DNA of 64,000 bases from Halobacteriales archaeon SW_5_70_135 (GTDB lineage Archaea > Halobacteriota > Halobacteria > Halobacteriales > SW-7-71-33), in NCBI GenBank assembly GCA_003022865.1, contig PXSK01000021.1:1620-65619 (forward strand). Reading direction: 5' to 3'. Made by a program: the position numbers and the translations under genes. Numbering within the stretch: position 1 is the stretch's first letter; each line of letters begins with the position of its first letter. Positions 1 to 64,000 of this stretch are shown here, piece after piece. The notes below the pieces were generated by a model. The model did no database searches and was not told where the DNA came from. It saw only the letters and a program-made list of their open reading frames with translations.

Positions 1-11
1 TGGTCGCGCTC

Positions 12-1349
12 ATGCCGACCACGATCGGTGCGCTGCTGGCCGCGATCCGCGTCGCCGGCATGACCCGCGTCACGCGCCGCAACGTCATCTCGAAGTCCGG
101 TCGGGCGGTCGAGGCCGCCGGTGACCTCGACGCGCTCATTCTCGACAAGACCGGGACGATCACGACCGGCGAGCGCGTCGCACAGGACTTCCACCCGCTC
201 GGTGACGCGGACGATACGGACGTCGTTCGCGCGAGCTACCAGTCGTCGCTGTTCGACGAGACGACGGAGGGTCGTTCGATCGTCGACCTCGCGGAGCGGA
301 TGAACGGGACGAAAGCCGACGGCGGCCGGCCTGACGTCGACACGGTCGACGAACCGGGGAGTGACGTGGAAGTCCCTCGTGACGTCCGCGTCTCTCTCGA
401 CACCGAGGGACTCTCCGAGGAGAGCTTCGTCCCGTTCTCGGCGGAGACGCGAATGAGCGGTATCGATCTTCCCGACGGGACGGAGATTCGGAAAGGTGCC
501 GTCGACGCGGTCGAGGAGTACGCCGACAGCGTCCCTGGAGAGCTCCGACAGGAATCGAACGAGATCAGCGAGAAGGGTGGAACCCCACTCGCTATCGCAG
601 TCGACAAGCGGGTCGTCGGCATCGTCGAGCTGCAGGACGAGCTGAAACCCGGCATCGCCGACCGGATCGCCGAGATTCAGAAGATGGGTGTCGAAACGAT
701 CATGGCGACCGGGGACAACCAGCGGACGGCTCGCTGGGTCGCCGACCAGGTCGGTATCGACGAGTTCAACGCCGAGTTCAACCCCGAGGAGAAGATCGAG
801 CTCGTCGAGGACATCCAGTCCGAAGGGAAGCTCGTCGGAATGACCGGCGACGGGACGAACGACGCTCCCGCGCTCGCGAAGGCCGACGTCGGCCTCGCGA
901 TGAACGCTGGGACGAACGCCGCCAAGGAAGCCGGGAACATGGTCGATCTCGATTCGAACCCCTCGAAGATCATCGAGGTGGTCGGGATCGGAAAGCAACT
1001 CCTGATGACTCGTGGTGCGCTGACCACGTTCTCCGTCGCGAACGACGTCGCGAAGTACTTCGTGTTGCTTCCGGCGATCCTCGCGGCTGCGATCCCGGGA
1101 CTGGCGGCGATGGACGTCCTGAACCTCTCGACGCCCGCGAGTGCAGTGACAGCGACATTGGTGTACAACGCGTTCATCATCCCGGTGCTCATTCCGCTCG
1201 CGCTGCGTGGTGTCGACTACGAGGCTCAAAGCGGTGCACAGCTCCTCCGAAAGAACCTCGTCCTCTACGGCGGCGGCGGGATCATCGCTCCGTTCGTCTT
1301 CATCAAGGTGATCGATCTGCTGTTCGTCGCCCTGGGGGTGTTACAGTAA
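12..1349 (+). CDS. kdpB: Potassium-transporting P-type ATPase subunit B (KdpB), 5' end outside the window
   Basis: DKTGTIT phosphorylation motif, [35 protein letters not shown]; followed by KdpC with 1-nt overlap. Confidence 0.95.
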
Positions 1350-2002
1350 TGAATCGCGACGATCTCACCGTGCCACTGCGGCTTCTCGGGATCAGCCTGC
1401 TGCTCTTCGGGCTGCTATACCAGGGGTCGTTGATGGCCATCGGCTCCGTAGCGTTCTCGAACAACGCGGCCGGGAGTCCCGTCTACGTCGACGGACAGGA
1501 AGCACCGGTCGGGTCGCAGATGATCGGACAGCACTTCCGTCCGGGTGACTCGGAGGACGCCGCGTACTTCTGGTCGCGGCCGTCCTCGATCGAGTACAAC
1601 GCGATGACGTCGGCGAGTGCACAGCTCGGACCGAACAATCCGACGCTCTCCGAGCGGACCAGAGCGGACCTCCGAAACATCTCGCAGTACGAGACACCAG
1701 ACGACTCGGTGCCGGTGAATCTCCTTACGGAGTCCGGGTCCGCGTACGACGCCCACATCTCGCCGGCGGCCGCGGAGTATCAGATCCCCCGCGTCGCGAA
1801 CCAGACGGGCATCTCCGAAGAGCAGCTCCGTGAGATGGTCGAGCAAGCCACCAGGGAGCCGCTACTCGGCGTCTGGGGACGCGAGCGAGTGAACGTACTC
1901 GAACTCAACATCATGGTCAGGAACGAACGCAACGCTCAGAGCGCGACCGACCAGAACAGCGATATGAATGCACCGGAAATAAAGCAAGGTGGACACCGAT
2001 GA
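1349..2002 (+). CDS. kdpC: Potassium-transporting ATPase subunit C (KdpC)
   Basis: N-terminal [46 protein letters not shown]; overlaps kdpB. Confidence 0.93.
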
Positions 2003-2774
2003 CAGCATCAGACGAGACCGGCTACGAGCGCGTGCTCGTTCCCGTCGGCGACAAGTCGGACCCGAACATGCTCACCGAGCTGTCGAGTACCCTCGTCGAC
2101 GAAGCTTCGTCGGCGGACAGGAGGACTGGCGATCAGGCTCCGAAAGCGTCGCCGAGAGCCAACACACGCTCCGTGAGGAGAGCATCGAGAGTACCGGTAC
2201 GATCAGAACTGCCTCCTCGGCACTCGACGGTATCATCGAGGAGGCAGAGGAGTACGAGGCCGATGCCATTCTGATCGGATGGACGGACAAGGACTCCGTT
2301 TCGAGTCTCGTCGACAAGCTCCTCCGGAAGGCGAACTGCGACGTCATCGTCTTCAGTGGGGACCGGGACCCGATGGACACCGAGTCGATACTGGTTCCGG
2401 TGGTTGCTGAGCCGGACGAGAACAGACTCGGGATGCTCGCTATCATGAGCCAACGGACCGAGGCATCGATCACCTTCGCCTACGTCGCAGGGGCTGAGGG
2501 ATCCGAACAGGAGGGGCGCGACCTGCTCGAGCGGTCGGCTGAGGGGCTCGCAGAACACGGTGTTCGGGCGGAAACAGAACTCACCACCGCGGAGAATGCG
2601 GTCGACGCACTCGAGGAGCTGTCCACTGACTACGATATTATGATCATCGGCACCTCACGAGGCTGGTGGCTCAGGAAAACGCTGTTCGGGCGGAAGACGG
2701 ACACCATCGCCAACGAGGCACAGTGTTCCGTGTTGATGCACAAGTGGCAGGGTGAGGTGCCGCCGGAACAGTAG
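1999..2774 (+). pseudogene. Double-domain universal stress protein (KdpQ-like position), internally deleted and frameshifted
   Basis: Start [36 protein letters not shown] is in one frame; the remainder ([14 protein letters not shown]...[32 protein letters not shown]...[29 protein letters not shown]) is in another, with part of the first USP domain missing at about 2095-2120. Confidence 0.75.
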
Positions 2775-3322
2775 CTCTCGGTTCCGACTCGACCGGAAGC
2801 GCCTTCGAAATTACCCCTCGATGACCAGTATGATCGGTCGCCCGGAACGCTGGCAGGTCGCCGACACGCAGTCAGGTGAGAGGGCGTTCCCCGGAGACGT
2901 GCGACAACGGACTGACAAGTCGGTCGCTGTCGGGACAATCGAACGAGACGGTGGATACGGTGAACCGAGCAACCGGTCTCCGGCGGCGACACGTGATCCT
3001 GTGTTCTCGGTGGCACACGACGCGGGTCGGGGAGACGAGCATCGGTCTGCGGGCGCAGTTCGACAGGCTGCCGAGTCGTTCATCGCCGTCCTTGCGGGCC
3101 GTTTCGGGGCGACGGACCGAGAGCGGAGCGGTCTCACCTGCGCTCGGCGGAGGCGATCACAGCGTCCCGACGCTGTCGGGGGCGTGATACACTCGGCGAG
3201 CGGTTTCGACACCGGATGGCTCGCAGTCCGAGCGACTGCCGACTCGACGGCCGGCGAGAGACCTGCGTCACGAGTGGCTCACGGGGCATCGGTGACAGTC
3301 GAGTTACGAACGCCGAGACGGG

Positions 3323-3829
3323 GTGTCGATGAGCGCAAGCACTGATCGGGGCGAGGGCGTGTTCTCCGGGCCGGACTCGAAAGCTACCGTCTGCAGAGGA
3401 GTCAGTAGTGGAGTGCTCGTCGGCCTCGGCCTCGTCGTCGCCACTCACGTACTCGAAGTCGACGGCGGACGCACCGTTATCGGGCTGGGATACGCTGTGG
3501 TAGCGGGACTCGCGGTCGGAGAGGTCATTATAGGCCATCGCGTCCACTCCGACGACGGGCCCACGACACAGTCGAAGTCGTACCGGTCGCTCCGAGCGGT
3601 CGGTGCGGCGGTCGGTGTGGCGCTGACGGTCGTTCCGTTCACGCTTCACCCGTTCGTCGTCAACACGGTCGAAGCGGTAGTCGGGTCGATGGCAGTCGGG
3701 GGCGCTACGCTGATCGGAGCGGGGTGGTGTCTGACGAAACGACTCGGTGGCGACGACGACCGGCAGGTAATTCGAGTGGTCGGTGCCGGCGTGCTCGTCG
3801 TCGTACTCGCGATCGTACTCTCGCTCTGA
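3323..3829 (+). CDS. Hypothetical multi-TM membrane protein
   Basis: 168-aa ORF with about 4 hydrophobic helices. Confidence 0.55.
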   Translation: MSMSASTDRGEGVFSGPDSKATVCRGVSSGVLVGLGLVVATHVLEVDGGRTVIGLGYAVVAGLAVGEVIIGHRVHSDDGPTTQSKSYRSLRAVGAAVGVALTVVPFTLHPFVVNTVEAVVGSMAVGGATLIGAGWCLTKRLGGDDDRQVIRVVGAGVLVVVLAIVLSL

Positions 3830-4034
3830 CGGGCCCGAGACGGCAGTTCGAACCGATAGTCCGAACCTGCGGGGGTCGTGACTGCTCCGGATGTGTTCCA
3901 TGGTCCTCCTCGGAGGTGTAGCACACGACGTTCGTCCGGCGTTCTCGTCGCCGAGTGCTCTCGGTCTCGGGAGTGCAGTAACCTGTGAGTGCTCGTACAC
4001 CCGTTCTGACGCTACGGATTCGGACCTGCGGCCG

Positions 4035-5177
4035 TCATCCGGTCCATTCGTCCAACGTATCGAAGAGGCGCTTTCTGACCGACCTGTCGATGAGGTCGTC
4101 CGCGATATCGTCCGGCGTGTCAACCTCCCCGAGGAATCCGACCGGAAGTCGACCGCCAGCCATATCGTGATGCCCGCCAGCACTCCCTATATCACCGAAG
4201 GCGTCGTCGAGAAGATTGCCGACGTGAAGACGCGAATTGCTCGTCCGGGCGCTCAGGTGTATCTGGTCGGCAACGATGCCGTACACAGCAGTCGTACTGA
4301 TACCCTCTAACTGAAGGAGATAGTCTGCCGCCTGCGGAAGGACGTCCCGTTCGGTGATCTGCCCGATGAAGGAGACGAGACACGAGCCTCTCACCTTCCG
4401 ATTGAGAATCGCGTTTCCGATCCCGTCGAGCGTTTCCGGAGTGAACACCGAGTTCGACAGTGTGCTGATGAGGTCTTTGTTCGCGACGGGACGAAGGGTG
4501 CACGCTGCGGCGTGCTCGTAGGTCGTCGCACCCCGCATGAAGTCGAGCGTTTCCCGGTGTATTCCGAACAGTAGCGCCGTAGCAATACGTTCGCTGATCT
4601 CGACGTCGAGAACCTCGGTGTATCGTGTGAGGAGTGTCGCTGTCGAGCCGACCCGAGTACGGACGTCGGCATACTTCGCGTCGACCTCGTCTGGGGGGTG
4701 ATGGTCGACGACAATGTCCGGGGCGACCCCGTTCGGCAGAGCGTTGTTTCGGTCGGACACACCGTGGTCAACGAACGCGACTACTTCGTACTCGTCGGGC
4801 GAACAGTTCTCGATAGGAGTGAGATCGATATCGAGCGCGTTCACCATCGCGCGATTCTGCTGATGGCTGATTCCACCACCGTACCCGATTTCGGTCGCCG
4901 AAATGTCGAACGCATTACCGATGTTCGAGAGCGCAAGCGCGCTGGAGAGACAGTCCGGATCAGGATGATCGTGACAAACGGCGAGAAGTGAGTCGGCCTC
5001 GGAGAGTAACGTGCTGAACGCCTCGTAGTTAGCTTCCTGACCGTCGAACACGGTCGAGAGCGGTGTCTGGCGCATATTACTGTATGCGGGTGATCCCGAA
5101 TCAGTCACGGATCGGACCCCGACTGCCATATGGACGACAGCACCTCCACGAGGTCCGTCCTGATACGTCGACGACAC
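4035..5177 (-). CDS. DHH family phosphoesterase (NrnA/RecJ-like)
   Basis: CHDHPDPDC, AFVDHG, VVDHHPPDE, C-terminal SAGGHHDMAGGRLP (DHHA1). Confidence 0.88.
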   Translation of the reverse strand: MSSTYQDGPRGGAVVHMAVGVRSVTDSGSPAYSNMRQTPLSTVFDGQEANYEAFSTLLSEADSLLAVCHDHPDPDCLSSALALSNIGNAFDISATEIGYGGGISHQQNRAMVNALDIDLTPIENCSPDEYEVVAFVDHGVSDRNNALPNGVAPDIVVDHHPPDEVDAKYADVRTRVGSTATLLTRYTEVLDVEISERIATALLFGIHRETLDFMRGATTYEHAAACTLRPVANKDLISTLSNSVFTPETLDGIGNAILNRKVRGSCLVSFIGQITERDVLPQAADYLLQLEGISTTAVYGIVADQIHLSARTSNSRLHVGNLLDDAFGDIGSAGGHHDMAGGRLPVGFLGEVDTPDDIADDLIDRSVRKRLFDTLDEWTG

Positions 5178-5963
5178 GATCCGCTGACTCCAGTGACTCC
5201 GGGTTTTCTGCTACACTACTGGAGACACTCATTGTATCAGCTACGAGGGTCGACTCTCGTCGATCGGCCGTCACAGGAGAAGTCTGTAATTGATGAGAGC
5301 CCTCTGTCGACGCGTCGATTCTGTTCCCCGCTCGGGGTGACAGGGCAACAATGCCGGAGGAAGGTTCTTCCGCCAGTCGTGATCGGAACTGTGTGGTGCT
5401 CGTTTCCTCGGCCGGACATGCCTGCACAGAGACCGGCTGCGTGTCTATCATGAACTTTTTTCCCTTCTAGTTTCCTTGTAATTCAAGCGCGACGCTGAAC
5501 ACTCAGTACTCGATCAGTTTGTCAGTCCCTTACTGTCGCAGGAGGCTGGTTCACGGCTGTCTCGGACCGTACGATGAATTGTTGTAACAACTCGATACTG
5601 CTCTCGACGCGTTCCCACGTCCCGGTAACGGTGTCTCCGGGGCGCTCACGCTCCCCCTCATCCAGTTAAGTCTCCTGCTGAGAGGAGCGAAAAAGTCGCC
5701 CGCTGTAGAAAACCCAACCTGTATATCATATATAGATCGTATAGTCATATTTGATACTGCCTACTCATCGAGAGGGTCGTACTAAATCGGGGAGCGAGGC
5801 GACCGTAGGCTCAGGTGTCCTGTGCCGGGATCCGATCGCCTGACTAAGAATACGGACTGAGTTGATTTGTCGTTTATGTACGCGAGCGGATCCTCCACCA
5901 GCTCGTTGAAGTGGTATTCAGTTGCGTCTGGCAATCCTATCACTCTCGAATACCAAACAACGA

Positions 5964-6570
5964 CTTGAGACGTTGAGAATCGAGCGTAGTCGTATTACCA
6001 TTCACGACCGGGTCCAGAGGGCAGTTCTCCAACTGGCCGTCGATTCGACACCGAGTCACGTCGCACTTACCGAGACTGTGGTTCAGGTCAACGGTCAATA
6101 GCGCTGGCTGTTCACTGTTGTCGATCCCGAGACGAACGAGATCCTCCACGCCAGGCTGTCTTCGACACGAACGGCCGAGCTAACGGTACTGTTTCTCCGT
6201 GAGCTCAAACGGAAACGGAACGTCGAGGAATCGATGTTTCTCGGCGACGACGATCGGTATCTGAAAGTTGCGTCGGCGCGACTCAACCTCCGGTTTCGGA
6301 CGACGCACCGCGGAAGTCGGAACAGCGAGGCGCTCCACGCCTCGGCAGCCGGCGTTCACGAGAGCGTCGCTCTCGTGAGCCGATCAGAACTCTTCGAGTT
6401 CTGATGACGTCGCAGGCGCCAGGGACGCTGTCGAACGTGTCTCTCGTGAGGTAAAACGCCGGACCTCTTCGTTTGCAAATATGTTCAGCCACCCCGAACC
6501 GACCACCGCTGAACCGTGGCTGTAAGCGCTCGCCGTCCGGTGGAGTCAATGTTGAACTTAATACATGTTT
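5964..6570 (+). pseudogene. IS6-like (DDE) transposase fossil
   Basis: Frame reads LETLRIERSRITIHDRVQRAVLQLAVD...TVVQVNGQ*RWLFTVVDPETNEILHARLSSTRTAELTVLFLRELKRKRNVEESMFLGDDDRYLKVASARLNLRFRTTHRGSRN, then an approximately 100-bp interruption, then (D)AVERVSREVKRRTSSFANMFSHPEPTTAEPWL*ALAVRWSQ; internal stops and loss of the first catalytic Asp (TET in place of DET). Confidence 0.8.
6324..6426. repeat. Three-hairpin cassette inserted in the IS6-like fossil
   Basis: Three consecutive perfect hairpins: 6327-6343 gaggcgctccacgcctc, 6357-6377 cacgagagcgtcgctctcgtg, 6385-6403 cagaactcttcgagttctg; they interrupt the transposase between RN and AVER. Confidence 0.65.
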
Positions 6571-6841
6571 TGTCCATGTACTCCATCGTCGCTGATTACC
6601 GGTATCGTGACTCGGACTGTTCCCGAAACTCACCGAAAGTTCAAACTCTAATTCTCATCTAACGATCACCTGTTCCGGTCCCAGTGTTCGGTAAGAATCT
6701 GAGCAATTGAAAATGAGCGGTACACCACTGCTGCAAGTGAAACTGACCGGGGTTCAGTAACGGTACCGGTATATCTTCACTTACAAAAGTGGTATGTAGC
6801 TCCCACGGACCAGTGTCGGACCGATTACCGCCTGAAGAGAT

Positions 6842-6989
6842 ACACCCACCACTGTTTCACCGATTTAGCTGTCGACTGGAGGAATCCAGGGAGACGGGTC
6901 TATATCAAAGGAGGCATCGTCGACTCACGGGTCTCTTCCGAGTCGGGAGGGCGAGCTCAGACAGATCTGCGAGACACCCACCACTGTTT
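6842..6989. repeat. Direct repeat pair acacccaccactgttt (6842-6857 and 6974-6989)
   Basis: 16-bp identical copies 132 bp apart, each followed within about 15 bp by gatttag. Confidence 0.7.
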
Positions 6990-7409
6990 TCAGGAATTGA
7001 TTTAGTCGGAGAGACGTCACGCCTCAGTCGTAGGCGGATGCGTAACTCGAAACGGGGAGTCGATCGACACTTAGATTTTTGAAAGTCGAGGGTAGCGATC
7101 TCACGAGACCAGAGACCCACACTCTGGTAGTCGGTCGGTTCGTCTCACCGTAACGAACGACTACGGGACCCCGACCACTATCTTTTAATAGCGAGAGAAT
7201 CCCGCCGTTTACACCGGGCGTGAATCGCGTAAGTCCGGTGCCACAGTCCAGCCCGAATCGCCCGGGCCGGAACCCCAACGCTTAGTATCGCCCGTGCCGA
7301 CAATTCACACACGGGTTTCGCCGACTCCTGCCGCGTGGGAACGGTGGGAGTCGGGCCGTCAACCACCCATGGCGACGGTGTTCCGCGAGCCCGGTCAAAA
7401 GGCGTGACC

Positions 7410-7650
7410 GGAGCCGGCACAGGTGCCGCGAGGCACGACCTGTGGGGTGAGAGCCTGCCGCTGAACCCGGCGGGCGATGACATCCCACGGGATGGGAGCC
7501 CCCGTGACAGGGCCACAGGACGCTCCCGAGCGAGGGTCGAAACCCGCCCCGCCGACCTCGGGAGAGCCAGTCCTGAAACCGACCGGCAGCCGGCCGGGTT
7601 CCCCCTGTGTGGGGGAAGCCGCGCCGTTTACGGCACGGAGGATGTCACTT
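7410..7650 (+). ncRNA. Candidate structured RNA, possibly an omegaRNA/right-end fossil of an IS1341-type TnpB element
   Basis: Series of strong helices: 7418-7444 (cacagg..cctgtg capped by tgcc-gcga-ggca), 7481-7494 (catccc-ac-gggatg), nested 7516-7521/7570-7575, 7523-7530/7557-7564 and 7534-7545 (gggt-cgaa-accc), 7597-7620, 7619-7638; ends with hairpin plus gaggatgtcac, resembling haloarchaeal TnpB right ends. Confidence 0.45.
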
Positions 7651-7773
7651 CAGCAGTTCGCCCAAGCCAGGGGGCCGGGACAAGATCAGTTCGAGGTGCG
7701 TGAAGACGCGCTTCCCGGCTGGTCCCGAGAGGCGGTGAAGTACTAGTAAAAAGACGCCAGCCCTGAGGTCAGC

Positions 7774-8580
7774 CTAGCGTCGTCCCGTAACGGTGGCAGT
7801 CAGCTCGCTCTCCGACTGCGAGTCTGCCGCTGGTGGCCGGACCGTCGCAGTTCCGACCTCATCGATCGTCCAGACGATCCGTTCAGTGTACCGATTCCCC
7901 GTGTTGAGTACACCTGAGACACACTCGAACTGGCGGACGACTCCCTGACTGTCCACCAGTGCCGTCGCCTGTGTGGTATCGGTACGCCGTAGTTCCGGCG
8001 TAGGTCGGCCGTCGGGCCAGCATCCGATCCCCGCCGGGACCGACGCCGCGGCGTATCGCGTGAACTCCACGCCCTGTTCCGTGGTGGTTCCGTTCCGTTC
8101 GAGCGGATACTGCGTAGTCCACTCGGACAGGTTTCGGACCGCCCACGTCACAGTCTCTCGGGGCGTGAGACCGGTCTCGTTCGCTGGACGATATTGAACA
8201 CTCCCGTTGCCCCCGTCGACCCGCTCGTAGACGGTCGCTCCTGCCTGATAGCGGCGGCCACGGTCGTAGACGCCGTTTGCAGCCTCGAGTTCGCGCCCGC
8301 TCCAGTACCGGTCGTCGCGCGTGTCGGCGGCTACGGTCCGGACCGTCGGCAGCCTGTCTCCATCGCTCTCCCCCCGAAACACGTGCTTGAATTCTCTGAA
8401 AACGAACTGACCGGTCGATTCGAGGGTCCGCGAATGATTTCTCACGGCCCGCTGGAAGGCCGGACCCGGTCAGCCCCGGGCACCTGCTCGCCGTCGAGGG
8501 ATCCTTGCACCACACCCGGCCGTTAGGAACAGGAGACTGACCGCCACGACGACGACCGTGCGTTCGGTCACGGGGAGCAC
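7774..8580 (-). pseudogene. Haloarchaeal lipoprotein (DUF7537-like), frameshifted near the N-terminus
   Basis: Intact ORF 7774..8445; upstream the lipobox signal VTERTVVVVAVSLLFLTAGC is in the same frame but separated by a TGA, with GSLDGEQVPGA in a third frame. Confidence 0.55.
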
Positions 8581-8957
8581 ACTACTCGTTCCTCGACGGC
8601 ACCGACTGCGCGAGTTCGAACGTTTTCCCGCCGGCGGGTCAGCGGCAGGCCACGGAGCGTGACGACGCCTGGGAGGTGGCGGCCGGATATGCCGCCGGAC
8701 AGACGGTGACGGTGTACTACCCCGTCGAGCGGCCCGCCGACGCGTCGCTCCGGGCGCCGAGGAGTCCAGGTCCGGTCTTCGCGGTCGGCTTCGGGCTCGT
8801 CGCCGCGGCGTTCGGGTCCGCCGTCGCGGTCGCCGGCCGACAGCGCGGACAGGACCGCACCGTCCGGATCGACGACTCGCCGATACTGGACGACGCCGTC
8901 GAAACCGAAGATGGAGAGGTCGACGACGCCAGCGCCGCCGGGGACGCGACCGACTGA
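8577..8957 (+). pseudogene. DUF3592-like membrane protein C-terminal fragment
   Basis: HYSFLDGTDCASSNVFPPAGQRQ...VTVYYPVERPADASLRAPRSPGPVFAVGFGLVAAAFGSAVAVAG without its N-terminal region. Confidence 0.5.
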
Positions 8958-8999
8958 GGACGGCGACCGGACCTGCCGCGGCTCACGAGGACTGAGGAG

Positions 9000-9263
9000 T
9001 GCGCCGGCCGGGATTCGAACCGAAGCCGGACGGTCGCCCTCGCTTCGCTCTGGCGCTGCGACTGGCAGGCTTCGGTCCCGGACCGCGCACGCTCCGCTCG
9101 GGTGTCCGTTCGTGGAGAGTGCGCCGGCCGGGATTCGAACCACGTGGAGACGGTCGGCCTCGCTCCACTCGGCCGCTGCGTCTCCTCTCGTTCAGTTCCC
9201 TCGTCGCGTACCTGCGGCTCGCGGTACTGCTCGCCGCAGGATGCGCCGGCCGGGATTCGAACC
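9000..9263. repeat. Tandem copies of the tRNA-Gly 3' end (att-like)
   Basis: 22-bp tgcgccggccgggattcgaacc at 9000-9021, 9120-9141 and inside the intact tRNA at 9242-9263; spacing 120 and 122 bp. Confidence 0.9.
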
Positions 9264-9312
9264 CGGGCCATGAGCTTGGAAGGCTCAGGTCCTACCACTA
9301 GACCACCGGCGC
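9242..9312 (-). tRNA. tRNA-Gly (anticodon TCC)
   Basis: Reverse complement GCGCCGGTGGTCTAGTGGTAGGACCTGAGCCTTCCAAGCTCATGGCCCGGGTTCGAATCCCGGCCGGCGCA folds as a cloverleaf. Confidence 0.95.
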
Positions 9313-9471
9313 GCTTCGCTCGCGCCGTCGTTCGCGGCTCGGCGCCGCGCACCGTCGGCGCTCGTCTCCCCGTCGCCACGCCGTCGATAAGGACGTTTCC
9401 CTTCCGCGCCGGGAAGCGGCAATCGCCACCGGTGTCCACAGGACGAGGGGCCGCCTCCACGACGGAGGAAC

Positions 9472-10692
9472 ATGGCTGAGACCGTCATCGACGCCGGACT
9501 GGTCGTCGACGGCACCGACGAAGAGCCGATCCGCGACGCGCGGATCGTGATCGAGGACGGCCGCGTCGCCGACGTCGGCACGCAGGAGTCGGTACGGGTA
9601 CCCGACGGGGCCGACCACCGTGCCTACCCGGAGGCGACGGTGACGCCGGGGCTGATCGACGCTCACCTCCACCTCTCGGGCGCCCGAACGATGGACCCGA
9701 TGGACTGGGCGATCGAGTCGACCGAGCTTGGCGCCGTCCGGGCGACGGCCGATCTGCGCTCGCTGCTGTCGGCGGGGTTCACCGCCGTGCGCGACGTGGG
9801 GTCGGGGACCGGGCTCGCGCTGCGCGAGGCGGTCGCGGACGGTGACGTGCCCGGGCCGCGGGTGTTCACGAGCGGCCGGGCGATCTCACAGACCGGCGGT
9901 CACGGCGACTCACATTTCCTGCCGTACGAGTGGGTCGACGACGGCGGCATCTCGACGCTCGCCGACGGTCCGGCCGACTGTCGCAAGACCGCCCGCAAGC
10001 GGATCCGCGACGGCGTCGACCTCCTCAAAATCATGACCACCGGCGGCGTCCTCTCGGAGAAGGACTCGCCGCGACAGGCCCAGTTCACCGACGAGGAGAT
10101 CGCCGCCATGGTCGAGGAGGCACACCGCGTCGACGTCCCCGTGGCGAGTCACGCCCAGGGCGCGCCGGGCATCAAGAGCGCGCTGCGCAACGGCGTCGAC
10201 ACGATCGAGCACGGCTTCCACATGGACGAGGAGGCCGTCGAGCTGTTCCACCGCCGCGACGCCGTCTTCGTTCCGACCTTGTCGATCATGCACAAGATCG
10301 TCACCGAGGGCGACGAGCACGGCGTCCCCGAGTGGGGGCTGAAGAAGTCACGAGCGGCCCGGGAGACCCACTTCGAGGCCGTCGAGCGCGCCCACGAGGC
10401 CGGCGTGCCGATCGCCGTCGGCACCGACTTCATCGGGCCGGAGCTCGTCCCTCACGGCGGGAACGTACTCGAACTCGAACTGCTCGTCGAGGAGTGCGGG
10501 CTCGGCCCGCTGGAGGCGCTACGGGGCGCGACCGGTGTCGCCGCGCGCACGCTCCCCGAGAACGACGTGGGCACGCTCGAACCCGGCGCCCACGCCGACC
10601 TGGTCGTGTTCGACGGCGACCCGACACGGGACATCGAGGCCGTCCGGGCAGTCGAGCAGGTGTACAAGGGCGGCGAGGCCGTCTCGCTCTGA
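9472..10692 (+). CDS. Amidohydrolase family protein (imidazolonepropionase/prolidase-like)
   Basis: VTPGLIDAHLHLSG, ASHAQG, IEHGFHMD, VGTDFIGPELVPHG, GTLEPGAHADLVVFDGDP. Confidence 0.93.
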   Translation: MAETVIDAGLVVDGTDEEPIRDARIVIEDGRVADVGTQESVRVPDGADHRAYPEATVTPGLIDAHLHLSGARTMDPMDWAIESTELGAVRATADLRSLLSAGFTAVRDVGSGTGLALREAVADGDVPGPRVFTSGRAISQTGGHGDSHFLPYEWVDDGGISTLADGPADCRKTARKRIRDGVDLLKIMTTGGVLSEKDSPRQAQFTDEEIAAMVEEAHRVDVPVASHAQGAPGIKSALRNGVDTIEHGFHMDEEAVELFHRRDAVFVPTLSIMHKIVTEGDEHGVPEWGLKKSRAARETHFEAVERAHEAGVPIAVGTDFIGPELVPHGGNVLELELLVEECGLGPLEALRGATGVAARTLPENDVGTLEPGAHADLVVFDGDPTRDIEAVRAVEQVYKGGEAVSL

Positions 10693-10699
10693 GCGACCG

Positions 10700-11362
10700 T
10701 CAGCCGCTCACTCGCGCGTAGCAGTTGCCCGAGGAGACGAACGTCCGCTCCACTCCGAGAGCGCTGTCGGCGAGGTCGCGCTCGAACTCCGCGGGGTCGT
10801 AGACGTGGTAGAAGCGTCCGACTCGCTCGCCGTCCGGCAGCGTCCAGTCGACGGTCGTGTCGAACCCCTCCGTGCGGTCGAACCGGTCGTGTGTCGTGCT
10901 CCAGGCGCTCACCAGCGCCCGCCCGTCGGCACCGAGTACCCGGGCGAGCTCGTCCAGACTCGACAGCCGTCGCTCCCGTCCGGGGAGGTGATGTAGCGTA
11001 GCGACGTAGAGTCCCAGCTCCGCCGTGTCGGTCGCGAGCGGGAGCCGACCGGCGTCGGCCTGCAGCAGTGTCACGTCCTCGCGGTCGCCGACCCGGTCGA
11101 CGGCGGTCCACAGCACGGCCCGGCTCACGTCGGCGCCGACGGCCCGGTCGACCAGGTCCGCGAGCGGTTCGAGGTGGCGGCCGTTGCCACAGCCGACGTC
11201 GACGCCCGTCCCGAGGCCGTTGGCCGGACGGTCGGCGAGGAAGGATTCCACCTCCGGCCAGGGGTGGGCCCGGGTCCGGGCGAAGTGGTCGGCGATCCGG
11301 TCGTAGGTGTGTCTGACCGCCTCGGAACCGGCCGCGGGAGCCGGGGAGTCACCGGGGGTCAC
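10700..11362 (-). CDS. Class I SAM-dependent methyltransferase (Trm9/ALKBH8-like)
   Basis: VRHTYDRIADHFARTRAHPWPEVESFLADRP, VDVGCGNGRHL, LYVATLHHLPGRERRLSSLDELARVL; GTG start overlaps the upstream stop (GTGA). Confidence 0.85.
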   Translation of the reverse strand: MTPGDSPAPAAGSEAVRHTYDRIADHFARTRAHPWPEVESFLADRPANGLGTGVDVGCGNGRHLEPLADLVDRAVGADVSRAVLWTAVDRVGDREDVTLLQADAGRLPLATDTAELGLYVATLHHLPGRERRLSSLDELARVLGADGRALVSAWSTTHDRFDRTEGFDTTVDWTLPDGERVGRFYHVYDPAEFERDLADSALGVERTFVSSGNCYARVSG

Positions 11363-13548
11363 AGCAGGACGACGATCATCGCGTAGCCGAGCACCAGCAT
11401 GACAGTGACGTGTTTGGCGCCGGCGCGGACGTCGGCGCTGGTGAACTGTCCGGCGAGCCACCCCGAGCAGAACCCCTGGAGGACGATGGCGTGGACCAGC
11501 GTGAGCCGCCAGGCGTCCTGGTCGATCTGACCGATGTTCTCGATGCCGCTGCCGCCGATGGCGGCCGCGGCGTCGGGGCCACCGACGGAGGCGCTGTCCG
11601 GGAGGTTCGGCAGCATCACGAAGACCACCACGCCGACGATGGCGAGAAAGACCAGAAAGCCGAGATAGATGAATACGATGTAGACGACCATCTCGTCGCG
11701 GCGGCGCTGTTTCAGTCGGCGGTCGGCCTTCGCCCGTTCGGCGGCGATCCGTAGCACCGGCCCGACGTCGCCGGAGGCGCGGATCGACTCCGTCAGCAGC
11801 GTCACTGCCCGGGAGATCGTCACCGTCCCCATCCGCCTCTCGAAGCGCTTCAGCGCCGACCGCAGGTCGGCGCCCCACCGGATGTCCCGCCAGATGATGT
11901 CGAGTTCCTCGTTGAGCCTGCCGAGGTCGCTGCGACGGATGCGGTTCATGCTGGTGACGATCGTCATCCCGGCCTCGTTGAGACTCGCCAGACGGTCGAG
12001 GAAGTCGGGGACGACGCTCTCGATGGCCTCGATACGTCGGCTGTGTATCTCGTACACCACTGCGAAGCTGCCGACGATCAGCAGCAGCGACTGGATCAGC
12101 AGGTCGTCGAACTCCCGGACCGTGAGCACGCGGTCCTCGAGCAGGCCGGGGATCCGCAGGCCGACGACGAGTATCGCGACCGGGACGCTCACCCACAGCA
12201 GCGACGTCGGCTGCTTGAGTACGGTCCGGACGGGGCTGGTGAGTCGCTTGATCGTGTCCCGGACCTGGCGGTAGACGGTCAGTCGCTGGCGGTTCCGACG
12301 CACGTCGCCGCGGTCGCGGTCGTGGCTCGGCACCGTCGCCGGGAGCGTGCCGCCGTCGGTGGCGGTCGTCCCGCCGTCGGCCGGCAGGGCAGTGCCGTCG
12401 GGATCGTACGTGGCCTCGGCGGCGAGGTCGTCCCTGCGTCGCACTCCCATCGGGGCGATGTCGACCGAGAGGTCCTCCTCGGTGGGGGTGCTGAGCGAGA
12501 CGTCGTCGACCACGTTCGACAGATAGAGCACGAAGCCGAGGTTGAACAGCGGGATGAATCCGTAGACGAGGACGCGAGCCAGAAGCAGCGGGAGGTCGTC
12601 CAGCGCGAGGTCGAGGATCAGCAGGACGACGATACCGAACAACGGGAGAGCGATCCCGACAGCGGCGTACACCTCGGCGTACGTCGACAGCGCCGTCAGC
12701 AGTCGCTCCTGCTGGACCTCGGCCTCCTCGCGGAACTCGCGGTACTCCCGCTCTAAGAACTCGGCCAGCGACCCGCCCGTGCGGAGCACGCTGGTGAGGT
12801 TCTGTGACAGCTCGCGGAACCGCGTGCTCGGGGAGCGCCGACCCATCGTCTCGACGGCGGTGACGACGTCGACGCCGAAGACGTCGATGTTGCGAGCGCC
12901 GACCTCCACCTCCTTCGCGGCCTCACCGTAGATGCGCTTGTTGCGCGCGAGGATCCGCATCACCTCGGGAAAGTCGATGCCCGGACGGGCCAGCGCGTAC
13001 ATGAAGGAGACGGTCAGCGGCAGCGAGCGGTCGATCTCGCGTTCGCGCCCGTCGGCGACGAAGACGGGGTAGTACCACCGGTAGCCGTAGGTCAGCAGGG
13101 CGACGCCGACGCCGACGACGACGGTGACCGCCGATGCGTAGACGTACTGCCCGGCGCCGGGCGGCAGCAGGGCGTCGAAGCTGGCCGCCGGCGCCCGAAC
13201 CGCCAATGGGAGCCGCCCGACGGCGTCGACCTCGGAGGGTTCGAGCACGCGCGCCACGAACCGGGTGGCGTAGAGACTGAGGACGCCGGCGGCGACACCG
13301 TGGACGACGCTCATCAGCCGTGTTCGGGTGGCGTACCCCCGGTAGGTGGTGTCGACGTGTGCCGCGTGCAGGTTCGCCTGGCGCTCCTTCCGTTTCGACT
13401 CCGAGGCCGAGAACCCGCCGAACACGAGTACCGCGGTCCTGTTGACGGTCCGGTCCAGTCCGGCGTTGAGCCTGCCGACGTGGATCGCCACGACGAGCAG
13501 CACGACGAACACCGCCGGCAGCGACTGCAGCGACTGGAGGGCTACCAC
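11359..13548 (-). CDS. Type II secretion system F / TadC-like membrane protein (archaeal pilus)
   Basis: Two T2SF-type repeats with TM clusters; adjacent to the secretion ATPase. Confidence 0.85.
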   Translation of the reverse strand: MVALQSLQSLPAVFVVLLVVAIHVGRLNAGLDRTVNRTAVLVFGGFSASESKRKERQANLHAAHVDTTYRGYATRTRLMSVVHGVAAGVLSLYATRFVARVLEPSEVDAVGRLPLAVRAPAASFDALLPPGAGQYVYASAVTVVVGVGVALLTYGYRWYYPVFVADGREREIDRSLPLTVSFMYALARPGIDFPEVMRILARNKRIYGEAAKEVEVGARNIDVFGVDVVTAVETMGRRSPSTRFRELSQNLTSVLRTGGSLAEFLEREYREFREEAEVQQERLLTALSTYAEVYAAVGIALPLFGIVVLLILDLALDDLPLLLARVLVYGFIPLFNLGFVLYLSNVVDDVSLSTPTEEDLSVDIAPMGVRRRDDLAAEATYDPDGTALPADGGTTATDGGTLPATVPSHDRDRGDVRRNRQRLTVYRQVRDTIKRLTSPVRTVLKQPTSLLWVSVPVAILVVGLRIPGLLEDRVLTVREFDDLLIQSLLLIVGSFAVVYEIHSRRIEAIESVVPDFLDRLASLNEAGMTIVTSMNRIRRSDLGRLNEELDIIWRDIRWGADLRSALKRFERRMGTVTISRAVTLLTESIRASGDVGPVLRIAAERAKADRRLKQRRRDEMVVYIVFIYLGFLVFLAIVGVVVFVMLPNLPDSASVGGPDAAAAIGGSGIENIGQIDQDAWRLTLVHAIVLQGFCSGWLAGQFTSADVRAGAKHVTVMLVLGYAMIVVLL

Positions 13549-13635
13549 GACCGGTCACCTCGTCGGGGCGCCGCCGGGGCGGGCGCGGCCGACGGTGGGC
13601 GAGGCGGACGAGGGTGGTGGAACATGTGGGAAGGG

Positions 13636-15315
13636 TCAGTCGTCGGCGGCGGCGGTCACCGTCGTGCTGCTGTCGTCTATCATGTCGACGATGGTGCCGG
13701 GGTCGGCGTAGTACTCGTTGACCATCGCGGTGAAGCGCCGGTAGTCGTCGACGCCCTGCTCGCGGAGGAACTCGAGGACCCGCCGCCGGTCGCGCAGTTC
13801 CTCCAGCAGCTCGGACTGCGACCAGCCGTTGTCGTCGCGGATCTCGTCGAGGACGGACGACCCCTGTGACCGGAAGCTGTCGTCCCTACCGTCCCACTCG
13901 AACGCCATCGAGTAGTCCAGGTCGCCGGTCCGCTGGTCGATGCCTTCGATCTCGGCGATCGTCTGCGTGCGCCGCACCCGTTCGTCGTCGAGACGGGTCA
14001 GCGTCTGCACGGAGAGGATGTCGAGCGAGGCCACCATCGGCCGAGGGACGTCGATCGGCTCGTTCTCCAGGCGGTTGATCACCGTCTGCACGGAGTCCGC
14101 GTGCATCGTCGAGTAGGTGGTGTGACCGGTGTTCATCGCCTGGAACAGCGTGATCGCCTCGTCGCCGCGCACCTCGCCGACGATGATGTACTCCGGACGG
14201 TGTCGCAGCGCGGAGCGCAGCAGTTCGTACATGGAGATGTCCGTCCCCTCGTGGAGTCGCTCGCGGGTCAGACTGGAGAGCCAGTTGTCGTGATACAGCG
14301 ACAGCTCGCGGGTGTCCTCGATGGTGAGTACCTTCGCCCGCGGCGGGACGAACATCGAGACGGCGTTCATCGAGGTGGTCTTCCCGCTGGCGGTACCGCC
14401 GGCGAAGATGAGCGACTTGTTGTGCTCGATCGCCAGCCAGAGGTAGGCCATCTGCTCGACGTTGAAGGTGCCGTACTCGATGAGGTCGATCGGCGTGAAC
14501 GGGTCCTCGGCGTACTTGCGCACGGTGAAGGCGGAGCCGCGCGGGGTGACCTCCTCGCCGAGGGCGAGCTCGGCTCGAGAGCCGTCCGGCAGAGTGGTGC
14601 CGGCGATCGGTTCGCCGACGGAGATGTGCTGGCCCGACTGCTGGGCGAGCCGGACGACGAAGTCGTCGAGGTCGTCGCGTTCGAACGAGAGGTTCGTCTC
14701 GATGTCGGTGTAGTCCTTATGGTAGACGAAGATCGGCAGGTCGTAGCCGTCACAGGAGACATCCTCGACCTTGGGGTCGTGCATGATCGGGTCAAGCCGG
14801 CCGAATCCACGGAACGAGCGGTAGAGGTAGTAGTACAGCTTGTGAGCGGTACGAGCGCCGACGGTGGCGCCGTAGCGGTCGAGATAGTCACCGAGCGCCG
14901 TCCGGAGCAGCTCCTCGACTTCGGCGTCCTCGGTGGAGAGGTCCTCCCGGTACACCAGCGGGTCGCGGACGTCCTCGAACAGCATCTCCAGGAGCTCGAA
15001 CTCGTCCTCGTCGAGTTCCGGTTCCACGACGTAGTAGAGGTAGACGTTCTCCGCGTCGTTGTAGTTGATCGAGACGAAGGCGTAGGGAGCGTTGACCCAG
15101 TAGCGCTCGATCTCCTCGTGGCCGGCGAGTCCGTCGAAGGTGACCAGCACGCCGTCCTCGGGGTCGTACGGCTCGACCTCGACGCCGGGGCTCCGCAGGA
15201 TCGACAGTCCACGGCGGAGTCGACCGAGCAGCGACTGCCCCGCGTCGCCCGGGAACGAACCTGCCTCCTCGCGGGTGGGCACGTCCGACCGAGTCCCGTC
15301 GGCGTCCTCTGGCAT
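13636..15315 (-). CDS. Type II/IV secretion system ATPase (PilB/TadA-like)
   Basis: FAGGTASGKTTSMNAVSMFVPPRAKVLTIEDTRELSL, GEVRGDEAITLFQAMNTGHTTYSTMHAD. Confidence 0.93.
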   Translation of the reverse strand: MPEDADGTRSDVPTREEAGSFPGDAGQSLLGRLRRGLSILRSPGVEVEPYDPEDGVLVTFDGLAGHEEIERYWVNAPYAFVSINYNDAENVYLYYVVEPELDEDEFELLEMLFEDVRDPLVYREDLSTEDAEVEELLRTALGDYLDRYGATVGARTAHKLYYYLYRSFRGFGRLDPIMHDPKVEDVSCDGYDLPIFVYHKDYTDIETNLSFERDDLDDFVVRLAQQSGQHISVGEPIAGTTLPDGSRAELALGEEVTPRGSAFTVRKYAEDPFTPIDLIEYGTFNVEQMAYLWLAIEHNKSLIFAGGTASGKTTSMNAVSMFVPPRAKVLTIEDTRELSLYHDNWLSSLTRERLHEGTDISMYELLRSALRHRPEYIIVGEVRGDEAITLFQAMNTGHTTYSTMHADSVQTVINRLENEPIDVPRPMVASLDILSVQTLTRLDDERVRRTQTIAEIEGIDQRTGDLDYSMAFEWDGRDDSFRSQGSSVLDEIRDDNGWSQSELLEELRDRRRVLEFLREQGVDDYRRFTAMVNEYYADPGTIVDMIDDSSTTVTAAADD

Positions 15316-15364
15316 CTATCGTTCGTTCGGGTCGGTCGAACTTAAATGAGGCGGGCCGGACGCG

Positions 15365-15932
15365 TCACGGCCCCTCGGAGTCGGCGCCCAGGTCGAACTC
15401 CGCCGTCGCGTCGCTTCCGTCGTCGCCCTCGCGCTCGACGGTCAACAGCACCACTGCCAGAGCGCCCGTCAGCAGCAGGCCGACGGGCACCTCCACCGTC
15501 GGCAGCCCGTTGCCGTACAGGTAGTAGGTCGCGACCGCGAGAACGAGTGTTCCGGCGCCGATGACGCCGCCCATCAGTCGGACCGGGTCGACCGGACCGG
15601 CCGCCAGGCGGTCCTCGTAACGGTAGAAGACGACCGAGAGGCCGACGGCGACCGCGACCAGTGCGGCGCCGACCGCCCACACCTGGTACGGGAGTTCGAG
15701 GCTGGTGCCCGACTGGAACCGGACGGCACTCAGCGGGTGGTCGAGACGGACCGCCCTGGCCAGTGGTACGCCGAAGGTGTACCTGACCTGGAAGAAAGGG
15801 AAGCGAACGTACAGCAGCCGCCCGCCGGCGACGTCGCCGGCGTAGCTGACGTTCCAGGGCAGCAGCGCCGCCAGCCACGCCGACAGCACCGCGAGCTCGT
15901 TCGCGTACTCCGCCTTCACCCAGGGTGCCATT
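15365..15932 (-). CDS. Haloarchaeal membrane protein (DUF7549-like)
   Basis: MAPWVKAEYANELAVLSAWLAALLPWNVSYAGDV..., 5-6 predicted TM segments. Confidence 0.7.
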
Positions 15933-16169
15933 CGTCCCCAGGTCGTCGGGGCGGTCGGATAAACGCGTCGGGGTCGCGGGAACCGCGCCGGGACGACCCA
16001 CCGCACCGAGACGGCGAGTGGGTCGACACACCTGATTCGGCCCGGTGTCACGGCCCGCCGGCGAGAGCGTTCCGATCGGCTCCGTGACACGTTCGACGGC
16101 GGACGGAGCCGGGTCGGGGCGCCGGCGGCGTTACGTTCATATCACCCGGGTGCTAAGGCCGAGTACGGA

Positions 16170-16643
16170 ATGAGGCGTGACTACTTTAGCTTAGAAATCG
16201 AGGACGTCGACTGGCTCGACGGCGAGGGTGACCCGGTCAAGCCGCGCGTAACGATCGACTTCGACGGACCGGACTCGACGCTTCGATCGCGCCTCACTGG
16301 TCACGACGACGTACCGCTGAGCGGAGACGAGACCGACGCCGCCTTCCGCCTGCGCACGGCCATCGACGACCCCGACGCGGAGGGTGTCTTCTCGCTGACC
16401 AACCGCGTCACCGGCGAGTTCGTCCTGGAGGTGAACGAGGACAGCGAGACGGTGATGGACTTCGTCCGGGCGGCCCGTCGCTACGGAGAGTCCGAGCCCG
16501 ACGACGACTCCCGCTATCAGATTCGCGTCACCATCGAGGACGAGGAGGTCGTCACCTACGACAAACACACCTTCCTCGTCTACAACGAGGAGGGCAACCT
16601 CCTGCGGAAGCACTCGCTCATCCCCAGCGGCGTCGAACTGTAA
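16170..16643 (+). CDS. Conserved haloarchaeal protein (DUF5793-like)
   Basis: MRRDYFSLEIEDVDWLDGEGDPVKPRVTIDFDG...FVRAARRYGE. Confidence 0.75.
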   Translation: MRRDYFSLEIEDVDWLDGEGDPVKPRVTIDFDGPDSTLRSRLTGHDDVPLSGDETDAAFRLRTAIDDPDAEGVFSLTNRVTGEFVLEVNEDSETVMDFVRAARRYGESEPDDDSRYQIRVTIEDEEVVTYDKHTFLVYNEEGNLLRKHSLIPSGVEL

Positions 16644-16659
16644 CGGCCGTTCTCCGTCC

Positions 16660-17308
16660 GGGTCGCCCGGCGGCTCCTCGTGCGGCCGGTTCGTGGGCGT
16701 CCACACCGACCGCAGCCCCGCACTGTAGGTGTCGACCACGTCCACCGGACGGCTGTCGCCGACCACTACGTACGCCTCGGGGGCGATCCCGAAGTCCGAG
16801 CGGGTGTCCACTCGAACGGCTCCGGCGCGGGCTTCGACGGGCACGCGCCGCCGGGGTGACAGCACGGCACCCGGTCGAGCTCGTCGGCGATCCCCGACTG
16901 CCGGAGTTTCGGCGGCTGCGTCTCCGGTCGCCCGTCGGTCACGAGCGCCACGCGGTAGTGGTCGTGAGCGAACGCGAGGGCGCGCTGAACACCGTCGTGG
17001 AACTCGACGCCGACCGCCGCGGAGCGTTCGCCGGCCGCCTCGCCCAGCCGCTCGACCAGCGGGTCGTTCGGTTCGACCTCGGCGTCGTACCGCTCGGCGG
17101 CGGCACGGCAGCGGTTCGGGAAGAATTCCGTCGTCGTCGCGGGCTGCTCGACGGCGTCGTCGGGGACGGCCCGCAACTCTCCAGCCGAGAAGGGCGGCCG
17201 CCTGTCCACGCGCTCGGCGACCCTGTGGTGAAACGTCTCGTCGGAGAAGGCGGGCACGCAGAGCGTGTCGTCCAGGTCGGAGCAGACCGCCCCGACGGAA
17301 AGCATCGA
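16660..17308 (-). pseudogene. HAD family hydrolase, frameshifted
   Basis: MLSVGAVCSDLDDTLCVPAFSDETFH...KPAPEPFEW in one frame; APEAYVVVGDSRPVDVVDTYSAGLRSVWTPTN in another. Confidence 0.6.
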
Positions 17309-17415
17309 CCGCTCGTGGGGCCGAGGCGACACGAGACCGACCCAGGCCGGCGGTCCGGACGCGAGCGACGGCGATCCCGCGCGATTGAAGTGCGGGGCAC
17401 GCGGACCCGCTCACG

Positions 17416-18903
17416 ATGACGCTGTTCGGCACCGCCGGCGTCCGGGGGCCGGTCCGCGACGAGGTGACGCCCGAGCTGGCGCTCGCCGTCGGCCGTGCGG
17501 CCGGCCGCGACGGCGCGGAGTTCGCCGTCGGCCGCGACGGACGCACGACGGGACGGGGACTGGCCGACGCCGTCGCCGCGGGGCTCCAGTCCGCGGGCGC
17601 GGACGTACGCCGCGTGGGACGGGTGCCGACGCCCGCGCTGGCCTACGCCGCCCGCGGTCGCAGAGGTGTGATGGTGACCGCCAGCCACAACCCGCCGACG
17701 GACAACGGTCTGAAGCTGTTCGTCGACGGCGTCGAGTACGACGCCGACGCCGAGACCCGCGTCGCCGACCGGGTCGCCGACCCCGCCGCTCCCGTGCCGT
17801 GGGACGAGTGGGGCGACACCGAACGGGTCGACGTGCTCCCGGCGTACCGGCGGGCGGTCGTCGACCACGTCCTGTCGGTCGGCGGCGGCGGGATCACGAG
17901 CCGCCACGAGCGGGGCGGGGTGACCGTAGACGACCCCCGTGCGACGCTCGACGCCGAGCCGCTGGCCGGGCTGCGCGCGGCGGTCGACTGCGGCAACGGG
18001 ACGGGGTCGGTGACGACGCCGGCGGTGTTGCGCGCGCTCGGCGCCGACGTGGTAGCCGTGAGTGCGAACGTCGACGGCGCCTTCCCGGCCCGCGACTCGA
18101 AGCCCACGCCGGAGAGTCTCGTCGAGTTCGCCGCCGTCCTCGACGCGGCGGACGGCGAGGGGGACGACGAACCGTTCGACCTGGGGCTGGCACACGACGG
18201 CGACGCCGACCGCACCGTCGTCCTTACCGGCGACGGCGAGGTAGTGCACGAGGACACCGTGCTGGCGGTGCTGGCCGAGCACCACGTCCGGCGCTCCGAG
18301 GCGGCCGACCCGGTGGTGGTGACGACGCCGAACGCCTCGGCGCGGGTCGACGAGCGGGTCGAGGCCGCTGGCGGGCGCGTCGAGCGGGTCCGCCTCGGCG
18401 GGCTCCACGAGGGCGTCGCCGCGGCACGCGAGGCGAGCGGCGCCGACACCGCGATCGTCTTCGCGGGCGAACCCTGGAAACACGTCCACCCCGGGCTCGG
18501 CGGCTGGATCGACGGCGTCGCGACGGCGGCACTGGTCGCGACCCTGGTCGCCGGGACGGGCGCCCGCCTGGACGGCGACGGTCGCGAGGGGCTCGCGGCG
18601 CTGCGCGAGCCGGTGACCGAGCGTCCGTACCGAAAGGAGAGCGTCGACTGCCACGGGGAGCGAAAGCGGGCGGCGATGGCGCTGGTCGGCGAGCGACTGC
18701 CCGGGGCGGTCGAGGGAACGGTCGACACCTCCTACGGTGTCCGCGTCGACCGCGGGGACGGCGCCTGGGTGCTCGTGCGCCCCTCGGGCACCGAGCCGTA
18801 CCTCCGCGTGTACGCCGAGAGCGACGAGGTGGACGCCCTCGTCGCCCGTGCCGTCGACGTCGTCGAGGGAGCCGTCGCCGACGCCTCGGAGGCCGAGCAC
18901 TGA
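17416..18903 (+). CDS. Phosphoglucosamine mutase/phosphomannomutase family
   Basis: MTLFGTAGVRGPV, VMVTASHNPPTDNGLK, DGDADRTVV, RPSGTEPYLRVYAE. Confidence 0.93.
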   Translation: MTLFGTAGVRGPVRDEVTPELALAVGRAAGRDGAEFAVGRDGRTTGRGLADAVAAGLQSAGADVRRVGRVPTPALAYAARGRRGVMVTASHNPPTDNGLKLFVDGVEYDADAETRVADRVADPAAPVPWDEWGDTERVDVLPAYRRAVVDHVLSVGGGGITSRHERGGVTVDDPRATLDAEPLAGLRAAVDCGNGTGSVTTPAVLRALGADVVAVSANVDGAFPARDSKPTPESLVEFAAVLDAADGEGDDEPFDLGLAHDGDADRTVVLTGDGEVVHEDTVLAVLAEHHVRRSEAADPVVVTTPNASARVDERVEAAGGRVERVRLGGLHEGVAAAREASGADTAIVFAGEPWKHVHPGLGGWIDGVATAALVATLVAGTGARLDGDGREGLAALREPVTERPYRKESVDCHGERKRAAMALVGERLPGAVEGTVDTSYGVRVDRGDGAWVLVRPSGTEPYLRVYAESDEVDALVARAVDVVEGAVADASEAEH

Positions 18904-18953
18904 GCACGGCGGTCGCCGACGGCTACTTGACGCCGGCCCGCACAGCGTGGGCC

Positions 18954-19406
18954 ATGAGCGAGGACCCGACGGCCCCGTTCCCGAAGGCGCCGGCGGCGGT
19001 GACGGACGTGGAACTGCTCGCCGCCGCCCACGGCGCCGTCGACGAGGCGTACGTCCCCTACTCCGGGTACCCGGTCGGCGCGGCGCTACTGACCGCCGAG
19101 GGCCACCTGTTCACCGGTTGCAACGTCGAGGTGGCGAACTACAGCAACACGGTCCACGCCGAGGAGACCGCGGTGAGTCGGGCGGTCGCCGCCGGCCACC
19201 GTGCCTTCGACCGGATCGCCGTCAGTTCCGCCGACCGCGACGGCGTGCTCCCCTGCGGGATGTGCCGGCAGACCCTCGCCGAGTTCTGCGACGACGAGTT
19301 CGCCGTCGTCTGTGACGCCGCGGACGGCGGCAACGTCGTCTACCGGCTGGGCGACCTGCTGCCGGATGCCATTTCCGCCGCGGACGTGGACGCCGACGCC
19401 GGGTGA
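18954..19406 (+). CDS. cdd: Cytidine deaminase
   Basis: VPYSGYPVGAALL, GCNVEVANYSNTVHAEETA, LPCGMCRQTLAEF. Confidence 0.93.
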   Translation: MSEDPTAPFPKAPAAVTDVELLAAAHGAVDEAYVPYSGYPVGAALLTAEGHLFTGCNVEVANYSNTVHAEETAVSRAVAAGHRAFDRIAVSSADRDGVLPCGMCRQTLAEFCDDEFAVVCDAADGGNVVYRLGDLLPDAISAADVDADAG

Positions 19407-19450
19407 GCCCGCGCTCTCGGACCGGCGAGACCGGACCGGACCGGAACGGA

Positions 19451-20251
19451 TCAGGACCGCCGACTGCCGGGCTGTGGGTCGACGTGGTCGGGGGGAACCA
19501 GCGCCTCGCGGGGCTGGTCGTCGAGCCATTCGAGCAGCGCGACCAGCTGGTCGGTGGCAGCTTCGAACAGGCGCCGCCCGGCCTCGGGCGTGGCGTCGGT
19601 CTGGTCGCCGAGCACGCCGTTGTCGGCGTTCTCGACGGCGTCGTAGAACGTGCGGGCGCCGTGGACGACGGTGTCGCCGTCGGCGCGCCAGTCGACCAGG
19701 CCGCCGTCGCGGGCATCCTCGATGCGGTCCTCGCGGACGAGGTCGGGCGCGACGTGCATCATCATCGCCGTCTCCTTCGGGCCGCCGTGTGGGCCGGGCG
19801 TTTCGAACAGCTCCTCGACGAGGTCGGGGATCGAGTCGTTCCACATCCACTCGACCGCGTAGGCGTCGCCGGCGTCCCGGAGCCGACGACCCACCTCGCG
19901 GAGGTGCTCGACGTTGCCGCCGTGGGCGTTGACGTAGACGACGCGGTCGATCCCGTGGTAGGTGAGGTTGCGCGTCAGCGACTCGACGTAGTCGCGGAAG
20001 ACGGGCGCGTCGACCCACATGGTGCCGTGGAACTGGCGGGGGTGGGGGGAGACGCCGACGGGAACCACGGGCGTACAGAGGTGGCCGGTGCGGTCGGCCG
20101 CCGCGCGGGCCAGTGCCTCGGCGATGCGGTGGTCGGTGCTCTCCGGCAGGTGGGGGCCGTGCTGTTCGGTCGAGCCGACGGGGACGACGGCCAGCGACTC
20201 CTCGGCGACGTAGTCACCGAGCTCCGGCCACGTTGCGTCCGCGAGGTACAT
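19451..20251 (-). CDS. Creatininase family protein
   Basis: VPVGSTEQHGPHLPESTDHRIAEALA, VVYVNAHGGNVEHLREVGR. Confidence 0.92.
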   Translation of the reverse strand: MYLADATWPELGDYVAEESLAVVPVGSTEQHGPHLPESTDHRIAEALARAAADRTGHLCTPVVPVGVSPHPRQFHGTMWVDAPVFRDYVESLTRNLTYHGIDRVVYVNAHGGNVEHLREVGRRLRDAGDAYAVEWMWNDSIPDLVEELFETPGPHGGPKETAMMMHVAPDLVREDRIEDARDGGLVDWRADGDTVVHGARTFYDAVENADNGVLGDQTDATPEAGRRLFEAATDQLVALLEWLDDQPREALVPPDHVDPQPGSRRS

Positions 20252-20311
20252 GTGTCCGGCGAGCGCCGCCACCGACTAAACCCGTCCGGTCGCGGGCGAC
20301 GACGGAGCCGG

Positions 20312-20506
20312 TCACCGGGCGAGATAGACGCCGAGCGCGAGCGCGAAGACGCCGAAGACGGCCCGGATGGCCGCGGCGGCGGTCTGTCCGCGGAGGTACA
20401 GCGCGGTGGCGAGGCCGAGAAAGCCGAAGCCGACGGCGGTGTGGACGACGATGACGACGTGTCGCGTCTCCACCCAGTCCGGAAACACCCGCGTGAAGAT
20501 GCTCAT
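20312..20506 (-). CDS. Small membrane protein
   Basis: MSIFTRVFPDWVETRHVVIVVHTAVGFGFLGLATALYLRGQT..., 2 TM. Confidence 0.65.
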   Translation of the reverse strand: MSIFTRVFPDWVETRHVVIVVHTAVGFGFLGLATALYLRGQTAAAAIRAVFGVFALALGVYLAR

Positions 20507-20611
20507 ACCTCGTCTATCGGGAGTGGGCACAAAAACCGTCCGAAAGCCGGTCGGTCAAACGACGCTTTCAGCCACCGCAAGACCCACGTCCTCGCTCTCA
20601 CAGGGGCGACC

Positions 20612-22172
20612 GTGGAGCACACGCGGACGACCCGCCGGGGGCTGCTCGCGGCGACGACCGGCACGCTCGCGGCGCTGGCCGGCTGTGGCGGCACCGGGTC
20701 CGACACGGCCCCGGACCGGACACCGTTCGACGCGCCGCCGCGGTCGACGACGGCGACGACGGACGAGACGCCGGACGACCGGCCGGAGAACCTCGTCCCG
20801 GCCGGCGAGGACCCGCTGTCCGCCCTCGACCTCCGGCGGGCGATCACCGGGTCGCTCGACGCGCGGCGGTACGTCCTCGCGGCGGCACCGTTCTCGCAGG
20901 CACCGGACGGAACGCGCCTGACCGCCGGGTTCGTCAGGGGTCCGTCCCGGACCGGACCCGCCCGGATCGCCGTCGCCGTCACCGCGGCGAACCGCGGGCG
21001 GACCGTCGAGTTCGGCCCCACACCGCCGTTCTCGGCGTATCGGGCGACGCCCGTGGTCTCCCGGGTGAGGCGGACCCCCCGGGAGCCGCCCGACGCGCGC
21101 TACCTGCTCACGCCGGTCGACCGCTCGCCGTACGGCGACCTGACGCCGCCGGCACCGACCGACCGCGGCTGGGTCGCGACCGCCGACCCCGGGACGCCGG
21201 AGCGGCCGGCCGAGCGACGGACGGTGACGCTCGCCGCCGACGAGTCCCTCGTCGGACGGTACGACCTGCTCGTCCATCCGGAGGCGACCCCCGGAACGCG
21301 GGAAGCCGTCCAGTTCGACGGCGAAGACTCGCCGACCGCGCTCGGCCTCGGCGTGTACGAGCGAGACGCCGTCGACCGGGAGACGCGAGTCTCAAGGTCC
21401 GTCCCGGACCTGAACGGCCCGACCCGCTGGTATCACGAGGGCGAGGGCACCGCGTTCGTCCGCCCCGACCGCGAACGGCTCTCGCTCCCCCGGGACCGGA
21501 CGACCGTCCGCCTGGAAAATTACTCGTCGCCGTCGGTGGTGGTCGACACCTGGCGGCTGTACAAGCTGGTCGACGGCCGGCCGCGCCGTGTCGGACCCTT
21601 CCGGTTCATACTGTGGGGTCCGGCGCCGCGGCCGGTCCCGCCCGCCGGCACCGTCTCGACGGAACTGGTCGTCGACGCCCGCACCGACGGTCGCCGCCCG
21701 CCGGGGCGGCTCGACGCCGAGTCGCTCGTGCTCGGGCCCGGCACATACGCCGTCGAGTACGGCGCCCGCTCGTCCGGCAGGGTGCCGCCGGGCACGCCGC
21801 TGTACGTCGACGGGGACGGCGAGACCGCCCGGTCGCCGGCGACGGTGGACGGCGACGGCGAGACGGTCGACCCGACGACGAGATACGCCGCCCTGTTCAC
21901 CGTCGCGGGCGAGCGGCCGCCGCTCGTCCCGACCGACGACGTCGAGCGGGTCGACCGCGACGGAGCCACGGTGACCGTCAGGGTCGAGAGCAGGTCGGTC
22001 GGTCTGGAAGCGGACGCGGAGCCGGTCCTCGTCGTCGAGCGCGCCCCGGCCGGACCGACGCCCGGTCCAGTTCCTCGCCGGCGAGGCCGGCGAGGAAGCC
22101 GACGGCGCGGCGACGGCGGTACGGTTCGGCTACCGCGACACGGCGCTGTCGGCGCGGACGGAGGAGGAGTGA
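20612..22172 (+). pseudogene. Tat/lipobox secreted protein, frameshifted near the C-terminus
   Basis: TTRRGLLAATTGTLAALAGCGGTG lipobox; frame changes near 22060-22075 to FLAGEAGEEADGAATAVRFGYRDTALSARTEEE*. Confidence 0.55.
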
Positions 22173-22179
22173 GTCGCCG

Positions 22180-22635
22180 TCAGGAGCCGGCGTCGACGCC
22201 GTCGGTCGCGTCCGTGTCGGCGTCGCGCTCCTCCGCGAGCACGGCCCGGACGAGCCAGGCCTGCACCCGCTCGCGGTCGGTCGCCTCAGACCCGGTCTCA
22301 CGGGCGCGGTCGAGCAGGCGCCGCTCCACCGGCCCGTGGTCGGGCTGCTCGCGCCGGTCGTTCGACAGCGCCTCGAAGTCCGCCCGCAGGTCGAAGTCCG
22401 CCCGGGCGGCGTTGCATCGCCCAAGCGGCGACATGCCCGCGTCGAGCACCAGGTCGCGGACGGTCGCCCAGTCCTCCGCACAGAAGTGTACCGACACCTC
22501 GCCCTCGACGTCCCGCCAGGCGATCGGCCCCGAGTGCTTCATCCGAGGGATCGCCCGCGGCGGCAGGTCGACCCGCGTCGCCGTCTCCTCGCGACCGCAG
22601 AGACAGCACGGCTCGCCCGTCTTGCCCGTGTACAC
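22180..22635 (-). CDS. Hypothetical Cys-rich protein
   Basis: VYTGKTGEPCCLCGREETATRVDLPPRAIPRMKHSGP... Confidence 0.6.
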   Translation of the reverse strand: MYTGKTGEPCCLCGREETATRVDLPPRAIPRMKHSGPIAWRDVEGEVSVHFCAEDWATVRDLVLDAGMSPLGRCNAARADFDLRADFEALSNDRREQPDHGPVERRLLDRARETGSEATDRERVQAWLVRAVLAEERDADTDATDGVDAGS

Positions 22636-22756
22636 CGACCGCGCTACGGGCCGCCGACCCAAGGGTCCGTCGGCTGCCGCCGACCGGGGTGAGAACGTCA
22701 CACGGACCGCCACCGAGACCCAAAGCACTTTACTCCTAATTACATCTTATTAGGGG

Positions 22757-23728
22757 ATGGCCAGTCGACAGGCGTTCCCCGACTACGTCGAGGTGGACTA
22801 CGAGGCCGGCGCCGGCGAGGACCCGGAAGACTACCCCGGCACCGCCCGGAAGATAGAGAAGGCGATCGAGGTCGTCCACGAGGGGCTGACCGAGTACGAG
22901 CGCCCCGCGGTGATGTGGACCGGCGGCAAGGACTCGACGCTGACATTGTACCTGGTGAAGGAGGTCGTCGAGGAGTACGACCTCGCGATGCCGCCGACGG
23001 TGTTCATCGACCACTTCCAGCACTTCGAGGAGCTGCTTTCGTTCGTCGACCGCTGGGCCGACCGCTGGGACCTGGAGGTGCTGTTCGCCCGTAACGACGA
23101 CGTCGGCGACTACGTCGACGCTCACGGTCTCGACCCGGGCGACGAGATCCCCGTCGACGAGCTCTCCGGGCACAACCGACACCACGTCCGCGAGATCCTG
23201 GAGTACGAGGAGGACACGTTCCCGTTCCTGCTCGACACCTACGTCGGCAACCACCTGCTGAAGACCGTCGCCCTGAACCGCACCCTCGAAGCCGAGGACA
23301 TCGACGGCATCGTCTCCGGCATCCGCTGGGACGAGCAGGAGGCCCGCGCCGACGAGACGTTCTTCTCGCCGCGACACGACCCGGACGTCTACCCGCCCCA
23401 CGACCGGGTACAGCCCATACTGCAGTTCGCCGAGGCCGACGTCTGGGGCGCCTTCTGGTCCTACGTCGTCCCCGAGTCCGTCCCCGACTACCCCGAGGGC
23501 CACGTCCCACAGGACTACGATGACCTTCCTGACGGCGTGACCCACGCCGATCTGCCGATCTCCCCGAAGTACTTCGAGGGCTACCGCTCGCTCGGCAGCG
23601 AAATCTCGACCGAGCGCAGCGACCAGAAGCCCGCCTGGCTCCAGGACCTCTCCACCGAGGAACGCGCCGGTCGCGCCCAGGACAAGGAAGACCTCATGGA
23701 GCGGCTGCGCGACCTGGGCTACATGTGA
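22757..23728 (+). CDS. Phosphoadenosine phosphosulfate reductase family protein
   Basis: VMWTGGKDSTLTLYLVKE PP-loop, FIDHFQHFEE, SGIRWDEQEARADETFFSPRHDP. Confidence 0.9.
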   Translation: MASRQAFPDYVEVDYEAGAGEDPEDYPGTARKIEKAIEVVHEGLTEYERPAVMWTGGKDSTLTLYLVKEVVEEYDLAMPPTVFIDHFQHFEELLSFVDRWADRWDLEVLFARNDDVGDYVDAHGLDPGDEIPVDELSGHNRHHVREILEYEEDTFPFLLDTYVGNHLLKTVALNRTLEAEDIDGIVSGIRWDEQEARADETFFSPRHDPDVYPPHDRVQPILQFAEADVWGAFWSYVVPESVPDYPEGHVPQDYDDLPDGVTHADLPISPKYFEGYRSLGSEISTERSDQKPAWLQDLSTEERAGRAQDKEDLMERLRDLGYM

Positions 23729-23892
23729 CCCGAGTCACCCTCGCGCTCGCGTTCCTGTTCGCCCTCGGCGCTCCGCGGCGCTGAGTACGCGTTTCGCGCA
23801 CAAACCACCCGAGTTCTGGAACACAGCGTGTGAGAACGGCGCTCGGAGCCGGGTTTGCGCGCGAAAGCGCCGATTTGCGCGTGAAAGTGCGG

Positions 23893-25725
23893 TCAGTATG
23901 AGCGGGCCGTCGGCTCGTACTCCTTGTCCTCACCGTCCAGAATGACGGGGCGGTACCAGATCTCCGGCGTTCCGTCGTCCCACGAGAGCAGCGTGTGCTT
24001 GAGCCACTCCTCGTCGCGCCGTTTCTGGTGTTCGGCGCGCCAGTGAGCGCCACGGGATTCCTCGCGGGCGAGCGCGCCCAGCGTGATCGCCTCGGCGAGG
24101 TCGATGAGGTTGCGCGTCTCGACCGTGTGGATAAGGTCGGTGTTGAACGTCCGGGAGGGGTCCTCAACGGTGACGTCCTGGTAGAGCTCGCGGGCCTCGC
24201 GGATCTCCCGCAGAGCCTCCTTCAGGCCCTCTTCCTTGCGGAAGACGTTGACGTACTCGGTCATCGCCGTCCGGATCTGCTGGCGGATCTCGGCGTGGTC
24301 GACGCCGTCGTCCTTTTCGAGCAGACGCTCGACGCGGTCGCGCTCCTCGCGGACGGTCGCCTCGACGACGGCGGCCGGCTCCTCGACGGCTACGCCGCCG
24401 TCGGCGGCGACGTCGCCGGTCGCGTCGACCGCGCCCGGCGTCACCGGCGTGTCGAGTCGACCGGTCTCGTACTCGCCGCGTTGACCGGTCTCGATCTCGG
24501 CGGCCTTCATGTCGCGCCCGGCGGCGTGGTGGCCCGCCCGTTTGCCGAAGACGATCAGCTCCGGCAGGGCGTTGCCGCCCAGCCGGTTCGAGCCGTGCAC
24601 CGAGACACAGGCACACTCGCCGGCGGCGTACAGCCCCTCGACGGCGGTCTCGCCGTTCTCGTCGGTCTCGATGCCGCCCATCTCGTAGTGCTGGCCCGGC
24701 TTTACCGGCACGGGCTTCTCCAGCGGGTCCACCCCCTCGAAGTCCTCCGAGAGGTGGACGATGTTTTCGAGGCGGTCGAGGATGCGCTCTTCGCCGAGGT
24801 GACGCATGTCAAGCAGCACGTGGTCGTCCTCGAAGCCGCGGCCCTCGTCGATCTCGGTGAGTTCGGCCCGGGAGACCACGTCACGCGAGGCGAGTTCGCC
24901 GTCGTTGTTCGCGTAGCCGCGTTCGTACATGAACCGCTCGCCCTCGCTGTTGTAGAGGACGCCGCCCTCGCCGCGGACGCCCTCGGTGATCAGCACGCCC
25001 GTCGAGGGTAGCGTGGTGGGGTGGAACTGGACGAACTCCATGTCCTCCAGGGGGACGCCGGCGCGGTAGGCCATCGCGTAGCCGTCGCCGGTGTTGGCGA
25101 CGGCGTTGGTGGTGTGGTCGTACACCTGGCCCAGGCCGCCGGTGGCGAGAACGACACCCTGCCGGGCGTGAAAGCCCTCGACGGTGCCGGTCTCGATGTC
25201 GTAGCCGACGACGCCGTGGCAGGTGCGCTCTGTCGGCTCGGGGTCGTCGGTTACGGCGAGGCGGGTGACGTACCACTCGTCGTACACCTGCACTCCGCGC
25301 TTGACCAGCTGTTCGTACATCGTATGCAGCAGCTGGTGACCGGTCTCGGCGCCGGCGTAGGTCGTCCGCGGGAAGGAGAGCCCGCCGAAGGGGCGCTGGG
25401 AGACGCGGCCATCGTCGTCGCGGGAGAAGGCCATCCCCCAGTGCTCCAGGCGGACGGTGTCCTCGGGGGAGTCCTGCGTGAGCGTCTCGATGGCAGGGGC
25501 GTCACCGAGGTAGTCCGACCCCTTCATCGTGTCGTAGGCGTGGTCCTCCCAGGAGTCGCCCTCGCGCAGCGCGGCGTTGATGCCGCCCTCGGCGGCGCCG
25601 GTGTGTGACCGAACGGGATGGAGCTTCGAGACGATCGCCACGTCGGCACCCTCCTCCTCGGCGGCGATGGCTGCCCTGAGCCCGGCGCCGCCGGCTCCGA
25701 CGACGATGACGTCGTGCGCTCGCAT
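23893..25725 (-). CDS. sdhA: Succinate dehydrogenase/fumarate reductase flavoprotein subunit
   Basis: MRAHDVIVVGAGGAGLRAAIAAEEEGADVAIVSKLHPVRSHTGAAEGGINAAL, HGSNRLGGNALPELIVFGKRAG. Confidence 0.95.
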   Translation of the reverse strand: MRAHDVIVVGAGGAGLRAAIAAEEEGADVAIVSKLHPVRSHTGAAEGGINAALREGDSWEDHAYDTMKGSDYLGDAPAIETLTQDSPEDTVRLEHWGMAFSRDDDGRVSQRPFGGLSFPRTTYAGAETGHQLLHTMYEQLVKRGVQVYDEWYVTRLAVTDDPEPTERTCHGVVGYDIETGTVEGFHARQGVVLATGGLGQVYDHTTNAVANTGDGYAMAYRAGVPLEDMEFVQFHPTTLPSTGVLITEGVRGEGGVLYNSEGERFMYERGYANNDGELASRDVVSRAELTEIDEGRGFEDDHVLLDMRHLGEERILDRLENIVHLSEDFEGVDPLEKPVPVKPGQHYEMGGIETDENGETAVEGLYAAGECACVSVHGSNRLGGNALPELIVFGKRAGHHAAGRDMKAAEIETGQRGEYETGRLDTPVTPGAVDATGDVAADGGVAVEEPAAVVEATVREERDRVERLLEKDDGVDHAEIRQQIRTAMTEYVNVFRKEEGLKEALREIREARELYQDVTVEDPSRTFNTDLIHTVETRNLIDLAEAITLGALAREESRGAHWRAEHQKRRDEEWLKHTLLSWDDGTPEIWYRPVILDGEDKEYEPTARSY

Positions 25726-25777
25726 TTCTGCCGGTCGTATCGGTCGGACGAACTTCAACTGTGCGGTAGCGCGGAGT

Positions 25778-25820
25778 CCCCTCCCTACTCGCTCACTTCG
25801 CTCGCTCCTTGAGGAAGGGG
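25778..25820. repeat. Inverted right-end-like hairpin left of tnpB
   Basis: cccctccct...aggaagggg stem (8/9 bp); the reverse complement has the same layout as the tnpB right end (gagcgaagtgagcgagtagggagggg). Confidence 0.5.
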
Positions 25821-25850
25821 AGGAGCGCGTTCACATCAAATACAGACACC

Positions 25851-25860
25851 AATTTATAAG
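25851..25860 (+). promoter_or_regulatory. Putative TATA element of tnpB (leaderless transcript likely)
   Basis: aatttataag about 25 nt upstream of the GTG at 25885. Confidence 0.5.
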
Positions 25861-25884
25861 TAGCCTCGTATCTACATTGAAACT

Positions 25885-27141
25885 GTGGCAGACGACTACG
25901 TGCATCGGACGGCAATCACTCGTCTTGAGGTTACTGACGAGCAACGCGACCTCCTTGAAAAGACTATTTCCGAATGGAAGCGTGGTTGCCAAATCGCCAC
26001 AGACATCGCGTGGGGTACGTGCAACGCGAAAAGCGACGTACAGCCCCTCGCCTACGACAATGTGCGCGAACACACCGACCTCGGGAGTCAACACGCGGTT
26101 CTCGCCACCCACCAAGCCGCTCAGGCCATCATTGGTTGTATCGAACGTCGGTCGAACGGCAAGGAGGTCAGTAAGCCGGCCTTCACCGCACCCACGGTGA
26201 CGTACGACGCCCGGACGATGACGCTGTTCGATGATGATACGGTGTCTCTTTCCACCACGGAGAGCCGTGTCCGGTGTTCGCTTGCTCTGCCCGACGCCGA
26301 CGATGGCTACCAGCGGCAGTATCTCGACCCCGACGAGTGGAGCGTCACAGAAAGTACGCTCACCGCCCGTGACGGCAACTACTTCTTACACATCGGCTTT
26401 CGCCGACTCAAGACCGATACCGAGAGAAACACCGCCGAGGACGGGACGGTTCTCGGGGTTGACCTCGGTATCGAAAACCTCGCCGTCACCAGCACAGCCC
26501 GTTTCATCAACGGGCGAGAGTTAACTCACACACTCCGCGAGTTCGAGAAAGTGCGGGCCGGCCTCCAGCAGACCGGCACCCGAAGTGCCCACCGAACCCT
26601 TGAACAGTCGAGTGGTCGGGAACGTCGCTACGTCCGCGACGTACTCCACCGGGCGTCGAACGCCATCGTAAATGAAGCACTCCGGTACGACTGCGACATA
26701 ATCGCGTTCGAGGACCTGACGCACATCCGCGAGCGAACTGGCGCGTCGTGGGGGCATCGGTGGGCGTTCCGAACGCTGTACGAACAGGTGGAGTACAAAG
26801 CCGAAGCGGTTGGAATTGCGGTGAAGCAAGTCGGTTCTGCGTACACGTCGAAGCGATGTGCCGAGTGTGGCTTCACGGCAGACGAGAATCGCCCGACTCG
26901 CACTGACTTCCGGTGTCAGAAGTGCGGGGTGGAAGCAAACACGGACTACAACGCGGCGAAAAACATCGGTCTGCGGTATGTCCGCCGGGGTCAACAGTCG
27001 TCTCGGCGGACGGGCAACAGTCAACTTGCCCTAAAGTCCGGAACAGTGACGCCGAGTGGCGGATTTACCGCCCACCCAGACGGGTTCGAAGCCGAGTTCA
27101 TGGACAAGCCCCACCCTCCACGAGCGAACCCCTCCGGGTGA
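25885..27141 (+). CDS. tnpB: IS1341-type TnpB, RNA-guided endonuclease (IS200/IS605 family)
   Basis: GVDLGIENLAVT, AFEDLTHIRE, CAECGFTADENRPTRTDFRCQKCGVEANTDYNAAKNI; RuvC D/E/D and four zinc-finger Cys present. Confidence 0.95.
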   Translation: MADDYVHRTAITRLEVTDEQRDLLEKTISEWKRGCQIATDIAWGTCNAKSDVQPLAYDNVREHTDLGSQHAVLATHQAAQAIIGCIERRSNGKEVSKPAFTAPTVTYDARTMTLFDDDTVSLSTTESRVRCSLALPDADDGYQRQYLDPDEWSVTESTLTARDGNYFLHIGFRRLKTDTERNTAEDGTVLGVDLGIENLAVTSTARFINGRELTHTLREFEKVRAGLQQTGTRSAHRTLEQSSGRERRYVRDVLHRASNAIVNEALRYDCDIIAFEDLTHIRERTGASWGHRWAFRTLYEQVEYKAEAVGIAVKQVGSAYTSKRCAECGFTADENRPTRTDFRCQKCGVEANTDYNAAKNIGLRYVRRGQQSSRRTGNSQLALKSGTVTPSGGFTAHPDGFEAEFMDKPHPPRANPSG

Positions 27142-27165
27142 GCGAAGTAGGGTGGGGTAGTTGAC
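27040..27165 (+). ncRNA. Probable omegaRNA 3' region/right end of the TnpB element
   Basis: Hairpin 27109-27157 (ccccaccct...agggtgggg) followed by tagttgac just after the tnpB stop. Confidence 0.6.
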
Positions 27166-27214
27166 CCCTCGCTCTCCCGTGAGCGAGCCCGGACGGGAGC
27201 CCGGTCGCGGCGAG

Positions 27215-27955
27215 TCAGACCGGCAGGAACTCCCGCAGCGTCCTTGCGTACAGTCCGGGCATACGGCGCCGTGACCCCCGCAGCGCGTTGCGGAGCGCAC
27301 CGGTCGCGTCCTCGGAGACGCCCTCGCCGTGACCGACCAGCACGCGGTCCGGTGCGAGGTCGCCGAGCGTGCTCCGCGGCGGCAGTGCCCGGCGCGCGGG
27401 GTGAACGCCCAGACGCTCGCCGTCGGCGAGGAAGTACGACGAGGTCCCCACAGACTCGGGGACGACCAGCGTCGACCTCTCGCCGTCGCCGGTCGGACCG
27501 GTCCGGGCCTCGGGGTCGAGTGTCGGCGCCGGGGCTTCCGGGCCGTCGTAGAGAGCGACCTCCTTCCAGACGGGCTGGTCGACGACCGGGATCGCCCGGT
27601 AGCCCGTGCCGGGGAGGTAGTCGTCGAAGTACTCGACGGGAACGCCGTCGGGGGCGGCACGCTTCATCCAGCGCGGGACGTAGACCGGGACGTCGTGTCG
27701 CCGAGCGAAGGCCGCGGCGTCGCGAGTGTGCCGGTCCAGCCCGACGACGACGCCGACCACCTCTCCCAGGTCGGCGTACACCGCCTCGACGTCGGCGGCG
27801 TCGACGGGGTCGACCAGCCACACCTCACCGTCGACCGCGAGGGCGTGACTCGTCCGCCGCATCGTCTCGTCGGGGTGTGCGATCCAGCCGACCCCGTCCT
27901 CCCACTGGTCCACCACGCGTGGGTCGCCGCCAGGACCGCTCTCCTTCAGTGTCAT
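27215..27955 (-). CDS. MBL-fold-like hypothetical protein
   Basis: MTLKESGPGGDPRVVDQWEDGVGWIAHPDETMRRTSHALAVDGEVWLVDPVDAADVEA...VLVGHGEGV. Confidence 0.7.
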   Translation of the reverse strand: MTLKESGPGGDPRVVDQWEDGVGWIAHPDETMRRTSHALAVDGEVWLVDPVDAADVEAVYADLGEVVGVVVGLDRHTRDAAAFARRHDVPVYVPRWMKRAAPDGVPVEYFDDYLPGTGYRAIPVVDQPVWKEVALYDGPEAPAPTLDPEARTGPTGDGERSTLVVPESVGTSSYFLADGERLGVHPARRALPPRSTLGDLAPDRVLVGHGEGVSEDATGALRNALRGSRRRMPGLYARTLREFLPV

Positions 27956-28006
27956 ACCGGAGCGACGAGGGGAACGGCTAAAACTCCCGCGCACCGGGAT
28001 CGCGGC

Positions 28007-28789
28007 GTGCTCAGTCGACTCCGCTGGCTCGGGCTGGAGACCGTCGCCCTGGAGACCGCCCGTGCGTTCTACGATCCGCTCGTTCCCGACCGCGTCGACG
28101 AGGTCGATCCCGCCGTCGCGGCGTTGGGAGGCGTCGAGACCGACGCGACCGACGAGAACGAAAGGGGCAGGACTACGAGAGCCGCCGACGGCGAGGCGCT
28201 GGTCTACCGTGTCGGCGGCGGCGACCCGGCGACGCGGCTGGTGCTCCGTCGACCCCGCTCCGTGCCGCGGGGTGGACTGCACACCCACTACGCGCTGTCC
28301 GTGCCCCGCGAGGAGTACGACGACTGGCGCGCACACCTCGCCGCCGACCACCCCGTCGCGGAGCACGACTTCGGCTCGATGCGGTCGCTGTACGTCTCCG
28401 ATCCCGACGGTAACTGCGTCGAACTCGCCGGCGTCGACGTCGACGGCCCCGGGGTGGACGGCGTCTTCGAGGTCGTCCTCGAAGTGCGAGACCTGCGGCG
28501 GGCGCGGGCCTTCTACGAGACCTGGGGGTACGGGGTCGTCGACGAGGGAGCGCACCGTCTGCGACTGTCGGGTCCGGGCGCGACCCCCGACCTGGAACTG
28601 TGGGAGCCACGCCTGGGCATCGCCGACGCCCGCGGCGGCGTCCACGTCGGTCTCGGGGTCGGGACGCCCGACCCGGCCGCGGCCGCGTCGACGGTGCGGG
28701 ACCGCGCCCGTCTCGTCGAGCGCCACGGCGAGACCCGACGGGTCGTCGACCCCGACGGTCACCACGTCACGCTGGTCGCCGAGGGCTGA
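28007..28789 (+). CDS. VOC/glyoxalase family protein, two modules
   Basis: GLETVALETARAFYDPL, SMRSLYVSDPDGNCVELAGVD, FEVVLEVRDLRRARAFYETWGY. Confidence 0.85.
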   Translation: MLSRLRWLGLETVALETARAFYDPLVPDRVDEVDPAVAALGGVETDATDENERGRTTRAADGEALVYRVGGGDPATRLVLRRPRSVPRGGLHTHYALSVPREEYDDWRAHLAADHPVAEHDFGSMRSLYVSDPDGNCVELAGVDVDGPGVDGVFEVVLEVRDLRRARAFYETWGYGVVDEGAHRLRLSGPGATPDLELWEPRLGIADARGGVHVGLGVGTPDPAAAASTVRDRARLVERHGETRRVVDPDGHHVTLVAEG

Positions 28790-28847
28790 GGGCGGCGAGA
28801 TCCGGCGGCGACCGGGGATTTATGTCTCGCAGCGTCGGAGCGAAGGT

Positions 28848-30005
28848 ATGGACGACGACGCGGGCGGGGCGCCGACACGGACACGACGTCGCTTTCTCGG
28901 GGCGGTCGGCGCGACCGCCGCGTTCGGACTCGCCGGCTGTGCCGAGCGGTCCAGGCGACCGAGCGGAAAGACGCTGACCGAGGTCGAGGCGACCACGTAC
29001 GCGCGCGACGTGGGCGAGGCGAACGACCAGGGGACGAGTGCGTACACCGACGTCTACCGGGCGACGATCGACTCCGTCGCGCTGGTCCGCTCGTACCGGG
29101 CCACCGGTGCCGGCACCGGCTCCGCCTTCGTCTACGACGACGAGCATCTCGTCACCAACCAGCACGTCGTCGAGGACGCCGAGGACATCGAGGTGCGGTT
29201 CGCCCGCGGCGACTGGCGCGACGGCGAGGTCGTCGGGACCGACGTGTACAGCGACCTGGCGGTCGTCCGCGTCGAGGAGGGTCCGGACTACGCCACGCCG
29301 CTCGACCTCGTCGAGTCGGACCCGCCGATCGGCGCCGAGGTGGTCGCGCTGGGCAACCCGTTCGGTCTCGGCGAGTCCGTCTCCGCCGGCATCGTCAGCG
29401 GCGTCGACCGCTCGCTGCCCTCCGTGAACGACTTCGTCATCGCCGACACGGTCCAGACCGACGCCGCCGCGAACCCCGGCAACTCCGGCGGCCCGCTGGT
29501 CACGCTCAACGGCCGGGTCGTCGGCGTGGTCACCGCCGGTCGGGGCAACGACGTCAACTTCGCCGTGTCGGCGGCACTCGTACGCCGAGTCGTCCCCGCG
29601 CTGCTCGAAGACGGCTCCTACGAGCACTCCTACGTCGGCATCGGACTTACGAGTGTGACGCCGACGATCGCCGAGGCGAACGACCTGGAGGCGGTCCGCG
29701 GCGTGCTCGTCGTCGAGGTCGTCGAGGACGGCCCCAGCGACGGCGTCCTCCAGGGCTCGCCGGACTCGTCGACCGTCAACGGTCAGCGGGTACCCGTCGG
29801 CGGCGACGTCATCTCGGAGATGGCCGGCCGGTCGATCCCGACGCAGGACGCCCTGTCGACGTTTCTCGCGCTGAACACGAGTCCCGGCGACACCGTCCCC
29901 ACCGTCGTCCTCAGGGACGGCGAGCGCGTGGAGGTGGACATCGAACTCGGTGTCCGTCCGGACCCGGACGCCGCGCTCGTCCCCGGCGACGGACTGTTCC
30001 GGTAG
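28848..30005 (+). CDS. HtrA/DegP-like S1C serine protease with Tat/lipobox signal
   Basis: TRRRFLGAVGATAAFGLAGC, TNQHVV, YSDLAVVRV, NPGNSGGPLV, C-terminal PDZ. Confidence 0.93.
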   Translation: MDDDAGGAPTRTRRRFLGAVGATAAFGLAGCAERSRRPSGKTLTEVEATTYARDVGEANDQGTSAYTDVYRATIDSVALVRSYRATGAGTGSAFVYDDEHLVTNQHVVEDAEDIEVRFARGDWRDGEVVGTDVYSDLAVVRVEEGPDYATPLDLVESDPPIGAEVVALGNPFGLGESVSAGIVSGVDRSLPSVNDFVIADTVQTDAAANPGNSGGPLVTLNGRVVGVVTAGRGNDVNFAVSAALVRRVVPALLEDGSYEHSYVGIGLTSVTPTIAEANDLEAVRGVLVVEVVEDGPSDGVLQGSPDSSTVNGQRVPVGGDVISEMAGRSIPTQDALSTFLALNTSPGDTVPTVVLRDGERVEVDIELGVRPDPDAALVPGDGLFR

Positions 30006-30012
30006 CCGACGT

Positions 30013-30309
30013 TCAGAGCCGGTCGGTGTCGACGCCGACGTCCGGCGGCGCCACGACCAGAAAGCCACGGAAGTGGACGATCTCGCCGCCCCGCTCGGTC
30101 ACCTCGCGGGCGAAGCCGGCGGCACGCTCGTTCACGTCGCCGTCGACCGACAGCACCAACAGCCGGTCGTCCTCGACGGCCGCGACCCACTCCTCGGCGG
30201 GCGTGGTGCCGTCGAGCACGCCCAGCTCGACGCGCGTTTCCCGCTCTTTCCGTTCCTCCTCGTCGATCTGGTCCTCGACGGCACGCAGGTCGAGATCGAA
30301 CTCCGTCAT
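30013..30309 (-). CDS. Conserved haloarchaeal protein (DUF5779-like)
   Basis: DLDLRAVEDQIDEEE...VELGVLDGTTPAEEWVAAVEDDRLLVLSVDGDVNERAAGFAREV. Confidence 0.7.
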   Translation of the reverse strand: MTEFDLDLRAVEDQIDEEERKERETRVELGVLDGTTPAEEWVAAVEDDRLLVLSVDGDVNERAAGFAREVTERGGEIVHFRGFLVVAPPDVGVDTDRL

Positions 30310-30377
30310 TTCCTCGCTCCTGACGGCCGCCGATCAAAAGCGTTGTTCAGCGTCTGACGGCCGGCTGACGGGGCGTG

Positions 30378-30878
30378 TCACGCCGGCGGGTCGCCCTCGT
30401 CATCGTCGACGGTCCCGCCGGCCGCGGCCGTCCGCACGCGTTTCCACTTGCCCTCGTTCTCCAGGCGCTCCTGCAGGCGGTCGGCGTACTCGTCGGTGAG
30501 TCGGTCGGCGCGACGGAGGACGGCCTCGGCGTCGTCGCCGCTACCGCCGCGGCCGCCGCCGCCGAGACCGAGGGCGTCTTTCACGGTGTCGACGATGCCG
30601 GAGTCGGAACCGGAGCCGTCACTACCGCCGGTGCCCGGACCCATCGGTCCCGCCCGTTGGTCGATCGTCTGCATCTCGGAGGCGACGTGTTCGACCTTGC
30701 TGGTGTCGGCGACGAGCCGGGCGTGCTCCGGGTCGTCGGCGTCCTCGACGCGGAACTCGGTGGCGGTCATTACGAGCCCCCACTGCTGACTCGAGAACTC
30801 CGACTCGGTGACCCGACGGGAGAACTCCTGGTCGACGGCCATCCGGTCGCCGACGATGAGGTCCTGCCACTCGCTCAT
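30378..30878 (-). CDS. Conserved haloarchaeal protein (DUF5799-like)
   Basis: MSEWQDLIVGDRMAVDQEFSRRVTESEFSSQQWGLVMTATEF. Confidence 0.7.
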   Translation of the reverse strand: MSEWQDLIVGDRMAVDQEFSRRVTESEFSSQQWGLVMTATEFRVEDADDPEHARLVADTSKVEHVASEMQTIDQRAGPMGPGTGGSDGSGSDSGIVDTVKDALGLGGGGRGGSGDDAEAVLRRADRLTDEYADRLQERLENEGKWKRVRTAAAGGTVDDDEGDPPA

Positions 30879-30991
30879 GTCCCTCGACAGGCGGTCGAAC
30901 GGCTTGAGGGTTGTCCTCGCGGGAGCGGCCGTCGGCCGCGACGGCCGCCGATTCCGGTGGGTTCAAGCGGTCGTCGCCGCTACCGCTCGGT

Positions 30992-31408
30992 ATGCCGACC
31001 AGCACGGCGGACGCGGTCTGGCGGGGCGACCTGCGCAGCGGCGAGGGAACGATGTCGGCGGACAGCGGCGCCTTCGAGAGGCTGGCGTTCACGTTCGCAA
31101 CCCGCTTCGGCGACGACGACGGCACCGACCCCGAGGAGCTGATCGGGGCCGCCCACGCCGGCTGCTTCTCGATGGCGCTGTCGAACGAGCTCGACGAGGC
31201 GGGCTACACGCCCGAGGAAGTCGCCACGAACGCCGAGGTGACCGTCGAGGACGGCGGCATCGTCCGAGTGGCGCTGACCGCCCGCGCCGCAGTCCCGGAC
31301 GCCGACGCCGACGCCTTCGACGAGATCGCACGGGAGGCCAAGGAGAACTGCCCGGTCTCGCGGGCGCTGGCCGGCGTCGAGATCACCCTGGACGCGACGC
31401 TGAACTGA
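30992..31408 (+). CDS. OsmC family peroxiredoxin
   Basis: MPTSTADAVWRGDLRSGEGTMS...PEELIGAAHAGCFSMALSNEL...ENCPVSRAL. Confidence 0.92.
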   Translation: MPTSTADAVWRGDLRSGEGTMSADSGAFERLAFTFATRFGDDDGTDPEELIGAAHAGCFSMALSNELDEAGYTPEEVATNAEVTVEDGGIVRVALTARAAVPDADADAFDEIAREAKENCPVSRALAGVEITLDATLN

Positions 31409-31794
31409 CCTGACCGGGCGATTTTGGAGCCGCCCGGGGCGACCCCGCTTCCGGGCGGGCTGGCCGAAGCACTCGGACCCGTCCTTCCCCGGCCGTGTGA
31501 GGGCCACGGTCGGACCCGTGCGAGGGCCGCGGTCGGAGGGAGCGGAACGGGCACATCACTACCGAGCCCGGCGACCCGGTCGCTCGGGGTCTGATCGTCG
31601 CCGCGGCACTGGTGGGACTCGTCCGCTACCGGCTGGTCGTCGACTCCGCGGGTCGGCGGGTCGCGGGACTGGATCGATTTTTTAGTGCGACCGGGCTGGG
31701 AACAGGGCTTGCGCTGGCGGTCTGACGGCGACTGATGGCTTACTTCGACGAGCACCCCGACCGGTCAGGGGAGTGCCGAGCGCCGAGCGGGCGC

Positions 31795-32523
31795 TCAGTC
31801 GAGCAGATTCCCGGTCAGCCGGACGGTCTCGTCGCCGTCGGGGGCGTGCACCTCGGCGTCGGCGCCGGCGGCACGCACCTCGCGGGCGAACTCTTCGGGG
31901 TCCTGCTCGATCGGCGGGAACGTGTCGTAGTGCATCGGGAGGGCGTGGTCGACACCGAGCCAGTCGACGGCGATCGCCGCCTGCCACGGCCCCATCGTGA
32001 AGTGGTCGCCGATCGGGACGGCGGCGGCGTCGGGGTCGAGGAAGGAGCCGATCACGTCCCGCATCTCCGTCATCAGGCCGGTGTCGCCGGCGTGGTAGAA
32101 GGAGACGGACTCCTCGTCGCGGGTCCGCGCGGGGACGGTGTCGCCGATCACGTAACCTGCCGGCGTGCCGAGGTCGTGCTCGTAGGACGTGTTCGCCCCG
32201 TTCGTGTGGTCGGCGCGGTGCATCGTCACGTGGGCGTCGCCACACTCGACGGTGCCGCCGAGGTTCATGCCGACCGTGTCGGCGACGCCGAACTCGTCTT
32301 CAACGTAGGCGGCGAGTTCGGGCGTCGCCACCACCGTGGTGTCGGCGAACTCCGGGACGTGGGCGACGTGGTCCGCGTGGCCGTGTGTCAGCAGCACGAA
32401 GTCCGGGTCGAGCGTCGCGGGGTCGACGTCGGTTTTCGGATTGTCGAAGAAGGGGTCGACCAGCAGGTCGGTGCCGTCGAGTGAGACGTGCCACGTCGAG
32501 TGGCCGTGCCAGGTGAGGTCCAT
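31795..32523 (-). CDS. Metal-dependent hydrolase, UPF0173/MBL-like
   Basis: [39 protein letters not shown]. Confidence 0.92.
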
Positions 32524-32662
32524 GCGAACGGGACTACGGGCGGCGACCGAATAAACCCCACTCCGGAGCGCGGACGGGAGTCGCCCCGTCGTCGTGCCGG
32601 TGGAGACGGAAGCGGCACGGGAGGATGCGGACGTTCATGTCGGCGGACCGACTCCGTCGGAT

Positions 32663-32932
32663 ATGCTCACGCTCGACCTGGAGAACTTCGTCGTCGAGTT
32701 CGAGGCGGGATCGCTGAAGACCGTCGGCACGCCGGACACGTCCGCGACGGTGAAGCTGTACCATCTCGACAGCGTCGAGGCTCGGGCGTTCGGCGACGAG
32801 CGCGTGAAAGTCGCCGCCGAGGACGGCGAGGGTAACACGGTGGAGATGGCGCTCGCGCCCGAGGACCTGCGCTCGCTCGCGGCGGACCTGCGCGACCTCG
32901 ACTTGGACGACGAGTGGCCGACCGTCGAGTGA
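32663..32932 (+). CDS. Small hypothetical protein
   Basis: MLTLDLENFVVEFEAGSLKTVGTPDTSATVKLYHLD..., acidic. Confidence 0.55.
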   Translation: MLTLDLENFVVEFEAGSLKTVGTPDTSATVKLYHLDSVEARAFGDERVKVAAEDGEGNTVEMALAPEDLRSLAADLRDLDLDDEWPTVE

Positions 32933-33055
32933 GCCATTGCGGCGCTGCGTCGCGCTCAGCGTCGCAAATCCCCGCCGACCGGCGGCTCCGAGGACGAAAA
33001 CGACGAGAACCGGGAGTTCGCGCGCGAAATCCGCGCTCAGCGGTCGAAAGGAGAG

Positions 33056-33967
33056 TCAGTCGACGTACGGCGCACAGACCGACTCGACGCCCTCCTCGAA
33101 GTCGATCCGGGGCTCCCAGCCCGTCGCCTCCCGCAGCTTGGAGACGTCGAACCGCTGCTGGTAGTTGTAGTTCCTCAGCGGCACCGGCTCGTACGCCGGC
33201 TCGACGTCCGTCCCCAGGGCGTCGTTCAGCAGGTCGACGGTCTCGTTAAAGGAGACGTTCCGGCCGGTGCCGACGTTGTACGATCCTTCGAGACGGTGCT
33301 CGGCGACGGCCTCCATCGCCCGGACGGCGTCCTCGACGTGGACGTAGTCACGCGTCTGCGTGCCGTCACCCCACAGCACCGGGCGTTCGCCGTCGGCCAT
33401 CTCCGCGGCCCACTGGGAGACGGTGTTGGCGTACTCGCCCTTGTGGGCCTCGTTGCCGCCGTAGCCCTGGTAGACCGAGGAAAAGCGCGTCGAGGCGACG
33501 TGGACGTCGTCGTGGAACTCGTTGTAGTACTCCATGTAGCGGTCGCGGGCGAGCATCGACGCCTCGTAGCAGGTCGCCGCCCGCACGTCGTCGGTCTCGC
33601 GGGCCGGCAGGTCGGCGTCGTAGATCGAGGACGTCCCGGCGTAGACCACCGCCTCGGCGTGCTCGCGGACGCGCTCGATGACGTTGACCGTCCCCTCGAC
33701 GTTGACGCGGGTGCCCTGTTGGGGGTTCTCTTCGAGCATCGATCGCGAGGAGTGGGCAGCGAGGTGGAAGACGACGTCGACGTCGGCGGGCCAGTCGTCG
33801 TCGAGGGCCGAGGCCTCGACGAACTCCACCCCGGGGTCGAGGTTCTCCGGCGTGCCGAGGTGGAGGTCGTCGACGGCGACCACCTCGTTCGCGTCGGCGA
33901 GGTAGTTCGCCAGGTTCGATCCGACGAAACCCGCACCGCCCGTCACTAGAATGCGTTCGTCTCGCAT
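33056..33967 (-). CDS. NAD-dependent epimerase/dehydratase
   Basis: MRDERILVTGGAGFVGSNLANYLA, extended SDR fold. Confidence 0.92.
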   Translation of the reverse strand: MRDERILVTGGAGFVGSNLANYLADANEVVAVDDLHLGTPENLDPGVEFVEASALDDDWPADVDVVFHLAAHSSRSMLEENPQQGTRVNVEGTVNVIERVREHAEAVVYAGTSSIYDADLPARETDDVRAATCYEASMLARDRYMEYYNEFHDDVHVASTRFSSVYQGYGGNEAHKGEYANTVSQWAAEMADGERPVLWGDGTQTRDYVHVEDAVRAMEAVAEHRLEGSYNVGTGRNVSFNETVDLLNDALGTDVEPAYEPVPLRNYNYQQRFDVSKLREATGWEPRIDFEEGVESVCAPYVD

Positions 33968-34095
33968 GTCACCTGGAACCACGAGCGGCGACAAGTGGGT
34001 GTCGGTTCACCCGCGTGTCGGACCGTGGGGGTGCGTCCTCGGCTGCCGGTCGTACGTGGGCACGTTTTAAGACCGTGACAGACGTAGTCGAGACA

Positions 34096-34629
34096 ATGTC
34101 ATCGATCGAACTGACGCCGAGCCAGCGCACGATCCTCGGTGCCCTGGTCAACCTCCACCGCGAGCACGAGGACCCTGTCAAGGGCGAGACCATCGCCGAG
34201 GAGGTCGACCGCAACCCCGGCACGATCCGCAACCAGATGCAGAGCCTGAAGGCACTACGGCTGGTGGAGGGGGTGCCGGGACCGAAAGGCGGGTACAAGC
34301 CGACCGCACGGGCGTACGACGCCCTCGAAGTGCAGCAGATGGACGAGCCGGCGAGCGTGCCGCTGAGCAGGGACGGGGAGACGGTCGAGGGGCTCAACGT
34401 CGAGTCGATCGACCTGACGAGCGTTCACCACCCGGAGAAGTGTCGGGCGGAGGTGCGCGTGCAGGGGTCGATCCGGGGCATCCACGAGGGCGACGAGGTG
34501 CGCGTCGGGCCGACGCCGCTCTCGAAGCTCGTCGTCGACGGGATCGTCGAGGGGAAAAACGACACGGAGAACGTCCTCATCCTCTCGATCGCCGACATGG
34601 TGGCTCCGGCGGAGGAGCCCGGGAAGTGA
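34096..34629 (+). CDS. HTH-domain transcriptional regulator
   Basis: LTPSQRTILGALVNLHREHEDPVKGETIAEEVDRNPGTIRNQMQSLKALRLVEGVPGPKGGYKPT. Confidence 0.85.
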   Translation: MSSIELTPSQRTILGALVNLHREHEDPVKGETIAEEVDRNPGTIRNQMQSLKALRLVEGVPGPKGGYKPTARAYDALEVQQMDEPASVPLSRDGETVEGLNVESIDLTSVHHPEKCRAEVRVQGSIRGIHEGDEVRVGPTPLSKLVVDGIVEGKNDTENVLILSIADMVAPAEEPGK

Positions 34630-34779
34630 GCCGGTCACGGACTCGGGGTGGCCGGTCGCCGCGAGCGCGGTCTCGCGACAGTCTGACGGTCACAGGTGTG
34701 AGCCAGGGGACGACGAGAGGGGGACGGGCCGGCGGCGACCGGGTTTCGGAGCCCTCGTAACGGTCGGTGTCACAGGGCC

Positions 34780-35945
34780 GGCCACGACGACAGTCGCGGT
34801 GTTGGGGGCCGGCTACGCTGGATCGAAGACCGCACAGCTGCTCGGCCGCGAGCTCTCGGACCGTGACGCCGAGCTCGTCTGGGTCTCCGACCGCGACTAC
34901 CACCTCGTCCTCCACGAGGCCCACCGCGTGGTCCGCGATCCCGAGGTGGCCGACGCCGTCACGGTCCCTGTCGCCGAGATCGCGCCGGGCGCCGAGTTCG
35001 TCGAGGGCACAGTCGACCGAGTCGACGTCGAGGAGCGCACCGTCGCCGTCGACGGCGCCCGCGACGTCGAGTACGACTACGCCTTGATCGCGCTGGGCTC
35101 GGAGACCGCCCTCTACGGCATCCCGGGCGTCGACGAGCACGCCCACGCGCTGAAGACCCTCGACGACGCGCTCGGAATTCACGAGGTCGTCGTCGACGCG
35201 GCCGCGTCGGCGACGCACGACGACCCCGCCCGCGTCGTGGTCGGCGGCGCTGGCCTCTCGAGGGTCTAGACGGCCGGCGAGGTCGCCGAGTACCGCGACC
35301 ACTACGACGCCTCGGTCGAGGTCCGTCTCGTCGAGGCGCCGGAGGAGGTGCTCCCCGGCAACGGCGAATCGGTCCAGCGGGCGCTCCGACGGCGACTGGC
35401 CGACGCCGACGTGACGGTGACGACCGGCGACCGGATCACGGAGGTAACCGCCGACGAACTCCGCTTCGACGAGGGCGACCCGCTGGAGTGTGACGTGTTC
35501 GTCTGGACCGGCGGCGTCACGGGCTGTGAGCCGCTGGCGTCGCTGGCGGTCGACCGCGAAAAGTACTCGGACCGCGTGCTCGCGGACGTCACCTTCCGGA
35601 CCTCCGACGAGCGGGTGTTCGCCGTCGGCGACGCCGCCGTGATCGAGGGTGCCGACGGCGACGACCCCCCACCGCCGACCGCACAGGCCGCCTGGCAGGC
35701 CGCTGACGTCGCCGCCGGGAACCTCCTCCGCGCGATGGACGGCCGCTCGCTCGAACGCTGGCGCTACGAGGACGAGGGCACGCTCGTCTCGGTCGGGGAG
35801 CGCGCCGTCGCTCACGACGTTATGTATGTCGGCCGACACGTTCGGCTCCCTGCCGGCGGTCTTTCTGAAGAAGTTCGTCGCCGCCCGGTGGATCGCCGAC
35901 ATGAGCGACTGGCGCACCGCCCTCGGTGCCTGGGGCGTGCTGTAG
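34780..35945 (+). pseudogene. Type II NADH dehydrogenase (FAD-dependent), decayed
   Basis: VAVLGAGYAGSKTAQLLGREL; no ATG at the expected start (ACG ACG ACA); in-frame TAG at 35267 (GLSRV*TAGEVAEYRD); frameshift near 35820-35830 before SADTFGSLPAVFLKKFVAARWIADMSDWRTALGAW. Confidence 0.85.
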
Positions 35946-35965
35946 CTCGACCGACGGTCGTCGGG

Positions 35966-36733
35966 TCAGTCCAAGTCGACCGACAAGCCGGGGTGCCAGC
36001 GGTCGACGCCGGCCTCGCACTTTCGCTGTCCATCCGGGCGAGGACCGACGCCGCGAGACTCGCGGTCTCGGCGGCCGCCGTCTAGTCCCTCGATGGCGAA
36101 CTCGCCGGTGTCACGGTCGGCGTACACCGTGCAGACTGGCCCCGCACGAAGACCGAAGATCGACGCTAGCGTGAGCACGGCCGCGGCCTCCGTCTCGACG
36201 TTTTGCACGCCGGTACGGCGCAGCTCCTCCAGCAGCGCCTCGCTGTCCGGCGGCTCGTAGCCACCGAACGCCGGCCGCGACTGCCCGGCGTAGAAGGAGT
36301 CCGTCGTCGCCGTCACGCCGACGGCGCACGGCGCCGCTCGTGATCACCAGGTCGCCGACGGAGGTCTCGGGCTGTAGAGCCCCGCAGGAGCCGACTCGCA
36401 GGAGCGTGTCGGCGCCCGCCCGGGCGAGTTCCTCGACCGCGATCGCCGCCGAGGGGGCACCGATCCCCGTCGACGTGACCGACACCAGCACCCCCTCGAC
36501 CTCGCCGGTGGCCGTGCGGTACTCCCGCCCGCGAGCCACCTCCCGGGACTCGTCCCACAGGTCCGTGACAGGTCGACGCGGTCGGGATCGCCCGGCAATA
36601 GCACCGTCCCGGCCACCTCGTCGGGGGTGACCGCTAGGTGGTACTGCCGCTCGGCGTTCGGGTCCTCGCTGTTCCGCGTCGCGTCCTCGATCATGACTGC
36701 GCGCTCGCCACCGCCGGGCAGAGGCGTTGCCAT
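35966..36733 (-). pseudogene. Uridine/nucleoside phosphorylase, two frameshifts
   Basis: MATPLPGGGERAVMIED...QYHLAVTPDEVAGTVLLPGDPDRVDL / TDLWDESREVARGREYRTATGEVEGVLVSVTSTGIGAPSAAIAVEEL / TDSFYAGQSRPAFGGYEP...VQNVETEAAAVLTLASIFGLRAG. Confidence 0.85.
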
Positions 36734-36812
36734 GCACCGCCCGCTCGTCGCCTCCTCAGAATCTCCTTCGTCGAAGTGTCCGGTCGCTCGCGAACTGCTC
36801 GCGACACGGAAG

Positions 36813-36886
36813 CGGGCCGAGAGGGATTTGAACCCCCGTCCATCTGGTTAAAAGCCAGACGCTCTGCCTGACTGAGCTACCGGCCC
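36813..36886 (-). tRNA. tRNA-Lys (anticodon TTT)
   Basis: Reverse complement GGGCCGGTAGCTCAGTCAGGCAGAGCGTCTGGCTTTTAACCAGATGGACGGGGGTTCAAATCCCTCTCGGCCC, cloverleaf. Confidence 0.95.
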
Positions 36887-36926
36887 TATCGGACGGTAGG
36901 ACAGGGGCCGATTAAACCCTCCGTCT

Positions 36927-37625
36927 CTACTGCTCCGGTTCGCACAGCGTCTCGATGACGGCCCCGAGCGGGCGGTCGTCCAGTACGGCGCGACGCCGGG
37001 CGGCCCGGTACAGCGCGGGCGGGAGTTCGACGGTCACCTCGCCGAGTGCGACTCCGACCGCCGCCAGTGCCGACTCGACCGACACGCCGTCGGTCACGTC
37101 GCTGACGACCGAACGGACCTCGCGCACGCCGAGGTCGTCGTCGACGGCGGCGAAGGCGACGGTCAGCCGCGCCTGCCCCTCCAGGCGGGCGACGTGTTTC
37201 GCTCCCGACGGCGCCAGCCGTCCGGCGGCGACCTCCCGGCGGACCGCCCGCGGCAGGTCGTGCACCCGTGCCCAGGTGCGCACGAAGGGGACGCCCACGC
37301 CGACCCGGTCGGCCGCCGCGCGGTACGATCCCTCGCCGCGGACGAGGGCGGCCGCGGCGGCGGCTCCCCGGAGCATCGTCACGCTGTCGTCGGGGTCGTC
37401 GGTCGCGAACGACTGCACCACCTCGGCGGCACGCTCCCTGTCCGCCGGATCGTCGGGGTCGAAGGCGACGGCCTCCTCGGTCGACCGGCCCGTGACGGAG
37501 CTGTCCCCCCGGACTACCGGCTTACCGACCGGTGACTGGCGGCCGGTCTCCGGGTCGGTCGTGTCGCCGTCGATGGACTCGCCGCCGTCGGGTCGTCGAC
37601 CGCTCCGGTCCCCGTCGGAGGTCAT
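36927..37625 (-). CDS. Conserved haloarchaeal protein (DUF7119-like)
   Basis: TMLRGAAAAAALVRGEGSYRAAADRVGVGVPFVRTWARVHDLPRAVRREVAAG. Confidence 0.7.
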   Translation of the reverse strand: MTSDGDRSGRRPDGGESIDGDTTDPETGRQSPVGKPVVRGDSSVTGRSTEEAVAFDPDDPADRERAAEVVQSFATDDPDDSVTMLRGAAAAAALVRGEGSYRAAADRVGVGVPFVRTWARVHDLPRAVRREVAAGRLAPSGAKHVARLEGQARLTVAFAAVDDDLGVREVRSVVSDVTDGVSVESALAAVGVALGEVTVELPPALYRAARRRAVLDDRPLGAVIETLCEPEQ

Positions 37626-37669
37626 ACGAGCGGATCGGTCGGCACCGGCAAAAAGGCGCGGTCGCGGGG

Positions 37670-37852
37670 TCAGTCCTCGGCACTGCGCTGCTCCGAGAGG
37701 TGTTCCCAGACCTCGGCACAGCCACAGCCGTCCGCGAGACCGTCAAGGTAGGCGAGACGCTCGTCGTCTTCGGGGTCGGCGTCACTCGGGACCTCGTCGT
37801 TACCGTCACCGTCACCGTCACCGTTGGCGCCCGCCCGGTCGCTCTCGGTCAC
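37670..37852 (-). CDS. Small acidic CGC-motif protein
   Basis: MTESDRAGANGDGDGDGNDEVPSDADPEDDERLAYLDGLADGCGCAEVWEHLSEQR. Confidence 0.55.
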   Translation of the reverse strand: MTESDRAGANGDGDGDGNDEVPSDADPEDDERLAYLDGLADGCGCAEVWEHLSEQRSAED

Positions 37853-37913
37853 TCACTCGTCAGTGTTCAGGGTCAGAATAAAAGGGTACCGGTGTTTCGG
37901 GCGGCGATTCCGG

Positions 37914-38153
37914 TCAGAGCTCACCCCGGAGGCGGAGTTCCGACTCCGTGACGGTCTCGACGGCGTCGCCGTGGACCTCGATGTCGTCCTCGTCGGCGTC
38001 GCCGAAACCGAGCGACTGTATCAATGCCTCGCCGACGTCCGGGTCCGGCTCGACGTACGCGACGCCGTCGTCGACCTCGGTAACGATACCGATCTGCTCG
38101 CCCTCTGCGTCCATCAGGAACTTGCCCTCGTCGTCCTCCGTAAGGACTGCCAT
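37914..38153 (-). CDS. PRC-barrel-like domain protein
   Basis: MAVLTEDDEGKFLMDAEGEQIGIVTEVDDGVAYVEPDPDVGEALIQSLGFGDADEDDIEVHGDAVETVTESELRLRGEL. Confidence 0.75.
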   Translation of the reverse strand: MAVLTEDDEGKFLMDAEGEQIGIVTEVDDGVAYVEPDPDVGEALIQSLGFGDADEDDIEVHGDAVETVTESELRLRGEL

Positions 38154-39490
38154 GCGTGAGCCGTGTCGGCCAGCCGGCAAATACGTGTCGGGTCTCCGAC
38201 CTCCCCGTAGGGGCTGCTCGTCCGGCGAGACGTCCAGCGTCAGTGTCGTCACCCGCTCCCAGTCGCGCTCGTCGACGACCGTCACCTCGTCAGTGCCGTA
38301 CACGTGGAGGTGGTCGTCCACGTAGACCGCACGGACGGCCCGACCGTCGACGTCGACGGTCGTCTCGTAGTCAAGCGCCGCGTCGCCGGCGGCGGTGTCG
38401 TACCCGAGGACGTGCCCGCCGTCGGCGCCGGGGACGAACACCACCTCGTGCCGCGGGTCGTTCAGGAAGGCGTGGTGGGTCCGCTCGATCGCCGACCAGT
38501 CGTCGAGGACCACGTCGTCGACGACCGTCGGGTCGGCCGGATCGGACACGTCGAAGACGACGGCCCTCACGTCGCCGTCCTCGCGGTCGACGCCGAGCAC
38601 GCGGTCCTCGCCGACCGGGTGGAGATACCGGGAGAAGCCGGGCAGTTCCACCGCACCGAGTTCCGTCGACTTCTCCGGGGCGGAGAGGTCGACCACGTGG
38701 AACGGGTCGACCCGTCGGAAGGTGACGAGGTAGGCGGTGTCGCCGACGAACCGGGCCGCGTACACTCGCTAGCCCCGGCACATACCCCTCGCGGCGTCCT
38801 CGACCGAGAGGTCGTCGTCGAGGACGTAGACGTCGTTGGCGGACTCGGCGTCGCCCGCACTCGGGACGGCCGTCGCGATCCGCAGCCGCCCGTCGCTCGC
38901 GTCCGTCGAGAACTGGTTCAGCGGAACTCCCGGCACCGTCCCGTGGGTCTCGACCGTCGACTTACCGTCGCCGTTGCCGTCGCCGTCGCCGCCGACGCCG
39001 ACGCGGACGACCCCTGTGGTGACGAGTTCGCGCTGGCGGTCACCGAGACAGGTCTCGAACCCCTCGCAGAACCGTTCTCCCGACTCGTCGGGGTCGTCCG
39101 TGCGCTCGAAGTACACCCGAACCGTCGCCCGCACCTCGGCCCGGTAGGCCGCCGGCGTCAGGTCGTACGACTCGACCTCGCGGAGTCGCTCGCGGGCGGC
39201 GTCGTCGCCCGCCCGTCGGCTTTCGGCAGTGACGTCGACGGAACGCCCGCCGAGGGCGACGACCCGTGACGAACGCGCCCGAGGCTCGGTGACGTACTCG
39301 CTGAACGCCGCCGGCGACTCGAACCGTGACAGCGCCCCGGCAGTCCGTCCGTCGTGTCGCCGTCGTCAGTAGCGGGCGTGATGTCGCCGGAGCCGGAGCT
39401 GGAGCCGGGGCCGGACTATGCGGAGATCACTGCCACGGTTCCAGCCCCGACGACCACGCCGAGGGTGGCCGCCACGAGTCCCTCTCTCAT
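38154..39490 (-). pseudogene. Secreted beta-propeller domain protein, decayed
   Basis: SRFESPAAFSEYVTE...NDVYVLDDDLSVEDAARGMCRG*RVYAARFVGDTAYLVTFRRVDPFHVVDLSAPEKSTELGAVELPGFSRYLHPVGEDRVLGVDRE; nonsense codon near 38770, broken N-terminal signal frame, missing 3' end. Confidence 0.75.
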
Positions 39491-39640
39491 GGTCGACACG
39501 AGCACCCGGGGAGTCGTCCCAGTGTCTCAGGCTGAAAGACGCGTTTGAGCGAGCGACCGCGGCCGGAACCGGGGACCGTCGGGAGGACTGGCGGCGAGCG
39601 CAAGCGAGGGCTACTTCCGTCGGCGGCGGCTTCCGACCCC

Positions 39641-40978
39641 ATGGACGACGACCTCATCGACACGGGCGGACTCTCGGCGGAGCGACGGTCGCTGCTGCCC
39701 GGGACCGGTTTCTTCTACCCCGACTCGCTGGACGAGGACCGCGCCGACGAGCGAGCCGCGGCGGCGCTGTCGGGCGCCGACACGGCCGTCGTCGCCGACC
39801 CCGACGCCGACGGTCTCGCCTGTGCCGCGCTGCTGCGGGCGGCGTTCGGGCGCCCTACGGACGGCACGGCGATCGAGACGCTACGGTCGCGCACGGCCGA
39901 CGGCGACGGCGACAGAGACGAAGGCGAGGACGAGAACGAGGACGAGGCGACGTGGACACACGGCGTCGTCGACGACCGCGACCCCGAGGACCCGGTCGCG
40001 GCGGTCGTCGAGGCAGTCGAGAGCGACGACGAGGAGGAAGAGGACGAGAGACCGGGAGTCCGGGCCGGAAGCGACGTGGCGCTGGTGCCGGCGGGGCCGT
40101 ACGACATCGCCGAGGGGCTCGCCCGGGTCGTCGCTCACGGCGCGGCCGACATCGACGTGTTCGTCTGTGACGTCTGCCCGGACGAGTTCGCCGCGATCGA
40201 CGTCGAACTCGCGGCGGTGGTCGAGCACGCCGGCCGGGTACGCTGGTTCGACCACCACCAGTGGGACCCCGAGGTCGCGGCGGCGGTCCGCGAGGCCGGC
40301 GTCGAGCTGGTCGTCGGCGAGTCGGACGCCGAGTGCACGGCCGACGTGACGCTGCGGTCGGTCGAGTACGACTTCCCCGAGCGTCTCGTCGACCTCGTGA
40401 GCGTCACGCGAGACCACGACCTCTGGATCAAGGAGGACCCCCGCAGCGACGACCTCGCGGACCTGTCGTACTGGCTGGACGGCGAGACGTACGCCGAGGT
40501 CGTCCGCGAGTACGGCGCCGACCTGCCGGGTGTCGCCGTCGACTACCTCGAACGGCGCCGCACCGAGAAACGGGACCGCATCGACCGTGCCGTCGGTCGT
40601 GCCGACACCCACGAGGTCGACGTCCACGGTCTGCCCGCCGACGAACGGGCGGACGGCGAGGGGGACGAGCCGGACCCGCTGACGGTGGCGGTCACCTACG
40701 GTCGCTGCTCGCAGAACGAGGTGGCCGAGCGACTGCGCGAGCAGGGGGCCGACGCCGCCGTCGTCGTGAAGCCCAGCGGCAGCGCGAGCGTCAGAGGGTC
40801 GGCGACGTTCCGCCGCGCCCACGAGGTCGCCCGCCAGGTCGGCGGCGGCGGTCACCCGCAGGCCGCGGGCTGCAAACCCGACGTCTACGACGACATGCTC
40901 GACTACGCCCACCACTGGACCACACGCGGCGCGGTGACGCGCCGGGCGATCCTCGCCGCCTTCGAGTCGCTGGACTGA
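39641..40978 (+). CDS. DHH family phosphoesterase (RecJ-like)
   Basis: VVADPDADGLACAALL, VRWFDHHQWDP, GGGHPQAAGCKP. Confidence 0.9.
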   Translation: MDDDLIDTGGLSAERRSLLPGTGFFYPDSLDEDRADERAAAALSGADTAVVADPDADGLACAALLRAAFGRPTDGTAIETLRSRTADGDGDRDEGEDENEDEATWTHGVVDDRDPEDPVAAVVEAVESDDEEEEDERPGVRAGSDVALVPAGPYDIAEGLARVVAHGAADIDVFVCDVCPDEFAAIDVELAAVVEHAGRVRWFDHHQWDPEVAAAVREAGVELVVGESDAECTADVTLRSVEYDFPERLVDLVSVTRDHDLWIKEDPRSDDLADLSYWLDGETYAEVVREYGADLPGVAVDYLERRRTEKRDRIDRAVGRADTHEVDVHGLPADERADGEGDEPDPLTVAVTYGRCSQNEVAERLREQGADAAVVVKPSGSASVRGSATFRRAHEVARQVGGGGHPQAAGCKPDVYDDMLDYAHHWTTRGAVTRRAILAAFESLD

Positions 40979-40980
40979 GC

Positions 40981-41445
40981 TCAGCCCTCGGCCACCCACC
41001 GGTCCGAGTACGCCACGCCACAGGAGCACTGCGCGTAGGCGTGGACGACGTCGCCCTCGGCGTACAGTCCCTGGCCGTCCGGCTGGTGGGCCTCGACGAA
41101 GGCGAACAGAAAGCGAGCGTGGTGGTCGTCGTCGGTCTCGTCGTTCTCGCCGTCGACCTCCCCGCTCGTGTCGTCCAGGCAGGTCCCGCCGGTGAGACTC
41201 CGCCATACGTCGCCGTCGCGGCCGCGGGCGCGACCGGCGAAGCTCATCGCGTCGACGCCCGTCGCGGCGGCGAAGGCCTGCCGACCGCGCTCGCCGTCGA
41301 CGACCACCACCGTACCGCCGTCGACGCGCTCGCCGCCGCCGGCACCCGCGAGGCGGTCGGGGTCGTCCACCGCGTCGTCCGAGAGGTACACCAGCAGCTC
41401 GGACGGTCGCTCGCCCGCCAGGAAGCCGCGTCGGCGCTCGTCCAT
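40981..41445 (-). CDS. Conserved haloarchaeal protein (DUF5807-like)
   Basis: MDERRRGFLAGERPSELLVYLSDDAV...HAYAQCSCGVAYSDRWV. Confidence 0.7.
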   Translation of the reverse strand: MDERRRGFLAGERPSELLVYLSDDAVDDPDRLAGAGGGERVDGGTVVVVDGERGRQAFAAATGVDAMSFAGRARGRDGDVWRSLTGGTCLDDTSGEVDGENDETDDDHHARFLFAFVEAHQPDGQGLYAEGDVVHAYAQCSCGVAYSDRWVAEG

Positions 41446-41532
41446 CGACGAGTCGTCGGGCCGGCACACGGAAAACGGGCGCGGTCGCCCGTCGTCGAGT
41501 CTCCCCGCTGGGCCGGCCACGCCCGACAACGC

Positions 41533-41973
41533 TCAGCCGTCGAGAGTGCGGGCGATGTCGGCCAGGTCGTCGTCGCGCTCGCGTCGCTGCCGGTAGGTGA
41601 CCGACTCGCCGGGGTCGCGCAGACCGTACCGCTCGCCGACCGACAGCACGTCGACGAGAACGGGGTTGCCGGCGGTCAGGCCGCGCTCGTCGGCCCACGT
41701 CGCCAGCCGGTCGGTCGCGCCGTCGGCGGCGCTCGACGGGTCGCGGGCCATGTCGGGCGTGTCGTACACACCCGGAAAGAAGGGTGCGCCGTCGGTCGCC
41801 TCGCGGGCACGGGCGTGACGGACCGTCCCGTCGAGGAGTACGCGGACGACGGTGCCGGTCTCGAAGGCGTCGCCGTCGGCGGTGGGCGCGAGCAGGCGCA
41901 GCCCGGGACCGAACCGCTCCAGGTGTGCCCGCACGCTGCGGACGGAGGGGTGGTCGGCCGGGAGGTCGGTCAC
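41533..41973 (-). CDS. Hypothetical conserved protein
   Basis: MTDLPADHPSVRSVRAHLERFGPGLRLLAPT...DTPDMARDPSSAADGATDRLATWADERGL. Confidence 0.65.
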   Translation of the reverse strand: MTDLPADHPSVRSVRAHLERFGPGLRLLAPTADGDAFETGTVVRVLLDGTVRHARAREATDGAPFFPGVYDTPDMARDPSSAADGATDRLATWADERGLTAGNPVLVDVLSVGERYGLRDPGESVTYRQRRERDDDLADIARTLDG

Positions 41974-41974
41974 G

Positions 41975-42364
41975 CTACTCGTCGTCCTCGCCGAGCAGTT
42001 CCGCCACGCTCGCCTCGCCGCGCTCGGCGATCTCGGCGTTTACCTGCTGGATGTCGTCGCTGACTTCGTTGCCGCGGACGGTGATCCGGCGTCGCTCGCC
42101 GTCGCGGCTGGGGCGGTAGCCCGTGCCGCCGGTGGCGAGCACCTCGCTCAGGGCCGGTCCGTCGACGTCCTCGTGCATCGGACGGCCGGTGTCGTCCGAG
42201 CCGCCGGTGATCCGCAGCGTATAGCCACTCAGATCGACGGCGGCGCCGTCGACCTCCTCGCCTATCGAGCGGCCGAGAAAGCGGTTCGCGTCCTGTCCGT
42301 CCGTCTCGAACTGGTGTGCGGTCCCGGTCTCGGGATCGCCGACGACGACCGTGAACGTAGCCAT
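41975..42364 (-). CDS. rps6e: Ribosomal protein eS6 (S6e)
   Basis: [63 protein letters not shown]...[19 protein letters not shown]. Confidence 0.95.
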
Positions 42365-42424
42365 ACCAGACGAGAGCGGGCCGCCGTGCAAAAGCGTATT
42401 GAAACGCCGACCCCTCGACCGGTC

Positions 42425-42760
42425 GTGACCGAGGACGCCCCCGAAGCGGGCGGCGACGCGCGGTCGGTCGACGCGGAGCGACTGGCCGACGCGCTGGCGA
42501 CCTTCGACGGCACGTCGGGGGAGCGCCGCGCCGTGGCCCGGGCCGCCCGCGACCTGGCCGACGACGGTCGGCTGGCGGCGGACCGCGGGGTCGAGCCGGC
42601 CGTGACCGCCGAGACCGTCGTCCGCGAACTCCGACAGGCGCCCGACGGCGGGCCGAGCGAGCGGTGGAACTGGTGGGTCGGCTCGCTCGACGTCGCCTAC
42701 GGCGGGTACCGGGCGTTCGCCGTCCGACGGTTCCGGGCGGACGGGGACGCGACCGGGTGA
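42425..42760 (+). CDS. Hypothetical conserved haloarchaeal protein
   Basis: [33 protein letters not shown]...[18 protein letters not shown]. Confidence 0.6.
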
Positions 42761-42915
42761 CCCTGGCGAGTCCAGGCAGCGAGTCACGGACGACGGCGAC
42801 AGCGAGCGGAGCGCCGGCGAGTCAGGGGCGGCGACGGCGGCGAGCGGGGCGCCGTCCGCGGAGGGGACGGGCCGGACCGACGGACACATGCGCCTCCGTC
42901 CTCGACCGTGGACCG

Positions 42916-44178
42916 ATGGAGGTGCGCTTTCTGGGCGGTGCCGGCGAGGTCGGGCGCTCGGCGCTGCTGGTCGACGACCGGCTACTGCTCGACTTCGGCG
43001 TGAAGACGGGCACGCCGACCACCTACCCACTGGGACTGCGCTCGGTCGACCCCGAGGCGGTCGTCGTCAGCCACGCCCACCTCGACCACGCCGGGGCGCT
43101 GCCGACGCTGATGGGCGCCCCCGACGCCGAGGAACGGCCGGAGGTGCACTGGACGCCGCCGACGGACGAACTCGCGCGGCTGCTCGCCCGCGACACGCTC
43201 CGGCTGGCCGACGGCTACGACTGTCCGTTCACCGCCGAGGACGTCCGCCGGCTCATGGAGCAGAGCGTCCACCACGGCTACCGCGAGCCGTTCGAGGCCG
43301 CCGGTCACCGCGTCGAGTTCCTCGACGCCGGCCACGTTCCCGGGAGCACACACGTCCTCGTCGACGAGGGTCCCGCGGACACGGAGGGTGACACCCGCCT
43401 GCTGTACACCGCGGACTTCAACACCGAGGACCAGCGACTGCTCGCCGGCACGACCGCCCGTCCCGACGCCGACGCGGTGGCCGTCGAGTCCACCTACGCC
43501 TTCGACGAGCGACCGCCCCGCGAGGAGATCGAGACGGCGTTCGTGACCCGCGTGCGGCGGACGCTGCGGCAGGGCGGCACCGTTATCGTCCCCGCCTTCG
43601 CGGTGGGGCGCACTCAGGAGATGATGGCGGTCTGTGCGCGGGCCGGCGTCGACTGCTACGTCGACGGCATGGGTACTCGCGTCACGGACCTGTTCCGCCG
43701 TCACCGGGACTTTCTCCGCGACCCGGACGCGCTCGACGCGGCCGCCTCGAACGCCCGCACCGTCGACGGGCGGCCCGGCCAGCGCGAGCGCATCGCCGAG
43801 CAGTCCACCGTCGTGATCACCACGAGCGGCATGCTCCAGGGCGGACCGGCGATGACGTACGTGCCGGCGGTGCGGTCGAACCCCGCGAACCTCGTCGCGC
43901 TGTCGGGCTACCAGGTCGAGGACACACCCGGTCGCGACCTCCTCGAAACTGGCAGCGCCGAGATCGACGGCCGACGGATGCCCGTCGCCGCCCAGGTCGA
44001 GGCGTTCGACTTCTCCGCACACGCCGACCGCTCCGGGCTGCTCGCCTTTCTGGACGACTACCGCGAGGCGACCGTGCTCGTCAACCACGGCGACCGCTGC
44101 GAGGCGTTCGCCGCCGACCGCCGCGAGGCGGGCTTCGACGCCCGGGCGCCGGACCGCGGCGAGACCGTCACCGTCTGA
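42916..44178 (+). CDS. Beta-CASP/MBL-fold ribonuclease
   Basis: [74 protein letters not shown]. Confidence 0.93.
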
Positions 44179-44310
44179 GCTCCGCGACGTCGTGACCACG
44201 GCGAGACCGTCACCGTCTGGGGGCTAGCGTGACGCCGTGACCGCCAGCGGACGACCCCATGAGCGGCGCCGAGCGGTGGGCTTAACAGCCTCGATCGGCA
44301 ACAGTCTACG

Positions 44311-47169
44311 ATGAGTTCCGGCGTCGTCGACGGGTCGGTGTTCGACGTACTCCACCCCGAGGTGCGGTCGGCGCTCGCCCGGCGGGGCTTCGAGGAGCCG
44401 ACCGCGCCCCAGCGGGTCGCCGTCGAGCCGATCGCCGACGGCGAGCACACGCTCGTCGTCGCCCCCACCGGCAGTGGCAAGACCGAGACCGCCATGCTGC
44501 CGGTGCTCTCCTCGATCGTCGAGGGGCGTGCCGAACGGGCCCGCGGCGCGGACGAGGGAACGCCAGCGACGCCGTTCGGTATCTCGGCGCTGTACGTGAC
44601 GCCGCTGCGGGCGCTGAACCGCGACATGCGCGAGCGCCTGGAGTGGTGGGGGGAAACACTCGACGTGGAGGTGGACGTACGCCACGGCGACACGACCCGG
44701 TACCGGCGGCGACAGCAGGCGACGGACCCGCCGGACGTGCTCGTGACGACGCCGGAGACGCTACAGGCGATGCTCACCGGCTCGCGGCTGCGGGAGGCAC
44801 TCGCCGACGTCGCCCACGTCGTCGTCGACGAGGTGCACGAACTCGCCGCCGACAAGCGCGGCGCCCAGCTCACGGTGGGACTGGAGCGTCTGCACGCCCT
44901 TACGGGTGCGTTCCAGCGGGTCGGCCTCTCGGCGACCGTCGGCGACCCCGAGGAGGTGGGCCGGTTCCTCACCGGCGACCGGGGCTGTGCCGTCCGCACG
45001 GTGGCGGCCGGCTCGAACCTCGATGTCTCCGTGACCCGACCGGAGGTGACCGCCGAGGACGAGCGGCTGGCCGCCGAGCTCGCCACCGACGCCGAGACCG
45101 CGAGTCACGTGCGGGCGATCCGCGATCTGGTGCGGGCGAACGAGTCGACGCTGGTCTTCGTCAACACCCGGCAGACGGCGGAGGCGATGGGCGCTCGCGT
45201 GACCGCACTCGACCTGCCGGTCGGCGTCCACCACGGCTCGCTGTCGAAGGCGGCCCGCGTCGAGGTCGAGGACCGATTCAAGAGCGGCGAGATCGACGGA
45301 CTGCTGTGTACGTCGTCGATGGAACTGGGTATCGACGTCGGTCGAGTGGACCACGTCGTCCAGTTCGGCTCGCCGCGGCAGGTGACCCGCCTGCTCCAGC
45401 GGGTCGGGCGGGCGGGCCACCGCGAGAACCGACAGTCGCGGGGGACGGTCGTCACCCGTGGGCCGGACGACACGCTGGAGGCGATGACCATCGCCCGTCG
45501 CGCCCGCGAGGGGGAGGTCGAGCCCGCCCAGATCCACGAAGGCTCGCTGGACGTCGTCGCCAACCAGGTACCGGGGATGGTAATGGAGCGGGAGGCGATC
45601 GACGCGGTGCGCGCCTACGAGATCGTCACCCGGGCGTACCCCTTCGCCGACCTGGAGCGCGGCCAGTTCAAGGCCGTCCTGCGCGAACTCGCCGGCAACC
45701 GCGTCGTCTGGCTGGAGGAGGGCCGCGACCGGATCGAGGCCACCGGCAGCACGCGCACGTACGTCTACGGCAACCTCTCGATGATCCCCGACGAGGAGAC
45801 CTACGACGTGAAGGACGTCGCCGGCGGCGGGCGCGTCGGCACGCTCGACGAGCGGTTCGTCCGCAACTTCGCCGAGCCGGGAGCGACGTTCGTCCAGCGC
45901 GGGCAGATGTGGCGCGTCGTCACCGTCGAGGACGACGACGAGGTCGTCCGCGTCAACCCCGTGGAGGACCCCGCCGGCGAGGTGCCCTCCTGGGTCGGCC
46001 AGGAGATACCGGTACCGCGTGCCGTCGCCCAGGAGGTCGGCGAACTGCGCGGCGTCGCCGCTCCACAGCTGAAGCGGGCGTCCGCCGAGGCCGTCGCCGG
46101 CGACGTGGCCGGTCGCTACCCGGCCGACCGGGGGACGGTAGCCGACGGTCTGGAGCGGCTCGCGGACCACGCCGGGGACCACCCCGTGCCGACGGACGAC
46201 CGGATCGTCGTCGAGGGCGGCGGCGGGACAGTCGTCGTCAATGCCGCCTTCGGTCACGAGACGAACGAGACGATAGGTCGCGTGCTCTCCTCGCTGGTGG
46301 GACAGCGTGCGGGGTCGACGGTCGGCATGGAGGTCGACCCCTACCGGATCGAGCTGGACCTGCCCCGCGGCGTCGGTCCGGGCGAGGTGGTCGAGACGCT
46401 GCGCGAGACGGAGCCCGAGCACGTCCGGTCGATCGTCGAGCTGAGTCTGAAACGGTCGGAGGCGCTGACCTTCCGACTCGCGCAGGTGGCGACGAAGTTC
46501 GGCCGCCTGGAGGGACGCCCCTCGCTGAGCGGGGAGCGCCTGCGGGCCGCCTTGGAGGACACGCCAGTCCACGAGGAGGCCGTCCGCGAGGTGTTCCACG
46601 AGGACCTCGCGGTCGACGCCGCGGGGGAGCTGCTCGCCGCGGTCCAGTCGGGCGACGTCGAGCTGGTGACGACCCGGAGTCGGACGCCGGTCGGCGAGGG
46701 CGGCCGCTCGGCGGGCCAGGAGCTGCTCGCGCCCGAGAACGCCGACGCCGACGTGGTGGAGACGGTTCGGGACCGCCTGCAGGAGGACCGCGTGCGGCTG
46801 TTCTGTCTCAACTGCGAGGCGTGGGAGCGCCGGACGAAGGTACGTCGCGTGCCGGACCAGCCGGCGTGTGGCGACTGTGAGGCCACCCGGGTCGCCGCGC
46901 TGCATCCGGCCGCCGACGAGGCCGTGCGGGCCGTGCAGGCCGACGACAAGAGCGACGAACAGGAGAAACGCACCCGCCGCGTGTACCGGAACGCCTCGCT
47001 CGTGCAGGCCCACGGCAGGCGGGCGGTCGTCGCGCTGGCCGGGCGGGGCGTCGGTCCCGACACCGCCGCCCGCATCATCAACCGCCACCGGGAGGACGAC
47101 CTCGACTTCTACCGAGACGTGCTCGCCGCCGAGCGGGAGTACGCCCGCACGCGGTCGTTCTGGGACTGA
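44311..47169 (+). CDS. Lhr-like DEAD/DEAH helicase
   Basis: VAPTGSGKTETAMLPVL, VVDEVHEL, LSATVGDPEEV, LLQRVGRAGHR, C-terminal Lhr region. Confidence 0.95.
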   Translation: MSSGVVDGSVFDVLHPEVRSALARRGFEEPTAPQRVAVEPIADGEHTLVVAPTGSGKTETAMLPVLSSIVEGRAERARGADEGTPATPFGISALYVTPLRALNRDMRERLEWWGETLDVEVDVRHGDTTRYRRRQQATDPPDVLVTTPETLQAMLTGSRLREALADVAHVVVDEVHELAADKRGAQLTVGLERLHALTGAFQRVGLSATVGDPEEVGRFLTGDRGCAVRTVAAGSNLDVSVTRPEVTAEDERLAAELATDAETASHVRAIRDLVRANESTLVFVNTRQTAEAMGARVTALDLPVGVHHGSLSKAARVEVEDRFKSGEIDGLLCTSSMELGIDVGRVDHVVQFGSPRQVTRLLQRVGRAGHRENRQSRGTVVTRGPDDTLEAMTIARRAREGEVEPAQIHEGSLDVVANQVPGMVMEREAIDAVRAYEIVTRAYPFADLERGQFKAVLRELAGNRVVWLEEGRDRIEATGSTRTYVYGNLSMIPDEETYDVKDVAGGGRVGTLDERFVRNFAEPGATFVQRGQMWRVVTVEDDDEVVRVNPVEDPAGEVPSWVGQEIPVPRAVAQEVGELRGVAAPQLKRASAEAVAGDVAGRYPADRGTVADGLERLADHAGDHPVPTDDRIVVEGGGGTVVVNAAFGHETNETIGRVLSSLVGQRAGSTVGMEVDPYRIELDLPRGVGPGEVVETLRETEPEHVRSIVELSLKRSEALTFRLAQVATKFGRLEGRPSLSGERLRAALEDTPVHEEAVREVFHEDLAVDAAGELLAAVQSGDVELVTTRSRTPVGEGGRSAGQELLAPENADADVVETVRDRLQEDRVRLFCLNCEAWERRTKVRRVPDQPACGDCEATRVAALHPAADEAVRAVQADDKSDEQEKRTRRVYRNASLVQAHGRRAVVALAGRGVGPDTAARIINRHREDDLDFYRDVLAAEREYARTRSFWD

Positions 47170-47236
47170 CCGGCGGCGACCGGCGGCGGGGAACGACCGA
47201 CGATCGCCGACCCGGGAAGCACTTACCACAGGCGGT

Positions 47237-48487
47237 ATGAGTCGGCGTATGAGGCTCGCTCGCGTCGGACTGGCCGTCGTTGGCGTCCTGCTCGTGCTCG
47301 CCGTGGTCGGCCTCCTCGTCGGCGCTTTCGCGGTGCCCTCCGCCGGCGTGGCCGACCAGGGCGACTGGGGCGAGGTGAGCGAGAATCGGACGGAGGTCGT
47401 CACGACGGTGTGGGTGAACAACCCCAACCCGCTGGTGTCGGTGCTCGGGAGCGACCTCGACCTGGAGTACGACCTCGCGCTCAACGGCGTCGACCTCGCG
47501 GCCGGCGAGCGCGAGGGGCTGTCGGTCGAGCGGGGCAACCAGACCCGCGAGTTCACCACCGAGCTGCGCAACGACCGCATCCGGGCGTGGTGGGTCGAGT
47601 ACGTCCGGACGAACGAGACCGTCGACGCCGACGTCCGGGCGACGATCGGTACGCGAGCGGCCTTCCGGAGGGCGTCGTACACGGTCGAGCGCAACGCGAC
47701 CTTCCTGGAGAACGAGTCACCGATGATCGACGCGATGACCGAGGCGGTCAACGGGACGGAGGGGTCGTATCCGAGCGCGGCGCCCGTCTACGAGGTTCGG
47801 GACGCCCGCGCGGAGTGGGGGGCCGTGAACCGAACCCGGACGCTCGTACACGTCCGGTTCACCGTCTACAACCCCTCCAGCGTGCCGGTGCCGGCCGCCC
47901 CCGAAGGGATCAGCGCGACGGTGCGAGCCAACGACGTCGAACTCCTCCGGACCGAGGGCCAGGCGTACGAGCTCAGCGGCGTCGGCCGCGACGAGGTCAT
48001 CCCACCGGGCGAGAGCCGCGAGTACACCGTCACGCTACGGATCGACAACGAGCGGATCGACGACTGGTTCCGCTCGCACGTCCGCCAGGACGAGCGCACC
48101 GACCTGGAGGTCGACTTCCAGGCGACAGTGCGCAACCCCCTCACCGGCGACGCGGTCGGGCTGCCGCCGGGCGGCGTGACGTACACCTGCGAGATGCAGA
48201 CGGGGATCTTCGTCGACGACGCCGAGTCCGGCACGACCTGCGGCAGCGGCGGCGGCGTCGGCGTCGGTGTCGACGTCGGCACGCCCGACGCCGACCTCGG
48301 AGCCGCCCTGGCGTCCGCGATGACCGCCGGTGTGACTCCGGCGTCCGCAGTAACCGTCGGTCCGACTCCGGCGCCCGCGGCGACCGTCGGCACGGCCCCG
48401 AGAGTCGGCGACGGCGACGCCTCCGCGGGTCGGCCGTCCGCCGGCGAGTCGCGACCGTGGCCGGCGGTCGGTCTCCGCAACGGCTAA
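47237..48487 (+). CDS. LEA type 2/WHy-domain-like membrane-anchored protein
   Basis: N-terminal TM; two repeats of TTVWVNNPNPLVSV and VRFTVYNPSSVPVP. Confidence 0.75.
   Translation: MSRRMRLARVGLAVVGVLLVLAVVGLLVGAFAVPSAGVADQGDWGEVSENRTEVVTTVWVNNPNPLVSVLGSDLDLEYDLALNGVDLAAGEREGLSVERGNQTREFTTELRNDRIRAWWVEYVRTNETVDADVRATIGTRAAFRRASYTVERNATFLENESPMIDAMTEAVNGTEGSYPSAAPVYEVRDARAEWGAVNRTRTLVHVRFTVYNPSSVPVPAAPEGISATVRANDVELLRTEGQAYELSGVGRDEVIPPGESREYTVTLRIDNERIDDWFRSHVRQDERTDLEVDFQATVRNPLTGDAVGLPPGGVTYTCEMQTGIFVDDAESGTTCGSGGGVGVGVDVGTPDADLGAALASAMTAGVTPASAVTVGPTPAPAATVGTAPRVGDGDASAGRPSAGESRPWPAVGLRNG
48311..48400 (+). repeat. Coding minisatellite, 3 x 30 bp
   Basis: gcgtccgcgatgaccgccggtgtgactccg / gcgtccgcagtaaccgtcggtccgactccg / gcgcccgcggcgaccgtcggcacggccccg. 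Confidence 0.85.
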
Positions 48488-48512
48488 ATGTGGGACACGT
48501 CGATGAGCGGGT

Positions 48513-48692
48513 ATGCGGGTACCGTACGACCTCGGCGCCTACGTTCGGGTGCTGCGCATGGCGAGTACACCCTCCTGGGAGGAGTTCTCCCAGGTGGCGA
48601 AGATCGCCGGCGCCGGCATCCTGCTCGTCGGGCTGCTCGGCTTCGTCATCTTCGTCGTCATGAGCTTTCTCCCCGGGGGAGGGGGTCTCTGA
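48513..48692 (+). CDS. secE: Protein translocase SEC61 gamma subunit (SecE)
   Basis: MRVPYDLGAYVRVLRMASTPSWEEFSQVAKIAGAGILLVGLLGFVIFVVMSFLPGGGGL; stop overlaps the nusG start. Confidence 0.92.
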   Translation: MRVPYDLGAYVRVLRMASTPSWEEFSQVAKIAGAGILLVGLLGFVIFVVMSFLPGGGGL

Positions 48693-49153
48693 TGGGCATC
48701 TACGCCGTCAAGACCACCGCCAGCCAGGAACGCACCGTCGCGGACATGATCATGACTCGCGAGGACGACCGCATCCACGCCGCGTTGGCGCCGGACTCGC
48801 TGACCTCCTACGTGATGGTCGAGGCCGAGGGCGAGACCGGCGGCGAGGGCGACGGGGCGGCCATCATCGAGCGTCACCTCGACGAGATCCCTCACGCCCG
48901 CAGCGTCGTCCCCGGCGACGCCGGTCTCGAGGAGGTCGAGCACTTCCTCTCGCCGACGCCGGACGTCGAGGGGATCGCCGAGGGCGACATCGTCGAACTC
49001 ATCGCCGGCCCGTTCAAGGGCGAGAAGGCACAGGTCCAGCGCATCGACGAGGGCAACGACCAGGTCACCGTCGAGCTGTACGAGGCGACCGTGCCGATCC
49101 CGGTGACGGTGCGCGGCGACCAGATCCGCGTGCTGGACAGTGAGGAGCGCTGA
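48692..49153 (+). CDS. nusG: Transcription elongation factor Spt5/NusG
   Basis: MGIYAVKTTASQERTVADMI, GDIVELIAGPFKGEKAQVQRID (KOW). Confidence 0.95.
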   Translation: MGIYAVKTTASQERTVADMIMTREDDRIHAALAPDSLTSYVMVEAEGETGGEGDGAAIIERHLDEIPHARSVVPGDAGLEEVEHFLSPTPDVEGIAEGDIVELIAGPFKGEKAQVQRIDEGNDQVTVELYEATVPIPVTVRGDQIRVLDSEER

Positions 49154-49420
49154 GAGCGCTCCGCATACCACGCGAACGGGCGCCGTGCGCCCGTGAGCGG
49201 ACAGCGAGAGTCGATGAGCGAAGCGAGTCGTTCCTCGTCGAGTCGAGCGGCGTAGTCGCGAGACGGCGAGAGGCGCTGAGACGTTCTTTCGGCTCTCGTC
49301 CCCTCGCCGACTCGCGAACGGGAAAGCGAGAAGCGGCGAGCGTATATCACTCGCCCTCTCGCGGCCGCGCCGCTGCCCGGGACCGGAACGACTAATTGCG
49401 GGTCGGCGGAACGACCGCCG

Positions 49421-50191
49421 GTGACGTCGCCCGACGGCTGGACGCGGATCGACACGCACGTGAAGGTGCTCGACGACCGCGTCGTCGCCCGCGCCAAGCG
49501 ACGCGGAGTCGACGCCCTGGTGTACGCGCCACACTTCACGCGACTGCCGGACGTCCGTCGGCGGGCGGCGCTGTACTCCGACGACGACCTGCTCGTCGTC
49601 CCCGGTCGGGAGGTGTTCACCGGCAGCTGGCGCGACCGGAGACACGTCCTCGCGCTCGGTCTCGACGCGCCGGTTCCCGACTTCATCACGCTCGCCGGTG
49701 CGATGCGCGAGTTCGACCGCCAGGACGCCACCGTCGTCGTCCCGCATCCCGAGTTCTACTCGGTGGGACTCTCCGAGGCGGACATCCTCGAACACCGTGA
49801 CGCCGTCGACGCCGTCGAGACGTACAACCCGAAGCTGCGTCGGCGACACGTCCGCCGTGTCCGGGCGATCGCCCGTGCGGCCGACCGCCCGCGTACGGCC
49901 TCGTCGTACGCGCACCTCGGACGGTCGGTCGGCACCGCCTGGACCGCCGTCGACCGTCGCGTTGACGACGCCGCGGAGCTCGTGGCGGCGGTCGCCGACC
50001 CCGACGTGAGCCGTCGGATCGTCCACCGTGCCGGGCCGCGGCACCAGATCGAACGCACCGCGGAGTTCGCCCACCTCGGCTGGGAGAACTCCTGGGAGAA
50101 ACTCGACCGCGTGCTGCTGTCGGGCACCGAGCCGACACATCCGGACCACGTCGCCTACGACGGTCGCTTCGACGACGTCGCCGTCTACTGA
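49421..50191 (+). CDS. PHP-domain phosphoesterase-like protein
   Basis: WTRIDTHVKVLDDRVVARAKRRGVDALVYAPHFTRL, VVPHPEFYSVGL, TASSYAHLG. Confidence 0.85.
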   Translation: MTSPDGWTRIDTHVKVLDDRVVARAKRRGVDALVYAPHFTRLPDVRRRAALYSDDDLLVVPGREVFTGSWRDRRHVLALGLDAPVPDFITLAGAMREFDRQDATVVVPHPEFYSVGLSEADILEHRDAVDAVETYNPKLRRRHVRRVRAIARAADRPRTASSYAHLGRSVGTAWTAVDRRVDDAAELVAAVADPDVSRRIVHRAGPRHQIERTAEFAHLGWENSWEKLDRVLLSGTEPTHPDHVAYDGRFDDVAVY

Positions 50192-50204
50192 CGCCGCCGG
50201 CCGG

Positions 50205-50735
50205 TCAGCCGACGAGGTCGGTGACCGCCGGGAGCGACTGGCGGCCGTACTCGATCGCCGTCTGGGGGAGCTCGTAAACCACGAGCGCGACGGCGCCGAG
50301 TTCGACGGCGGTCACCAGCAGGAGAACGACCGGCGTCCAGCGGCTGTCGACGGCGACGCCGGTCGGCGACCGGAACTCGCGGTCCCACACCGGGTAGAAC
50401 GGGGCGATACCGCGTTTCGTCCCGAGCACGTCGAGCACGTAGTGTGTGAGCACGCCGATCCAGACGAAGTGGAGGTTGTCGAAGTACAGCGGGAAGGCGG
50501 CCACGACGACGAGTACGGGCAGGTTGTGCAGCGTCTTCCGGTGACGACCGAAGGCGGTGTCGACGTCCGGTAGGAGTGCCCCGAGCGTGATCGGCACGCA
50601 CACCTCGACGACGGCGAACAGCGTCGCCCGGTCCAGGCCGGGGTGTAACAGGACGCCGACGCCGACGCCGAGCAGGACGGCGTTGAGCACGTGACCGCGC
50701 TTGTTCACGTCCTCCGGCTCGGCCGGCGAGAACAC
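50205..50735 (-). CDS. Membrane-bound metal-dependent hydrolase (DUF457/LexA-binding-like)
   Basis: NKRGHVLNAVLLGVGVGV, LGALLPDVDTAFGRHRKTLHNL, VLTHYVLDVLGTKRGI. Confidence 0.85.
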   Translation of the reverse strand: MFSPAEPEDVNKRGHVLNAVLLGVGVGVLLHPGLDRATLFAVVEVCVPITLGALLPDVDTAFGRHRKTLHNLPVLVVVAAFPLYFDNLHFVWIGVLTHYVLDVLGTKRGIAPFYPVWDREFRSPTGVAVDSRWTPVVLLLVTAVELGAVALVVYELPQTAIEYGRQSLPAVTDLVG

Positions 50736-50889
50736 AAGTGTTGTGACGTGCCGGCGCCGGGGGAGTCGACGGGGCGAACGGTTACACCGGCGACACGGAC
50801 GGGCGTGACGGGTACGGGGACGACGCCCGCAGTGTCGTCTCGCGTCCGGTGATCGACGGGTACACAAAGAGCGGTCGCCGAGACGGCGC

Positions 50890-51999
50890 ATGGACGACAT
50901 CGACGTCGAGCCCGTCGACGCGGTGGAGCCGACCGAGGGGGGTGAGGAGCGGGCCGGGTCGACGGTCGAGCCCGAGATCGAGTACGCGACGCCGTCACCG
51001 GAGTACGTACTGTACGGTGGCAAGGGCGGCGTCGGCAAGACGACGATGGCGGCGGCGACCGGGCTCGCCGGCGCCGCCCAGGGGACGCGAACGCTCGTCG
51101 TCTCGACGGACCCCGCCCACTCGCTGTCGGACGTTTACGACGTCGAGGTGCCATCGGAGCCGACCCGACTGCGCGACGACGTCCCGCTGTACGGCGTCGA
51201 GATCGACCCCGACGAGGCGGTGGACGAGGCGGAGACGGCTGTCTTCTCGGGCGAGGGGTCACCGCTCGGCGGGCTGGCCGAGGGGCTCGGCGAGGAGGCC
51301 GACCCGCTCGCGGGCGGGATGCCCGGCGCGGACGAGGCCGCCGCCGTCCAGCAGCTGCTCTACCTGCTCGACGACGAGCGCTTCGACCGCGTGGTCGTCG
51401 ACACGGCGCCGACGGGACACACCCTGCGGCTGCTGGAACTGCCGGACGTGATGGACTCGATGGTGGGGCGACTGCTGCGGCTGCGCGAGCGACTGGACGG
51501 GATGCTCGGCGGTCTCGGCGGGCTGTTCGGCGACGACGACGAGGACGTGAATAAGGAGGAGCGAATGGACGACCTGCGGGCGGTGAGCGAGCGCATCGAG
51601 CGGCTGCGGACGACGCTGCGGGACCCGGCACGGACGGACTTCCGGGTGGTGATGGTGCCCGAGACGATGAGCGTCGCCGAGAGCGAGCGCCTGCTGGCCC
51701 GGCTCTCGGAGCACGAGATCCCCGTCGGCACCGTCGTCGTCAACCGGGTGATGGAGGACCTCGCCGACGTCGTCGACCCGGCGGACGTGGAGGCGCTCCG
51801 GGCGGCCGACGTCGACCTCGAAGCCGTCAGCCCCGACCTCGACGACTGTGCGTTCTGCCAGCGACGCTGGTCGGTCCAGCAGTCCGCCCTGGGGCGCGCA
51901 CAGGAAGTCTTCCGGAACCACGAGGTGAGACGGGTGCCGCTGTTCGCCGACGAGCCGCGGGGGAGAGGGCTGTGGGTCGTGGCCGCCTGTCTGGCCTGA
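50890..51999 (+). CDS. ArsA/Get3-family ATPase
   Basis: VLYGGKGGVGKTTMAAATGLAGA, VSTDPAHSLSDVY, VVDTAPTGHTLRLLELP, CAFCQRRW. Confidence 0.95.
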   Translation: MDDIDVEPVDAVEPTEGGEERAGSTVEPEIEYATPSPEYVLYGGKGGVGKTTMAAATGLAGAAQGTRTLVVSTDPAHSLSDVYDVEVPSEPTRLRDDVPLYGVEIDPDEAVDEAETAVFSGEGSPLGGLAEGLGEEADPLAGGMPGADEAAAVQQLLYLLDDERFDRVVVDTAPTGHTLRLLELPDVMDSMVGRLLRLRERLDGMLGGLGGLFGDDDEDVNKEERMDDLRAVSERIERLRTTLRDPARTDFRVVMVPETMSVAESERLLARLSEHEIPVGTVVVNRVMEDLADVVDPADVEALRAADVDLEAVSPDLDDCAFCQRRWSVQQSALGRAQEVFRNHEVRRVPLFADEPRGRGLWVVAACLA

Positions 52000-52093
52000 C
52001 CCCGATCGCGCGGTCGGGTCGACGTCCGCCGCTCGCCCGCTGACGGCCGTCGCACCCGGGACGCGACGACCGCACGTGACGGAACGGCGCGTC

Positions 52094-52990
52094 TCAGTCG
52101 GTGAGCCGGCCGAGCAGTCCGTAGAGGGCGTCGCGCGCCCCGGCGGGGAAGTGTCGCGCGAGGGTGGCGAGACGGGCGAGGCGGCCGACGGGGTAGCGGG
52201 CGGGCGGGTCGGCACAGGTGGCGGCGTCGGCGACGGCGTCGGCGACCGCCTCGGGCTCGACGCCGAGCGGCAGGCCGCCGACCCGCTGTGTGTCGTCGTA
52301 GAAGCGGTAGAAGGTGCCGTACGCCTCCGTCCGGTCGACGGCCTCGCGCTCGCGCTCGGCGCGGTCGGCGAACGCCGTCTTCACCGGGCCGGGTTCGACG
52401 AGCACTACCTCGACGTCGAACTCCTCGACCTCGGCCCGAAGCGCGTCGGTCATCGCCTCCTTCGCCGCCTCGGCCCCGGAGTAGACGCCGCCGCCCGGGA
52501 ACGACACCAGTCCCGCGGCGCTCGATACCGTCACGATCCGCCCCTCGGACTCGCGGACGTGGGGCAGAGCGGCGCGCACGAGCCGGTGGGGGCCGAACAC
52601 GTTCACGTCGAACTGTCTGCGGACGCGAGCGACGGGCACGTCCTCGATCGGGCCGAGCTGTGCGTAGCCGGCGACGTTCACCAGCAGGTCGAGACCGCCG
52701 GTCTCGTCGACGACGCGCTCGACGGCGGCGCCGGTCTCGCGGGCGTCGGTCACGTCGACCGCCGCGGTCTCGATACCCTCGTCGGCGAGGTCGGCGACGT
52801 CCGCCGTGTCGCGGGCGGCCGCGTACACCCGGAACCCCTCGCGGTCCAGGGTGCGTGCCGTCGCCCGGCCGATCCCCGAGGAACAGCCCGTCACAAGCGC
52901 CGTGTCCCGCACCGCGACACCCGAGACGCCGCCCTCCGCCGGGCGACTCGCCGTGGTACCGCCGTCGGGCACGCGCTCGTCGTCGGTCAT
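52094..52990 (-). CDS. SDR family oxidoreductase
   Basis: ALVTGCSSGIGRATARTL, VNVAGYAQLG, IVTVSSAAGLVSFPGGGVYSGAEAAKEAM. Confidence 0.92.
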   Translation of the reverse strand: MTDDERVPDGGTTASRPAEGGVSGVAVRDTALVTGCSSGIGRATARTLDREGFRVYAAARDTADVADLADEGIETAAVDVTDARETGAAVERVVDETGGLDLLVNVAGYAQLGPIEDVPVARVRRQFDVNVFGPHRLVRAALPHVRESEGRIVTVSSAAGLVSFPGGGVYSGAEAAKEAMTDALRAEVEEFDVEVVLVEPGPVKTAFADRAEREREAVDRTEAYGTFYRFYDDTQRVGGLPLGVEPEAVADAVADAATCADPPARYPVGRLARLATLARHFPAGARDALYGLLGRLTD

Positions 52991-53039
52991 GTCATTCCCT
53001 GCGGCGGAGGGCCACAAGTCTGTTTCCCATCCGACCCGA

Positions 53040-53846
53040 TCAGACGCGGCGCTCGACCGCGTCGGCGTGGGTGTCCGCCAGGCGGGTCGGCTCGGGCAGC
53101 TTGTAGCCGGCCGCCAACGCCAGGGCGAGGTCTGCGGCGGTTTCCGCCCCGACGCGGTGGCCCGGGCTGACGTACAGCGGGTTGACGTGGCGGTCCGGCG
53201 AGTCGTACTGACGGGTGGAGACGGCGTGGCCGACGACCTCGCCGGCCGCGGTGCCGTACTCGAACCGGTCGTCCGCCTCGACCGGGACGCACTCGCCCTC
53301 CGGGAGTCCCCCCTCGACCGATCGCCGGGGACGGCCACACAGCAGGCTCTTGGCGACGCCGACCGCCGGCCGGTCGAGAATCACTCCGAGGTGGGTCGCC
53401 AGCCCGGCCGTGCGGTAGTGGATCCGGCCGCTCCCGTCGACGGCGAGCAGGTCCGGACCGCGGTCGAGGGCCGACAGTGCCGCGAGCACCGCTTCCCCTT
53501 CGCGGAAGGCGAGCAGTCCGGGCACGTACGGCACCGCGAGGTCGACGACCGCCTCGCCGACCTCGACGACGCGACCGTCGGCGACGGCGACCGCGGCGGC
53601 CGCGGCCCGGTCGTCGCGAAAGGCGACGTCGACGCCGACGACCGTCGAACCGTCGGCGACGAGGTCCGCCCCGGCCGGCGAGCCGCCGTCGGAGTCGAGC
53701 GACAGCGGCTCCCGCAGGGCGAGCCGGTCGACCGCGAGGTCGTGGTCGTCCTCGAACACGGCGGCGTCGGCGACGGCACGCTGCAGGCGACGCATCTCCG
53801 CGGCGTCGAGGTCGGGACGGGGTAGAAAGTCGGACCGGTCGGTCAC
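53040..53846 (-). CDS. nfi: Endonuclease V
   Basis: VVGVDVAFRDDRA, VPYVPGLLAFREGEAVLAAL, LLAVDGSGRIHYRTAGLATHLGV, VAKSLLCG, NPLYVSPGHRV. Confidence 0.95.
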   Translation of the reverse strand: MTDRSDFLPRPDLDAAEMRRLQRAVADAAVFEDDHDLAVDRLALREPLSLDSDGGSPAGADLVADGSTVVGVDVAFRDDRAAAAAVAVADGRVVEVGEAVVDLAVPYVPGLLAFREGEAVLAALSALDRGPDLLAVDGSGRIHYRTAGLATHLGVILDRPAVGVAKSLLCGRPRRSVEGGLPEGECVPVEADDRFEYGTAAGEVVGHAVSTRQYDSPDRHVNPLYVSPGHRVGAETAADLALALAAGYKLPEPTRLADTHADAVERRV

Positions 53847-53847
53847 G

Positions 53848-54807
53848 TCAGAACGGGCCGCGACCGCCACCGGGACCGGGACCGCCGGGGCCGCCGCGTC
53901 GACCGCCGCCGAGCTGGAGCTGGCGGGGCATCGAGACGCGGTCCTTGACGAGCTGGCCGTAGGTGAGGCCGACGAGCAGGCCGACGAGGTGGGCGGCGTG
54001 GGCGATGCCGCCGAGGCCGAACTGCCCGCCACCGCCGCCGAGGAAGGCGATGCTGACGACGGCGTAGCCGCCAGTGATGAGCCACAGCGGCACCGGCACC
54101 GGCGGGACGAGCAGCATCACCCGGGCGTTGGGGTTGAAGACGGTCATCGTGCCGAGAACGGCGAGGGCGGCGCCGCTGGCGCCCAGTACGCCGCCGGTCG
54201 TCGGGTCGCCGACGTAGAACGCCTGGACGGCGACCTGTGCGAGGCCGGCGGCGACGCCGGCGCCGAGAAAGAGCGCGGAGAACTCCTTCGAGCCGACGTA
54301 GCGCTCGACCGACTGGCCGAAGAAGTAGACCACGATCCCGTTGCCGAGCAGGTGGAACAGTCCGGTGGGGTCGTGTGCGAAGATCGACGTGACCCAGGTC
54401 CAGACGTACTCCGGGTTGGCGGGCGACAGCACGAACAGCGCCTGGTGCAGTTCGAGGGCTCGCTCGCCGCCGACGAAGGCGGGCAGCAGCCGGAGAATGA
54501 CCTGCTGGAACATGAACGTCACCGCCATCAGGCCCAGAAAGACGAACGTCATGTTCCCCCGGACGTAGCCCCGGAGCCCGGTCCGTCCGCCCCCGACGCC
54601 GAGGTCGAGGCGGCCGGTCAGGCCGGTGTCGTCCTCGACGCCGTCGTCGAAGCCGCTGTCGAAGACGCCGTCGGGGTCGCCCCAGTCCGCCAGTCCGGCG
54701 CAGTCGTGGTTCTCCGGCAGGCGGTGTTCGGAGCAGTAGGTGCCGCTACACCCCTTGCAGTCGTACGGGAGGTCGACCCGCTCGCCACAGACGTTACACG
54801 ACGGCAT
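53848..54807 (-). CDS. Rhomboid protease with N-terminal AN1-type zinc finger
   Basis: CNVCGERVDLPYDCKGCSGTYCSEHRLPENHDC; FHLLGNGIVVYFFGQ, GVLGASGAALAVLG, HAAHLVGLLVGL. Confidence 0.93.
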   Translation of the reverse strand: MPSCNVCGERVDLPYDCKGCSGTYCSEHRLPENHDCAGLADWGDPDGVFDSGFDDGVEDDTGLTGRLDLGVGGGRTGLRGYVRGNMTFVFLGLMAVTFMFQQVILRLLPAFVGGERALELHQALFVLSPANPEYVWTWVTSIFAHDPTGLFHLLGNGIVVYFFGQSVERYVGSKEFSALFLGAGVAAGLAQVAVQAFYVGDPTTGGVLGASGAALAVLGTMTVFNPNARVMLLVPPVPVPLWLITGGYAVVSIAFLGGGGGQFGLGGIAHAAHLVGLLVGLTYGQLVKDRVSMPRQLQLGGGRRGGPGGPGPGGGRGPF

Positions 54808-55032
54808 TCACCCCGGCTTTGGGATCGCGACAAAAGGGGCTTTGGGTCGCGACCACCGGTCACCGCTGTGGGTGGGCGTCGACGTCGGCGGAGCGCCGGA
54901 GTCACGCCCGCGCCGGCACCGCCGTCGCCGAGCGGTATCGAGCCCAGACGACGCGGAACCGGGCGATCGATCCCCACGCCGTCGTCGGCGGCGGTGGGAC
55001 GGCTTTTTGCCCGCGGCGCACCAGGGGTGGGT

Positions 55033-55497
55033 GTGCAGGAGTACGAGCGCAAGCGGCTGCTCGAACGGATCGAGCGGGAGGGCGCGACCGTCGGGGCGAC
55101 GATCCCGGAGACGATCGAGGTGCAGGGCGAGACGGTCGACCTGCGGGAGTTCGTCTTCGAGGTGAAACGCCGCGAGACGGTGTCGGCCGGCGAGCGCGAG
55201 CGGGTCGAGCGGGCGAACCGCAACCTGCGACGCGAGCGCCTGCAGCGCAGGCAGCGCGTCGAGGACGGCGACATCACCCCCGAGGAGGGCGAGCGTCTCG
55301 TCGAGTCGATCGTCGGGATCGACCGCGCGCTGAACGCCCTGGAGTCCCTCGGGACGACCGACATCGAGGCCGAGGAGCGGGCGAAGGAGACTGCCGACCG
55401 CAAGCGCTGGGTGCGCTTCCTGCAGCAGGCGCTCGGCAACGACGACGCCGGCCGGGGACCCGGACCCGGGCGCGGTAGAGGGGGTGACCGCCCGTGA
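55033..55497 (+). CDS. Conserved haloarchaeal protein (DUF5788-like)
   Basis: VQEYERKRLLERIEREGATVGATIPETIEVQGETVDLREFVFEVKRRETV; overlaps polX. Confidence 0.75.
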   Translation: MQEYERKRLLERIEREGATVGATIPETIEVQGETVDLREFVFEVKRRETVSAGERERVERANRNLRRERLQRRQRVEDGDITPEEGERLVESIVGIDRALNALESLGTTDIEAEERAKETADRKRWVRFLQQALGNDDAGRGPGPGRGRGGDRP

Positions 55498-57275
55498 CCA
55501 CGAACGACGAGGTCGCCGAGCAGTTCGAGCGGATGGCCGACCTGCTGGAGGCACAGGACGTGGCGTACAAGCCCCGTGCCTACCGGCGTGCGGCGGAGTC
55601 GCTGCGCTCGCACCCGACCTCGGTCGCCCGGCTCGTCCGCGACGATCCCGACGCCCTGGAGGAGATCGAGGGCGTCGGCGACTCGATCGCCGCGAAGGTG
55701 ACCGAGTTCGTCGAGGAGGGGGCGGTCGGCGAACTCGCCGAGCTGCGCGAGGGGACGCCCGTCGACATGGCGGCGCTGACCCGCGTCGAGGGCGTCGGTC
55801 CGAAGACCGTCGGCCGGCTGTACGAGGCACTCGGGGTCGAGACCCTGGCGGACCTCGAACGGGCCGCCCGGGAGGGCGAGATACGCGAGGTGTCCGGCTT
55901 CGGGGCGAAGACCGAGGAGAACGTCCTCGACTCGGTGGCGTTCGCCCGCCGAGCCGGCGGCCGCACGCGGCTCGGGGAGGTGCGCCCGGCCGCCGACCGC
56001 GTACTCGACGCGCTCCGGGAGCACGAGGCGGTCGAACGCTGTGACGTGGCGGGGTCGATCCGCCGCTGGGCGCCGACGGTCGGCGACGTCGACGTGCTCG
56101 TCGCCAGCGACGACCCCGAGGCGGCCGTGACGGCGTTCGTCGGTCTGTCGAGTGTGGTCGACGTGATCGAGTCCGGCGAGAGGAAAGCCGCCGTCCGCGT
56201 GGACACGGCGGGCGACACCGCGGCGGACACGCGCGTCGACCTGCGGGTGGTCGCCCCGCGGGAGTTCGGCGCCGCCCTCCAGTACTTCACCGGCAGCAAG
56301 GAACACAACGTCCGCCTGCGGACGTACGCCCTCGAACGGGACGTAAGCCTCAACGAGTACGGCGCCTTCGACGTGAGCGACCTCGACGACGCCGGCGGCG
56401 AGGACGCCGAGAGCGTCCGCGAGCGCGGCGAGCGGGTCGCCGGCGAGACCGAGGCGGGAATGTACGAGGCGCTCGACCTGCCGCCGGTGCCGCCGGAGCT
56501 GCGCGAGGACCGCGGCGAGACCGCCGCCGCCGCCGCGGGCGAGCTGCCCGACCTCGTCACCGAGGCGGCGGTCCGCGGCGACCTCCACGCGCACACGGCA
56601 CACTCGGACGGCGACCTCTCCGTCGCGGAGACGGTCGCCGCGGCCGCGGAGTTCGGCCACGACTACCTGGCGATCACGGACCACGCCGACGGGCCGGGCG
56701 TCCCCGCCGGCGTCGGCCTCTCCGACGACGAACTCCGCTCGCTGGCGGCGGAGGTGCGCGAGGTCGCCGACGACGCCCCGATCGAGGTGTTCGCCGGCGT
56801 CGAGGCCAACGTCGACGTCGACGGCGACCTCGACGTGGCGGACGGCCTGCTGGCGGACCTCGACGTAGTCGTCGCCTCGCCACACAGCGGTCTCGGCGGC
56901 ACCGACGACGCCACCGACCGGCTAGTCCGGGCGGTCGAACACCCCGCCGTGGACGTGCTCGGCCACCCGACGGGGCGGCTGCTGGCCGAGCGCTCCGGGC
57001 TGTCGATCGACCCCGAACGGCTCGGCGCCGCCGCCGCAGAGCACGGCGTCGCCCTGGAGGTGAACGCCAATCCCGCACGGCTCGACCTCGGCGGCGGCGC
57101 AGTGACGGCCGCCGTCGAGGCCGGGGCGACGATCGCCGTCGACACCGACGCCCACCGGCCGGCGGAGTTCGACAACCTCCGCTACGGCGTCCACACCGCC
57201 CGGCGGGGCTGGGCCGAGACCGACGACGTGCTCAACACCCGCTCGCCGGAGAGACTGCGGTCGTTTCTCGGCTGA
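55494..57275 (+). CDS. polX: DNA polymerase X family with PHP domain
   Basis: HhH GVGPKTVGRLYEALGVETL; GDVDVLVASDD; RGDLHAHTAHSDGDLSVAETVAAA; DTDAHRPAEFDNL. Confidence 0.95.
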   Translation: MTTNDEVAEQFERMADLLEAQDVAYKPRAYRRAAESLRSHPTSVARLVRDDPDALEEIEGVGDSIAAKVTEFVEEGAVGELAELREGTPVDMAALTRVEGVGPKTVGRLYEALGVETLADLERAAREGEIREVSGFGAKTEENVLDSVAFARRAGGRTRLGEVRPAADRVLDALREHEAVERCDVAGSIRRWAPTVGDVDVLVASDDPEAAVTAFVGLSSVVDVIESGERKAAVRVDTAGDTAADTRVDLRVVAPREFGAALQYFTGSKEHNVRLRTYALERDVSLNEYGAFDVSDLDDAGGEDAESVRERGERVAGETEAGMYEALDLPPVPPELREDRGETAAAAAGELPDLVTEAAVRGDLHAHTAHSDGDLSVAETVAAAAEFGHDYLAITDHADGPGVPAGVGLSDDELRSLAAEVREVADDAPIEVFAGVEANVDVDGDLDVADGLLADLDVVVASPHSGLGGTDDATDRLVRAVEHPAVDVLGHPTGRLLAERSGLSIDPERLGAAAAEHGVALEVNANPARLDLGGGAVTAAVEAGATIAVDTDAHRPAEFDNLRYGVHTARRGWAETDDVLNTRSPERLRSFLG

Positions 57276-57292
57276 GGCGACCGCGGCGGGCC

Positions 57293-57760
57293 GTGACCCA
57301 CCCAAGCTTCTGTTTGCCGGCGGTTCCAGCCACTGTATGGTACGGCCCGGAGCGCACTCGGGCGGCGGTTGAGGCCGACGACGCGGTCGTGCTCGTCGCC
57401 CCGGCCGACGGCGACGACGACGGGGCGGCGGACGGCACCGTCGTCGGCTTCGCCCACGCCGTCGTCGGCCCCAGGGCGGACGAAGCGACAGTCCTCCGGG
57501 TGTACGTCCGCCCCGACGTGCGACGGACCGACCTGGGGACGCGTCCGGTCGAGGCGACGCTGGAGCGCCTGCGAGCCCGGGCCCGGGTCCGGGACGTGAC
57601 CGACGTCGAGGCGACGGTACTCGACGCGAACGACACGGGGCCGCGTTCTACCGCAGTCTCGGCTTCGAGCACGACCGCACCGAGGAGACCGTGATCGCCG
57701 GCGATCACGGGAAACACCCCGGGGCGGTCTACGTCTACGTCGACGCCGAGGACGGCTGAG
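57293..57760 (+). pseudogene. GNAT acetyltransferase, frameshifted
   Basis: VLRVYVRPDVRRTDLGTRPVEATLERLRARARV...VLDANDTG then +1 frame AAFYRSLGFEHDRTEETVIAGDHGKHPGAVYVYVDAEDG*; consistent with 1-nt loss in a G run near 57640. Confidence 0.65.
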
Positions 57761-57766
57761 CCGCCG

Positions 57767-58894
57767 TCACTCCAGTTCCTCGACTATCTCCTCGACGTCG
57801 GCCTCACCCTCTCCGGGCTCGCCGCCCATGCCACCCATCATGCCGCCCATACCGCCCATCATACCGCCCATGCCGCCCTCGATCGTCTCCTGGACGATCA
57901 CGCGGTCGAGGTCGAGCTGTTGTATGATCTGCTGGGCGACCTGCTGTTTCGAGAACATCCACTGCTGGTTCATCGTCAGCTGCGGCGTCGCCTCGACGTA
58001 CAGCGTCTCCTTCTCGACGGTCTCGGTCTCCGTGCGCGGCTCCGGTGGGTCCTCCTCGTCGGCGTCCGCTTCCTCGACCGCCTCGTCGTCGGCGTCCTCC
58101 TCGCCGGCGTCGGCATCGGCCTCCTCGTCGTCGCCCTCGTCGGGCGTGACGACGACCTCCTCCTCGACCTCGTCGGTCTCGATCCACATCTCCGGCTCCA
58201 TGTCCATGTACATCGAGAACAGCCCCTTCGCGCGCTCGACGCGGTCCTCGACGACGTCCAGTACCTCGTAGTCGTACTCGACGTCCTCGCCGGCGAGGGG
58301 GTGGTTGAAGTCGACGCGAGCGCGACCGCCGATGACGGTCTCGACGAAGCCCTGGTCGCCGTCGATCTGGACGTTCGCGCCGGGGTAGCGGTCGTCCTCG
58401 GGGATCTTCTCGACGCTTATCGTGCGCACCTCGTCGGCGTCGTGCTCGCCGAAGGCCGCCGCCGCCGGCACCGTCACTGTGGCCGTGTCGCCGACCTCGC
58501 GACCGACGACGTCGTCCTCGACGGGGTCGAACAGCCCGCCCTCGCCGAGGACGACCACTCGCGGGCCGAAGGACTGACCTTCCGTGTCGATCCCCTCCTC
58601 CTCGGCGACGGCCTCGTCGGTCGTGTCGACCAGCTGGTCGCTCTCGACGGTGCGGGCCGTGTACGCCAGCCGGACGAAGTCGTCGCGCTGGAGCCCCGTC
58701 TCGGACTCGTCGTCGGCCGTCCCGGCGTCCTCGCTCCCGTGGTCGTGGTCCTCGCCCTCGTGGTCGTGGTCCTCAGCGTCGTGATCGTGATCGTGATCCT
58801 CGGCGTCGTGGTCGCCGTCCTCGCCCTCATGATCGTGATCGTGACCGTGACCGTGGTCGTGGTCCTCGGCGTCGTCGCCGTCCTCGTCTGTCAT
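57767..58894 (-). CDS. FKBP-type (SlyD-like) peptidyl-prolyl isomerase with His/Asp-rich N-tail and Gly-Met C-tail
   Basis: HDHGHGHDHDHEGEDGDHDAEDHDHDHDAEDHDH; FVRLAYTARTVESDQLVDTT; VDFNHPLAGEDVEYDYEVLDV; GGMGGMMGGMGGMMGGMGG. Confidence 0.92.
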   Translation of the reverse strand: MTDEDGDDAEDHDHGHGHDHDHEGEDGDHDAEDHDHDHDAEDHDHEGEDHDHGSEDAGTADDESETGLQRDDFVRLAYTARTVESDQLVDTTDEAVAEEEGIDTEGQSFGPRVVVLGEGGLFDPVEDDVVGREVGDTATVTVPAAAAFGEHDADEVRTISVEKIPEDDRYPGANVQIDGDQGFVETVIGGRARVDFNHPLAGEDVEYDYEVLDVVEDRVERAKGLFSMYMDMEPEMWIETDEVEEEVVVTPDEGDDEEADADAGEEDADDEAVEEADADEEDPPEPRTETETVEKETLYVEATPQLTMNQQWMFSKQQVAQQIIQQLDLDRVIVQETIEGGMGGMMGGMGGMMGGMGGEPGEGEADVEEIVEELE

Positions 58895-58981
58895 GGGCGC
58901 TCCTACCGGGTCAGGGGTAAAAGGATGTGCGTTTCGCCGGCCGACCGACAGCGGTTTGCCCGCCGGCGACGGCCGTCCGGT

Positions 58982-59536
58982 ATGTACGAGGTCGAGCTGA
59001 AGGTGCGAGCCGACCACGGGGGGGTCCGCGAGCGGCTCGGAGAGGCGGACGCCGAGCGCGAGCGGGCGGTCCGGCAGGTCGACACCTACTACGACGCCCC
59101 CGACCGCTCGTTCGCCGAGACCGACGAGGCACTCCGGATCCGCCGACAGACGCCGCTCGAGGGCGGCGGGGAGACGGTCGAACTCACCTACAAAGGACCG
59201 AAGGTCGACGACGCCTCGAAGACCCGCGAGGAACACGAGACGGGGGTCGCGGACGGCGACGCCGCCGCCGCCGTCCTCCGGGGGCTGGGGTACGAGGCGG
59301 CCGCGACCGTCCGCAAGGAGCGCGAACGCTACGCCGTCGGCGAGGACCACGTCACGCTCGACCGGGTGGCGGGTCTCGACACGTTCGTCGAGGTCGAGAC
59401 CGAGGTCGAGCGGGGGTCGGCGGTGCCCGCGGCCCGGGACCGACTCACGGACCTGTTGGAGCGGCTCGGCCTCGACCCGGCGACGGGCATTCGCACCTCG
59501 TATCTCGGACTCCTGCTCGAAGATTCTCGGGAGTAA
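58982..59536 (+). CDS. Class IV adenylate cyclase/CYTH domain protein
   Basis: MYEVELKVRADH, QVDTYYDAPDRSFAETDEALRIRRQ, TYKGPKVD, RYAVGEDHVTLDRVAGLDTFVEVETEV. Confidence 0.9.
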   Translation: MYEVELKVRADHGGVRERLGEADAERERAVRQVDTYYDAPDRSFAETDEALRIRRQTPLEGGGETVELTYKGPKVDDASKTREEHETGVADGDAAAAVLRGLGYEAAATVRKERERYAVGEDHVTLDRVAGLDTFVEVETEVERGSAVPAARDRLTDLLERLGLDPATGIRTSYLGLLLEDSRE

Positions 59537-59596
59537 TACGAGTCGGGGATTCTGTTTCCGCAAGTTATAGAACCGACCCCCGGGTACGGCGGAGCG

Positions 59597-60784
59597 ATGA
59601 CCGAGCGGAACGTGCGGGTCCACGACGCCGCGGGGCCCGCAGTCGAGGACCAGGAGATCGAGATCGTCGAACGAAAGGGGGTCGGCCACCCGGACTCAAT
59701 CTGTGACGGCGTCGCGGAGGCGGCCTCGCGGGCGCTGGCCCGCACCTACCGGGAGCGCGTAGGTCGGTATCTCCACTTCAACACCGACGAGGCGCAGTTG
59801 GTAGCCGGCGAGTCCGCGCCGGCCTTCGGCGGCGGCGACGTGATCGAGCCGATCTATCTCGTGCTCGTCGGCCGCGCGACGAAGGCGTACGAGGGCACGC
59901 GCATCCCGACCGAGACCGTCGCCCTGGAGGCCGCCCGGGAGTACCTCGCCGAGCACGTCCCCCGGCTGGAGTTCGGCCGCGACGTCGTCGTCGACGTGAA
60001 GTTCGGCGAGGGGTCGGGCGACCTGCAGGGCGTGTTCGGCCGCGAGGGCGTGCCGATGGCGAACGACACCTCCTTCGGCGTCGGACACGCGCCGTACTCG
60101 GAGACCGAGCGGGTGGTCCTGGAGACGGAGCGACGGGTCAACCGGGAGTTCAACGCCGTCGGCCCCGACGTGAAGGTAATGGGCAAGCGGGAGGGCGACC
60201 ACCTCGACCTGACCGTCGCCGCCGCCGTCGTCGACGCGTTCGTCGACGACCTGGACGGCTACCGCGCCGTGGTCGAGGACGTCGAGGCGTTCGTCCGCGG
60301 CGTCGCCGCCGAGCACACCGACCGTTCCGTCGAGGTGTACGTCAACACCGCCGACGACTACGACGCCGGGTCGGTGTACCTCACCGTCACCGGAACGAGC
60401 GCCGAGCAGGGCGACGACGGCTCCGTCGGCCGCGGCAACCGCGTCAGCGGGCTGATCACCCCGAACCGGTCGATGTCGATAGAGGCCACCAGCGGTAAGA
60501 ACCCCGTCAACCACATCGGCAAGATCTACAACCTGCTGGCCACCGAGACCGCCCACGCCGTCGTCGAGGAGGTCGACGGTATCCGCGACCTGCGGGTGCG
60601 ACTGCTCTCGCAGATCGGCCGCCCGATCGACCGGCCACACGTCGCCGACGCCCACGTCGTCACCGAGGAGGGCGTCGCCGTCGGCGACGTCGCTCCCGAA
60701 ATCGAGACCATCGTCGACCGCGAACTCGCCGACGTCACGTCGATCACGGACGGCGTCATCGCCGGCGACTTGAGTACCTTCTGA
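59597..60784 (+). CDS. mat: Archaeal methionine adenosyltransferase
   Basis: [79 protein letters not shown]. Confidence 0.96.
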
Positions 60785-60892
60785 CCCCGGCGGCCGCGGC
60801 CGTCACGGGCGTCGCGGGCGGACCGGCGCCGGGTCGGTCGACCGTCCGACGCCGTCGAAACGCTTAGCCGCCGCCGCTCCCGACTCGGGGGT

Positions 60893-61492
60893 GTGACCCG
60901 GGTCTGTCTCGTCGGCGACGACGACGTCGACGTCCGGTACGAGCTGCTCTCCCGGGAGACCGCACGGGAGGCGCTGACGACGTATACGCCCGGACAGCCC
61001 TACGAGAACACCCTCGCGGTCGAGACGGTCAGCCTCGGCGCCGCCGTCGCGCTGCTGAACGACCTGAACTGGTATCTCACCCGCTTCGTCGACGTCGCGC
61101 TCGTCCGCGAGCCGTCGGTCAGCGAGGCGGAGTGGCTCTCCCGCGACCTGGCGACCGCGGTCCGCAACGACGAGGTCGACCCCGAGGACACCGGCGACCG
61201 CCTCATGGTGTACGGCGTCGACGAGGGGCGCCTGGTGGAGCCGATGTACGTCACCCGTTCCGGCGCCGGCACACCGGCCGCCGGAGTCGGGACCGAGAGG
61301 GAGGCCGACGCCAGCGGCGCCGACCGCGACCCAGTGGGTCCCGGCACGCCCGGCATCGAAACGGTCGCCGAGGACGGCGACGGGACGGCGACAGAGGCGG
61401 AGCCGTCGGAGACCGACAGACCGGCGTACGACCTGCGCGAGGTCGAGGAGACGGTCGTCGTCCGCGTCACCGCGGCGGAGTTCGCCGGCTGA
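60893..61492 (+). CDS. Conserved haloarchaeal protein (DUF5804-like)
   Basis: VTRVCLVGDDDVDVRYELLSRETAREALTTYTPGQPYENTLAVETVSLGAAVALLNDLNWYLTRFVD. Confidence 0.7.
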   Translation: MTRVCLVGDDDVDVRYELLSRETAREALTTYTPGQPYENTLAVETVSLGAAVALLNDLNWYLTRFVDVALVREPSVSEAEWLSRDLATAVRNDEVDPEDTGDRLMVYGVDEGRLVEPMYVTRSGAGTPAAGVGTEREADASGADRDPVGPGTPGIETVAEDGDGTATEAEPSETDRPAYDLREVEETVVVRVTAAEFAG

Positions 61493-61534
61493 GCGGACCG
61501 AAAGACACCACCGGGGGCGTCGCGAAGGGCGACC

Positions 61535-62806
61535 GTGCAGCGACACAGCCGACGCTCTCTGTTGCGGGCGAGCGGCGCGGCGGCCGTCGCCGGACTCGCG
61601 AGCCTCGCCGGCTGTGACGCCGTCGCCACGGTCGGGCTGCCGGAGGCGCCCGAGCGCGGACCCGCCTTCCCGGCCGACCCGACGGGAGCGACGAGCACCT
61701 TCCGGGGTGGGCTGGCACGACGGGGTTACTACCCGGAGCACGACACGCCCGCGGCCCCGGCGGCCGCGTGGTCCCGGCCGGTGAACACGGGCGACCACAC
61801 CGCGGCGAAGGCGAGCGCGGTGCCGCTGTATCCGGGTCGGTCGACGGGCGAGGCGGCCGGGGTGGTCGTCCCCGGCGACGACGGCCGCGTGCGGGCGTTC
61901 GACGCCGCCGGCGACCGGCTGTGGGCGGCCGCCGTCGAGCCCGCCGAGCGAGGCGTACACGGCACGCCGACGGTCGCGGGCGACACCGTCTACGTCGGCG
62001 CCTACGACGGCGCCCTGTACGCGCTGGACCGGGCGACCGGCGAGCGTCGGTGGCGGGTGCGTCTGGGAGACGCCGTCGGCTCCAGTCCCGCCTACCACGA
62101 CGGCCGCGTGTACCTCGCCGTCGAGTTCGCGCCGTACGAGGGGAGTCTCTTCGCGGTCGACGCCCGCACCGGAGTCGTCGAGGCCGAGGCGCCGGCGCCG
62201 ACGGACCACCCCCACTCGACGCCAGCACTGGCGCCGGCGGCCGACCGCGTGGTCGTCGGCGCCAACGACGGCGACGTCTACGGCTTCACGCTCGACCTCG
62301 ACCGCGACCGCTCGTGGGAGGTCCACACCGACGGCGCGGTGAAGGGACCGGTCGCCGTTCACGACGGCGCCGCCTTCGTCGGCTCCTGGGACCGACATCT
62401 CTACCGGATCGACCTGAGGACCGGCACGGTGGCGTGGCGCCACGCGACTGGCGGCAAGGTGATGTCCGGTCCGGCGGTCGACCCACGGCGCGGCGTCGTC
62501 TACGTCGGCAGCCACGACCGCCGCGTTCACGCCGTCGGCGTCGACGGCGAACCCGCGTGGCGCTCCGGGACCGGCGGCTGGATAACCGGCTGTCCGAGCG
62601 TCGTCGGCGACCGCGTGCTCGTCGGGTCGTACGACGGTCACCTGTACGCGCTCGACCCCGAGAGCGGCGACACGTTCGGCGACCGCGCCTGGTCGCTCGA
62701 ACTCGACGGCTGGGTGACCGCATCCCCGCGGCCGGTCGGCGACGCCGTCTACGTCGCCGAGCGCGCGACCGAGACCGGCCCGGGCGCGGTGTACGCGGTC
62801 ACCTGA
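61535..62806 (+). CDS. PQQ-like beta-propeller repeat protein, Tat/lipobox
   Basis: HSRRSLLRASGAAAVAGLASLAGC; repeated VYVGAYDGALYALDRATGERRWRVRLG, VVYVGSHDRRVHAVGVDGEPAWR. Confidence 0.93.
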   Translation: MQRHSRRSLLRASGAAAVAGLASLAGCDAVATVGLPEAPERGPAFPADPTGATSTFRGGLARRGYYPEHDTPAAPAAAWSRPVNTGDHTAAKASAVPLYPGRSTGEAAGVVVPGDDGRVRAFDAAGDRLWAAAVEPAERGVHGTPTVAGDTVYVGAYDGALYALDRATGERRWRVRLGDAVGSSPAYHDGRVYLAVEFAPYEGSLFAVDARTGVVEAEAPAPTDHPHSTPALAPAADRVVVGANDGDVYGFTLDLDRDRSWEVHTDGAVKGPVAVHDGAAFVGSWDRHLYRIDLRTGTVAWRHATGGKVMSGPAVDPRRGVVYVGSHDRRVHAVGVDGEPAWRSGTGGWITGCPSVVGDRVLVGSYDGHLYALDPESGDTFGDRAWSLELDGWVTASPRPVGDAVYVAERATETGPGAVYAVT

Positions 62807-62955
62807 GACGACGAGCCGTCACGGCCGTCCGCCGAAACCGACGCGCTCAAGCCCGCCGCGCCGGAGGGTCGGACGTGTACCGGCAGGCCGACGGTCCGAG
62901 GACGGTCTACCCCGGTAGTCCCGGCCGTCGCTCCGGCGCGCGGGGGTGGTCGTGA

Positions 62956-63878
62956 TGCGGGTCCGGAACGTACTGCTGTTCGTCGTCCTGGCGGTCGTCT
63001 GGGGGAGTGCCTTCACCGCGATCAAGGCCGGGCTGGAGTTCTTCCCGCCGGTGCTCTTTGCGGCGTTCCGGTTCGACGTCGCCGGCGTGGCGATGCTCGG
63101 CTACGCCGCCTACGTCACCGACCGCTGGCGGCCGCGCAGCCGCGAGGAGTGGGCCGCCGTCGCCGCCGGCGGCTCGCTGATGATCGCCGCCTACCACGCC
63201 TTCCTGTTCGTCGGCGAGCAGGGGACCACCAGCGCCGCCGCCGCCATCGTCGTCAGTCTCTCGCCGATCCTCACGACCGGCTTCGCCCGCGTACTCCTAC
63301 CGGACGAGCGACTGACGACGACCGGCCTCGTCGGGCTGCTGGTCGGCTTCGTCGGTGTCGGCGTCCTCTCGAACCCCGACCCCGCCAACCTGTTCGACGC
63401 CCGCACCGTCTCGCTGTCGCTCGTCTTCGTCGCCGTCGCCTGCTTCGCGCTCGGCAGCGTGCTCACGCGTCGTGCCGACGACGACCTCCCGGTCGAGACG
63501 ATGGAGGCCTGGTCGATGGTCCTCGGAGCGGGACTGATGCACGTCGCAAGTGTCGGTGTCGGCGAGTCCGTCGGAGCCGTCGAGTGGACCGGCGACGCCC
63601 TCCTCGCGCTCGCCTACCTCGCCGTCGTCGCCTCGTCGCTCGGCTTTCTCATCTACTTCACGCTGCTCGAACGGCTCGGCCCCATCGAGATCAACTTGGT
63701 CTCCTACGCCGCGCCCGTCGCGGCGGCGGCGACCGGGCTCGTCGTCCTGGACGAGCGCCCCACGCCGTACACCGTCGCCGGCTTCCTGCTGATCCTGGTG
63801 GGGTTCAGTCTGATCAAGCGTCGGGAGTTACAGTCCGAGCTGTCGTCACTCCGGGACCGAGTCGAGGGAACCGGGTGA
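62956..63878 (+). CDS. EamA/DMT family transporter
   Basis: VVLAVVWGSAFTAIKAGLEFFPPVLFAAFRF; about 10 TM; LGPIEINLVSYAAPVAAAATGLVVLDE. Confidence 0.93.
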
Positions 63879-64000
63879 GCCGGCGCGGTCGACGAGGGTC
63901 CTTTCCTCTCCTCAGCCGCCGCCTCCGGCCCGTGACGCGGTGAGGGCCGAAAGGGGCCGGCCGGGGGCTTTCCGGGCCACGACAGCGAGACCGAGAGCAG

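Follow-up and report, generated by a model that had tools for sequence, protein, structure and literature searches.

We report here that positions 7183-7648 of the window, by which we mean the whole stretch of 64,000 nucleotides that was analysed, hold a 466-bp TnpB-less IS200/IS605 element, with the structured RNA region 7410-7650 as its right half. We have little doubt that this is a non-autonomous IS200/IS605 element (a PATE) of the ISH12-related haloarchaeal group, and the best overall explanation, which we consider likely, is that of a PATE whose right half encodes a plus-strand TnpB-type guide RNA (omegaRNA/sotRNA). The element has both ends, the unit is mobile in relatives, the fold and its pseudoknot covary, neither tnpA nor tnpB lies inside, and the RNA region is kin to the 3' ends of tnpB genes.

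Limits and ends of the element

The element and its ends are made up as follows.

7183-7648, plus strand: whole element, classed as a PATE of the ISH12-related IS200/IS605 group; its ends align with those of relatives, the unit is fixed by near-identical relatives whose flanks are unrelated, and no transposase gene lies between the ends.
7178-7182, plus strand: CTATC, a target/TAM-like pentamer abutting the left end; CTATC or a near variant stands before the left end of about 30 relatives and is itself preceded by unrelated sequence.
7201-7218, plus strand: left-end palindrome, degenerate in the window copy, which differs from the consensus hairpin by two mismatches (-6.0 versus -14.1 kcal/mol in an intact relative).
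7219-7422, plus strand: PATE core, common to the H. marina, H. pallidirubidus and H. lacusprofundi PATEs and not to tnpB elements (70-84% identity in full-length alignments).
7619-7638, plus strand: right-end palindrome (arms 7619-7626/7631-7638) with one C-A mismatch in the window copy, drawn from alignment with relatives, covariation and folding energy.
7649-7668, plus strand: candidate guide (TTCAGCAGTTCGCCCAAGCC) in the host flank; beyond GTCAC the copies have unrelated sequences, and the putative guide role follows that of TnpB systems.

The right end closes at GTCAC (7648), beyond which the sequences of relatives are unrelated in the right-end alignment. Because the left and right limits are both sharp, and because the PATEs of pR1SE2, pR1SE and the virus HRTV-DL1 share about 98% identity along the element but have unrelated flanks, we take 7183-7648 as the PATE unit. 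Both near-terminal palindromes align with those of tnpB elements and ISH12, and the right one, which an earlier note on this DNA had recognized as a terminal hairpin, is slightly weakened in folding energy in the window copy. At 466 bp the element is too short to code for a transposase; of tnpA and tnpB only a relic of the TnpB C-terminus remains between the ends, and no tnpB gene adjoins, in agreement with the earlier observation that no intact TnpB motif lies upstream.

The window copy has probably lost its mobility, since the left palindrome is damaged. The empty site is predicted to read ...GACCACTATC/TTCAGCAGTT..., and these joined flanks are unmatched among the 59 genomes outside the element's own genome. 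A search of that same genome for the TAM plus guide returned, besides the locus itself, only a site with three mismatches.

Two observations concern the surrounding DNA. A 23-bp 3' end of tRNA-Gly is present in three copies (8999-9021, 9119-9141 and 9241-9263, the last in the gene itself) that resemble the attachment-site repeats of integrated elements, and an unannotated segment at 6722-7005 has 72% DNA identity to a Haloplanus plasmid and contains the repeated ACCCACCACTGTTT.

Relatives with and without tnpB

A DNA search found homologues in 37 of 59 genomes, the source genome being one of the 59. The matches form two blocks, LE and RE (window 7177-7238 and 7401-7649). The distance from one to the other is about 340-540 bp in elements that lack tnpB, and about 1.4-1.9 kb in those with an intervening tnpB, or tnpA and tnpB. 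The blastn comparison with haloarchaeal tnpB 3' regions that the earlier note had proposed matches 7410-7650 to the tnpB 3' ends of ISH12-type elements, and the closest autonomous relatives are tnpA-tnpB elements of this type. By a motif test, a TnpB Zn ribbon lies directly upstream in 18 of the 28 scaffold loci of relatives with enough upstream sequence, and the family is therefore mostly TnpB-linked, with the window copy in a TnpB-less minority. Several haloarchaeal genera, and virus HRTV-DL1 as well, have related PATEs with the same core and right half. Such TnpB-less relatives, with the fold kept, run counter to the suggestion that the window copy is a simple fossil of tnpB loss.

The closest full-length relative (84%) is on a Halorientalis marina plasmid (L031, 2906-3440); it has lost the right terminus, including the pseudoknot partner, and its left palindrome has an insertion. 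The source genome has, on contig 18 near 5671-5724 (L099 1476-1527, complement), a left end fused straight to a right end, with a GTCAC end that differs by one base; it resembles the 52-bp 'terminal-only' elements known from Haloquadratum (PMC3119063).

A conserved plus-strand fold

Region 7410-7650 has a folding energy of -126.2 kcal/mol (z = -3.35), better than expected by chance and equalled by one of 200 shuffles. Energy z-scores were dropped as evidence of strand because the fold of the complementary strand is just as good (z = -3.27). Comparison of 31 related sequences favours the plus strand, with G-U pairs exceeding A-C mismatches (72 to 25). The fold has the following features.

7423-7436, plus strand: GNRA-type hairpin (core 7423-7427/7432-7436) on the 5' side of the scaffold; stem and loop are kept in PATE relatives (92.5% of cells).
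7439-7491, plus strand: scaffold arm 1, helices 7439-7449/7481-7491 and 7453-7459/7469-7475, with two-sided changes in 12 of 15 pairs.
7498-7513, plus strand: second conserved hairpin, whose loop 7504-7509 (GUGACA) forms a pseudoknot; 100% of cells are paired and three of four pairs covary.
7517-7574, plus strand: scaffold arm 2, nested helices 7517-7521/7570-7574 and 7523-7530/7557-7564, with covariation in the 31-sequence and PATE-only alignments.
7583-7616, plus strand: two short helices, 7583-7587/7593-7597 and 7600-7604/7612-7616, paired in 92-95% of PATE cells, with mostly one-sided changes.
7643-7648, plus strand: UGUCAC right terminus, pairing with 7504-7509; 97.8% of cells are paired and two pairs have two-sided changes.

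The alignment comprises 31 right halves, both TnpB-linked and TnpB-less, with the structure fixed for counting. The plus-strand structure is paired in 94.9% of its cells, and two-sided changes occur in 30 of the 48 pairs (222 cells, where shuffles give 65.5 and slid controls no more than 49); this compensatory change bears out the earlier reading of a structured RNA. The window copy forms 46 of the 48 consensus pairs and scores 211 bits with the covariance model, to whose training set it belongs. When the alignment is confined to PATEs (11 sequences), there are 74 two-sided cells, compared with 23.4 after shuffling and no more than 12 in slid controls, and several PATE stems keep their helix though the TnpB C-terminal motif is no longer encoded there. 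This PATE-only covariation and these helices argue against a pure fossil for the lineage, although recombination with tnpB elements could import such changes.

The helices that had been read from the letters alone correspond in part to this fold. The core of a GCGA-capped hairpin at 7418-7444 recurs in PATEs with its GNRA-type loop and stem, but its extension 7418-7423/7439-7444 (CACAGG/CCTGTG) is not kept by relatives, competes with a better supported helix, and was rejected. A 6-bp palindrome at about 7481-7494 is present in the sequence, but relatives do not conserve it and its bases covary instead in helix 7439-7449/7481-7491, and it was discarded as an RNA element. Both outer helices of a nested arm hold as those of scaffold arm 2, its apical GGGT-CGAA-ACCC being weakly supported (75% of cells), and a bulged stem near 7597-7620 corresponds to helix 7600-7604/7612-7616. 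The earlier note mentions neither the pseudoknot nor the strongly covarying hairpin 7453-7459/7469-7475, nor does it have the left end of the transposon (7178-7218).

A pseudoknot from a loop to the right terminus and a right-end hairpin have been described for H. salinarum omegaRNAs (PMC12558985). The window RNA has both, together with homology to the RNA at the tnpB 3' end, and the earlier reading of a TnpB-like right end and omegaRNA is borne out by the ISH12-type matches, the covarying TnpB-type pseudoknot and the TnpB relic described below. The Rfam sotRNA models RF02656 and RF02657 do not match the region even at E up to 5.

An ISH12-like patch in scaffold arm 1

About 56 nt of the otherwise PATE-like RNA have a different affinity.

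7434-7489, plus strand: ISH12-like patch and TnpB C-terminus relic (HDLWGESLPLNPAGDDIPRDG), delimited by the switch in identity between ISH12 and PATEs and by tblastn (E = 1e-12).

In segment 7432-7498 the identity to ISH12 is 94% and that to PATE relatives 59-67%, whereas both sides show the reverse. Within 7434-7489 nearly every informative site agrees with ISH12, and the flanking parts agree with PATE relatives; the patch still reads as a TnpB C-terminus. The simplest reading, from the few sequences at hand, is recombination with an ISH12-type tnpB 3' end in the window lineage. A retained ancestral segment appears less likely, because the close kin L031 and L002 have the PATE version there.

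A probable relation to HgcC RNA

The Rfam check proposed for 7410-7650 gave no family at gathering score, and the window yielded only two tRNAs. Below threshold, HgcC (RF00062) matches 7532-7659 with 29.4 bits and E = 2.5e-4, against a gathering cut-off of 50 bits, and the match covers only the 3' half of the RNA. At least 15 of 54 haloarchaeal HgcC-model matches follow a same-strand TnpB Zn ribbon at a distance of 42-192 nt, and transposase genes of Thermococcus kodakarensis contain three HgcC RNAs (PMC4247193); for these reasons HgcC and omegaRNA are probably related, though this need not hold for every HgcC locus. Our literature search found no paper naming both HgcC and TnpB.

The broader proposition of a TnpB link for every HgcC RNA did not hold up: at 54 hyperthermophile sites that have an exact HgcC 3' motif and 700 nt or more of upstream sequence, a home-made, loosened motif found no Zn ribbon. 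The exact motif, GCCCTTTAGGGCGGGGAGGAGGTCAG, occurs 81 times in archaeal contigs L117-L196, mostly of hyperthermophiles, with no same-strand upstream TnpB Zn ribbon found, and in 19 of these loci scanned with Rfam there were two full HgcC matches above cut-off. These loci may be TnpB-less right ends too.

Discussion

Preservation of the fold in the absence of a nuclease gene suggests that the element borrows TnpB made elsewhere. By analogy with its family, the RNA would be transcribed from the plus strand and bound in trans by TnpB made elsewhere in the cell, with the flank from 7649 onward serving as guide. The TnpB-RNA complex would cut CTATC-plus-guide sites vacated by the element, and repair from a sister copy would then restore the element at the cut site; TnpA acting in trans may once have moved it. 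We regard this in-trans TnpB mechanism as evenly poised for the lineage, and rate it lower for the window copy today. A more specific and tentative proposal is that PATEs of this group are guide-RNA-only parasites kept by selection, having no protein gene of their own, with an omegaRNA that would borrow ISH12-type TnpB and so protect their insertion sites, compatibility perhaps being maintained by swaps of scaffold modules such as the 56-nt patch.

The source genome (43 contigs, 1.77 Mb, 63% complete) has 10 TnpB Zn-ribbon loci, but in this 63% neither TnpA nor a closely cognate TnpB was found, the latter because the other scaffolds of the genome, several of which adjoin tnpB genes, score only 24-45 bits against 211 for the window copy. 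The window itself contains an intact-looking gene for a 418-aa TnpB (25885-27141, plus strand), which we assign to another TnpB group because its 3' end fails to match the scaffold model.

The damaged left palindrome, together with these missing partners, is what would be expected if element and RNA were now functionless, the fold having come down from a tnpB ancestor or been brought in by recombination, a source of sequence whose feasibility the ISH12-like patch illustrates. We consider such a dead fossil possible, though somewhat doubtful: the window copy retains nearly all consensus pairs, and TnpB-less elements covary even where a stem has ceased to encode the TnpB motif. It is unlikely that the RNA is instead regulatory and acts without TnpB cleavage, for example by titrating TnpB or by base pairing with tnpB mRNA. 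High expression of the homologous PATE in a virus-infected host (PMC10544981) and the circular forms of H. salinarum omegaRNAs (PMC12558985) would suit such a role, but a guide RNA requires just such a pseudoknot, and an intact right terminus with a variable flank next to it. An orphan or independent structured RNA lacking TnpB kinship would accord with the Rfam result and the missing tnpB neighbour, but it is refuted by homology to tnpB 3' ends, the common right end and pseudoknot, and the TnpB relic, the RNA instead being half of a complete left-to-right-end element.

Although a PATE of the ISH12-related group is an element type already known, it is noteworthy that the fold is kept in the absence of tnpB and that the scaffold has an ISH12-like patch. 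The guide-RNA reading joins three subjects handled separately in the papers found: PATEs of haloarchaea, guide RNAs of TnpB, and the HgcC RNA family. If the guide RNA of TnpB-less PATEs still works, retention driven by TnpB need not be cis-encoded, and non-autonomous elements could ride on it.

Comparison with known systems

The PATEs of Haloquadratum, which are transposase-free, have IS605-like near-terminal palindromes and are too short for a transposase, can be likened to the window element by description, in the available part of which no guide-RNA content was found (PMC3119063). With haloarchaeal omegaRNA/sotRNA (PMC12558985; RF02656, RF02657) the window RNA has the pseudoknot and right-end hairpin in common, as its autonomous relatives have the tnpB 3' overlap, but unlike those RNAs it does not lie within tnpB. 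ISH12/ISH1.8 (Halobacterium, phage phiH) begins alike at the left, shares the right end, and is 94% identical in scaffold arm 1; it differs in having tnpA and tnpB, in lacking the PATE core and in its scaffold arm 2. The annotated right limit of ISH12 in phage phiH falls about 11 nt short of GTCAC, which we take as an approximate annotation.

Also close is the 489-bp PATE of pR1SE, HRTV-DL1 and Halorubrum lacusprofundi (PMC10544981), which has the same ends and RNA fold and a similar length, likewise has no transposase gene, and is 70% identical to the window copy over the full length and about 78% over the right half. Its 3' end is highly expressed during infection, in a direction given as reverse in a paper whose methods name the library kit without a statement of strand-specificity (PMC10544981). 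In the pR1SE/HRTV-DL1 copy the palindromes are intact and expression is reported; the window copy differs by the ISH12-like patch within arm 1 and by the damage to its left palindrome.
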